37,427 nt of DNA, taken from a virus. Where the stretch lies: positions 1-37,427 of the IMG/VR virus record IMGVR_UViG_3300046002_008655. The stretch is one strand, 5' to 3'. A program made the position numbers and the translations under genes. The notes under the pieces were generated by a model. That model did not search any database. It worked only from the letters and a program-made list of their open reading frames with translations, and had not been told where the DNA came from. How positions within the stretch are numbered: the first letter of the stretch is position 1; each line of letters starts with the position of its first letter. Below are positions 1 to 37,427 of the stretch, piece by piece.

Positions 1-16
1 AGTTTTATATTCGAAA

Positions 17-30
17 AAATCAAAATACCA
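17..30 (+). repeat. Candidate terminal inverted repeat, mom-end copy
   Basis: The 14-mer AAATCAAAATACCA here recurs as its exact reverse complement at 37307-37320, near the other end of the window. A related 11-nt core with two mismatches (TCAAATGACCA) lies at 43-53. Mu-type transposases bind inverted sites close to both phage ends, so these could be end-binding sites. The match is short and A/T-rich, and the true phage ends cannot be fixed from this window. Confidence 0.35.
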
Positions 31-38
31 AAATTAGC

Positions 39-81
39 AATTTCAAATGACCACAAAACACACATGTGGTCATTTGAAATT
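39..81 (-). terminator. Strong hairpin terminator after the formyltransferase gene
   Basis: Perfect 17-bp inverted repeat (39-55 with 65-81) around a 9-nt loop, starting 5 bases after the TGA of the leftmost leftward gene. The leftward transcript continues into a T-rich stretch. It probably ends the late/modification transcript and, being symmetrical, could also block host readthrough into the phage. The arms contain sequences resembling the 14-mer at 17-30, so a second role as a transposase-binding region is possible. Confidence 0.65.
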
Positions 82-85
82 TAAC

Positions 86-733
86 TCACGGGTTCAACAT
101 CAATAAATCAGGTTTAAATATGTCTTTAACGTCTGTAGAAGGCTCAAACGTGGAATATTTGTCCTCCTGAGGAATCTTTATTATAATTCCATTTGAAATG
201 TCTTTAAATGCCTTTTCAAACAGTTTTAAACCCATAGGTAATAGATCATCATTCCAAATCTTTTGAGCACCTGACCTCACATTTAAGAAATGTTGAGGGT
301 CGATATGTATAAACTCCTGGTAAGCAATATCGCCCCTGTCAATGCCAGCGTTAAGCCAAAACACAGTTCCACCGGTTACAGGCTCTCTCATTCTAAGAGC
401 CCATTCAATTGAGGACTTGCCCCGATGTCTAGGCAAAAGGCTAGGATGGTAACCAATCCAGCCTATTGACGGCTTATATCTAGTTAGCCTCCCTATGTAG
501 TCAAATGAGTGAGCAGTAACGCCAAGGTCAACATTATCAGGAAAGTTTTCGTGGTTCAAAGTTCCCGCCTCAATAATGGGAACGTTGTGAATGTTAGCCA
601 ATCTAGTCAAGTACTTATCGCCAACAGGTGCGCAAACGCCAACTATTTCAATAAAATCTAGGCGTTGGCATAACCTAAAAACTTCTTGACCAAAGTATTT
701 TTGACCAGAAATAAAAACTCTAATTTTCTTCAT
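86..733 (-). CDS. Formyltransferase-fold enzyme of the DNA-modification-like cluster
   Basis: 215 residues from the ATG at 733; a longer frame upstream would overlap the GNAT frame, whereas this start overlaps its end by only 14 bases. Residues 1-12 form a Rossmann-type first strand, and residues 96-105 carry the HPSLLPRHRG loop of the methionyl-tRNA formyltransferase/GART fold. D132 (in GID) sits 36 residues after H96, as in the family. The catalytic Asn normally two residues before the His is Gly94. Known relatives transfer formyl from 10-formyl-tetrahydrofolate to an amine. Downstream of an ABC-ATPase/GNAT pair at the mom end of a Mu-like phage, the target could be a modified base or a precursor; that is inference. 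Lacking Asn, it may have a different chemistry. Confidence 0.8.
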   Translation of the reverse strand: MKKIRVFISGQKYFGQEVFRLCQRLDFIEIVGVCAPVGDKYLTRLANIHNVPIIEAGTLNHENFPDNVDLGVTAHSFDYIGRLTRYKPSIGWIGYHPSLLPRHRGKSSIEWALRMREPVTGGTVFWLNAGIDRGDIAYQEFIHIDPQHFLNVRSGAQKIWNDDLLPMGLKLFEKAFKDISNGIIIKIPQEDKYSTFEPSTDVKDIFKPDLLMLNP

Positions 734-1253
734 TTTCAATATATTTAAAAGATTGTACAGCTCTGAAGTGTCCACCATAACCGCAGCCAACAATTTGACC
801 GTTGCCCGTTTTATTAATTGATGTCTGACTTCTTTTTTTATTCGAACCAAATAACATAGCTCCAGTTTGTTCCCACTTATCGGAATGTCTTAAGTATGAG
901 CAAAGCTGAGGGTGTGAGGTGTGAAAAAAAGTGTGATACTTGTGTCCGCATCTGCCTTTACCTTGTTTGTGATACCTCATAACCTCATTTAAAAAAGTAG
1001 TTCCAACTCCTGCTCCCTGCCACTCAGGCATTACAACTAGCCTTGTAGCCCTGTAGGCCTTGGCAGTAAATAAAGGGCAAACTGCAACGTGTGCTACAAG
1101 CTAACCGTCAACAGTTGCCACGAAGTATTCGGCCGCGGGTGGATGTGGGAGGTCTAAATAATAATGCTCTTTAAAAAACTTCCAGTAAGTTCCGTTGACC
1201 TTCCAAATGTCGATTTTGATTTCTGGGCGCTTTCCGATTGCACTTTTTTTTTT
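720..1253 (-). pseudogene. Mom/GNAT-type acyltransferase domain, detached from the ABC-ATPase by a frameshift and a TAG
   Basis: The -1 frame relative to the ATPase gene encodes a GNAT domain: the acetyl-CoA loop reads PEWQGAGVG (residues start near 1028), preceded by the strand TRLVV and followed by a C-terminal GHFRAVQSF segment. The coding potential runs from the A10 run at 1244-1253 to the TAA at 720. It is interrupted by an in-frame TAG at 1101-1103 (context VDG*LVAH). The frame from the ATG at 1031 alone would give 103 residues, starting in the middle of the fold, so it is unlikely to act alone. The intact arrangement matches COG2401, ABC-ATPase fused to an acetyltransferase domain, related to Mu Mom. 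It is either decayed, recoded twice, or partly a homopolymer read error. Confidence 0.7.
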
Positions 1254-1846
1254 AATATGCCAGTGTTCGTGTCAAAAATCCAATCGGGTTGCAGCCATTC
1301 AGCAACATCATAATGGCATGATAGCAAAACGGCTTTCTTTCCCTTATTTTTTCTCCAGGACTTAGCAAAAGCAAGAGCACCAATTTTAGCTATTTGACGA
1401 TCCACAACACTTGTGAACTCATCAATGACAACTTCATTTGGAGAATCAATTATTACTCTTGCTAAGCCCGCTCTAAATTGCTGACCATTTGAGAGCCTGT
1501 TAAAAGGTTTTATCCATGATGGAACATCACCAAGCCCAACACTTGCCAAAGCTCCTGTTACTTGGTTAAAATCGCATTCTTGACCTATGCAGTCTACAAT
1601 TGGCAACTCATTATTCCAATCCTTGTATAAATCAATAATACAATCCTTGCCAAAGACTTTTTTACCTAATGATGTCTTACCTGAACCGCTAGGACCTACA
1701 ACCAATCCAAGTGACCAGTCTAAGTCTTCCACATTCAAATCAAATGTTCTTTCAAATAAATTTGATTCGGCGTTAAATAACGACTTTACTCTTGAAGCTC
1801 TGTAACTTTTAAAGTCAGGGCTTTCGTTTTTAATTTCAATTTTCAT
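1154..1846 (-). CDS. ABC-type ATPase of COG2401 type (Mom-associated)
   Basis: 230 residues with all ABC nucleotide-binding motifs: Walker A GPSGSGKT (51-58), signature LSNGQ (118-122), Walker B VVIDE with catalytic E143, and H-loop H178. No membrane segments are present, so it is not a transporter. After residue 201 the frame runs through an A10 run, and the residues from there to the stop look like out-of-frame translation, while the -1 frame continues into a GNAT domain. The intended product is therefore probably a fused ATPase-acyltransferase of about 375 residues. Its ATG overlaps the stop of the preceding 49-residue gene (GTATGA), so the two are translationally coupled. Role in base modification is inferred from family and location. 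Confidence 0.8.
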   Translation of the reverse strand: MKIEIKNESPDFKSYRASRVKSLFNAESNLFERTFDLNVEDLDWSLGLVVGPSGSGKTSLGKKVFGKDCIIDLYKDWNNELPIVDCIGQECDFNQVTGALASVGLGDVPSWIKPFNRLSNGQQFRAGLARVIIDSPNEVVIDEFTSVVDRQIAKIGALAFAKSWRKNKGKKAVLLSCHYDVAEWLQPDWIFDTNTGILKKKVQSESAQKSKSTFGRSTELTGSFLKSIII

Positions 1847-1992
1847 ACTGTAACAACTTTTAGCTTAAACCCTTTTTTTGATAAATCATTGAATACTTCA
1901 ATCTGCTGTAGCTCAGTTTCGCAGATTACAATTACTCCAAATTGCTCTTTGTAGTTGAACTTTTTTTCCTTTTTTTCTTTACTCTTTTCCAT
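1843..1992 (-). CDS. Small conserved-looking protein upstream of the ABC-ATPase
   Basis: 49 residues, ATG at 1992, TGA overlapping the ATPase start by 4 bases. A lysine-rich head (KEKKEKK) precedes a short globular part with the pattern FGVIVIC followed by a helix and ending GFKLKVVTV, which looks like two beta strands around a helix. I recognise no named domain. Its strict coupling to the ATPase suggests it is a partner or regulator of the modification enzyme rather than a chance frame. It heads the left-end cluster, just after the hairpin at 2015-2098. Confidence 0.65.
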   Translation of the reverse strand: MEKSKEKKEKKFNYKEQFGVIVICETELQQIEVFNDLSKKGFKLKVVTV

Positions 1993-2014
1993 CTTTTTTA
2001 ATTAAATTTGTAAA

Positions 2015-2098
2015 ACCACACATAAATAAAAATGCGCAAACACTTATTAAGAACTTATAGCTCTCGGCAAGTGCTTGCGCAGTTAAAAAATGTGTGGT
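2015..2098 (-). terminator. Nested inverted repeat, terminator or attenuator before the modification cluster
   Basis: Inner arms 2033-2045 and 2069-2081 form a 13-bp stem. Its only non-Watson-Crick position is A:C on the + strand but G-U in a leftward RNA, so the leftward transcript is the form that folds best. A TTTTTATTTA tract follows directly. Outer arms ACCACACAT (2015-2023) and ATGTGTGGT (2090-2098) enclose it. It separates the fibre genes from the ATPase cluster, so the cluster may be reached only by readthrough or antitermination, as a tightly controlled mom gene would be. Confidence 0.6.
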
Positions 2099-2129
2099 AA
2101 CGTTTTTTTAATTAAAGTCCGGGAGCTTT

Positions 2130-2897
2130 TTACCCAGCCTTATATGGAGGCAATTCATACAATCTTATTATTCCTGTTGCAGCACCAACAAAATTGATAT
2201 CACCATCTGTTTTGATTACTATTTGTCGTTGAACTGCTCCGTTCCAAATACTGAATTGCATATCCTCTGCAGGTCTAAAGCCTAATGGTAAACGACCAAT
2301 TAGATTATCAGGGCTAGGGTCTGAGTTGTTCCAAACTCCTTTTAAGTGAACAAATCCGGATAAGTCTTTTAAATACTTTGGAGCTCCTGCAGCAACAGTG
2401 TCTTCATAACTTGCATCTGGAAGACTAGCCCAAACACAACTAGCCTCTAATTTTAATTGAATCTTTTGAGTTGCGGTTTGTGTTGATAATACCGCAGAAT
2501 ATCCTAAAGGAATGTCTATTATTTCAAAACTAACTTTGGCCACACGTGTTTGATAAGACTGATGAGGACTTCCGCTTTTTAAGATTTTATCGCCATCGGT
2601 GTAATAGTCAACATCAATGTCCCAGTAATGTGTAGTAAGCAATAAAAGGCCACTTATACCAGGAAAATAACAAACCTCGCCGCCAATCGATAAATAGCCA
2701 GGGCTTATTGTTGTAAAAGTCCCATCTAACGACCTTGAACATCCTGACAAAATTACGGCCTGGTTATTCATTACGATTCCAGAATATAGCATCGAAAGAA
2801 TTCCCTTAAATGCATCCCTAACGGATTCATCTATAAAACGAAAATCGTTACTTCTTAATGGAAAACCTCCATTCGGGGTGGTGATTAATTTATTCAT
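2130..2897 (-). CDS. Tail fibre or baseplate-attached adhesin
   Basis: 255 residues, beta-rich, no signal peptide. The C-terminal part (about residues 200-255) has the pattern RLPLGFRPAEDMQFSIWNG followed by a short IVIKTDGDINF strand, typical of phage fibre tips that end in a small beta domain. The N-terminal 40 residues are probably the attachment part. It is the last structural gene of the late leftward operon, directly after another candidate receptor-binding gene, which is the usual place of host-range genes in Mu-like phages. No fibre-assembly chaperone follows it. Confidence 0.6.
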   Translation of the reverse strand: MNKLITTPNGGFPLRSNDFRFIDESVRDAFKGILSMLYSGIVMNNQAVILSGCSRSLDGTFTTISPGYLSIGGEVCYFPGISGLLLLTTHYWDIDVDYYTDGDKILKSGSPHQSYQTRVAKVSFEIIDIPLGYSAVLSTQTATQKIQLKLEASCVWASLPDASYEDTVAAGAPKYLKDLSGFVHLKGVWNNSDPSPDNLIGRLPLGFRPAEDMQFSIWNGAVQRQIVIKTDGDINFVGAATGIIRLYELPPYKAG

Positions 2898-2909
2898 GAG
2901 TTTTGATTT

Positions 2910-3533
2910 TTAAAATTGGCGGATGGCACGGAAAGAAAGAGTAGTAGACTTATTAGAGCTTGAAAATTGATTAAGTGCCGATGTAAAAACATTGGACGTA
3001 GTAGACGAGTTTTCTGTAGATGATAAATAATTAAAACCATAAGAAAGTTGGGTTGCACCCAGCTCAATCATTTTTTTATCTACTTCATACCTATTGTTAA
3101 ATATTAATTGAAGTTCATACATAGATGGTAAATACCAATCAATAAAATCCTCCTCTGTTGAATCTAAACATAATTTAGCACCACTAGAAGAATGCCCATC
3201 TTGAGCAATAATCGCAAGTGAATTATTTAAACCATCCACGCTGCTTCGAGCAGTTGTACCAATAGGTGCTCCAGTTATATTGCTAAATGTAGATGTGCCT
3301 TGATTTTTAGAAACCACCAACCCATGCTCCACTCCCTCCGAGTCTTTCCAAAGATGGAAAATAACGCCTCCACCAAAAGTCTCACCGATGTAATGCTCAA
3401 ATCCAGTATTAGGCGCATTATCATAAATGGCTTTCAAAAGTGTGTTCAAATCAGCCGCTTGAACCTGTGCGCTATTGTTTGTAAAAATCGTTTCGTCAAT
3501 TAGTGCGAAAACTTCTTCTCTTGTTAGTGGCAT
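2910..3533 (-). CDS. DUF1566/Lcl-type receptor-binding protein
   Basis: 207 residues. Residues 1-40 resemble a short fibre-attachment head; from about residue 45 there is the Lcl/DUF1566 pattern: GGGVIFHLW, a WYLPSMYELQLIFNN helix, YLSSTE and the closing SFRAIRQF. This C-type-lectin-like fold is common on phage adhesins and surface proteins of Bacteroidota. Placed between baseplate and fibre genes, it is likely a receptor-binding tip. The fold is similar to that of proteins varied by diversity-generating retroelements, but no reverse transcriptase or template repeat is present here. Confidence 0.7.
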   Translation of the reverse strand: MPLTREEVFALIDETIFTNNSAQVQAADLNTLLKAIYDNAPNTGFEHYIGETFGGGVIFHLWKDSEGVEHGLVVSKNQGTSTFSNITGAPIGTTARSSVDGLNNSLAIIAQDGHSSSGAKLCLDSTEEDFIDWYLPSMYELQLIFNNRYEVDKKMIELGATQLSYGFNYLSSTENSSTTSNVFTSALNQFSSSNKSTTLSFRAIRQF

Positions 3534-3539
3534 ATAGTT

Positions 3540-3794
3540 TTAGTTAAAATCGTTAGAAAATGAATTGGAAAACGAACCCGATTGAGGAACGTTTGTGGCT
3601 AGTTGAATGCTTTCCGTTTGGAAAAAGGCAACTATTTTAGTATTCAATGGCTGTGGAACTTCAATCGATTGAGGCAAAACCGATAATGATTTTAACCCAT
3701 TCAGGTGCAGCACATCAAATAGTCCTTCAATACTTCCGGTGTGTTGAATTGTCAAATCAATTATAGATTGGCCGTTGTTAACTTTAGCTTGCAT
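3540..3794 (-). CDS. Small LysM-like baseplate-associated protein
   Basis: 84 residues. The N-terminal half (VNNGQSIIDLTIQHTGS then GLFDVLHLNGL) follows the LysM-like pattern of a strand, helix, helix and a following strand, seen in small proteins near baseplate J genes of Bacteroidota phages. The tail is Ser/Asn-rich and low in complexity. It lies one base after the preceding baseplate gene and before the adhesin, so a role as a baseplate plug or adaptor is reasonable. The domain call is from pattern only. Confidence 0.5.
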   Translation of the reverse strand: MQAKVNNGQSIIDLTIQHTGSIEGLFDVLHLNGLKSLSVLPQSIEVPQPLNTKIVAFFQTESIQLATNVPQSGSFSNSFSNDFN

Positions 3795-3795
3795 T

Positions 3796-4278
3796 TTAAT
3801 AAGTTTGAATTGAATACTTCATTCCTGGTAATCGAAAGGTGTCGACGTCTCGCCTTAACGCATCTTCATTGAAAACAAGAGCCACGGGAACTTCTACAAT
3901 AAAGTCCTCAATGTCATCTATTTCAGAATCGTTGAACAAAAAAACGTCCTCGCCGTCTTCCTCTCCTACATTCCAGATGTATAGGTTTTCGTTGTCTTCA
4001 TTAGCGTTAAAAATATAAGTGTTTTGTTCCTGTTCCACGTCCACTATTCGAATCATCCTATCGGTTGGGTCGTGCTGATCATTGAGGTAGTGCTCTATGT
4101 AAATTTTGAGTTCATTGAATTTCAAACGATAATTTGTGGCATCATAAAGCGCGGTTGATTCCGTTTGAACTGTATCGATAGAGGCGGTCGCAACGGTCAG
4201 CCAAGCACTAATTAAAGTGCGTCGCAAAACCACTGGCAACAACAAAGTCGTGAGTAATATGAAATCAATATAAATCAT
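3796..4278 (-). CDS. Baseplate wedge protein, gp48-position
   Basis: 160 residues; the start overlaps the baseplate J stop by 4 bases. The N-terminus has a hydrophobic stretch (FILLTTLLLPVVL) and the middle has repeated acidic YIFNANEDNE/YIWNVGEEDGE/VFLFNDSE segments, a ladder of short beta hairpins. The end reads FRLPGMKYSIQTY. It occupies the place of Mu gp48 (baseplate protein after gp47), although no sequence match to gp48 can be claimed. Likely a structural baseplate component bridging to the fibres. Confidence 0.5.
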   Translation of the reverse strand: MIYIDFILLTTLLLPVVLRRTLISAWLTVATASIDTVQTESTALYDATNYRLKFNELKIYIEHYLNDQHDPTDRMIRIVDVEQEQNTYIFNANEDNENLYIWNVGEEDGEDVFLFNDSEIDDIEDFIVEVPVALVFNEDALRRDVDTFRLPGMKYSIQTY

Positions 4279-5138
4279 GGTACCAGATAAGTGATTGTTG
4301 CAGAAAGTGGGAAATCTTCATCTATTTTGAAATACCCGGCATTCGGCGTAAAATAGTCATTGATTGCGGCGTAAGGAGTTAAGCCATACTTCGAAGCGGC
4401 ACTTTCAAATACAGGGTTTGAAACGCCAGTCGCTTGTTGGATTTTATCCGTTAGCTCAGTTACTGAAAAAACGCCGTTAAAGTTCAACCCTTTACAATAA
4501 GCGTTAATTGCATCCTCCACAGGTTTAACGGATGTGTCTGAAAGCAACTCGCCTGAGGCATTCATCACCAATGGGTTGATATAAACGCGGTAATAGATTT
4601 TTAATAAATCTGCAGGTCGACTAACAATTGATAATTTCACTCCTGGTGGCTTCAAGAGTTTGATATATGTTACAAATGGTGTTAGCTCATCTGGAGAACT
4701 ATCGCTCAACTGCTCAGGCTCACCGGAACCGTTTAGCTTGGCAACTTTTAAAACAACAATATTTCCTACCTCTGAGGCGGATGCCAGTTTCACAATTTGA
4801 AGTTCTGTATCTAATGTAGCGTATTTGTAGGCATCGTCTTGATAAACTAAATCATCGCCCAATTGAAACTTTTTAGCATTTGCAACCAATGATGGCAAGT
4901 TCCAAGGCTTTAACTCAGATTCTTTAACGGCCATCCATGTTTTGTGATCGTCGAATATTTTTTCAAGTGTCCAAATTGAAACAGCAATAATGTAAAACAA
5001 AATAGCTTCAAAGCTTACTATTGAAAATTCATCTTCAAACACCGCTCCCGGTGCAAGGTCATAATGCGCTTGAATGGTTGCGTTTGCCATAAAGTTGCTG
5101 CGCAATTCTTGGTTGATTATATTGAGTTCTCTAGCCAT
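4275..5138 (-). CDS. Baseplate J-like protein (Mu gp47-like)
   Basis: 287 residues. The region VVLKVAKLNGSGEPEQLS and the later VKPVEDAINAYCKGLNFNGVFSVTELTDKIQQATGV are typical of the baseplate J/gp47 wedge family, which repeats an alpha/beta unit ending in a domain that measures polynomial-like connector geometry. It lies directly downstream of the gp25/GPW-like gene, the standard order in contractile tails. It forms the baseplate wedge that links the sheath-triggering ring to the fibres. The position and domain pattern agree, so the call is fairly safe. Confidence 0.75.
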   Translation of the reverse strand: MARELNIINQELRSNFMANATIQAHYDLAPGAVFEDEFSIVSFEAILFYIIAVSIWTLEKIFDDHKTWMAVKESELKPWNLPSLVANAKKFQLGDDLVYQDDAYKYATLDTELQIVKLASASEVGNIVVLKVAKLNGSGEPEQLSDSSPDELTPFVTYIKLLKPPGVKLSIVSRPADLLKIYYRVYINPLVMNASGELLSDTSVKPVEDAINAYCKGLNFNGVFSVTELTDKIQQATGVSNPVFESAASKYGLTPYAAINDYFTPNAGYFKIDEDFPLSATITYLVP

Positions 5139-5139
5139 T

Positions 5140-5475
5140 TTAATAATTTGCTTTAATGGATATTTTATTCGTTTGGTAAAGCTTCAGCTCTGTAATGGTC
5201 AAACCATCCGCAGCGAAGTTCTTTCTAATCTTGTGGCGCATCGCTAATAAGTCAGCACCCAGTAACATGTCATTTATTCCAACTCCGATTGTTGGGCGCT
5301 CTTTCAACTCTCCCGGTTGCAGAATTAAAAGCAATGCCTTGTTTTGTTCCAAAGTTGAACCAATCGACAAACCGCTTACTATTTTACCTTCAGAATCGCG
5401 CTTGATATCAACTTTTAAGTCGCACAATTCAGAACCGTCATTCGTGTCGTTTAATTGGATAGCGTAACCTTTCAT
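5140..5475 (-). CDS. GPW/gp25-like baseplate wedge protein (Mu gp46-like)
   Basis: 111 residues, overlapping the upstream spike gene by 4 bases (ATGA type). The pattern LILQPGELKERPTIGVGINDMLLG followed by a helix (LLAMRHKIRKNFAADGL) and a final beta strand fits the small gp25/GPW fold, in which the early loop seeds sheath polymerisation. Family members are usually 100-140 residues. Order gp45-46-47 is conserved relative to Mu. Confidence 0.7.
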   Translation of the reverse strand: MKGYAIQLNDTNDGSELCDLKVDIKRDSEGKIVSGLSIGSTLEQNKALLLILQPGELKERPTIGVGINDMLLGADLLAMRHKIRKNFAADGLTITELKLYQTNKISIKANY

Positions 5476-5987
5476 TTTAAAAGAGATTTAAACTTGGTTT
5501 CAAATAGATTTAAACTTGGAAGCATCTCAGGATTTGCAGTGGTTGGTATTGCTGTTCCAGCAGGGTTTACATAAAGCACACTAAAATTCTGCAGTAATGT
5601 TTTCAACTCGCCAAATACATCCACCAAACTCACCTGATTATTTTTAATCATAACCTTTTTATCAGTTGAGTCAATCAACACCTCTAAGCCATTTTGCGAA
5701 TAAGAAATAGTTTCAATTTCATCAATGTGTATGATTGCTAAATCATCTAAATTGCCGGTCAATGATATCATTCTTACAAGCGTTCCTTTCTTTGGTGTTA
5801 GCAATAAGCAGTTTTGAGAACCGTCGATGCTTGCCTTTAAACGTACATCGGGAACTTCTAATGAGTCACCAACTTTAACAGTGCAAGAATCGCCTTCAAC
5901 CGAGACAATCTCGCCCATAATTGGCAAGTTGGAAGCAGTTCCCACTATTTCCTTCAGCAATCGTTTTATTTCGGCGTACTTGCTCAT
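5472..5987 (-). CDS. Baseplate spike/puncturing protein (Mu gp45-like)
   Basis: 171 residues. Residues 18-80 form an OB-like barrel (MGEIVSVEGDSCTVKVGD, then VRLKAS, LLTPKKGTLVRMISL), as in gpV/gp45 central spikes. The repeats YSQNGLEVLIDSTDKKVMIKNN look like the start of a short triple beta-helix. No His-x-His iron-binding tip is evident, so a separate tip protein or a blunt end is possible. It sits between hub and gp25-like genes with 4-base overlaps on both sides. Confidence 0.7.
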   Translation of the reverse strand: MSKYAEIKRLLKEIVGTASNLPIMGEIVSVEGDSCTVKVGDSLEVPDVRLKASIDGSQNCLLLTPKKGTLVRMISLTGNLDDLAIIHIDEIETISYSQNGLEVLIDSTDKKVMIKNNQVSLVDVFGELKTLLQNFSVLYVNPAGTAIPTTANPEMLPSLNLFETKFKSLLK

Positions 5988-6967
5988 AATCTAATTCCTA
6001 ATTGAATGGTTCTACTTCCTCCAGCGTCTGAAAAGTTTGTTTCAACGCTCGTGCAATAGTAATTTCCTGCCTTTGGATTCTCACCCTTTTCATTCTTGTA
6101 ATCATCGTCGGAGAAGTGAACCGTGTAAGTGGGCTCGCAGTAAGGAATCAACCATCCTGTAAATGAGCCTTCGTAACGATTACCACTTCTGAGTAACATT
6201 TCGGCATTAACCAAACTCTCCAGTCCTTTTTGAGAGGTTGCAGAAACGGTTCTGGTAATTTTGTCACCTCCTTCAATGCCAGCTTTTGCGGTCAATTTCT
6301 TGCCGTCCTTACCTGTGCACTCGATGTTAATTTCAATCTTTTTATCTTCTGGTTTCTTGTACTCAAGCGAAGCACTTTCCACATTTTGTTGCATGCGGTA
6401 TTTCACTTGACCTGTTTTCAAAAGATAAGGCGCATGAATGTGTAATTCCTTCAACTCGGTATTGAAAAAGATATTCACCTTCAATTCCTCCACCAATTTC
6501 AACAGCACATCGTAAGCTGTGGCTTTGTAAATTGTGAACTTTTCATACGTGAAATCAAAATCGCACACAACGGTGTAACTCTTATCCACCTGGTCCACTA
6601 AATACTGCGCTATTGTTTTCACAGTCGGCAACTTGAATATCTTATCCGGAACAGATTTACGGAACACAAAAAGCGCATCCTCGCAGTTGATCACAAGCGC
6701 ATTTGAATTATTTGTTATTTCAGTAATGAAACCTACAAACTCCGTTTTTAAATTAGAGTCGTAACCTAGTTTAATCGTAACTGCAGTTCCACGATTGATT
6801 TTATCTTCAATCTTCAAAACGGTATTTAACACCGATTCGGGAAGTACAATTGTAGCCGTGTCCGCAAGGTTCTCAACTGATTTTTTGATATTAACAGACG
6901 CGAGCAGCTGCAACTTGAATTTCTTTCCGTTGTTATTAAATTGTATGTCGTAGTTCAAACCGTACAT
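5984..6967 (-). CDS. Baseplate hub protein (Mu gp44 / gpD-like)
   Basis: 327 residues. The N-terminal half has the late-control/gpD-like pattern TATIVLPES, INRGTAVTIKLGYD, EFVGFITEI and later TAYDVLLKLVEELKVNIFF; the C-terminal part has repeated beta strands and ends SDAGGSRTIQLGIRL. Such proteins form the trimeric hub that clamps the spike. It overlaps the neighbouring genes by 1 and 4 bases. Domain identity is by pattern and gene order. Confidence 0.7.
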   Translation of the reverse strand: MYGLNYDIQFNNNGKKFKLQLLASVNIKKSVENLADTATIVLPESVLNTVLKIEDKINRGTAVTIKLGYDSNLKTEFVGFITEITNNSNALVINCEDALFVFRKSVPDKIFKLPTVKTIAQYLVDQVDKSYTVVCDFDFTYEKFTIYKATAYDVLLKLVEELKVNIFFNTELKELHIHAPYLLKTGQVKYRMQQNVESASLEYKKPEDKKIEINIECTGKDGKKLTAKAGIEGGDKITRTVSATSQKGLESLVNAEMLLRSGNRYEGSFTGWLIPYCEPTYTVHFSDDDYKNEKGENPKAGNYYCTSVETNFSDAGGSRTIQLGIRL

Positions 6968-7626
6968 TAGTCAATTTCTAATAAAAGTTCGCTCGTAAAA
7001 TCACTTAAACATTGAATTTCGTAGGCCTGTACATTCTCACCTTTTGTGAATGGGAATGAGAATGATTTTACAACTACTCGGTTAATTCCAAGCAATTGTA
7101 AAGGCTCGCAATAAAGTTCAATTCCTGCAGGGTGCGTGCAAAATTCCTTTAAGCGCTCAAATTGTTCAATCGGATAGCAGTCCTCAACACTTCCAGTTTC
7201 AACTGCTCCAATCATTACTCCAGTAATAGTAATTTCATAGTCATCTTGTGACCAATGTTCTTTGACCGTACCAACGAAGTTTTTTGCCTTTGCTACTTTT
7301 CTTGTAATAATTGAATTGCCACCCGAAATGGAAATCATTGGCTCGTAAGGAAATTGGTAGGCCTGATTTGTTCCTGGTCGTGAAAAAGTAAGTGGAAAGA
7401 AATGAGAGGGCAATGAATTTTTATCTGCCTGCCAATTATTCAAATCCTTATAATCATTGTAAGCGATATCAATCATTTCTTGGCGTGTGCTTGTGCCAAA
7501 AAATGGAATCGGGATCACAGGCAATACACGTTTCGACAATTCATTTTGAACTGTGGCAAAGCGAGGCAAGCTTTCAGCTACTTTAGAGCCAACCAATGAA
7601 GCGAATATGATTTGATTTTTATCCAT
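6967..7626 (-). CDS. Tail protein of DUF6046 type, upstream of the hub
   Basis: 219 residues from the ATG at 7626, one base after the tape-measure stop; an ATG at 7638 would add four residues and overlap. The protein has a GTSTRQEMIDIAY helix, then SGGNSIITRKVAKAKNFVGTVKEH and YEITITGVMIG, with PFTKGENVQAYEIQCLSD near the end. This pattern matches DUF6046, found between tape measure and hub genes in Bacteroidota phages, the place of Mu gp43 (DNA circularisation-like N protein). It probably connects the tail tube to the hub. Confidence 0.6.
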   Translation of the reverse strand: MDKNQIIFASLVGSKVAESLPRFATVQNELSKRVLPVIPIPFFGTSTRQEMIDIAYNDYKDLNNWQADKNSLPSHFFPLTFSRPGTNQAYQFPYEPMISISGGNSIITRKVAKAKNFVGTVKEHWSQDDYEITITGVMIGAVETGSVEDCYPIEQFERLKEFCTHPAGIELYCEPLQLLGINRVVVKSFSFPFTKGENVQAYEIQCLSDFTSELLLEID

Positions 7627-7627
7627 T

Positions 7628-9892
7628 TTATCCCACATTTGTTACGGCTATTCCCAAAGCACGCAATAGAGCATCGCCCACTTGCTGTTCAATTTGATCT
7701 GCGCTATTTTGTAAATCAGTTGCTCGAACAACCAAACTTTCCACCACATTCTTAAAGTTTAGGTTGATAGTTGTTTGTTTAACTCCTCCCGTTGCAATTG
7801 CTTCGTTGGTTGCAGTTGCCTTTCCAGTTCCACCGCCTTTAGGGTCTCCTCCAAGTCCTAAACCATCTGGAGTAAAAGTGGTGGGGTTTAATTTCTTTTG
7901 TAAATCAGTTATTTTTTTCTGCAGGTATTTATAACCTTCAGAACCTATTGCCTTTTTAGCTTTGATTCCTTCAAGTCTTTGTATTTCTGCTTGGATTTCT
8001 GACTCCGTATTAAAAGATGAAACCTTTTTTGATGGTGCATTTATCTTCGCACTTGCTATTCCACTTGCCTTTGCGGGATCATCTACAAGGTTTAATTTCT
8101 TTCGCATATCCGCAATTTTATCAACTCCTTTTCCTGCTAAATGTGCCATTCCTGGAATCTTTGATAAAAGCTTCAGTAATTGTTGAACCGGATAAAGAAC
8201 GGCGTCTAAAAGAACAATTCCGATTCGTTTTAATCCACCTAAAATTCCACCTGCAGTAAATGCTTGCTTCACACTTTCCCAATTACGTTTGAGTGCCATT
8301 ATTGCATTTATTACAAGCCCAATAGGACCCATCATCAATAATATAGCTGCTCCCCATTCCTCATATTTTTTAATACAGGCAACGATTAAAGCAATCAATG
8401 CTACTATGGCAACGATTATTAATCCAATTGGATTTGCTAGCATGGCAGCGTTGAGTGCTGTTTGTGCGCCAGTAAGTAATTTTGTAACACCTGAAACTGC
8501 ACCAGTCCAAAATGCTTGTGCCTTTTGTGCAATTATTTGAGTTGTAATTGCTCCTGTAAAAAGGCCAGTAACAAAAGCCAAAGCAATCTTACCTTTTTTC
8601 ATGATTGCTTCTTTTGCAATCAAAACATCAAGCCAAAAGTTCTGAAGTTTTTCTTTTGATGTAAGAAACATAACTGCAGATGAAACTCCTTGCACAATTG
8701 GAATTAAAGAAGTAAAATCTCTTGCCATACTTCCGAAAATTCCCAAATATCCCATCATACCGCCAGTTGCGTTAAAAAGTGATATTTTAAAATTGTCAAC
8801 CGTCGCTTGTAATTTTTTCATTTTTTGTTCAGGAGAATCCATAACGATGGCCGCCTGTTCAAACGCTGTGTTTGTTCCGGTAATCTTTTGTCGTAATTTA
8901 TCTTGAGCATCAACTGAGTCTAATAATATATTTGCTGATGCAGCATTTTCAACTCCAAATACTTGAGCCATAATTGTTGCATCACCCTGTGCCTTTTTCA
9001 ACTCACGTAAACGCGCGGTAAATGGGAGCGAGGTATCTGAAACAATATTCATGTTAACGCCCAATGCCTTTAATTTATCTGCGGCCTCTTTTGGTATAAT
9101 ATCTACACCAGCCATTTTCCCTAAAATGTTTCTTAAGCCTGTTCCGGCTTGCTCTCCTTCTTTGCCTCCAGCCGCCATTGCCTGAAGTGCGGCGTTTAAT
9201 TCCTCAAATGTTAACTTTGATTGCTTTGCCTGAACTCCAGATACTTTCAAAGCTTGTGTGATACCTGGAACCTCTGCCGCCCCCTCTTTAGCACCCGCCG
9301 CCATGATATTCATCATACGCGTCATTTCTTTTTGTGCAGTGATTGGATTAGATAAATCTACACCGTATTGAAGCATAGAAGTTGTGAGTGCGTCAGTTGC
9401 TGCCATTGCGTCGCCCCCCATTGTTTTGGATAGAATTCTAACATTCTTTTCCATACCAGAAAGCGCTTGAGGAACTTTTGCAATATCAGGACCTAAACGT
9501 GATAATATTACTTTATAGGATTCGATTGATTCGGCTGCAGTACCGCCAAATTCTTGTGCCGATGCACGTGCTTTTGCTCCCAATTCATCTAACTTTTTTC
9601 CAGTTACACCAGTAATTGCTGATAAATCGGCAAGAGAACTTGAAAATTGAAGACCAGGTTGTGCCATTGAGTTTAAGCCACTTGTAACCCTATCAATTTG
9701 GTCAAGCAAAGAAGAAAAAGCAATTCTTTTAATACCGCCATTCATAGAATTGACTGTATTATTAAATGAATTATTTATACCAACAACTGCTTTATCTACT
9801 TTAATAAAGCCAGCATTCATGTTATTAATAGTTGCTTGGATTTTATCTCCAACAATATTAAATTTTACATCAAAATTGATTGAATTGCTCAC
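7628..9892 (-). CDS. Tail tape measure protein, TP901 family
   Basis: 754 residues, GTG start. Residues 75-300 hold the TP901 tape-measure core (ADLSAITGVTGKKLDELG, ESYKVILSRLG, EVPGITQALKVSGVQAKQ, GTGLRNILGKM). Hydrophobic segments lie at about residues 430-545 (ALFTGAITTQ, the Leu/Ile-rich AMLANPIGLIIVAIVALI), then a Lys-rich helical part and a Gly/Lys linker. It sets tail length and may form a channel in the host inner membrane. A bidirectional terminator at 10014-10047 and a + strand mini-gene separate it from the tail chaperones, which is unusual. Confidence 0.9.
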   Translation of the reverse strand: MSNSINFDVKFNIVGDKIQATINNMNAGFIKVDKAVVGINNSFNNTVNSMNGGIKRIAFSSLLDQIDRVTSGLNSMAQPGLQFSSSLADLSAITGVTGKKLDELGAKARASAQEFGGTAAESIESYKVILSRLGPDIAKVPQALSGMEKNVRILSKTMGGDAMAATDALTTSMLQYGVDLSNPITAQKEMTRMMNIMAAGAKEGAAEVPGITQALKVSGVQAKQSKLTFEELNAALQAMAAGGKEGEQAGTGLRNILGKMAGVDIIPKEAADKLKALGVNMNIVSDTSLPFTARLRELKKAQGDATIMAQVFGVENAASANILLDSVDAQDKLRQKITGTNTAFEQAAIVMDSPEQKMKKLQATVDNFKISLFNATGGMMGYLGIFGSMARDFTSLIPIVQGVSSAVMFLTSKEKLQNFWLDVLIAKEAIMKKGKIALAFVTGLFTGAITTQIIAQKAQAFWTGAVSGVTKLLTGAQTALNAAMLANPIGLIIVAIVALIALIVACIKKYEEWGAAILLMMGPIGLVINAIMALKRNWESVKQAFTAGGILGGLKRIGIVLLDAVLYPVQQLLKLLSKIPGMAHLAGKGVDKIADMRKKLNLVDDPAKASGIASAKINAPSKKVSSFNTESEIQAEIQRLEGIKAKKAIGSEGYKYLQKKITDLQKKLNPTTFTPDGLGLGGDPKGGGTGKATATNEAIATGGVKQTTINLNFKNVVESLVVRATDLQNSADQIEQQVGDALLRALGIAVTNVG

Positions 9893-9907
9893 TTTATTAT
9901 ATATTTG
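9874..9907 (+). promoter_or_regulatory. Bacteroidota-type promoter for the 27-codon gene
   Basis: A perfect -7 box TATATTTG lies at 9900-9907, with ATTG at 9875-9878 as a weaker -33 match 21 bases upstream. It points rightward, antisense to the tape measure start, and the ATG of the mini-gene follows 18 bases after the -7 box. The consensus is known for the primary sigma factor of Bacteroidota; activity here is inferred. Confidence 0.5.
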
Positions 9908-9925
9908 AATAATTATTTTAACACT

Positions 9926-10009
9926 ATGGAAACATTTAAAATCATTGTTTCAATTATCATTTGGATTCCTATGATAGTTATAGCTTGGAAAACTCTTTCT
10001 AAATCTTAG
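9926..10009 (+). CDS. 27-residue membrane micropeptide, antisense to the tail operon
   Basis: Reads METFK, then a 17-residue hydrophobic segment of Ile/Val/Trp/Pro/Met, ending WKTLSKS: one membrane span with a basic C-terminus. It is the only + strand gene within 2-15 kb. Promoter-like TATATTTG lies upstream and a strong hairpin plus T-run directly downstream (10014-10047), so it looks like a self-contained unit fitted into the gap between tail chaperone and tape measure. I do not recognise it. Such units (morons) in prophages often act in the lysogen, for example in exclusion of other phages; that is a guess. Confidence 0.55.
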   Translation: METFKIIVSIIIWIPMIVIAWKTLSKS

Positions 10010-10013
10010 ATTT

Positions 10014-10047
10014 AAAAAAGAGGCTAAGTTTTCTCAGCCTCTTTTTT
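10014..10047. terminator. Bidirectional Rho-independent terminator
   Basis: Arms 10014-10025 and 10036-10047 (AAAAAAGAGGCT / AGCCTCTTTTTT) with a 10-nt loop, followed by T in the + direction and preceded by A so that the leftward RNA also gains a U tract. It ends the 27-codon unit. It also overlaps the last codons of the second tail-chaperone frame, so leftward late transcription must pass it by antitermination or restart before the tape measure. Confidence 0.75.
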
Positions 10048-10197
10048 TCTTATGTATTTCAACTCATTTAATCGCATTGCCCATTCTTCATCAGACAACT
10101 CGTCAGGCTCTGAAATATGCATGTAGTATCGAAGGTTTGCATTTGCAATTCTTATCGAATCTACCTTTTCGTCTGTAATTTCAGTAGCCTTTAGTAC
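10024..10197 (-). CDS. Tail assembly chaperone, -1 frame extension (T-part, Mu gp42-like)
   Basis: 57 codons in the -1 frame after the slippery site at 10197-10203, starting VLKATEITDE and ending IRKKEAEKT before TAG. It has no usable start codon of its own until an internal Met. The segment LSDEEWAMRLNELKYIRKKE is the acidic/helical pattern of the T half of GT-type tail chaperones. It would be made only as a fusion with the 97-residue gene (about 153 residues), as known for lambda G/GT and Mu gp41/gp42. Confidence 0.65.
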   Translation of the reverse strand, partial: VLKATEITDEKVDSIRIANANLRYYMHISEPDELSDEEWAMRLNELKYIRKKEAEKT

Positions 10198-10484
10198 TTT
10201 TCCATCGAGGACTCTTTTACCTCAATGATATTAGCAATTTGCTGGCTCGTGCCCAAGAAGTAATCATCGTCGTTAATCAATTCCTTATCTCCTTCTACGA
10301 AGCAAGCATTCATAATCGACTCGTTGAATTTCATTGGGTCTTTTGCTCCTGCCAAACTCGCATAAGATAATTCTTTACGATTTGGTGCTCTGAAAACTGC
10401 GGCTTTACCTTCCACTTTGATAAAGTAGAATTTGCCATACTTAGCCTTTAATTCTGCTATTTTTTCGGGTGTCAATTCGTACAT
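10191..10484 (-). CDS. Tail assembly chaperone (G-part, Mu gp41-like)
   Basis: 97 residues: a helix with TPEKIAELKAKYGK, a beta hairpin FYFIKVEGKAAVFRAPNRKE and an acidic C-terminal part. This is the usual fold of short tail chaperones placed between tube and tape measure in Bacteroidota phages. It ends MEKY-stop at 10191. A G GAA AAG heptamer in frame two codons before the stop allows a -1 shift into the downstream frame. The chaperone coats the tape measure before tube polymerisation. Confidence 0.7.
   Translation of the reverse strand: MYELTPEKIAELKAKYGKFYFIKVEGKAAVFRAPNRKELSYASLAGAKDPMKFNESIMNACFVEGDKELINDDDYFLGTSQQIANIIEVKESSMEKY
10197..10203 (-). promoter_or_regulatory. Candidate -1 ribosomal frameshift site in the tail chaperone gene
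   Basis: Heptamer G GAA AAG read in the frame of the first chaperone. Slipping back one base gives GGA AAA and then GTA CTA in the open -1 frame. That frame is closed upstream by TGA, so the shift must happen within the last nine codons, where this is the best site. It lacks an obvious strong hairpin directly downstream. Confidence 0.5.
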
Positions 10485-10485
10485 C

Positions 10486-10893
10486 TTAAATATTATTTTG
10501 CACGCGAAGTGCGATGAATGGTAAAGTAACTTCCATGAATTTGTCGCCTTGCTTCAATTCTTTTGCTGCTTCTGTGAAACGTAAACCAATTATTCGGTCG
10601 GTTCTGGGCATATCAGGGGGATTGCCATAGTTGACTTCAGCATCCAGGCTTAAGCCTAAAATAGAACCATTACCAGCATTTTCCAAGGCCAAAAGCTCTG
10701 ATTGCAACAAAGTAATTTCTCCTTCAATGGCAACATTACCCGATTGAATGCTGTGAGGATGTTTGCCCTTAGCATAAATGGGCTCACGTTCAATTTTCTC
10801 TGAGTATTTAACACCACGAAAGCCTGTGATGTCGTTACCTCCTAAAATGAGCGTCAAGTCTGCCCACTCGTATTGTCTTGTATCAAATGACAT
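10486..10893 (-). CDS. Tail tube protein
   Basis: 135 residues, single beta-barrel pattern: WADLTLILGGNDITGFRGVKYSEKIEREPIY, then GNVAIEGEITLLQSELLALE with the usual long helix, and a final MEVTLPFIALRVQN strand. It lies between sheath and tail chaperone as expected for a contractile tail. Tube monomers stack in hexameric rings inside the sheath. Length and order match Bacteroidota Mu-like phages. Confidence 0.75.
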   Translation of the reverse strand: MSFDTRQYEWADLTLILGGNDITGFRGVKYSEKIEREPIYAKGKHPHSIQSGNVAIEGEITLLQSELLALENAGNGSILGLSLDAEVNYGNPPDMPRTDRIIGLRFTEAAKELKQGDKFMEVTLPFIALRVQNNI

Positions 10894-10911
10894 TTTAAAT
10901 GTATTTAAAGA

Positions 10912-12120
10912 TTAGTTAAAAGCCACGAAACCAAGTGGCACATCAATGTATCGAGCAATTCCTTTCGGGCGCACTCTCAAGTATTCCAACACAATTCTGG
11001 ACGTGCTTACCAAGTTCTGTGTAGAACTGATTTTACAAATCGCTCCAAAATCATTAGGGTTTGCCTCATCAGCTGACAACTCGCCGTTGTTGGTCATATT
11101 CGCTTTGATTGCTCCCAAAACACGCCCTTCCAACGTTTTGATGTAAGATGGCGCGATTGTTCCAGTATTGGTAACAGGAATGTCAGCTAAAACGGTATCC
11201 AACAAAGTATCGTAAGCGATTCTATACGCTTTGTCAATTACTCTGCGGTTCGTGATGTGAGCATAGTCTTCTGTTCCATCAGTCGCCATTGGATCATCCG
11301 TAAAGAAATAACCAGAACGAACATTGTTCTTGCGGAAAGAGATATAACCTTTGTCGTGTAATGCCTCTACATCAAACAATTCAGGCGCAGTATCTTTGAT
11401 GAAAACATCACCTGCAGTAATTGCACCGTCTAAGACTTTACCAATATTCACGTGAACAGCGTTCTTTGCAATGCGCCCAGCTAATAAACCAACTGCTGCA
11501 CCTTTAGAGGAATAGGTTCCGGTTCTTGAATCCGTGTCACCAATCAAAATGGCAACTCGGTTAAAAGCCGAATCATTCAAATCAGGCAATGCGCTTGGAG
11601 TACCATTGAAAGCAAAACCTTCTACAATCGTGAAGATTGGAACATTTTTGCGGTTCATGTAATCCACGCAGTAAATTTGTGCAGCATCAACTAATGGCAT
11701 CACCTCGTCTGATAATCCATCTTCAATTGTAATAGAAGCATCGGAATTACGAACGCAAACCAAACCACTCAATTTACCGTTTGCGGTGTTCAATAAAGTT
11801 TCAGCCGCTCCATCCGTTGCGAACTCGTTATCTAATGATTGCGATTTTTCAATACAAATCAACCAAATCTCCGCTCCAGTTCCGGCAACGTTAAAGAACT
11901 CATAAAAGAATTTATGAAGCACGTGGTTTTCCACATCGTCGATAATTCCTAGAGCTTCAACCGCTGCCAAACTTTTCAGTTGGTAAGGAGTTAAGTACTC
12001 AAATGTTGGTGCAGATCCTGGAGCGGTTGCGTGAGCAATTACACCTAAGACACCATCGGCACTTGGTACAACCGTACCTAAGTTTCCGTTTTCAAATTCA
12101 ATATTTATTCCTGGTAACAT
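10912..12120 (-). CDS. Contractile tail sheath protein (DUF2586-like)
   Basis: 402 residues, shorter than the 490-residue Mu gpL, as usual for DUF2586-like sheaths. The N-terminus LPGINIEFENGNLG and GVLGVIAHATAPG resemble the sheath start, and the C-terminal half contains SFRKNNVRSGYFFTDDPMA, TNRRVIDKAYRIAYDTLLD, YIKTLEGRVLGAI and a beta-rich end, matching the conserved inner sheath domain. Its ATG overlaps the preceding TAA by one base (TAATG). It shows the tail is contractile (myovirus-like). Confidence 0.85.
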   Translation of the reverse strand: MLPGINIEFENGNLGTVVPSADGVLGVIAHATAPGSAPTFEYLTPYQLKSLAAVEALGIIDDVENHVLHKFFYEFFNVAGTGAEIWLICIEKSQSLDNEFATDGAAETLLNTANGKLSGLVCVRNSDASITIEDGLSDEVMPLVDAAQIYCVDYMNRKNVPIFTIVEGFAFNGTPSALPDLNDSAFNRVAILIGDTDSRTGTYSSKGAAVGLLAGRIAKNAVHVNIGKVLDGAITAGDVFIKDTAPELFDVEALHDKGYISFRKNNVRSGYFFTDDPMATDGTEDYAHITNRRVIDKAYRIAYDTLLDTVLADIPVTNTGTIAPSYIKTLEGRVLGAIKANMTNNGELSADEANPNDFGAICKISSTQNLVSTSRIVLEYLRVRPKGIARYIDVPLGFVAFN

Positions 12121-12485
12121 TATGCTGGAGTATTATCCTCATCAGAGGGAGTTAGTGATCCTTTATCTGCAGGTTCTGCCTGAGCCGTTTCGATAAGCAC
12201 TACCAATTCAGCGTTAGTTTCGTCTGTAACTTCAATGCCTAATTCAGCAGCCAAAGCTTTCAACTCGGCTTTTGTCATTTTAGACAATTTCTTTTCAGGT
12301 GAATGAGGCACAACTACTTTTTCCTCTAGCTCCTCAGGTCTTTCAACATGATTAACTGTTCTGTCTTTCAAAGCTTTCACTTTGGCGTGGTTTTGTGCTG
12401 CGTTTTCAGTATAGAATTTCTTTCCATCTGAAGTTTCAAAATACTCGTTTAACGAGGGATTTGCTTTAAAAAATTCTTTGTTCAT
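12120..12485 (-). CDS. Small acidic protein with SAP/HeH-like helix pair
   Basis: 121 residues from ATG at 12485, which overlaps the spanin stop at 12482 by four bases; an upstream extension in frame would run through the spanin gene. The N-terminus (NKEFFKANPSLNEYFETSDGKKFYTE) is conserved-looking in phages of this group. The C-terminus has MTKAELKALAAELGIEV, a LEM/SAP/HeH-type helix-extended-helix motif, then an acidic tail. Between lysis and tail genes it takes the place of Mu gp35-like proteins. Function unknown; possibly tail-completion or DNA contact. Confidence 0.6.
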   Translation of the reverse strand: MNKEFFKANPSLNEYFETSDGKKFYTENAAQNHAKVKALKDRTVNHVERPEELEEKVVVPHSPEKKLSKMTKAELKALAAELGIEVTDETNAELVVLIETAQAEPADKGSLTPSDEDNTPA

Positions 12486-12991
12486 CGTATTGTTTTTTGA
12501 ACGCGCCAACGGACAACTAATGCCACCGCGGCAATGGTTAATAAAAGTGTAAAAATGACTCCTAGCCATATAAAAGTGCGTTGAAACCACGTAAGTTCTT
12601 TTTCCACAGAAACAGGATAAGGAACAGGTTCGCGAACGGTTTCAGATTTGTGTGTTGACTTGTACCTTTCCTTCCACTGAAAGAAAAGCTCCTCAGCTTC
12701 AGCACGGCAGTCAACCGTTAATTTGTTGTTTTTGATGCCTACAACTGGAGCGTTTAATTTGTCTCCATTGATTGTAGTGGTGTTGTTGAGTGTGATGTTT
12801 CCGCTACTATCAACGACCAAATCAGCAGTAAGGCGAGACGAATCAGGCTTTGTGATGAAAACGGTATCGTGGATTGTTTCCGTAACTTTTACCTCAACAT
12901 TTCGGTCGATGTAAACAACCTCTTTTGTGGGCTTACAACTCGTCACCAGGGCGGGCAGTAAAATGAGTGCAAATAATCTTATTGGTTTCAT
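12482..12991 (-). CDS. Candidate unimolecular spanin (lipoprotein with C-terminal membrane anchor)
   Basis: 169 residues. Residues 1-19 are a lipoprotein signal with lipobox LVTSC (Cys19); about residues 134-162 are a single strong membrane span followed by basic RWRVQKTIR. Between them is a beta/helical periplasmic part. An outer-membrane lipid anchor plus an inner-membrane span on one chain is the u-spanin layout known from phage T1 gp11, which fuses outer and inner membranes at the end of lysis. It lies directly after the endolysin (one-base gap). No separate Rz/Rz1 pair is seen. It could instead be a generic membrane protein. Confidence 0.6.
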   Translation of the reverse strand: MKPIRLFALILLPALVTSCKPTKEVVYIDRNVEVKVTETIHDTVFITKPDSSRLTADLVVDSSGNITLNNTTTINGDKLNAPVVGIKNNKLTVDCRAEAEELFFQWKERYKSTHKSETVREPVPYPVSVEKELTWFQRTFIWLGVIFTLLLTIAAVALVVRWRVQKTIR

Positions 12992-12992
12992 A

Positions 12993-13451
12993 TTAAAATC
13001 TTAAAAATCCTTTACAAGATGAAATGGTTCTGGTGCGTCTGCAAACTTCAAAGCCCTCTCTGGAACCGTCATCGTTGGTGTTTCCTTCAATTGTTTGAAT
13101 TCTATTATTTCCGAGTACTTTCTCCACAAAACCTGTATGTCCTTGACCTTTGCCAAAATCCATAATGAAAATGTCGCCAGCTTCAGGAGTTGTTTTTCTT
13201 AACGATGGGTTTTCATTCCATTGTCTCAAAACACCAGCCGTTTTTGTAATCGGAACTTTGCATGCTGCCTTTTTAGAGGCCTCTGAAACACACCAGTAAA
13301 CAAAAGCCATGCACCACGCATATCCTTTACCTAAACCAACACTTTTTAAATACTTCTCTACGTCATTTCCTGCGTTTGATCCTTTGGGTGATTCTTCAAC
13401 GCCTAATTGGGTTATTGCGGTTTCAAGGCTAGATTGCGCTAATGATGTCAT
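12993..13451 (-). CDS. Endolysin, CHAP-type peptidoglycan hydrolase
   Basis: 152 residues. The CHAP pattern is clear: Cys47 in YAWCMAFVYWCV, His105 in GQGHTGFVE, and E122/N124 in TIEGNTN. The preceding PEAGDIFIMDF strand is also typical. There is no signal peptide, so it needs a holin, and a holin-like gene overlaps it upstream by four bases. CHAP enzymes cleave peptide bonds or the glycan-peptide amide of peptidoglycan. Placed between holin-like and spanin-like genes, it is the central enzyme of the lysis cassette. Confidence 0.85.
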   Translation of the reverse strand: MTSLAQSSLETAITQLGVEESPKGSNAGNDVEKYLKSVGLGKGYAWCMAFVYWCVSEASKKAACKVPITKTAGVLRQWNENPSLRKTTPEAGDIFIMDFGKGQGHTGFVEKVLGNNRIQTIEGNTNDDGSREGFEVCRRTRTISSCKGFLRF

Positions 13452-13753
13452 GACTTTCCGTTTAACTGTTTGTACTTCTTGAGTTCCTCTGTAAGATGGT
13501 TGATTGAATCCATCAGCTCATTTATTTGAAAATCTTTCGCCTTAATTATCTCACTTGCTCTGTCGAGTTCTGCAACTATCTTTTGGTAGCGCTCAACCCA
13601 ATCATCAACTAGCTTTTGATAATAATCAGCGTTTTTAACTGCGTTATCAATCTCTTGCGATTTAGCCTCTGCAAGAGATTTACGTCTTGCAAAGAACCAT
13701 GTAACAAGGCTCGCAAAAAACCCTGTTACAATGGTTATCAATGCTTCTATCAT
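13448..13753 (-). CDS. Holin-like membrane protein with coiled coil
   Basis: 101 residues: one N-terminal membrane span (residues 2-22, IEALITIVTGFFASLVTWFF), a basic RRK stop, then a long charged coiled coil to the end. Such N-in/out single-span proteins with a coiled coil are found as holins or Rz-like proteins. The ATGA overlap with the endolysin gene supports a lysis role. I favour holin or holin partner; an i-spanin is an alternative, although the next but one gene already looks like a complete spanin. Confidence 0.5.
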   Translation of the reverse strand: MIEALITIVTGFFASLVTWFFARRKSLAEAKSQEIDNAVKNADYYQKLVDDWVERYQKIVAELDRASEIIKAKDFQINELMDSINHLTEELKKYKQLNGKS

Positions 13754-13756
13754 CGC

Positions 13757-14683
13757 TTAGACGATTGCTCCGCAATACTTTTGTTTCATCGGCAACGCGA
13801 TAAAATAGTGGCGGTAATTTAAGCGGTTTGTTTGTGTTGCTGGGTCAGTATCCGCTTTCGCAAAGTATTGTTTTGTAAGACCTGTTTTCTTAGCAACGTT
13901 TGTCGTTAAAAAGAATACAGAACCTTTTCTATCCGTACCTGAAACAACTGCCCCGAATGGTTTTTTCTCCCACTCATCATCCTCATTCAATTCAAAATAA
14001 GGGTTTCCTAAATAGCTGTAGATTTCAAAGCCCGCAATCATTGGTGCAACTTTTCCTTTGTTAATATCCGCTAACAAAGTAGCCATTGAGTTTTTATCGA
14101 CACCAATTAAAAGGTCATTGTAGTGATCTGTTGATAAAACCAATCTACGGCCTTCCTCCGGGCATTCCATTTGGTCTAATTTATCCTTTGCGGCAACGAT
14201 GTCAGCGTAGGTTAAACGATTACGCCCACCAACGGAAACAGCTTCACCCGTAGCAACCAAAATTGGTGTGTCGGTAGTATCTGCTGCAGGAGCTAATGCA
14301 TGAATTGCTTTTCTGTACTTGTTTTTCAACATCGCTCTTGTGTGTGAGCCTGTAACAGAATCAATTTTAGAGTAAGAAGCACCAATTATTTGATCATCAG
14401 AAAGCGTTGTTACCTTCGTTTGATACTTGTCTAATTGGACAATTACCTCTCCATCTTCATACGCCTGTGATGCGATTGGATAAGTGGTGTTATTGATTAA
14501 AACATCTGCTTCAAATGTTTCAACAGGGATGTGAATGGCGTTTAACTCACTCGCTGAGCCTGAACCCATTTCAACGACTGTTACGTCTAATTCAGGAATA
14601 CCGTCTAACCACGGTGCGGATACTAATGAGGTGATGATGAAAATTACTCTTTTCAACCATACTTCTGGGAATGTACTTGGCAT
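13757..14683 (-). CDS. Major capsid protein (Mu gpT-like, HK97 fold)
   Basis: 308 residues. Segments fit the HK97-type capsid of Mu-like phages: a short N-arm, FEADVLINNTTYPIASQ, then KNKYRKAIHALAPAAD on the spine helix, GRNRLTYADIVAAKDKLD (typical for coat proteins), EGRRLVLSTDHYNDLL, and a C-terminal beta part RHYFIALPMKQKYCGAIV. It directly follows the protease/scaffold gene, the standard order. No decoration protein gene is visible next to it. Confidence 0.85.
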   Translation of the reverse strand: MPSTFPEVWLKRVIFIITSLVSAPWLDGIPELDVTVVEMGSGSASELNAIHIPVETFEADVLINNTTYPIASQAYEDGEVIVQLDKYQTKVTTLSDDQIIGASYSKIDSVTGSHTRAMLKNKYRKAIHALAPAADTTDTPILVATGEAVSVGGRNRLTYADIVAAKDKLDQMECPEEGRRLVLSTDHYNDLLIGVDKNSMATLLADINKGKVAPMIAGFEIYSYLGNPYFELNEDDEWEKKPFGAVVSGTDRKGSVFFLTTNVAKKTGLTKQYFAKADTDPATQTNRLNYRHYFIALPMKQKYCGAIV

Positions 14684-14746
14684 ACTTTTTAAATTAAAAT
14701 TTGAAAATTGATTTATTTGAAAATTTGATATGTGGCGATTATGATG

Positions 14747-15697
14747 TTAAGCGAATAACTTAGCGTAAGCGTCCGGGTGATCGTTTTTGAAAGCCAATTG
14801 TTGCTCATCCGTCAACTTTTGGAAATCATCTTCTGTTTTCACAGCGGCAAATTCACCAGTTGCAGGAATTACAGTTGCGCCAGCTAATGAAGCTTTTACA
14901 GGAATTGCTTCCAAAATTCCTTTTGCAGTTGCCAAATCACTTTTAGCAAGGCTCAAGAAATGTTCTTTTTTGTCGGCAGTGATTCTACCTTCCTGAATGG
15001 ATAGGTCAACCAAAGCAACGGCTTCTTTGTCAGCAATAGCTTGTAACTTTGCTTCTACTTCTTGACGCGCTACTTTTTCAGCATCAAGCTGTGTTCCTAA
15101 GGCCTTGTGCTCAGAAACTAATTTTTCGATTGCTGAACTTAAAGCCACGCCATCATCTGCATTTTGCAGACCTAACGCTACTAAAGTCATCAATGATAGA
15201 TTTAACTTTAACATATTTGGGTTTTTGAAATTACTTGGTAAGTTTTCAAGAGAAAGTTTGATTTCTTTTTCGTCAATCAATTCTCCTGTTTCAGCATAAA
15301 GTTTAATCGCATTGGCATTTGATGGAATGGAAACAATAGAAGCCTCTAATAACTCCGATTTTTCCAGTTCAAACGTTCCGTCTGGAAGCGCAACCATGAA
15401 TGATCGGTTGTAAGACAATCCCATTGAAACGCCCTTTAAAAAGCCACGTTCCACTTTCCCTGCAATTTTTTTAGCAGATTCATCTTCTAGGTCAAATTCA
15501 GGGTCGGCCTGTAATAAAGTTCCTTCGATGCGAATGTTTGTCCATTTGCCAATGACTGAGCTTGTACTCCCTCCCCAATGCGAATCCAACATAACAGGAT
15601 TGGCTTTGAATCTCTCCAAATCAATTCCTGCATTTTTTACTCTGAACCCGTAAGAGTTCAATTTGGATTCGTCATTAAGGATGAAAGTTGGCATCAA
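14747..15697 (-). CDS. Prohead protease fused to scaffold (Mu gpI/gpZ-like)
   Basis: 316 residues. Residues 1-145 are an HK97/Mu-type prohead protease: LDSHWGG with His40, GVSMGLSY with Ser91, and EASIVSIPSNANA. From about residue 180 there is a long helical, Glu/Lys/Ala-rich coiled coil (KLVSEHKALGTQLDAEKVARQ) typical of a scaffold, ending with a short capsid-binding-like part. Met162 (codon at 15214) begins a segment with a fresh start-like look, so an internal start making scaffold alone, as in Mu I/Z, is likely. It is the first gene of the leftward late operon. Confidence 0.8.
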   Translation of the reverse strand: MMPTFILNDESKLNSYGFRVKNAGIDLERFKANPVMLDSHWGGSTSSVIGKWTNIRIEGTLLQADPEFDLEDESAKKIAGKVERGFLKGVSMGLSYNRSFMVALPDGTFELEKSELLEASIVSIPSNANAIKLYAETGELIDEKEIKLSLENLPSNFKNPNMLKLNLSLMTLVALGLQNADDGVALSSAIEKLVSEHKALGTQLDAEKVARQEVEAKLQAIADKEAVALVDLSIQEGRITADKKEHFLSLAKSDLATAKGILEAIPVKASLAGATVIPATGEFAAVKTEDDFQKLTDEQQLAFKNDHPDAYAKLFA

Positions 15698-15834
15698 TCA
15701 AAAATTTAAACAATAACACTATGAGGATACAAATGTGTGTGGCTTTTCACGTGTAGTCAAAAAGTTGTGCAAGCCTTCCAGTATTTTTTCACAAACGACT
15801 TAAATCGCTTCAATTTTGTGATTAAAAGGAAGTT
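15698..15834. promoter_or_regulatory. Divergent late promoter region
   Basis: The 137-bp gap separates the leftward capsid/tail operon from the rightward packaging operon, so both late promoters are probably here. Leftward: CACATTTG is a possible -7 box with TTTG 20 bases upstream. Rightward: CAATTTTG near 15797-15804 is a weak -7 candidate, and AGGAAG lies before the TerS start. Both lack the TA of the consensus, which fits promoters needing a phage activator. No Mor/C-like activator gene is recognised. Confidence 0.4.
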
Positions 15835-16272
15835 ATGGGAATTAGTAAAACGCAGGAGAAAGAATTTGCGCGAATGCTTTTTGTGAATGAAAAATTGTCG
15901 CAAAAGGAAATTGCTCAACGTGTCAATGTATCTGAAAGAACGCTCGGCAAATGGATGAAGGACGGCAAATGGGAACAAATGCGCAAATCAATGTTGATTA
16001 CTAAGGATCACAATCTTTTCCTTTTATATGAGCAGTTGCAAGCACTTAATGAAGAAATTCAAAAGCGTGAGCAAAAGTATGGCAACATTAAAGAGGTTCA
16101 AACCATTGCAATGCTCACTACCTCCATTCAGCGTTTAGAAATTGAAACATCAGTTGGTCAAACAATTGAAGTTGCGAAAGGATTTATTGAGTTCCTACGT
16201 CAAATTGATGTGGATAAGGCAAAAGAAGCCACAAAGTTTTTTGATGCTTACATTTTAACCAGAATGAAATAA
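15835..16272 (+). CDS. Terminase small subunit
   Basis: 145 residues. The N-terminal HTH (LSQKEIAQRVNVSERTLGKWMKDGKW, residues 20-45) is followed by long helices for oligomerisation. This is the TerS layout of Mu-like phages (DUF1804-like). It recognises phage DNA for packaging and feeds it to the large subunit, whose gene follows after two bases. It opens the + strand packaging/head module. Confidence 0.75.
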   Translation: MGISKTQEKEFARMLFVNEKLSQKEIAQRVNVSERTLGKWMKDGKWEQMRKSMLITKDHNLFLLYEQLQALNEEIQKREQKYGNIKEVQTIAMLTTSIQRLEIETSVGQTIEVAKGFIEFLRQIDVDKAKEATKFFDAYILTRMK

Positions 16273-16274
16273 GC

Positions 16275-17801
16275 ATGGCAAAACAAACTAACAAACAGTA
16301 TTTAGAGGATTGGCAGTCCTATAAAAAAAGCATTGCCGCTTCCAGTTCCATTGATCCAGGAGAAACCGAGGCCGAAAAAATCAAACGTATCAAGCGCTTG
16401 GAACAAAACCCTGAGGAATGGTTCAAATATTACTTTTCACTGTTCTATTCTGCTGAGCCCGCCCCTTTTCATTTAAAGGCATCTAAACGTATTTTAAACA
16501 ACCCCGAGTGGTTTGAAGTTCGTGCTTGGTCACGTGAGTTGGCAAAATCTGCCCGGACAATGATGGAAGTACTTTTTTTGGCCATAACAGGTAAAAAGAA
16601 AAATGTTATAATGGTATCCGCCACTTTAACTGATGCCGAGCGATTATTACTTCCTTACAAGTCGTTATTGGAATCCAACCTTCGAATCAAAAACGATTAC
16701 GGTGACCAAGAAAGCCTTGGCAATTGGACTTCAACGGAGTTTATTACTAAACCCGGTGTTTCGTTCAGAGCCATTGGAGCAGGTCAATCCCCTCGTGGAA
16801 CGCGTAAAGATGAAGTGCGCCCCGATGTCATTCTTGTGGATGATATCGATACGGATGAGGAAGTCCGCAACCCTGAGCGAATTGACAAAAAGGTGGAGTG
16901 GGTAGAAAAAGCATTATTTGGTACTCGTTCAATCTCCAACCCGATGTTGATTATCATTTGTGGTAACATCATTGCAAAAAAAACAACGGTTACTGAACTT
17001 GCTAAGAAGGCCGATTGCTTTGAGGTGATCAACATTCGTGACAAAGAGGGCAAATCAACGTGGCCAACCAAGAACACGGAGGAAATGATTGATAGAGCGC
17101 TTTCCAAAATAAGTTACAACGCTGCACAAGGGGAGTACTTCAACAACCCAATGAAGCGAGGTAAAGTATTCAAGCAGTTAAAATATGGTCGTGTCCCTGC
17201 AATTCATCTATGTGAGAAGGTTGTTGTTTATGCCGACCCCTCAACATCAAACAAAGATAAAAGCGGAGGTTCAGCAAGTTGTAAGGCTGTTGTTGTGATT
17301 GGCTACAAACATTTTCAATTTTTTGTCTATTGGTTAAGAGTAGATCAAACAAGCAATTCAAAATTTGTCGATTGGTTATTTGATGCACACGAATACTTGA
17401 CCAAAATGAAGGTGGATACCAAACGCCTGTGGATTGAAAACAATTCATTACAGGACTCATTTTATGAGCAAGTAATTCAACCAGAAATTCGTAAGCGTTC
17501 AATCATTCGCAAGGCGAGGTTACCCATTTCAAAAGACACCAGGAACAAACCTGATAAATATTTTCGCATCGAGGGAACGCTAGAACCAATCCATCGGGAT
17601 GGCGATTTAATATTTGATGAAAAGTTGAAAGATACGCAAGACATGGAGCGAGCAGAGGACCAAATGTTAGATGTTTCTCCAAGCTCTAAAATGATGGACT
17701 TTCCAGATGCATTGGAAGGTGGTGTACATAAATTACAAGAGGCGAACGTGGTAAGCGAAAATACTTACGTGGTTGGCAAAAGGGTTTCATTTAAAAATTA
17801 A
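16275..17801 (+). CDS. Terminase large subunit (Mu gp28-like)
   Basis: 508 residues. The ATPase half has a Walker-A-like stretch WSRELAKSARTM (85-96) that lacks the canonical GKS/T, as in many Mu-like TerL, a Walker B VILVDD (185-190) and motif III IIICGN. The C-terminal nuclease starts at VVYADPST with D321, and an IENNSLQDSF segment follows. The enzyme cuts and pumps DNA into the prohead by headful packaging from an integrated copy, as for Mu; that mode is inferred from family. Confidence 0.9.
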   Translation: MAKQTNKQYLEDWQSYKKSIAASSSIDPGETEAEKIKRIKRLEQNPEEWFKYYFSLFYSAEPAPFHLKASKRILNNPEWFEVRAWSRELAKSARTMMEVLFLAITGKKKNVIMVSATLTDAERLLLPYKSLLESNLRIKNDYGDQESLGNWTSTEFITKPGVSFRAIGAGQSPRGTRKDEVRPDVILVDDIDTDEEVRNPERIDKKVEWVEKALFGTRSISNPMLIIICGNIIAKKTTVTELAKKADCFEVINIRDKEGKSTWPTKNTEEMIDRALSKISYNAAQGEYFNNPMKRGKVFKQLKYGRVPAIHLCEKVVVYADPSTSNKDKSGGSASCKAVVVIGYKHFQFFVYWLRVDQTSNSKFVDWLFDAHEYLTKMKVDTKRLWIENNSLQDSFYEQVIQPEIRKRSIIRKARLPISKDTRNKPDKYFRIEGTLEPIHRDGDLIFDEKLKDTQDMERAEDQMLDVSPSSKMMDFPDALEGGVHKLQEANVVSENTYVVGKRVSFKN

Positions 17802-17804
17802 GAT

Positions 17805-18260
17805 ATGTTTTTAGAAAATGAGGAGCTACAGTCTTCTATTTATCAATTTCAGCTCGACCAAATAACGGAGGGCGACGATACCATTATTGAAATGGCCATA
17901 GCAAGTGCAATCGAGGAGGTGCGAAGTTATTTAGATATTAATAACCAACGCAAAAACTCCGACGGGCGACTGCTCTATGACGTAACTGCAATTTTTGGGG
18001 CGGTTGGAGCTGAAAGAAACGCTTTGATTTTAGCGCATACAAAAACCATTGCTATATGGCACGTGATTCAATTATGTAATGCCGATGTGATTTATGAAAG
18101 TGCGAAAGAACGCTACGATAGAGCAGTTTCTTGGTTGCGTGATTTAGCAAGTGGAAAAGTAAACGTGAGCACTTTGCCTCAGCTTGATCCTGAAGGGGAA
18201 AATCCTGCGGCTAATTTGCCTTTTAGAATGGGTTCAAGAACTAAATTTAATTACGAGTAA
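17805..18260 (+). CDS. Head-tail joining protein, DUF1320/gp36-like
   Basis: 151 residues. The helical pattern MAIASAIEEVRSYLD, RLLYDVTAIFG, LILAHTKTIAIWHV, YESAKERYDRAVSWLRDLASGK matches the DUF1320 (Mu gp36) connector family, in which helices pack around the portal exit. Family members are usually 130-150 residues. Here the gene lies between terminase and portal instead of after the capsid, a rearranged position relative to Mu. Confidence 0.7.
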   Translation: MFLENEELQSSIYQFQLDQITEGDDTIIEMAIASAIEEVRSYLDINNQRKNSDGRLLYDVTAIFGAVGAERNALILAHTKTIAIWHVIQLCNADVIYESAKERYDRAVSWLRDLASGKVNVSTLPQLDPEGENPAANLPFRMGSRTKFNYE

Positions 18261-18262
18261 TC

Positions 18263-19546
18263 ATGGGATTTTTAAAAAACATTGGCGAGGGTTTAATTAT
18301 TCTTGCAGGAGGAAGTGGTAAAACAGTTGTGCATTCGACTACCACCGATGGCAAACTTTCAAAGGCTGAATTAGCAAATGCAATGAAGGATGTGAAACGT
18401 GTGTTACCATACAAAATTAAGGCAGTTTCAAACAATCGTCAAGATATTAAAACGTGGAAAGATGCCTTGGACCTGGTTCAATCGGACGAGCCTAAAAACT
18501 TCGCATTGCAGGATTTATATACACGCGTAATGGATGATGCTTTACTTTCCTCTCAAATGGAAAATAGAATGACGAAATTGTTTGGTGTAGAGTGGAATCT
18601 TGTGAACCCCAAAAATGGTGAGGCGGACGTGGAACAAACCACCAAGCTAAAAGATTCAAGCGCATGGCGAGAAATCACAAAAGCAATTTTGGAAACACAT
18701 TATGTGGAATACAACTTGATTGAATTGTCGTTGTCAAAAAACATCGAGGGCGAGGAAATCATCAATATTGAAAAATTACCTCGTACGCACATCGTACCAC
18801 AACTTGGGCGTTATTATTTCGATTATACTGAGGATAAATTCATCGAGTATAGAAGCATGCGTGAGTACGGCGTTTACATTTTGGAGTTTGATTCCAAAAA
18901 AAGAGGATTGATTAATAAAGCTATTCCCCACGTGTTGATGAAAAAATTCTCGCAAAGCTGTTGGGCAGAATTGTGTGAGATTTACGGCATTCCGCCTCGC
19001 TTTATGAAAACAAACACTCAAGACCCTGCAATGCTTCAAAGAGCAGAGCAAATGATGGGAGACATGGGCGCAGCTGCTTGGTTTGTAATCGATGAAACGG
19101 AGGAGTTTCAATTTGCTCAAGGTGTTACAACCAACGGTGATGTTTATCGTAATTTGATTACACTTTGTAACAATGAAATGTCAATGTTGGTGTCCGGTGC
19201 AATCATTGGACAAGATACTGTAAACGGAAATCGTTCGAAAGATGAAAGCGCAAAAGATGTGCTTTGGGATTTGGTTTTGCAGGACGTTGTTACTTCACAA
19301 GACTATTGGAACAGAGTTGTTTTACCAGCATTAAAAAAGCTTGGATTTATCAAAGGTGATGTAAAGTTCAGATACACCATTCCAGAGGACCAAACGGAAG
19401 ATTGGAAACGAGTAGTTGAGGCATTGCCGTTTTTTGACATCGACCCAGAGTGGGTTAAAAAAACTTTTGGAATTGAAATCATTGGCAAGAAAGAAGCTCC
19501 AGCATCCACACAGAAGCTGAACCTTGGAATTGATTTTTTCGATTAA
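18263..19546 (+). CDS. Portal protein, DUF935 family (Mu gp29-like)
   Basis: 427 residues. The DUF935 pattern is clear: LQDLYTRVMDDALLSSQMENRM, FGVEWNLV, IPHVLMKKFSQSCWAELCEIYGIPPRF, and GAIIGQDTVNGNRSKDESAKDVLWDLV. It forms the dodecameric portal for DNA entry and tail attachment. The last codons GAT TTT TTC GAT TAA contain a T6C heptamer in the right frame for a -1 shift, followed by a strong hairpin, so part of the product is probably extended into the MuF frame. Confidence 0.9.
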   Translation: MGFLKNIGEGLIILAGGSGKTVVHSTTTDGKLSKAELANAMKDVKRVLPYKIKAVSNNRQDIKTWKDALDLVQSDEPKNFALQDLYTRVMDDALLSSQMENRMTKLFGVEWNLVNPKNGEADVEQTTKLKDSSAWREITKAILETHYVEYNLIELSLSKNIEGEEIINIEKLPRTHIVPQLGRYYFDYTEDKFIEYRSMREYGVYILEFDSKKRGLINKAIPHVLMKKFSQSCWAELCEIYGIPPRFMKTNTQDPAMLQRAEQMMGDMGAAAWFVIDETEEFQFAQGVTTNGDVYRNLITLCNNEMSMLVSGAIIGQDTVNGNRSKDESAKDVLWDLVLQDVVTSQDYWNRVVLPALKKLGFIKGDVKFRYTIPEDQTEDWKRVVEALPFFDIDPEWVKKTFGIEIIGKKEAPASTQKLNLGIDFFD

Positions 19547-19583
19547 GGGCTGAAAATAAACAAAAGACTTATTTCTCAGCCCT
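19534..19583 (+). promoter_or_regulatory. Programmed -1 frameshift signal joining portal and MuF
   Basis: Slippery heptamer T TTT TTC at 19534-19540 in portal frame, 5-base spacer, then a 14-bp stem (19546-19559 with 19569-19583, one bulged C at 19575) with a 9-nt loop. No T-run follows, so it is not a terminator. The -1 frame is open from 19534 through to the MuF gene, whose first ATG-type start is missing (only TTG at 19642). The linker encoded in between carries an HHH and a CTVC motif, a possible zinc site. Confidence 0.7.
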
Positions 19584-19641
19584 GCACCACCATTTAACGG
19601 AAAGCTATTCGCACACCTGTACAGTTTGTGGTGGAATTGAA

Positions 19642-21030
19642 TTGAGCGCGGAAAACCCCTTATTTAAAAACATTTTTAAAACTGCTTCAAATGCCTTTAA
19701 AAAGTTACATGAAAAGGGCAACTATGAGCCAAAGGACTTGCTCGAAATTCCTGAGTTCAAAGCATTACACGAAAACACAAATGCGCTATTTTCAAACACT
19801 ATTCAATTTGAAGTGAGTAATACACTCAAAGCCTATTTGGAGAAAGATGCGTTTGTTTTTTCGGGCTTACGAACACACGCACAATTAGCAGATGCACGTT
19901 CCTACCTTAAGGATGAAAAAGGAAATGTAAGAAGTTACAACGACTTTGAGCAAAAGGTCTTAAAGCTGAATGCTCAGTACAATCAGAATTACCTGCAGGC
20001 AGAATACAACTTTGCAATTCAGTCAGGTTTATCAGCCGAAAAATGGGAAACATTTAGCGACGATGATAAGCGTTACTATTTGCAATACAGAACCGCAAAG
20101 GATGGAAAGGTGAGAGATTCACACGCTGCACTGGATGAAACTACTTTACCAAAGAGCGATCCATTTTGGAGTAGTTACATGCCGCCGAACGGGTGGAACT
20201 GCAGGTGTACAACCGTTGAAGTTTTAGCGAGTGATTACTCAAAAAGTGATAGTTCCAAGGCGATTACTGAAGGCGAAAAAGCAACCACTCAAATTGGTAA
20301 GAATGGAAAAAACAAAGCAGAAATGTTTCGTTTTAATCCTGGTTCGGAGAAAAAGATATTTCCAAAAAATAATACATACACAAAAATTGCTGGGGCAAAA
20401 GAAGTAGAAAATTTAATTGAAGAAAAAAATGTTCCTCAAAACATAAATACCTATGAGAAAAAACTAGGTATTAAAATTAACAGAGATATGTTTAAGCAAT
20501 TAAAAGTGATAACTGATTTAAATTTCACGAACCCTAAAGGGGTAAGAGCCAGTGGCGCATATTATTTGCCCGGAATAAATATTGTAGTTATTCCAATTGA
20601 TCAACGAAGATTAAGGAGTAAGTGGAAAGCAGAGTCTGTAGTTTATCATGAGTTTGGCCACGCATTAGACTGGCAAAGGTCTTTAAAAAAGATGCCAGAG
20701 GTTAAAGATTTAATGGATAAATATCGAAAAAATATAGATTTTAAAAAAGTGGATTCTAAGCTAAAGAACATGTATATATGGGCATATAAAAAACAAAAAT
20801 GGGATTTGGTGGAAAAAACTGGAGCAACAATGGATGTGATAATGAGCTTAAATACTAAATACGGCGATGGTCATAGCCAGGCATATTGGAAAAAGGATGG
20901 AGCAAAAGAGGCTGAGTTTATTGCCCATGCATTCGAAAACAAATATGCTGGGAATGAAGTTTTTAGTAAATATTTACCTGAATTATATAAGGAAAGCATT
21001 AAAATGATTGAAAAAATTATTTTAAAATGA
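19642..21030 (+). CDS. MuF head protein (Mu gp30-like) with C-terminal zincin domain
   Basis: 462 residues from the TTG at 19642; the frame is open from 19534, and the real N-terminus may come from a -1 frameshift out of the portal gene. Residues 60-190 are the SPP1 gp7/MuF domain, with YRTAKDGKVRDSHAALDE and PPNGWNCRC. From about residue 240 the sequence is AT-rich and Lys-rich, with HEFGH at 336-340 and a later Glu-rich helix (GAKEAEFIAHAF), a zincin metallopeptidase. This matches the MuF polymorphic toxins, in which a head protein carries a variable C-terminal enzyme delivered with the DNA. An antisense gene overlapping the 3' end may give immunity. Confidence 0.85.
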   Translation: MSAENPLFKNIFKTASNAFKKLHEKGNYEPKDLLEIPEFKALHENTNALFSNTIQFEVSNTLKAYLEKDAFVFSGLRTHAQLADARSYLKDEKGNVRSYNDFEQKVLKLNAQYNQNYLQAEYNFAIQSGLSAEKWETFSDDDKRYYLQYRTAKDGKVRDSHAALDETTLPKSDPFWSSYMPPNGWNCRCTTVEVLASDYSKSDSSKAITEGEKATTQIGKNGKNKAEMFRFNPGSEKKIFPKNNTYTKIAGAKEVENLIEEKNVPQNINTYEKKLGIKINRDMFKQLKVITDLNFTNPKGVRASGAYYLPGINIVVIPIDQRRLRSKWKAESVVYHEFGHALDWQRSLKKMPEVKDLMDKYRKNIDFKKVDSKLKNMYIWAYKKQKWDLVEKTGATMDVIMSLNTKYGDGHSQAYWKKDGAKEAEFIAHAFENKYAGNEVFSKYLPELYKESIKMIEKIILK

Positions 21031-21241
21031 CATTTTCAATTCCATATTCTTCGGCATTTTCATCAGAAACAAACATTTTTTTGCCCTCATTATTAGCCTT
21101 TTTTAAAAGTTCAAGGAATTCTTTCTCCTCTCCAAATGCTGATACGTTAACAAAAATTGAATTTAAATTTTGCTTATATAAATCATCCTCCGACATAGAA
21201 TAGTCACGCTTTACAAAATCAAAAAATTCATCAATATTCAT
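21017..21241 (-). CDS. Candidate immunity protein for the MuF zincin domain
   Basis: 74 residues from the ATG at 21241, convergent with and overlapping the MuF gene end by 14 bases. It is acidic (NIDEFFDF, SMSEDDLY, FGEEKEFLELLKKA, SDENAEEYGIE), with mixed helix and strand and no membrane span. It is the only - strand gene in the head module and has its own consensus promoter with the start 6 bases downstream. A small acidic gene attached to a variable toxin-like C-terminus is the usual look of an immunity gene. I do not recognise the family; binding to the zincin is inference. Confidence 0.65.
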   Translation of the reverse strand: MNIDEFFDFVKRDYSMSEDDLYKQNLNSIFVNVSAFGEEKEFLELLKKANNEGKKMFVSDENAEEYGIENVILK

Positions 21242-21246
21242 AGGAT

Positions 21247-21277
21247 CAAATTTACAACAATAATTCAATTCACCAAA
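21247..21277 (-). promoter_or_regulatory. Consensus Bacteroidota promoter for the antisense gene
   Basis: TTTG at 21274-21277 and TAAATTTG at 21247-21254 with a 19-base spacer, an exact match to TTTG-N19-21-TAnnTTTG on the - strand. The ATG at 21241 lies only five bases past the -7 box, so the mRNA is probably leaderless. Such a promoter would work in the quiet prophage, independent of late activation. Confidence 0.65.
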
Positions 21278-21278
21278 A

Positions 21279-21830
21279 ATGAACGAACTAATTAAAAACA
21301 TCATTCAGGATACTAAGGTTAAATTGACTGAGGAGTTTGATAGGAACTTCGAAACGAAGTCGTTTTTTGGTGCGCCGTGGTCAGCTTCTAAAGCACCAAA
21401 CCATAAAGGAACCTTAATGATGCGAACTGGTGCGCTACGCAAGAGCATTAGGTCAAAGGTCAGTGGAACCACTATCACCTGGAGCAGTTCATTACCCTAT
21501 GCCGGTATTCATAACGAAGGTGGAGAAATTGAAGTAACCGCTAAAATGAAACGCTTCTTTTGGGCGATGTATTACAAAAGCGCTGGAGCAGTTAGTTACA
21601 GCATCAAAAAGAAAGCGGCAAATAACACACAACGCAACCAACGACTATCAGCTGAAGCTAACTATTGGAAAAGTCTTGCGTTGATGAAGGTAGGCGCAAA
21701 ACTCAAAATTGAAAAGCGGCAGTTTATTGGTGATCATCCGCAAGTGGGAGTAATCATTAACCACGTTATGGCGGCACATACACCCGACATTGAAAACTAT
21801 ATTAAAAATCATTTAAAACCTAAAAAATGA
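21279..21830 (+). CDS. Virion morphogenesis protein, gpG-like
   Basis: 183 residues. The pattern FGAPWSASKAPNHKGTLMMRTGALRKSIRSKVSGTTITWSSSLPYAGIHNEGGEI is the well-known HK97 gp10/Mu gpG core of tail-completion and head-closure proteins, and AAHTPDIENYIKNHLKPKK is the usual helical end. It lies after the MuF/immunity region and overlaps the next gene by four bases. It probably acts in head-tail joining. Confidence 0.8.
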   Translation: MNELIKNIIQDTKVKLTEEFDRNFETKSFFGAPWSASKAPNHKGTLMMRTGALRKSIRSKVSGTTITWSSSLPYAGIHNEGGEIEVTAKMKRFFWAMYYKSAGAVSYSIKKKAANNTQRNQRLSAEANYWKSLALMKVGAKLKIEKRQFIGDHPQVGVIINHVMAAHTPDIENYIKNHLKPKK

Positions 21831-22279
21831 ATCAAATTTTGCAAGCGGTACAGAACCAACTGAGTGAGGTACCAGGAATAAATTACATTGATGAAAACAC
21901 CGGGCAGTTAGATGCCTATTCACCTAACTATCCTGTGAAGTGGCCATGTGTTTTGTTGGATATAAATAACGCTCGCTTTTCAAACCTTGGGATGGATAAG
22001 AGTAGACAACCAATGCAACGTCAAATTGGGGAGTTTAACCTTGAGGTTAGAGTTGCCAATTTGAAACTTACCAATTCATCTGCAAAAGCGCCAAGCCGAC
22101 AAAAGGAGCAGGCAGCAAGTATTTGGGAACTGATAGAAGAAATTCATAAAGCGCTACACGGTTGGCGACCAAACACAATGAGCGGTGCATTGATTAGAAC
22201 AACAGTTAACCGTGTACTGCGCGACGATGGAGTTCAGGAATACGCGATTGTTTATTCGAGTGATGTACAGAATGTTTAA
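21827..22279 (+). CDS. Tail terminator-like protein (Mu gp37-like)
   Basis: 150 residues. VQNQLSEVPGINYIDENTGQLD and WPCVLLDINNARFSNLG are followed by a strand-loop-helix (EFNLEVRVANLKL; SIWELIEEIHKALHGW), the alpha/beta fold of tail terminator/minor tail proteins such as gpU or Mu gp37. It ends the + strand head module and is convergent with the small reverse gene at 22276-22485, overlapping by four bases. It likely closes the tube top and joins it to the head. Confidence 0.6.
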   Translation: MNQILQAVQNQLSEVPGINYIDENTGQLDAYSPNYPVKWPCVLLDINNARFSNLGMDKSRQPMQRQIGEFNLEVRVANLKLTNSSAKAPSRQKEQAASIWELIEEIHKALHGWRPNTMSGALIRTTVNRVLRDDGVQEYAIVYSSDVQNV

Positions 22280-22485
22280 AACAAACTCATCTGATTTGTT
22301 GGATTCAATTCGCTTGGCTTCATGCCTTTAATATACATCCACTTGCGGTAACAGATAAAAATATTGTGCTTAGGGAATACCTTGTGAACGATAAAAGTAT
22401 CAGGTATATCTTCCTGCTTCACTTGATTATAAACATCAAGAATGTGTTTAAACTGCCTCAATTTGTTATTTGAATTGTAAGCCAT
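22276..22485 (-). CDS. Hypothetical protein, 69 residues
   Basis: A compact basic protein: NNKLRQFKHILDVYNQVKQEDIPDTFIVHKVFPKHNIFICYRKWMYIKGM. It looks like a helix followed by a beta hairpin, with no motif I recognise. It lies after the early-operon terminator and ends convergently with the tail terminator-like gene. TATTTTTG at 22513-22520 on the - strand is a possible -7 box, so it may be transcribed alone. Could be a tail or a regulatory gene; open. Confidence 0.55.
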   Translation of the reverse strand: MAYNSNNKLRQFKHILDVYNQVKQEDIPDTFIVHKVFPKHNIFICYRKWMYIKGMKPSELNPTNQMSLF

Positions 22486-22553
22486 TATTTATAGAAGCAC
22501 TGGTGGATGCTTCAAAAATATAGCTCATTAACTTACAGTTGACATTTGGTCAT

Positions 22554-22583
22554 AAAAAAACCCGACTGGATACAGCCGGGTTT
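22554..22583 (-). terminator. Rho-independent terminator of the early leftward operon
   Basis: Stem AAACCCG/CGGGTTT (22558-22564 with 22577-22583) extended inward by a G-U pair (in the leftward RNA) and CTG/CAG, loop of four bases, followed by a T-run on the - strand. It lies 18 bases past the lipoprotein stop at 22601 and would stop early transcription before it runs antisense into the + strand head module. Confidence 0.85.
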
Positions 22584-22600
22584 CTATTTTAATTGAAATT

Positions 22601-22945
22601 CTATTCTTGCATTGCCTCAGCCTCTTTTTGCATGGCCGCTGCATCTTCCTGCATTTTTTTCATATCCTCTTCAGATGGAGCACCCGCAAGTTCGCCCTCT
22701 TTTTTTTCAATTTCTTTCCATTTTTTGTAGTTCACTTCGTCCTTTGCCTGAAGGTAAGCAGCTGCCACAAAACCGGCTTGTACATAAGCATCCATTGCTG
22801 AACCGCTTTCTTTTGCAATTCGATATTGCTCCTCAGCATCTTTGGCAACCTGATTTTCAATTTTGTCCATTTCGGCTTCCACCATTTCGTCACAACTTGT
22901 TAACGCAAAACCTACTACTAATAGGCACATAAATAATTTTTTCAT
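22601..22945 (-). CDS. Phage-encoded lipoprotein
   Basis: 114 residues. The N-terminus KKLFMCLLVVGFALTSC is a lipoprotein signal with Cys18; DE at +2/+3 resembles the Bacteroidota surface-export signal. The mature part is a charged helical protein with KMQEDAAAMQKEAEAMQE coiled coil at the end. It is the last gene of the early block, before the terminator. A prophage-expressed lipoprotein often modifies the cell surface or blocks a receptor or superinfection, which is inference here. No family recognised. Confidence 0.75.
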   Translation of the reverse strand: MKKLFMCLLVVGFALTSCDEMVEAEMDKIENQVAKDAEEQYRIAKESGSAMDAYVQAGFVAAAYLQAKDEVNYKKWKEIEKKEGELAGAPSEEDMKKMQEDAAAMQKEAEAMQE

Positions 22946-23049
22946 AAGATTGATTTTTTTGATTGAGTAAATATATTAATAATTATAAAGTTTAGCCGAA
23001 ATTGAAACGTTCGTCTGCACAAATGTTAAGAGTAAAGCTATCCCGACGC

Positions 23050-23280
23050 TCAGTAGGAATCCCATTCAAATGTTTTAGGGTCTGTTTCAAGTTTTATACA
23101 AATACTGTTAGAGTCAAACACATAATTTTCAACCTCTAAAAAATAACATGCTCCAAATGAGGATTGAGAATATTGTATAACCTTCATCCCTAACTTCTCA
23201 ACATATTCTTTTGGGCGAAATGTATCAATTCCTTTTGAAAATGCAGACTGCTGGTCGAATCTAATTATAGTTGTATTCAT
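23050..23280 (-). CDS. Hypothetical protein, 76 residues
   Basis: Starts NTTIIRFDQQSAFSKGIDTFRPKEYVE and has a beta-rich centre (KVIQYSQSSFGACYFLEVENYVFDSN) ending in DPKTFEWDSY. No motif, membrane span or repeat that I recognise. It is one of several small early genes; about 100 bases of mostly noncoding sequence separate it from the lipoprotein gene. Confidence 0.55.
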   Translation of the reverse strand: MNTTIIRFDQQSAFSKGIDTFRPKEYVEKLGMKVIQYSQSSFGACYFLEVENYVFDSNSICIKLETDPKTFEWDSY

Positions 23281-23317
23281 TTTTTTGTTCTAATTAAAAT
23301 TTGTGTCTCGATTGAAA

Positions 23318-23614
23318 TTAAGAAACTCTAGCGATTAAATCATGAAGAGATTTTAAAGCACTTAAAAATTCGGACTCCGATGATTTATGTTCACCAGTTC
23401 CGAGTAGATAATCTTCGCTTCCAAAAAAAGAGGGCTTTTCAATTTTCAATTCAACGGTACTTTCGTCATCATCAACGTGAACACTTACTTCCGTAGCTGT
23501 GTTGTTAACTTTCATGTATATTACAGAATTATCTAAAATCAGTTTCCTGTAAATTGGGAAGTTAACTTCAATTTCTTTTTTAACTTTTACTGATTCTTCA
23601 ATTATAATTTTCAT
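23318..23614 (-). CDS. Hypothetical protein, 98 residues
   Basis: Begins KIIIEESVKVKKEIEVNFPIYRK, then alternating strands (VIYMKVNNTATEVSVHVDDDESTVELKIEK) and a short helix at the end (ESEFLSALKSLHDLIARVS). The fold looks like a small beta sandwich or sheet with one helix. No known family. In the early leftward operon, between a hypothetical gene and a zinc-binding one. Confidence 0.55.
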   Translation of the reverse strand: MKIIIEESVKVKKEIEVNFPIYRKLILDNSVIYMKVNNTATEVSVHVDDDESTVELKIEKPSFFGSEDYLLGTGEHKSSESEFLSALKSLHDLIARVS

Positions 23615-23644
23615 AAAATTTATATTTTTGATTAGGTAAATGTA

Positions 23645-23944
23645 TTAAAATTTAATTGTTAATTGCTCACCTATATTTTGAGCCAATGGTTGAGACCTCC
23701 AAGGAACCGGAACAGGAGTTTCACTAATCTTATTCATGTGTTTGATTCCATACTTTCCAAGGTTCTTTTCCTTATAATATTTCTTTCTGCATTCGAATCC
23801 AACAAATAAGTTGGTATCAGTGCATTTAAAACCAAAAAACAAAAAGGGATTTCTTGAATCAGGTTTTACGGACTTTCCACATACGCCACAAACAATGGTG
23901 TGGCGCTCATGTGGATTTACAACAAAGTCAGGATTGTTTTTCAT
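23645..23944 (-). CDS. Small zinc-finger-like protein, 99 residues
   Basis: HTIVCGVCGKSVKPDSR provides a CxxC pair, and KCTDTNLFVGFECRKKYY provides two more Cys, a likely four-Cys zinc ribbon. A basic helix (KKYYKEKNLGKYGIKH) follows. The ATG overlaps the MazG-like gene stop by four bases. Probably a small nucleic-acid-binding early protein; no specific family assigned. Confidence 0.6.
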   Translation of the reverse strand: MKNNPDFVVNPHERHTIVCGVCGKSVKPDSRNPFLFFGFKCTDTNLFVGFECRKKYYKEKNLGKYGIKHMNKISETPVPVPWRSQPLAQNIGEQLTIKF

Positions 23945-24447
23945 TTTGAAAGTCTTTCTTCGAGCCTATTCAACTTAAATATTTTTCTTTCCTCAATAGC
24001 TCTTGTAACTCGCATTGCATGTTTGATTTGGCCAATCATTATTTCAACATCTGCCATTTCATCTATCATTAAAGGCACGGCAGAATCTCCTTTTCTTCGA
24101 AGCTTGTTACAGGCTGTAACTAATTCTCCACACTCCTCAGTAAGTTGGTCTAATTGTGGATCAAAGCCCCACTTATCTAAAGCCGATTGATATAAATCAT
24201 GTACTTCTATTGAGTTTGGATATAAGTCGTTACCATCTATTTTTTTTATTTGATTTAATTCATTTTTAGGTAGTACAACATTACACCAATGAGTTATTCC
24301 TGTTCTATATTCCATAAAATCATTAGGCTGTTCTATGAATCCAAAATCATTTGTAACTAAAACTCTTTTCCAGTCAGTTCCATCAGATATCAAAATCCAA
24401 CTTCCAGGAGTGGGTAAGTTTTCGGGGGTTAATTTTTGCCATTCCAT
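23941..24447 (-). CDS. MazG-like NTP pyrophosphohydrolase with N-terminal DUF551-like part
   Basis: 168 residues from ATG at 24447; an alternative start at 24477 overlaps the upstream gene. Residues 1-60 have the short WQKLTPENLPTPGSWILISD pattern of DUF551. From about residue 100 a MazG-type helical part appears: LDQLTEECGELVTACNKL and MIDEMADVEIMIGQI, with the metal-binding ExxE and ExxD pairs. MazG enzymes hydrolyse NTPs or affect ppGpp; phage versions may change nucleotide pools or stress signalling. The fused layout is uncommon but both parts occur in phages. Confidence 0.75.
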   Translation of the reverse strand: MEWQKLTPENLPTPGSWILISDGTDWKRVLVTNDFGFIEQPNDFMEYRTGITHWCNVVLPKNELNQIKKIDGNDLYPNSIEVHDLYQSALDKWGFDPQLDQLTEECGELVTACNKLRRKGDSAVPLMIDEMADVEIMIGQIKHAMRVTRAIEERKIFKLNRLEERLSK

Positions 24448-24460
24448 ACTTTTCAATTTT

Positions 24461-24754
24461 TTAAAAATTACATTCATCTAATATTTGATCCGCGTAACGC
24501 CACACCATTCTTTTGGCAGTTAGATATAAACTGCCAAAATCATCGCGTCTCATAACATTTAAAGTCCACCAAGCCATATTTTTTTCTTTATCCAAAAAAT
24601 CAACTACATATTTAACTGTACCGTCACCTTCACGAGGCAGTTGACCCTTATGCATTATTCTATAAATTTCAATGGTCATATAACTATCAATTGAGCTCCA
24701 AATGGAGTGGCCTTCATCAATTGAATACTTTTTAAATAATTCTTGCTTTGTCAT
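24461..24754 (-). CDS. Hypothetical protein, 97 residues
   Basis: ELFKKYSIDEGHSIWSSIDSYMTIEIYRIMH, then GTVKYVVDFLDKEKNMAWWTLNV and GSLYLTAKRMVWRYADQIL. Helical with two aromatic-rich strands; no motif I recognise. Early leftward operon, just upstream of the MazG-like gene. Confidence 0.55.
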   Translation of the reverse strand: MTKQELFKKYSIDEGHSIWSSIDSYMTIEIYRIMHKGQLPREGDGTVKYVVDFLDKEKNMAWWTLNVMRRDDFGSLYLTAKRMVWRYADQILDECNF

Positions 24755-24766
24755 TTTAAATTTTAA

Positions 24767-24877
24767 TTAAATTCCTTCAAATACTACACTTGCCATTCCT
24801 ATTGCTATACCCATTGCACAAGCAAATAATAATAGAAAAACCGCTAGCGCAGCCACATTTTTTTTTAGTTGTTCCAT
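24767..24877 (-). CDS. 36-residue single-span membrane peptide
   Basis: Starts MEQLKKN, then a long hydrophobic helix with VAALAVFLLLFACAMGIAI and a small-residue G/A pattern, ending SVVFEGI. ATG at 24877 overlaps the end of the upstream gene by 13 bases, which fits the tight packing of this operon. Small-residue spacing (AxxxG type) suggests helix-helix packing. Function unknown. Confidence 0.5.
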   Translation of the reverse strand: MEQLKKNVAALAVFLLLFACAMGIAIGMASVVFEGI

Positions 24878-25287
24878 GCTTCTGAGTTTAGATAGGTTTC
24901 AGGGTATTTTTTGTTTTGTGAAGTTTTTCTAAGATGAGCCTCATATTTTGGTAGGTATGCAATTGCAAGGGCTTTATTGGCTCTCGAAAGTGCGTTCCAC
25001 GCCGTTTCAGCACGTGAGCGCTTAGAAATTTTGTGGTCGTATAGGTCATAAAATCTTTGGAAACTCAAATCCTCCTCAACCTTTTTGATTGTAACATTTG
25101 GCACGTTCCAAACTTTCCATTTCTCTAATAATTCAAGTGTTCTCGGAAAGCGTGAAAAAAGCCAAGCAAACTGCAGTTTATCAAATGTTCCTGGTGTGAG
25201 TTCGTATTTCATCAGAAAACCCTCATCGTTGTACTCAAATAAGGCGTTTGCTTCTTGTTTTGTGAAAGTGATTATATACTTAGGCAT
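24865..25287 (-). CDS. Replication-initiator-C-terminus-like protein
   Basis: 140 residues. The end FYDLYDHKISKRSRAETAWNAL ... YLPKYEAHLRKTSQNKKYPETYLNSEAWNN resembles the C-terminal part of phage replication initiators (a helix with a trailing basic loop and a WLN-x-W-like end) found in many phages without the rest of the initiator. The N-terminus is a short beta-rich part with no recognised domain. In a transposable phage a replisome-contact role would be reasonable, but the similarity is by pattern only. Confidence 0.5.
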   Translation of the reverse strand: MPKYIITFTKQEANALFEYNDEGFLMKYELTPGTFDKLQFAWLFSRFPRTLELLEKWKVWNVPNVTIKKVEEDLSFQRFYDLYDHKISKRSRAETAWNALSRANKALAIAYLPKYEAHLRKTSQNKKYPETYLNSEAWNN

Positions 25288-25574
25288 GCTTGATTTACAT
25301 CTTTAATGATTCGTGTCATAACTGAGAGGTCGTAAGCGTTGGTAGGGTAAATTTGAGGCAGAACATGGTTAAGTACCAGGAGTGTTTTTGCATCCAATTT
25401 TATAGAATATTTTTTATCAAGGTTAATGGCTCTTTTAAGAAGCAGTTTGGCAAAATCGGATAAAATATGCGCCGATAAATTCTTTTCCAATTGTGTATTA
25501 AAAGTTACTTCTTTAGTAAAAGAAAGTGAATTGATAATAGAATGTAATTCGTTTCCTGTTAGTTTTAAATTCAT
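25272..25574 (-). CDS. Hypothetical helical protein, 100 residues
   Basis: Helix-rich (GNELHSIINSLSF, LSAHILSDFAKLLLKRAINLDKK, TLLVLNHVLPQIYP) with no motif I recognise. Its stop overlaps the following gene by 16 bases. Early operon, directly after the GemA-like gene. Confidence 0.55.
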   Translation of the reverse strand: MNLKLTGNELHSIINSLSFTKEVTFNTQLEKNLSAHILSDFAKLLLKRAINLDKKYSIKLDAKTLLVLNHVLPQIYPTNAYDLSVMTRIIKDVNQACLSI

Positions 25575-25586
25575 TTTAAATCAGTT

Positions 25587-26030
25587 TTAAAGTCCTTCTA
25601 AAAATGTTTGATACATTGCCTCGGCTTGAGTAATTACTGCAGGTAGTTCCACGCCGTCCATTTCATTAAGCCCTTTGTGGAACTTGCCGTATTTTCGACA
25701 CCAGGCGTCAACAGCTTGAGCGTTTGTTTTGCCGTTTTTTTGGTAGCCCATTTTGAAGAATAGAGCCAGCAACTTGCGGCGCATTACATTCAAAGGACCA
25801 TATTTTGAGTTGGCAGCGGTTGAGTGTGTCGAGCGTCCATCAGAGCGAGAACCACCTTGAATGAAGGTTGTATGAAGCCAAGTTGTGAAGCGCGTATATT
25901 CATCTGCAGATAATTCCTTGAGGCTTTTTTTTTGGCCATCCGTAAACTGCTCAATGAGTTCTGAACGCTCAACGTCGAAGCCAAGTTCTTTGATTGAGCG
26001 CTCGAGTGCGAAGTAGTGTGCGTAGCTCAT
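25587..26030 (-). CDS. GemA/Mu gp16-like regulatory protein
   Basis: 147 residues. The N-terminal helices AHYFALERSIKELGFDVERSELIEQFTDGQKKSLKELSADEYTRFTTWLH and the later NVMRRKLLALFFKMGYQKNGKTNAQAVDAWCRKYG followed by ELPAVITQAEAMYQTFL resemble the DUF1018 (Mu gp16/GemA) pattern. GemA of Mu changes host gene expression and DNA supercoiling early in infection. Position in the early operon fits. A four-base overlap links it to the upstream gene. Confidence 0.55.
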   Translation of the reverse strand: MSYAHYFALERSIKELGFDVERSELIEQFTDGQKKSLKELSADEYTRFTTWLHTTFIQGGSRSDGRSTHSTAANSKYGPLNVMRRKLLALFFKMGYQKNGKTNAQAVDAWCRKYGKFHKGLNEMDGVELPAVITQAEAMYQTFLEGL

Positions 26031-26311
26031 GCCGATACTTTTACTTGGTAAATACTCATTGACAAAACGCCCTCGATATAAACTCCAGTATCAGTTTTGT
26101 CAAGACTGAAAACTTCTAACCCAGCAGGCGTACAGCGCTTAAACTTACTATTGATAATATTAATGTAATCCTCCAATTCTTTAAGGAATGGTTGCTTAAA
26201 CTTTTTTTCAAGCAAAACGCCATCATAAGATTTGAAGGCTTCACTAATTGCCTCCTGCAATTTGTTTTTTGGCACGTATGTGTTGGTGATTTTTACGAAA
26301 TGTTTATTCAT
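26027..26311 (-). CDS. Hypothetical protein, 94 residues
   Basis: The ATG at 26311 overlaps the stop of the fibre-assembly-like gene; a start further upstream in frame would overlap it needlessly. Begins NKHFVKITNTYVPKNKLQEAISEAF, a helix, then KELEDYINIINSKFKRC and a beta hairpin GVYIEGVLSMSIYQVKV. No family recognised. Confidence 0.55.
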   Translation of the reverse strand: MNKHFVKITNTYVPKNKLQEAISEAFKSYDGVLLEKKFKQPFLKELEDYINIINSKFKRCTPAGLEVFSLDKTDTGVYIEGVLSMSIYQVKVSA

Positions 26312-26483
26312 TTTCCGTAGTTTGAGGTTCAACTTTATCGTAGAAGATTTCATTTTCAAAATCCCAGTATGGATTATGCATGGGCTCGGTTAGAAGTGTG
26401 CTAATTGAAATCTCTCCAGCTACTGGCGAAAAATCATGACGGCAATAAAGCACTTTGCCTGAGTTATCTATAATTGTGTACAT
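26304..26483 (-). CDS. Small tail-fibre-assembly-like protein, 59 residues
   Basis: Reads MYTIIDNSGKVLYCRHD, then GEISISTLLTEPMHNPYWDFENEIFYDKVE. The start of a short beta strand followed by an acidic LLTEPM-NPYWDFE-FYD part is the pattern of short fibre-assembly proteins that follow fibre genes in Bacteroidota phages. ATG at 26483 overlaps the fibre stop region by 16 bases, and the stop overlaps the next ATG. It supports the fibre reading of the gene upstream. Confidence 0.6.
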   Translation of the reverse strand: MYTIIDNSGKVLYCRHDFSPVAGEISISTLLTEPMHNPYWDFENEIFYDKVEPQTTENE

Positions 26484-27265
26484 ATTTCGATTTGTAAAGC
26501 TGTTTGTATAAATTGATCATCACTAATGGCTAATTGTACGGCAAATATTAGCCATAAATCAACCGATTTATCTACGGCTGTTCTTGTTGGCGGGTTATTA
26601 GCCAACTCAGACTCTAGTGCAATGTTAGAATTAGCGTTAAATCCTTTTATTGAAACTCCGTCATAAACAAAATTTCTTCGTAGCTGAAAATATCGACCAG
26701 TATAATTTAATCGATTAGACAATAATGATGCATTACTTAATGTGTTTGCATTATTAATGTAAATTCTAACATTAACATTATTAGTAGATGGTATTAATTT
26801 CTCAAATTGATTCTGAATTATGTTAAGAACACAATTATCAGTCAAAGTATTAGCAGGAATTAAAACTGATCTAATTATCGTGTTTATTGTTGTTCCTGTT
26901 ACTGGCGCTGAATCTTGCGCACTTATATGTCGCCAAACCCCTGTTTCTCCAGGTTCGCCTTTTTCTCCTTTTAAATCCGCAATTTGCTCTGGAGTAAAAT
27001 CCTCGTATGTAAACGCATCCCCCTTTTCTCCTTTTAAATCCGCAATTTGCTCTGGAGTAAAATCTTCGTACGTAAACGCATCACCTTTTTCTCCTTTTAA
27101 ATCCGCAATTTGCTCTGGAGTAAAATCTTCGTATGTAAACGCATCACCCTTATCACCCTTAATAAATGCCGGTGCAGGTGTTGGGTTTACAATCATTTCA
27201 CTTTCTACTCCAATTTCAAGAAGTACAGGCTCAACGATTTCAATGTCAATTTCAATTGTGTCCAT
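26468..27265 (-). CDS. Collagen-like tail fibre protein
   Basis: 265 residues. The head is acidic (residues 1-35). A 21-residue unit (G-DAFTYEDFTPEQIADLK-GEK) is repeated three times at residues 40-102, mixing short Gly-x-Lys-Gly collagen-like bridges with a helical FTPEQIADL segment, then GEPGETG. The C-terminal 155 residues are beta-rich and probably the knob (residues 110-265). Trimeric fibres of this layout occur on Bacteroidota phages. Its place inside the early operon, far from the other fibre genes, is odd. Confidence 0.75.
   Translation of the reverse strand: MDTIEIDIEIVEPVLLEIGVESEMIVNPTPAPAFIKGDKGDAFTYEDFTPEQIADLKGEKGDAFTYEDFTPEQIADLKGEKGDAFTYEDFTPEQIADLKGEKGEPGETGVWRHISAQDSAPVTGTTINTIIRSVLIPANTLTDNCVLNIIQNQFEKLIPSTNNVNVRIYINNANTLSNASLLSNRLNYTGRYFQLRRNFVYDGVSIKGFNANSNIALESELANNPPTRTAVDKSVDLWLIFAVQLAISDDQFIQTALQIEICTQL
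26960..27148 (-). repeat. Three tandem 63-bp coding repeats in the fibre gene
   Basis: Three nearly identical 63-bp units, differing at a few third codon positions (for example TAC/TAT and TCA/CCC changes at 27000-27010 and 27069-27075). They encode the 21-residue fibre unit. Such repeats can expand or contract by slippage or recombination and so change fibre length. Confidence 0.85.
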
Positions 27266-27587
27266 AAGTCTTCAAAACTTTAAAAATTCCTTTACCAATC
27301 GTGTGACTTGTATGCTCATTAAAGATTCTCAGCTCCCAATATCTCTCCCCGCTAAATTGTGATGTTTCCTCGCTTGAAATTGGTACTGTAACTGTTTGAT
27401 CCTCGATTTGCATTTGTGATTGGTCTTTTTCAAAAAGCAAATCGCCTTGAGATACATTAGACCAAACAGAAAAATTTATCGAATAAGCAGCGGGTGGAAT
27501 TACATCAGGAAAAACAAAAGTTACGTCTGAAGTATCGCCCTGTTGACGAGTAATCGTCTTTTCTTTTTTTATTAAAAACGTTGGCAT
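27252..27587 (-). CDS. Beta-rich BppU-like baseplate/fibre protein
   Basis: 111 residues. KKEKTITRQQGDTSDVTFVFPDVIPPAAYSINFSVWSN, then DQTVTVPISSEETSQFSGERYWELRIFN and a final beta strand: an Ig/BppU-N-like domain as found in phage upper-baseplate proteins. It directly precedes the collagen-like fibre gene in the operon, with a 14-base overlap, so they may be assembled together as an attachment piece plus fibre. Confidence 0.6.
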   Translation of the reverse strand: MPTFLIKKEKTITRQQGDTSDVTFVFPDVIPPAAYSINFSVWSNVSQGDLLFEKDQSQMQIEDQTVTVPISSEETSQFSGERYWELRIFNEHTSHTIGKGIFKVLKTYGHN

Positions 27588-27757
27588 TAGTTCTGATTGA
27601 TTAAAGCATTAATATCTAATTTGTAAACCTCCTCGTGGCACTTTGGGCACACGTACATATTGTTGATTATAATACGGAGGTCTTTGGTGTGCTTGTAGTT
27701 ACAGTTGGTGCATCTGATCAACTTAACATTTCCCTTGAGTGTTGGTGTTGCTTTCAT
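27587..27757 (-). CDS. Zinc-ribbon protein, 56 residues
   Basis: ATG at 27757; the TAA at 27587-27589 overlaps the next ATG. CTNC (residues 16-19) and CPKC (37-40) form a four-Cys zinc ribbon with a 17-residue spacer; RIIINNMYVCPKCHEEVYKLD. Likely a small nucleic-acid-binding protein, or a helper of the fibre cassette behind it. No specific family assigned. Confidence 0.65.
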   Translation of the reverse strand: MKATPTLKGNVKLIRCTNCNYKHTKDLRIIINNMYVCPKCHEEVYKLDINALINQN

Positions 27758-27758
27758 T

Positions 27759-28037
27759 TTAGTCGCCGTCTTCGTTATTGATTCGAGTTGATTTTGCGCC
27801 GTAAATAAGGCGGTGGAGCATCTTAAGTTCTGACATTGTTCTTACTCCTTTGACTTCAATATCTTCACCAAAGCCACCGTTAAATATTATTGGCGCTTGT
27901 TGCATTGCGTGGTCAACTGTAACTTCAATCTGGTCTTTTTTCCAGTCTTCATAATCGACCTCTTTGTTTTTAACTGATGACTGAAACTCGAAGCCTTGCG
28001 ACCTAAGTTTCATTCCTAAATTTTTGGTGTAATTCAT
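27759..28037 (-). CDS. Hypothetical protein, 92 residues
   Basis: NYTKNLGMKLRSQGFEFQSS, VDYEDWKKDQIEVTVDHAMQQ, then GEDIEVKGVRTMSELKMLHRLIYG. Mixed alpha/beta with a basic middle; no motif I recognise. It sits between an HTH-like protein and the zinc-ribbon gene. Confidence 0.55.
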   Translation of the reverse strand: MNYTKNLGMKLRSQGFEFQSSVKNKEVDYEDWKKDQIEVTVDHAMQQAPIIFNGGFGEDIEVKGVRTMSELKMLHRLIYGAKSTRINNEDGD

Positions 28038-28038
28038 G

Positions 28039-28467
28039 TTAATAGATATTTACTAGTTTCAATTTTGTTTCTTGTCTTAAGCCGTATTTTAAGCGCAGCT
28101 TTTCACGCTTGATTGTTTCGTTTCTCTTCTGATGGATGCGCTCATAGTTTTTCCTAACTTGTGGTTGTCCGACTCGGAACTGGTACTGCTCACCTCCCGG
28201 AATACGAAAATCTTTATTTCCTTTGTTGGGGTTTGGTGGCTTTTTGGCGGTAGCCCTTTTGGTTATTTCACTCCTAAAGTCATCAAGAAAGTTTTCGCGC
28301 TTTTCAACTCCAATTTCTCTTGCCTTTCGAATGGCACTTCGCAGTGAAACTCCTAACTCCTTTGCTATATCAATAGTTATTCGATTGGGAAATTCAGTTC
28401 GAAGCTTTTCAATCATCTCAGGCGACCATTTAATCATCACTCCTTTCATCTTCTGATTTTCTGTCAA
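28039..28467 (-). CDS. HTH protein, candidate phage regulator
   Basis: 142 residues from the first ATG; ATGs at 28449 or 28437 are also possible and give less overlap with the gene upstream. WSPEMIEKLRTEFPNRITIDIAKELGVSLRSAIRKAREIGV is a clear helix-turn-helix of HTH_38/sigma-like type, and the C-terminal half is very basic (KRATAKKPPNPNKGNK, KRNETIKREKLRLKYG). It is the best local candidate for a late-gene activator, because no Mor/C homologue is visible. That is inference. Confidence 0.6.
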   Translation of the reverse strand: MTENQKMKGVMIKWSPEMIEKLRTEFPNRITIDIAKELGVSLRSAIRKAREIGVEKRENFLDDFRSEITKRATAKKPPNPNKGNKDFRIPGGEQYQFRVGQPQVRKNYERIHQKRNETIKREKLRLKYGLRQETKLKLVNIY

Positions 28468-28687
28468 ACCACATAGTTAGCATTTCCCACCAATTCAAAA
28501 TGCGGAAATAGATAATTACGATTAAGCAAAATAGCATGTAACATATTCCTGGCGCTGCTATGTATTTGCGATCGATTTCTAAGCCATATAAAATATTAAC
28601 CACCATCACCATATAAGTTAACATTGTGATTAGTAATAAGCCGAACATGGCTTTTTGTCTTTGTCGAAATGGAATTTTATTTTTCAT
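28430..28687 (-). CDS. Two-span membrane protein, 85 residues
   Basis: Basic start (KNKIPFRQRQK), then AMFGLLLITMLTYMVMVVNIL and a second span around PGICYMLFCLIVIIYF, followed by a charged end. Both ends probably face the cytoplasm. It overlaps the HTH gene behind it. A terminator-like hairpin lies 20 bases upstream. Possibly exclusion- or lysis-related; no family recognised. Confidence 0.6.
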   Translation of the reverse strand: MKNKIPFRQRQKAMFGLLLITMLTYMVMVVNILYGLEIDRKYIAAPGICYMLFCLIVIIYFRILNWWEMLTMWFDRKSEDERSDD

Positions 28688-28703
28688 AGGATTTTTGAGT
28701 TTT

Positions 28704-28748
28704 AAAAACTCCCCACGGCATCCTTGCCGATTGAGTGCAATGGGGAGT
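28704..28748 (-). terminator. Internal terminator/attenuator in the early operon
   Basis: On the - strand ACTCCCCA pairs with TGGGGAGT (28741-28748 with 28708-28715), and a second small hairpin CGGCA/TGCCG lies inside. A TTTTT run follows. It lies between the 84-residue gene and the two-span membrane gene, so it may reduce transcription of the distal early genes, including the fibre cassette and the lipoprotein. Confidence 0.55.
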
Positions 28749-28765
28749 GGCTTACCAGAGCCTGA

Positions 28766-29020
28766 TTATTTATTTTTAATTTGATTAATTTTTGATGGTT
28801 TCAGTTCCACATGCTCCTTCACTAATTTCTCCGCAACCGCTGAAGAAGGAGCTTTTATTTTAAGAGAAACAGTACTTAGTGGCGTGCCTTTGTAAACTAT
28901 TTCACATTGAACCAAATATTCACGAGGTGCAGGTTGGCCAATCTTATTAATACGCTTGGTTTTTTGCTGTGGAAGAATTCTACTATTATTCTTACGCTTC
29001 CAAAAATCAAAGAATCCCAT
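28766..29020 (-). CDS. Hypothetical protein, 84 residues
   Basis: ATG at 29020 sits in TAATG, overlapping the DUF3164 stop by one base. Begins GFFDFWKRKNNSR, then a beta part REYLVQCEIVYKG, VSLKIKAPSSAVAEKLVKEH. The first residues resemble the amphipathic start of small membrane-associated phage proteins. Function unknown. Confidence 0.55.
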   Translation of the reverse strand: MGFFDFWKRKNNSRILPQQKTKRINKIGQPAPREYLVQCEIVYKGTPLSTVSLKIKAPSSAVAEKLVKEHVELKPSKINQIKNK

Positions 29021-29670
29021 TAGATAGCCGTGAAGTTGATTTCTATTTTTAGCCATTTACCTTGGTCATCTTTCGCAAAGAAGTCAAAACCATAGCCACG
29101 CAATGAAATTGAATAGGATTCTTGTATTAAGTTCAATCCTTCAACCCAACGAGGGTCATCATATTTATCCTTATGGCTTAAAAGGTGCATTACTTTAGAA
29201 TACTCCAGCTCACCCTTTTCATTGCGTTGAATGAAGCTTTTCAAAATCTCATACAGTTTCAAGTCCTTTTTCTTTACTGTGTCTTGCATGAAATCAGATA
29301 TTAGCTCCAAGGCTTTTGTTGAACGCTCATCCCAAACAGGTTGAGTTGAACGTGTGCGAACTGCTTTTAACTCGCCATTTGAATGTTGTAATGAAAAACC
29401 ACCTTTAGAGTTGGAACGAATTCCGCCGTACTCCTGCAGGCGTAATTGGTGCTCGTCAAATACTACATTTAAGTCTGTTTTAAATGACTTTAAAATGCCT
29501 GAAATGTCGCGCGCTTTTGCAACCATTGTTTCAACGAGTTCATCGCGCTCAATCTCATAATTTTGTCTTTCCTTTTCGCGAAGCTTAGCCTGCTTTGCCT
29601 TTTTTTCATTTAGGATTGCTTCCATTTGTTCTATGGATAGTTCCTCGACTGGTACTGTTTGTGTTTCCAT
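29020..29670 (-). CDS. DUF3164 protein (Mu-like early gene)
   Basis: 216 residues. The pattern ELVETMVAKARDISGILKSFK, YGGIRSNSKGGFSLQHSNGELKAVR, SLRGYGFDFFAKDDQGKWLKIEINFTAI matches DUF3164, which in Mu-like phages lies between the MuB-type ATPase and the GemA-like protein. Function is unknown, often called a sulfate/host-factor-like early gene by position. Its order here agrees with other Bacteroidota Mu-like phages. Confidence 0.8.
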   Translation of the reverse strand: METQTVPVEELSIEQMEAILNEKKAKQAKLREKERQNYEIERDELVETMVAKARDISGILKSFKTDLNVVFDEHQLRLQEYGGIRSNSKGGFSLQHSNGELKAVRTRSTQPVWDERSTKALELISDFMQDTVKKKDLKLYEILKSFIQRNEKGELEYSKVMHLLSHKDKYDDPRWVEGLNLIQESYSISLRGYGFDFFAKDDQGKWLKIEINFTAI

Positions 29671-29676
29671 TTATAT

Positions 29677-29937
29677 TTATTTAATTATTACATATTGATC
29701 CGGAACAAAGTCCGATTTTGTGTTTCTAAAAGCGTATTGCTTTTTGAGGTTGTCAAGGTCAACAGATAGGTTGTTTATTGCTCTCACGATTTCAAACCAC
29801 TCTTTGTTTTCCCTGCAGAATTGAAGCTCTTTATAAAGCCCCTCTTTTTGTTCCTCCAGTGCTTTTATCCGATTCCTGAACTGTGGGATATTGCGTGGGT
29901 TCTGCTCCGGGTTCTCCTTGTCTATATATTTTGGCAT
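29677..29937 (-). CDS. Hypothetical coiled-coil protein, 86 residues
   Basis: NRIKALEEQKEGLYKELQFCRENKEWFEIVRAINNLSVDLDNLKKQ is a helical coiled coil between short flanks. It overlaps the upstream gene by 16 bases. In the early replication block between DUF3164 and a hypothetical gene. No family recognised. Confidence 0.55.
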   Translation of the reverse strand: MPKYIDKENPEQNPRNIPQFRNRIKALEEQKEGLYKELQFCRENKEWFEIVRAINNLSVDLDNLKKQYAFRNTKSDFVPDQYVIIK

Positions 29938-30308
29938 CGGAGTTTATCTTTGTAGATTTTCAAAAATGTTAGGTAGCTTTCATAAGTCAATTGATGGATG
30001 ATTAATTGAGTCATTGCGCCTTTGAAATTCTCTTTTTCTGGGTTGATTTTGTGGTCGTAGAAGGTGTCGTATAATTTCTTTTCAAGTTGCAAATACTCAT
30101 TTTTCCACCACTTCCAGAAGTAAATCGAACGCTCTACCATTTTAATGGCTAAATCGTCTTGAACATAAAATTCTTTAAGGAACCTCAATCCTAACTCATA
30201 GATGAATTGCTTATATTCAATTTCTGAAAATGAAAATGACTCTTGCACCAACAAAGGGTTTACTATTCCTTCAGTGCGCTGTGTGTCGATGTGTGTTATT
30301 GTTTTCAT
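29922..30308 (-). CDS. Hypothetical protein, 128 residues
   Basis: All-helical look: SEIEYKQFIYELGLRFLKEFY, AIKMVERSIYFWKWWKNEYLQLEKKLY, KGAMTQLIIHQLTYESYLTFLKIYKDKL. Rich in aromatic and charged residues. Located directly after the second ATPase gene of the replication block. No family recognised. Confidence 0.55.
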   Translation of the reverse strand: MKTITHIDTQRTEGIVNPLLVQESFSFSEIEYKQFIYELGLRFLKEFYVQDDLAIKMVERSIYFWKWWKNEYLQLEKKLYDTFYDHKINPEKENFKGAMTQLIIHQLTYESYLTFLKIYKDKLRCQNI

Positions 30309-30312
30309 GGTG

Positions 30313-30927
30313 TTATTTTGCTAAGTGGTATAATTCTGATTTATCGTAATCAATGGCTATTTCTCCGCCCGGACATCTGCCCGAAACGAAAGCTTTCAAT
30401 CCCTCTACTCGGATGATTATGGAAGCAAGTTTTTTGGCAAGTTTCGCAGCTGCTGTGTAGGGCTCTCCTCGCTCTTCGTGTGCCACAAGAATCACAAGGA
30501 TGTTTGGGTTTTTCTGAATGAATTTGCGAAAACCTCCTGCTCTGAAATCATCTTCATAAATGGTGGCGTTGTCGAGGATAAGAACCTCAGGCGCACGGCG
30601 TTTTTTTAGGCGGTCTGTGATTTCATCTAGTTCCGTGTATTCCAAAAAAGCTAGGTTTCGGTTGTCGCTTCCAATGTTGGCACGGTAGCAGGCACTCACG
30701 AAAGCGGCGCTAGTTCCTTCTTCAGCCGAAACATACAAAACTTTGGCAAGGGTTGACAAATAGTTAGCTAATCGGAGTGTGAACCACGTTTTGCCGTTTT
30801 TCTCTTTGCCGTAAATAATCCAAACGCCTGTTGTTTCGGGAGCGCCCATCAGTGCCTCAAACTCGTTTGAAAACTTAAAGGTTTTGTGAACGCGTGAATA
30901 AATATTATGTGGACTAAGTGCTCTCAT
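30313..30927 (-). CDS. P-loop ATPase of the early replication module
   Basis: 204 residues: Walker A-like GKEKNGKT (40-47), a Walker B strand VLILDN (114-119) and a VILVAHEERG strand with a possible sensor; a RecA/KaiC-like fold. It overlaps the MuB-like gene by four bases. Such an ATPase follows MuB in Bacteroidota transposable phages. Possible roles are helping transposition target choice or replisome loading; unknown. A PxxxC-rich end (SGRCPGGEIAIDYDKS) is unusual. Confidence 0.75.
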   Translation of the reverse strand: MRALSPHNIYSRVHKTFKFSNEFEALMGAPETTGVWIIYGKEKNGKTWFTLRLANYLSTLAKVLYVSAEEGTSAAFVSACYRANIGSDNRNLAFLEYTELDEITDRLKKRRAPEVLILDNATIYEDDFRAGGFRKFIQKNPNILVILVAHEERGEPYTAAAKLAKKLASIIIRVEGLKAFVSGRCPGGEIAIDYDKSELYHLAK

Positions 30928-31760
30928 TTTTGCAACAAGTAATATTTTTCAACCTCTCTTCTAACTCTTCTTAAATCTCCTTGCGATTCGGCAAAAGCTT
31001 TCTCTACCTCGTTTTCATCCGTTAAACCATTTGCATGACAAATCAGGCGCACGTCTTTTAAAGAGGTAGGGTCAAGTGCAATGAATTTTCTACCAATGCG
31101 AGACCACAATTCGCAGTAACCAATTTTATCACGCTGTACGCCTTTCAAAATGCGTTTTTTCAAGGCAGGAACTCCCGACAACACAAAACCACAGTGGTTG
31201 TATAAATCGTTGTAGAAATCCATGAATAAGTCCATTTGTGGGTCTTTCAACTTATCCATCTGGTCGATGATTACAATCGGAGCTTCCATCCCCATAACGT
31301 GGTCGATGAATGCTTCAATCATTTCTTCAGTTGTGCCAAACACTTCCATTCCACAGGCAGTCAATAAAGCTTTCACGTAGCTTTTTTTGCTCCAGTAGTT
31401 TTTGCACTCCACGTAAATCACATTGTTTTCAGCGCGCTCAAATGCTTTATAAGTGTGACTTTTTCCATGACCAGCGTCGTAAGAAATACCGATTGACATG
31501 TGACGTTTCTTTGCAGCTTCAATCAGCTCGGTGATGAGTGTGAAGTTGGCTGTGATAGCCGTGTTCCATGAGTCCTCAATTCGCAGCGTTACAGAAACCT
31601 TGCGCCACATTTCATCGGCGATTAGTTCCCACTTTCCGTTTATCATTTGAGAAATCGTGGCGTTTGAAACTCCAGCTTTATTAGCTACCTTCTTTCCGCT
31701 TGATTTGGCAACGAGTTTCTCAAGCTCGTTTGCAATTTTTTGTTTTTGATTTGGTGTCAT
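30924..31760 (-). CDS. MuB-like transposition target AAA ATPase
   Basis: 278 residues. Residues 22-48 are an HTH (GKKVANKAGVSNATISQMING), then the AAA core: P-loop DAGHGKSH (95-102), Walker B IVIIDQMDK (162-170) and LSGVPALKKRI. The C-terminal half matches the MuB/TniB group, which binds DNA non-specifically, stimulates MuA and chooses target sites away from the phage itself. It lies directly behind the transposase, the order found in Mu. Confidence 0.85.
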   Translation of the reverse strand: MTPNQKQKIANELEKLVAKSSGKKVANKAGVSNATISQMINGKWELIADEMWRKVSVTLRIEDSWNTAITANFTLITELIEAAKKRHMSIGISYDAGHGKSHTYKAFERAENNVIYVECKNYWSKKSYVKALLTACGMEVFGTTEEMIEAFIDHVMGMEAPIVIIDQMDKLKDPQMDLFMDFYNDLYNHCGFVLSGVPALKKRILKGVQRDKIGYCELWSRIGRKFIALDPTSLKDVRLICHANGLTDENEVEKAFAESQGDLRRVRREVEKYYLLQK

Positions 31761-31784
31761 GTGTTATTGTTGTTTTTGTTGCTT

Positions 31785-33827
31785 TTATAGTCTTGCGTAG
31801 CTTACTTTTTCAAGCTCATTGCGTTGGCTTTTTGGTAGTTTGCCACCGTACTTGATGAGTAGGTCCTGGTCATCGATTAGCTTTTCGGTTGAAACGCCTG
31901 TTGAGGCAACCAATTTTTTAACTATTTCTTCAATGGCAGCTATTTCGCGCTTGTCGGTTTCGATGTGTTTGATGGCTAATGCTTTTTCGCCTTCGTGCAT
32001 CAAGGCGGGAACTACCTCAAATTGTTTTTTCTTCTCGGCCGTGGCAACGAATACCAAACCGTTTTCAGTTTCCTGGTATAGTTTCACAAACTGGTTTAAA
32101 TACTCAGGGTCGTATTTGATAATGAATTTTTTAGTGATGTTGTTGGCTCTGAAATCGCTATCTGGCAAACCTTCCGAATCATACACCTCAAATTCATAGA
32201 TGCGCTCGTGTAATTTCATTTTGATGCCGTGGCTGAAATAAGTGATTGGCTGCGTTTGGTTGACCCAGAATAATGAAGATTGGTCCAAGTAATCTATTTC
32301 TTCTTTCAGCTTCATTTCATGATGATAAACCGCATTTCGTGCTTGGTCTTTGAATTTCGGATGCTCGGCATTATTCCACATATACACAATTGTTTCCCAA
32401 ATCTTAATCACCTCCGCTTTGGTTTTCAATAGGTGTTTATTAGCCATTATGAAATCCATATTTGGGCGATTGTCAGCATTTCTCACTTTTATCGATTGTT
32501 TGTCAGAGAACCAAAGAGTAGAAATATGTTGTTTTTGAAGTCTGTTTAAGATTCCCTCAACCGGTGAACTGTGACGGTAGGCTTGATGTGGGTAATGCGT
32601 TCCGCCATTGATTGCAACCATATTGGTATAGAGGTCCTGCATCACTTTTGATTTATGCCCCGATTGATTATCGTAGGTGAACAAAAACGGACGACAGCCT
32701 GCCGTGTTGAATGCCATTTTAACAGCCGTGAAATGATCGCTCATGTTTTCGGTTTCGGATAAGCTCCAGCCAAGAATCTTTTCGGAGTAGATATCGAACA
32801 CAATGTTTATTTTGCTATTGGCAACTATGTCTGTGCGCTCTTTACCTGTTTTTTTATCAATAATGGTGTCGAGGTAGATAAGGTCAAGTTTCGTTCCGTC
32901 AATTGACCAATATACATTAGGAAACCAACGTGAACGATCTCTTGAAAGCGTGTGACCAAATTCATTTTTCCACTCTTCAACTCCGTGGCGTTTGTACATC
33001 CAAATGCGTTTTTGAGCAGGTTCGTGAAGGAAATTATTAACCGCCTGTTCTGTCACCGCCTGCCATTCTTTGGATTCGCGAATGAGGTTATATTGTTCAA
33101 GTAGTTGAGGAACGCTCAATTTTGTTGGCAAGCAGTACATTGCAAGGAACCAATCACCATTTTTACCTGAGCCTCTTGAAATTTTGGAGGCATTGGATGT
33201 TCCAAGTTTTAGTGAAATCAATGATTTGTAACCAACTTTCTCATACCGAGCATATTTCTTGCGCAATGCTTCTTGTGAAGGAGGAAGCGTATGCGGAACG
33301 ATGTTTCTAAACTCGTTTATCTCTTGCGTGACCATTGGCCAAATATTACCAACTGTTTGTTCGCCTAGATTTTTGCGAATGGTTCTACTTTGCTCTTTGA
33401 TGATTTTGAGCGCGTTAAGAACCGAGGCATTCATAGTGTATTCATCAATCAACTCCTCTGATAGTTTTCGGCGCTCTTCACCAAAAATATAACCACGGTA
33501 GAAGCGATTTGCCGCCACATCAATCAAGTAGTATTTTTCAAACAACTGCTTTTGTGCTATTTTTTTCGGCTCGCCAAATTTCAAAATCAAGCAAGATTGC
33601 CAGTGGCGGTTGATAGAATCCCACTCGATTAATCCCGAATGAAATTTACAAGCTCTTCTCAATTGCTTCTCAGGCGATGCGTGCGATGCCAAGCGTTGAT
33701 TGATTGCCTTGTAGCTAATCAAATTCAAGCTTTCCGGGTGCGGCTCACGGTCGGATTGTAGAAACTTGATTTTTACGCCAAGCTTTCCGTTGTGGATTTC
33801 GTAAGGAGTGATTTTTTCAGGTTTCAT
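31785..33827 (-). CDS. MuA-type DDE transposase
   Basis: 680 residues. Catalytic triad: D310 in YWSIDGTKLD, D386 in FTYDNQSGH, E424 in SSPVEGILNR, the rve/Mu-type DDE core. The N-terminal 120 residues carry basic, helical DNA-binding parts, and the C-terminal region (about residues 560-680) has a Lys/Glu-rich tail that in MuA contacts MuB/ClpX. It inserts phage DNA at random sites and drives replicative transposition. Presence of MuA and MuB together defines the element as a Mu-like phage. Confidence 0.9.
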   Translation of the reverse strand: MKPEKITPYEIHNGKLGVKIKFLQSDREPHPESLNLISYKAINQRLASHASPEKQLRRACKFHSGLIEWDSINRHWQSCLILKFGEPKKIAQKQLFEKYYLIDVAANRFYRGYIFGEERRKLSEELIDEYTMNASVLNALKIIKEQSRTIRKNLGEQTVGNIWPMVTQEINEFRNIVPHTLPPSQEALRKKYARYEKVGYKSLISLKLGTSNASKISRGSGKNGDWFLAMYCLPTKLSVPQLLEQYNLIRESKEWQAVTEQAVNNFLHEPAQKRIWMYKRHGVEEWKNEFGHTLSRDRSRWFPNVYWSIDGTKLDLIYLDTIIDKKTGKERTDIVANSKINIVFDIYSEKILGWSLSETENMSDHFTAVKMAFNTAGCRPFLFTYDNQSGHKSKVMQDLYTNMVAINGGTHYPHQAYRHSSPVEGILNRLQKQHISTLWFSDKQSIKVRNADNRPNMDFIMANKHLLKTKAEVIKIWETIVYMWNNAEHPKFKDQARNAVYHHEMKLKEEIDYLDQSSLFWVNQTQPITYFSHGIKMKLHERIYEFEVYDSEGLPDSDFRANNITKKFIIKYDPEYLNQFVKLYQETENGLVFVATAEKKKQFEVVPALMHEGEKALAIKHIETDKREIAAIEEIVKKLVASTGVSTEKLIDDQDLLIKYGGKLPKSQRNELEKVSYARL

Positions 33828-33857
33828 AGTTAATAATCAATTTTGTTTTCGATGTCA

Positions 33858-33876
33858 CCCCGACTCATCATCGGGG
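33858..33876. terminator. Hairpin between tRNA-like gene and transposase
   Basis: CCCCGA pairs with TCGGGG around a 7-base loop, 31 bases upstream of the transposase start; it is followed by CTTTTAC on the + strand but by no T-run in the leftward direction. More likely a processing or structural element separating the tRNA-like RNA from the transposase mRNA than a full terminator. Confidence 0.35.
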
Positions 33877-33917
33877 CTTTTACGGCAGTGTTGCGCGTGG
33901 TGGTAACATCGTTTGGT

Positions 33918-33995
33918 TGGTTTCAAAGGCGGGATTCGAACCCGCACACACCTCCCACTACTGGAGGTAGCTCTAGCCACTGAGCTTACTTTGAA
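33918..33995 (-). tRNA. Atypical tRNA-like gene in the early operon
   Basis: Leftward: acceptor TTCAAAG/CTTTGAA, D arm GCTC/GAGC with GG and flanking A, anticodon stem CCTCC/GGAGG, 5-base variable loop, T arm GCGGG/CCCGC with TTCGAAT, discriminator A, encoded CCA; 78 nt with the CCA. The anticodon loop AGTAGTG has no U33, and the linkers around the D arm are one base longer than usual, so the anticodon is ambiguous (TAG by position). No intron seen. It lies between a Cys-rich protein and the transposase, in the same direction. It may be functional but odd, or a degraded host tRNA. Confidence 0.65.
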
Positions 33996-34111
33996 AATCA
34001 CTACATTTGAGGTATCTAATCTTAAAATTGTAGTGAGTATGAAAAAATTATTTTGGCGTGGCACGGGTCAAAAGGACACCGGAGATTTCTTTATATATAT
34101 ATCATTTTACT

Positions 34112-34870
34112 TTAGTGGTTCTGAGAAGGATTACAAACGAATTGTTGCCCATTACAAACATCTTTGCATTTGCTACAAGTTGTATTGTAGCATTCTGCAC
34201 AAATATGATCTATCAAATGAAGGCGAAGTTTATTCTTATGTCCGAGTGGCTGTTTACAAAACTCTCGAATCTCATTTAATCCCCCCGCATTGGTTAAAAG
34301 AAGTTTTTGAACTTGATGCAAAAGTGATGCAACGATCTTTTCGCCTTGGTGAAATTCTAGTTTTTTACGACCTTGACGAGTTATCGCAATATCAATCTGA
34401 ACAGGAATTGAAGTATTTGGAATAGCATCTAAATTTCCTGGTATTGTTTCTTCTAGTTCCAAAGCCAAATCTATGGTATTGCTAACTGCATCAGAAAGTA
34501 GCTTTAAAGATTGAAGTGATAATTCTGGTTTTTTTTCCTTAGGCTGTACCCTTTTTTGTTCAACCCCTAAAGCAAACCTCACAGCATTTGGATAAACACA
34601 ATTTGCCGAAACACTATCGCCCCTGTCCCAAATCATCAGCATTTCTTTAAGGAGAGCTTTCATTGATTTGTAATCCTCGACTAGTTGTGTTGGGTTTTCA
34701 ATTTCTTCAAGCGCGTTCACACATTGAACAATTCGTTGTGCGGTTGCTCTTTCTTCTGGTTCGATATTGTGGCTATTCAAACGAACAGAAGCAATAAGGT
34801 ATCCGTCTTTGTAAATATCGCCTGATCCGGGGTGATGTGTCCAAGGTGCTGGGATGTGGTTTTGTGACAT
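34112..34870 (-). CDS. Hypothetical early protein with Cys-rich C-terminus
   Basis: 252 residues. The N-terminal part (HIPAPWTHHPGSGDIYKDGYLIASV, ERATAQRIVQCVNALEEI, YKSMKALLKEML) resembles the short phage module that precedes many early proteins. The middle is helical. The C-terminus has Cys clusters (CAEC, CSKC, VC, C) suitable for zinc. It lies just after the two HTH-like genes and before the tRNA-like gene. No specific function can be assigned. Confidence 0.6.
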   Translation of the reverse strand: MSQNHIPAPWTHHPGSGDIYKDGYLIASVRLNSHNIEPEERATAQRIVQCVNALEEIENPTQLVEDYKSMKALLKEMLMIWDRGDSVSANCVYPNAVRFALGVEQKRVQPKEKKPELSLQSLKLLSDAVSNTIDLALELEETIPGNLDAIPNTSIPVQIDIAITRQGRKKLEFHQGEKIVASLLHQVQKLLLTNAGGLNEIREFCKQPLGHKNKLRLHLIDHICAECYNTTCSKCKDVCNGQQFVCNPSQNH

Positions 34871-34896
34871 AGTTTTGATTTTTGAATTATTAATGT

Positions 34897-35067
34897 TTAA
34901 GATTTAATTGTGCTCAATTTCTCATACTGCTCTTTGATAAACTTGGCAGTTCCCGTGGTGATGACTCCTCTAACCGCGCCTCTTATGTAGCGATTTGTAA
35001 ACCCGAACTTGATTTTCAGCTCATTGATAAGTTCGTCTTTTAGGATGATTGGGGTAGTAGCTTCCAT
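34897..35067 (-). CDS. Small HTH-like protein, paralogue of the upstream gene (Ner/Cro-like role possible)
   Basis: 56 residues, ATG at 35067, four bases after the 73-residue gene. LINELKIKFGFTNRYIRGAVRG aligns with LVVVRLMEKYGFSRRYIQMSVRG of the neighbour: the same KxGFxxRYIxxxVRG core. The core looks like the recognition part of a small HTH, of the type often found as early regulators in Bacteroidota phages. As Ner of Mu is the first leftward gene and controls the early promoter, these may do the same; that is inference. Confidence 0.65.
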   Translation of the reverse strand: MEATTPIILKDELINELKIKFGFTNRYIRGAVRGVITTGTAKFIKEQYEKLSTIKS

Positions 35068-35071
35068 TGAT

Positions 35072-35293
35072 CTATTTTTGGATTAATTCATTTTTGGATT
35101 TTAGCAACTGATCTATTTCCTCACACATCAGTTTGTATTCTTTTTTTAGAATGTCGGATGCTTCTGATTGGCGTTCGCCTCTCACAGACATTTGAATATA
35201 TCTGCGACTAAATCCGTACTTCTCCATCAATCGCACCACAACCAATCCGTTTAAGTTTTGGTGCGTTCGCTTTTTTGTCTTAGTTTCGCTCAT
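35072..35293 (-). CDS. Small HTH-like protein at the head of the early operon (Ner-like position)
   Basis: 73 residues. Core GLVVVRLMEKYGFSRRYIQMSVRGERQSEASDILKKEY with helix-turn-helix look and a C-terminal helix. It is the first gene after the early promoter, 28 bases past the -7 box, next to the repressor operator, exactly where Mu has ner. Its paralogue follows at once. Likely a DNA-binding switch protein that turns down early transcription or repressor. Confidence 0.6.
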   Translation of the reverse strand: MSETKTKKRTHQNLNGLVVVRLMEKYGFSRRYIQMSVRGERQSEASDILKKEYKLMCEEIDQLLKSKNELIQK

Positions 35294-35320
35294 TGTATTT
35301 GCTGTTCGTTATTTATGCAA

Positions 35321-35353
35321 CAAATATAAATAGAAAGTTTTCTCAATTGCAAA
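35321..35353 (-). promoter_or_regulatory. Early leftward promoter
   Basis: TATATTTG (-7) at 35321-35328 and TTTG (-33) at 35350-35353 with a 21-base spacer on the - strand, the Bacteroidota primary promoter pattern. The -33 box lies within the loop of the operator palindrome, so repressor bound there would block it. Confidence 0.7.
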
Positions 35354-35372
35354 TTAAATTGAGAAAACTTTC
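35333..35372. promoter_or_regulatory. Repressor operator, 16-bp perfect inverted repeat
   Basis: GAAAGTTTTCTCAATT at 35333-35348 and its exact reverse complement at 35357-35372, separated by 8 bases. An AATTGAG half-site recurs at 35383-35389, just before the repressor ATG. Between divergent repressor and early genes this is the expected operator, probably bound by a repressor dimer or by the small HTH proteins. Confidence 0.75.
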
Positions 35373-35391
35373 AAATTATTTTAATTGAGCT

Positions 35392-36093
35392 ATGGAAACA
35401 ATTGTAGAACGACTGCGTGAATACCTTGAACGAACACGCGTAACTGTAAGTAATGCTGAGAAAATGTTAGATATTTCTAACGGAGCATTATCTAAACCCT
35501 TTAAATCCAAAACTACAATAAAAACAGATACATTAGAAAAGTTTCTCAAATATTTTACTGATATTAATGCCGATTGGCTCCTTACAGGCAAGGGTGAGAT
35601 GCTCAGAGATACGGCAGAACCGGGAGGAGTAAATGTGTTTAATTCCTCAAAAGACAAGGTAATTGATAGTTCGCAAGACATCCCATTGTATGATTTAGAG
35701 GCATCTGCAGGGATTGTTTCTTTGTTTTCGGATAGCCACGACAACCCAATAGATCATATTCGCATTCCTGGTATTCCTAAATGTGATGGTGCAATAAAAG
35801 TAAGTGGAGATTCAATGTATCCACTGCTCAAGTCAGGAGATATTGTTATGTACAAACAAATTCAAGATGCGGTAAATGGTATTTATTTCTTTGGAGAAAT
35901 GTACATAATTGGGATTGATCAGGACGGGGACGATTATGTGGTCGTGAAATACATCCACAAGTCAGAAAAAGGAGAAGATTATATTAAACTCGTTTCGCAG
36001 AACCAACACCACGATGCTTTCGATATAAAGAAAAGCTCCATTCGCGCGCTTGCAATTGTTAAGGCCAGTATAAGAATTAATTCAATGAAGTAG
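35392..36093 (+). CDS. S24/LexA-type phage repressor
   Basis: 233 residues. The N-terminal 70 residues are an HTH (TVSNAEKMLDISNGALSKPFKSK). The C-terminal part is an S24 peptidase-like switch: cleavage site Ala106-Gly107 in EASAGI, Ser141 in SGDSMYP, Lys186 in VVVKYI. Such repressors cleave themselves with activated RecA, so the prophage should be inducible by DNA damage, unlike Mu itself. It is divergent from the early operon, with the operator between. Confidence 0.85.
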   Translation: METIVERLREYLERTRVTVSNAEKMLDISNGALSKPFKSKTTIKTDTLEKFLKYFTDINADWLLTGKGEMLRDTAEPGGVNVFNSSKDKVIDSSQDIPLYDLEASAGIVSLFSDSHDNPIDHIRIPGIPKCDGAIKVSGDSMYPLLKSGDIVMYKQIQDAVNGIYFFGEMYIIGIDQDGDDYVVVKYIHKSEKGEDYIKLVSQNQHHDAFDIKKSSIRALAIVKASIRINSMK

Positions 36094-36095
36094 AA

Positions 36096-36557
36096 ATGGA
36101 ACTCGAATCAAATAAAATTAAAGAGGTAGTTGAAAACTTCAAAAAGAGTAATGAATTCATCAAGGGAAAACTGGATGAATACAAATATTCGTATTATAAA
36201 CAACTTCTTTTTGTTTCAGCAACATTACTGGGAATTCTAATAGCTTTAAATCAAAAGGATGATCATCTTTCGATAATTGGCATTTACAGTATTCTATTTT
36301 GTCAGGTATTATTAGCAATATCTTGTCTTTCAATATTGCTTCTACTACGTGCGGAAGTGAATATGCTCCGCAAGTTTCGCAATGTAGTTGTACAACACTA
36401 CATTCATAAATTGAAAAATTTAAATTCTCCGTTAACTCACGCAACCACGAAAGAGCCTTTTTACTTTTCTGTTTTAGAATGGATTGCCACTTATTCATTT
36501 TTTACTGCGATAATTGCACTTCTAGTATATTGTTTGTCGTCTTCTAAATTCCTTTAA
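36096..36557 (+). CDS. Three-span membrane protein behind the repressor
   Basis: 153 residues: YKQLLFVSATLLGILIAL and LSIIGIYSILFCQVLLAISCLSILLLL form a close pair of spans, and SVLEWIATYSFFTAIIALLVYCL a third. The N-terminal 35 residues are charged and helical. ATG follows the repressor stop by two bases, so both are in the lysogenic transcript; a superinfection-exclusion role is reasonable but unproven. It overlaps the next, reverse gene end by four bases. Confidence 0.65.
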   Translation: MELESNKIKEVVENFKKSNEFIKGKLDEYKYSYYKQLLFVSATLLGILIALNQKDDHLSIIGIYSILFCQVLLAISCLSILLLLRAEVNMLRKFRNVVVQHYIHKLKNLNSPLTHATTKEPFYFSVLEWIATYSFFTAIIALLVYCLSSSKFL

Positions 36558-36793
36558 TTACTGGTAGCTTTAATAATATCCTTTTCTGCGTCAATTTCAA
36601 AGTCGTAGTGCTTTGTTTCGTTACCCAAAAAAGACAGATAGTATGTCACTTGTTTATTGGGTGATAAGAATACACCTGTAACAATTCTCTCCAACTGATC
36701 CTTATCCGTTTTGAGGTAAACAACCTGCCCAATATTAAAGTAGAGTACATGCCCGGTTGCAAGCACTATAAATGTGGGTTCTGTTGTTGCCAT
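36554..36793 (-). CDS. Small beta-rich protein at the phage left end
   Basis: 79 residues from the ATG at 36793 (a longer in-frame start at 36832 would include the palindrome). Reads ATTEPTFIVLATGHVLYFNIGQVVYLKTDKDQLERIVTGVFLSP, ending in a helix-free acidic stretch. It resembles small proteins with a YLKTD-D-RIVTG core found in Bacteroidota mobile elements; function unknown. It points inward, alone, convergent with the membrane gene. Confidence 0.6.
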   Translation of the reverse strand: MATTEPTFIVLATGHVLYFNIGQVVYLKTDKDQLERIVTGVFLSPNKQVTYYLSFLGNETKHYDFEIDAEKDIIKATSN

Positions 36794-36818
36794 TTGTGTG
36801 TGTTTAAACACAAATGTA
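36791..36818 (-). promoter_or_regulatory. Promoter and palindrome at the start of the left-end gene
   Basis: TACATTTG (36811-36818, - strand) matches the TAnnTTTG -7 box. A 14-bp perfect palindrome TGTGTTTAAACACA (36799-36812) lies between it and the ATG, and longer arms CATTTGTGT/ACACAAATG (36791-36799 with 36808-36816) surround its centre. A repressor-type site at the start codon region is likely; no good -33 box is seen. Confidence 0.45.
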
Positions 36819-37036
36819 AATACCATGCGCATACACGCACACTATTGTACACACAAGTTTTTAAAATTTCTATTTTCCACAACATCGCTTAACTAATTGT
36901 TTCAAAGCATTTTAAGTATATTGCTTTTTTTTAGGCTCTTGCCATAAGGGGGGGCGTTCAGTATCGTTTTACTGCCAAAAGTGGGGTTAAAATTGCCATA
37001 AGGGGGTTTGTAGCTGTCAAAAAAATACCAAGTTTT

Positions 37037-37072
37037 GGTGACCCATTAGGTGACCCATTGAGTGACCCAATA
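37037..37072 (+). repeat. Three tandem 12-bp repeats
   Basis: GGTGACCCATTA, GGTGACCCATTG and AGTGACCCAATA follow each other without gap. The spacing of about one helical turn suggests protein binding on one face, as with iterons or transposase accessory sites. They are not part of a gene with a start codon in any frame. Confidence 0.8.
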
Positions 37073-37306
37073 CGAAAAAACGGCTATTTTGTTTAAAACA
37101 CCTGATTTCTTTAAATAGGTTTAAAAGGGTTTTAAAAGGCATAAAAAAAGCCCCAAAAGTGGAGCAGGTTGCAGTTGTTTTTCTTAGATTTACAAAGGGT
37201 TTAGCGTAAAAGAGCAGTAATTATAGTTGAGATGGAACAATACGCTCTTAAATCGCATAAAAGCGCCATAAAAACGGAAGCATAATTGAAGCAAATGGAA
37301 GTATAA

Positions 37307-37320
37307 TGGTATTTTGATTT
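37307..37320 (-). repeat. Candidate terminal inverted repeat, repressor-end copy
   Basis: TGGTATTTTGATTT, exact reverse complement of the 14-mer at 17-30. Location beyond the last phage gene at this end makes it a candidate transposase-binding end site; about 107 bases remain to the window edge. Short and A/T-rich, so chance cannot be excluded. Confidence 0.35.
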
Positions 37321-37427
37321 ATTTTTGTTCTAGCTTCAATAAATCGCTGCAATCCGCACCGTTATTGGCTTTTTTCGGCTTTTTTGGCTTTTTTTGGTTT
37401 GGTTATTTAATTATTGGGGGGGTACAT

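Follow-up and report, generated by a model that had tools for sequence, protein, structure and literature searches.

The modification specified by the com-mom genes of phage Mu is N6 carbamoylmethyl-adenine. The locus described here resembles com-mom in its GNAT superfamily enzyme, in its right-end late position in Mu-like phages and in a small upstream gene that overlaps the GNAT gene. Mu Mom, however, has neither the ABC domain nor the formyltransferase (FT) found here, and the small protein of this locus, unlike that of com-mom, is a ParB tail without zinc-finger cysteines.

Frameshifts in dnaX and copA make a truncated isoform. The putative recoding of ABC-GNAT genes is similar in that a frameshift to a nearby stop would yield a second, shorter ATPase; the genes are nevertheless different, and the ABC-GNAT family alone shows both +1 and -1 solutions. 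The RF2 gene (prfB) shares with the fused ABC-GNAT genes an SD-like GGRGG element, a 3-nt spacer and a CTT shift codon (layout of the RF2 site as quoted in PMC8710568). In prfB, CTT is followed by a stop, whereas the fused genes have a sense codon at that point; moreover, unlike in prfB, their 0 frame would lead to the long product and the +1 frame to the short one. In RECODE, CUU-stop sites are found for prfB only (PMC10885494).

The ABC ATPase-GNAT system itself (phage pT24; PHROG 11143) was predicted by Iyer, Aravind and colleagues in 2013 to be a DNA-base acyl-modification system, as cited in PMC7824862. The same two domains and the ParB neighbour recur in the present cluster, which differs in adding an FT and in using a free ParB tail. 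The passage of PMC7824862 that treats this system does not mention frameshifting, and in the literature searched, where the 2013 prediction is known through PMC7824862, there was no earlier account either of frameshifting in the ABC-GNAT family or of an FT partner of ABC-GNAT.

The locus and its gene family

The window, the whole 37.4-kb record that was analysed, is a Mu-like phage contig. It encodes a Mu-type portal, a phage transposase, a terminase and tail genes, and the cluster (positions 86-2098, minus strand) adjoins the tail genes at one contig end. All the parts named in the earlier note (ABC ATPase, GNAT, FT and 49-aa ORF) are present there; on the minus strand, they follow the order small protein, ABC-ATPase, GNAT, FT:

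2015-2098, minus strand: large nested hairpin 5' of the operon (fold z -8.9), with arms 2015-2023/2090-2098 and 2030-2045/2069-2084
1843-1992, minus strand: small protein of 49 aa, matched by the small-protein and ParB-tail profile
1154-1846, minus strand: ABC ATPase, 0 frame up to the stop at 1154-1156 (Pfam ABC_tran, E=9e-7)
1244-1253, minus strand: A10 run (T10 on the plus strand), probable programmed -1 frameshift site from ABC to GNAT
about 720-1243, minus strand: GNAT domain in the -1 frame, with motifs EWQGAGVG, FHTSHP and GGHFRAVQ (1031-720 when the ORF is counted from its first start codon)
86-733, minus strand: FT, Formyl_trans_N (PF00551; E=2.4e-15)
39-81, no strand assigned: inverted repeat of 17 nt, perfect, shortly beyond the FT stop codon and close to the end of the contig

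By direct reading, the ATPase carries a Walker A (GPSGSGKTS), an ABC signature (LSNGQQFRAG) and a Walker B (VVIDEF), and the window aligns with the ABC-GNAT family across both halves, given a -1 frame change. The model of a homologue has an ABC fold (Z 16) and a GNAT fold (Z 14.6 to 1y9k), and homologue L130 matches phrog_11143 (E=1.7e-144). On these motifs and matches, the cluster is assigned to the ABC ATPase-GNAT family (PHROG 11143). The GNAT frame of the window contains a premature TAG at 1101-1103. This is the sole lesion private to the contig, the ABC/GNAT frame break being a conserved feature. The sister contig L002 has no TAG at that position but is itself decayed: at 6585-7003, its A-run is shortened, and an internal deletion removes most of GNAT and FT. 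Intact copies of the GNAT are present elsewhere, in many isolates.

The structure that the earlier note called a terminator-like hairpin is indeed a large hairpin, though a consensus scan of 2015-2098 found no classical T-tailed terminator. Stable nested hairpins also lie 5' of the small ORF in loci L085, L086, L089, L092, L099, L100, L137 and L156; the element may serve in termination or as a regulatory leader. In the relatives' hairpins, the outer stems vary in sequence yet stay paired, and an inner GGAGGAC-loop-GTCTTC, absent from the window and L002, is near-constant.

Relatives were gathered by searches with the window ATPase and FT. The search for the same gene order in other Mu-like phages, proposed in the earlier note, located it in several groups. 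In particular, it occurs in Mu-like phages of Flavobacteriales, Sphingobacteriales and Porphyromonas, as well as in Pseudomonas phage Komp_PAO1_1 and many proteobacterial and verrucomicrobial genomes. A query with a Leptospira protein gave no additional loci except its own phage. In Gordonia phages, a ParB-like gene is followed by ABC-GNAT, FT and then terminase; thus, the proposed mom position fits the present phage, where the cluster is at the tail-gene end of a Mu-like contig, but is not general. Other arrangements were seen in single loci. Locus L219 (phage pT24; 2495-3667) has a second GNAT break after HHYL, with continuation in another frame, and locus L308 on an Acinetobacter baumannii plasmid (1339-3064) consists of a ParB-like gene, an ABC-only ORF and a 'thioredoxin family' ORF, possibly another split arrangement that is plasmid-borne.

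A ParB-like protein or a ParB tail is near-universal beside ABC-GNAT, and an upstream ParB-like partner is a trait of the PHROG 11143 family that the window displays through the ParB tail only (49 aa). The 49-residue partner of the earlier note is present beside the ABC gene, not as a novel unrelated protein but as a stand-alone ParB tail: in other phages, ABC-GNAT is preceded by a ParB-like protein, and the small protein corresponds to its C-terminal tail (tail motif FxVIVxCxxExxQxxxFxxLxxxGxxxKVVxV). A profile built from ParB tails and small proteins, with the 49-aa protein itself among the seeds, matches it with 82 bits. The motif closes the ParB-like gp1 of Gordonia phages, being joined to ParB there, and is free-standing in most Mu-like phages; among FT-containing loci, the small form occurs 79 times and the long form 30 times.

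Frame changes between the ABC and GNAT domains

In all 72 split Bacteroidota loci, an A7-A11 run precedes GNAT, which is in the -1 frame, and the 0-frame ABC stop is found 84-93 nt past the run (72/72); the short product of the window would be ABC with a tail of ~30 residues. The run comprises 9-11 A in 69 of the loci and A7 in three, while in Capnocytophaga L151 only A_AAA_AAG (CGA AAA AAG) is left. The -1 frameshift heptamer A_AAA_AA[AG] is thus found in 72/72 and also in L151. The -1-frame peptides align with fused homologues, and from run to stop the proportion of identical codons is 0.72-0.85 versus 0.53-0.64 expected, with the constraint ending at the stop. According to the tree, the split arose once, with one reversal. 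RNA structure downstream of a slip site is common at -1 frameshift sites but not obligatory; for 25 sequences analysed with RNAalifold, no consensus pairs were detected 3' of the slip site. In a separate arrangement, seen in Streptococcus, Lactococcus and Oenococcus phages, the ABC frame closes at the same position, with GNAT at -1.

In fused relatives, the ABC/GNAT junction bears GGRGG-NNN-CTT-YGG, an RF2-site layout in which a sense codon replaces UGA. The in-frame GGRGG-N3-CTT-YGG sequence occurs in 44 of 85 nonredundant fused genes versus 0.22 expected under synonymous resampling, and the relaxed RGRGG-N3-CTT in 58 of the 85 versus 0.45. At the site, residues alternate between R and G and between W and R while the nucleotides are constant. 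Moreover, the +1 frame is open from the site to a stop that overlaps the HxYL Leu codon in 83/85 genes (37.2 expected from each gene's own codon use, z 11.4). When all loci are considered, the short-product frame ends at this HxYL-Leu-overlapping stop in 132/134 (61.5 expected). The Ser that follows the Leu of HxYL is encoded by AGY 36 times and by TCN once, and synonymous constraint in the fused genes peaks at the RF2-like site and at the stop. An out-of-sample set of 58 fresh loci, retrieved by patterns from other protein regions, contains the common stop in 58/58 (21.6 expected) and the relaxed motif in 39/58 (0.33 expected). Approximately one third of the fused genes lack the motif even in its relaxed form, many having GTT or CAT for CTT. 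The fused genes thus possess the SD-like element 3 nt 5' of CTT and the open +1 frame of RF2-type sites; the codon in the A site after CTT is, however, CGG, TGG, CGA or a similar sense codon rather than a stop. As judged from these features, the site is one that works like RF2 but is not a strict RF2 site. Constraint also acts on the codons F-x-x-H-x-Y-L before the +1 stop, H being CAT and Y being TAT, which would give the short product the ending I-x-I, a possible C-terminal signal or degron.

Conservation of the 0-frame stop was at one stage regarded as independent proof within Bacteroidota. This argument was withdrawn, because single-ORF Bacteroidota genes without an SD-like element also keep the +1-frame stop (TTA-GAC); the conservation regained meaning when the same stop was found in the +1 frame family-wide.

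These patterns make it very probable that the family makes two programmed products by frameshifting, namely ABC with a tail and ABC-GNAT, and we conclude that the short and the long forms both appear to be wanted. Frameshifting by -1 (or +1) would yield them together, allowing ABC dimers of mixed composition to form or the GNAT dose to be limited, as with DnaX tau/gamma. It is highly improbable that the frame break reflects damage, a sequencing error or two genes with re-initiation. The private TAG of the window, the decay of L002 and the annotation of two ORFs in P335-like phages are what such an explanation can call on. However, site and direction are common to 72/72 loci, including two copies (L138, L139) on a finished Chryseobacterium chromosome, and on this ground the pseudogene reading was rejected. 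An independent GNAT start was likewise ruled out for most loci: the GNAT frame has no start codon between the A-run and the 0-frame stop in 59 of 72, most loci having none 5' of the conserved GNAT residues, and re-initiation therefore cannot explain most split loci. RNA polymerase is well known to slip on long A runs, and the prevalence of A9-A11 would suit a model in which it, rather than the ribosome, generates the -1 products of Bacteroidota phages. We regard this as unlikely, since A7 (three loci) and A_AAA_AAG (one locus) are too short for efficient transcriptional slippage and the fused relatives reach the same two products by an RF2-like ribosomal site. Another idea, that the -1 solution arose only because Bacteroidota ribosomes ignore SD sequences, is made less certain by the retention of the SD-dependent prfB frameshift in 72% of Bacteroidia (PMC8710568).

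If two-product frameshifting is correct, RF2-like frameshift sites would extend to a second gene family, ABC-GNAT, where a sense codon follows the shift codon, and the family would have re-invented two products repeatedly by opposite frame changes. This would strongly suggest that the modifying enzyme requires an accompanying ABC-only subunit. It would also mean that automatic annotation displays only the long product of fused genes and, in Flavobacterium and Streptococcus phages, divides the enzyme into two pieces.

The formyltransferase and its proposed chemistry

FT is associated with a particular part of the ABC-GNAT family. Within the phage collection, it was found in 18 of 19 records with an ATPase sharing 50% identity or more with that of the window and in 0 of 32 with a more distant ATPase. 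Of 120 FT-containing loci, 117 have it 3' of ABC-GNAT at a spacing of -30 to +60 nt, an order far beyond chance. In an ABC tree of 120 ATPases, sampled partly by FT, a single clade of 77 (SH-aLRT 99) gathers the FT-containing sequences; there are two exceptions, one being the decayed sister of the window. Moreover, the GNAT motifs F[HN]TSHP and GGHxRAVQ are present in FT-containing loci and absent from those without FT. Judging from distribution and tree, FT is very likely to be a dedicated partner of one ABC-GNAT clade, which includes Bacteroidota, Proteobacteria, Verrucomicrobia and Gordonia phages. Given such a partnership, the one-carbon step suggested in the earlier note is likely to be part of the system. 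The same note had pointed to sugar pathways as a different setting for FT; no sugar pathway genes were seen, by eye, beside 16 FT loci without ABC-GNAT. In Streptomyces, an FT homologue without ABC-GNAT (L206, 5001-5999) precedes an acyl carrier protein (PF00550).

The FT has the features of Formyl_trans_N (PF00551), i.e., the fold, the HxSLLPxxxG motif (here HPSLLPRHRG) and the His/Ser/Asp residues. The latter (His105, Ser107 and Asp141, P0001 numbering) are invariant in 47 aligned FT sequences. In profile comparisons, it matches the hydrolase domain of 10-formyl-THF dehydrogenase (FDH) at E=1.6e-30, FMT at 7e-23 and ArnA at 3e-12, which makes the FDH domain its nearest solved relative in sequence. 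By fold, FT is level with FMT, FDH and ArnA (Z 25-26.6), and HypX ranks lower; kinship with FDH is thus favoured by sequence only, not by fold.

The amine N-formyltransferases PurN, FMT and ArnA have Asn two residues before the His, and FT does not: position 103 is Gly in 47/47 aligned sequences, whereas GART, FMT and ArnA have Asn. In FDH, Ile104 occupies the place of the Asn that is crucial in other enzymes, and Ile104Asn reduces its hydrolase activity to <10% (PMC4388273). FDH/ALDH1L1 and the N-terminal domain of HypX share their fold with FT; FDH also shares the HPSLLPRHRG motif, the His/Ser/Asp triad and the lack of the catalytic Asn, though it has Ile where FT has Gly. Unlike FDH and HypX, FT is a stand-alone protein with no ACP or enoyl-CoA hydratase module, and it has no counterpart of the C-terminal domain that FMT and FDH carry.

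GNATs use acyl-CoA; taken together with an FDH-like FT without the Asn, this makes 10-formyl-THF to formyl-CoA to target the simplest chain. FT would take the formyl group from 10-formyl-THF and hand it to a thiol, most simply CoA, and GNAT would then N-formylate its target using formyl-CoA. There are precedents: FDH formylates a phosphopantetheine thiol, and HypX is the proposed maker of formyl-CoA (PMC6802093). Homology suggests this transfer and the subsequent use of formyl-CoA by GNAT, which we nonetheless put forward tentatively, at somewhat short of an even chance. The main rival reverses the order: GNAT would add an aminoacyl-like group, and FT would formylate its free amine in the manner of FMT and sugar N-formyltransferases. 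Most characterised Formyl_trans_N enzymes do formylate amines, and the FT fold is as near to FMT and ArnA as to FDH. However, the replacement of the catalytic Asn of amine formyltransferases by an invariant Gly and a sequence match to FDH whose E-value is seven orders of magnitude better render the reversed order rather improbable.

The target of the module

The mark is proposed to be placed on an amino group of a phage DNA base, where it would protect against host nucleases. This assignment follows a prediction already published for the family, together with the phage context, and we give it an even chance. The ParB partners, too, fit a DNA target, which is predicted. Resemblance to Mom, from which the earlier note argued, extends to the GNAT superfamily and the genome position and no further. 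The GNAT part matches the generic Acetyltransf_1, no Mom model was returned from Pfam or PHROGs at the thresholds used, and none of the fold matches listed was Mom.

Alternatively, the module might modify a protein or RNA (e.g., RNA polymerase, the ribosome or tRNA) for host takeover. GNATs commonly modify proteins, and those of phages include protein-modifying enzymes such as phiKMV Rac, as described in PMC7824862. We consider such a target doubtful in view of the ParB-like partners or tails beside nearly every ABC-GNAT, the prediction by others that the family modifies DNA, and the mom position in several Mu-like phages.

With DNA as the preferred target, the cluster may be viewed as a phage modification module composed of a ParB-type adaptor, a two-form ABC-GNAT and a clade-specific folate-dependent FT, a description that we think could equally prove right or wrong. 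The adaptor, whether a whole protein or the tail peptide only, would work with the ABC ATPase-GNAT. A more specific and speculative version, which we consider unlikely as a whole, is phage DNA N-formylation: an FDH-like FT would make formyl-CoA, GNAT would place a formyl or formyl-containing group on the base, and recoding would fix the mix of ABC-only and ABC-GNAT family-wide, with +1 (RF2-like) and -1 shifts as solutions to the same need. The ABC-GNAT system as a prediction and frameshifting as a device were known already; probable frameshifting in this family, its two opposite frame solutions and the FT branch are new relative to the literature searched. If true, the FT branch makes a concrete chemical prediction, namely formyl-CoA and a formylated base.

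Some of the components carry other names in existing annotations. The FT of Gordonia phages is annotated as 'tRNA-methyltransferase', and the ParB-tail small protein of Porphyromonas phages (L075, 5876-6004, and relatives) as 'acr candidate'.
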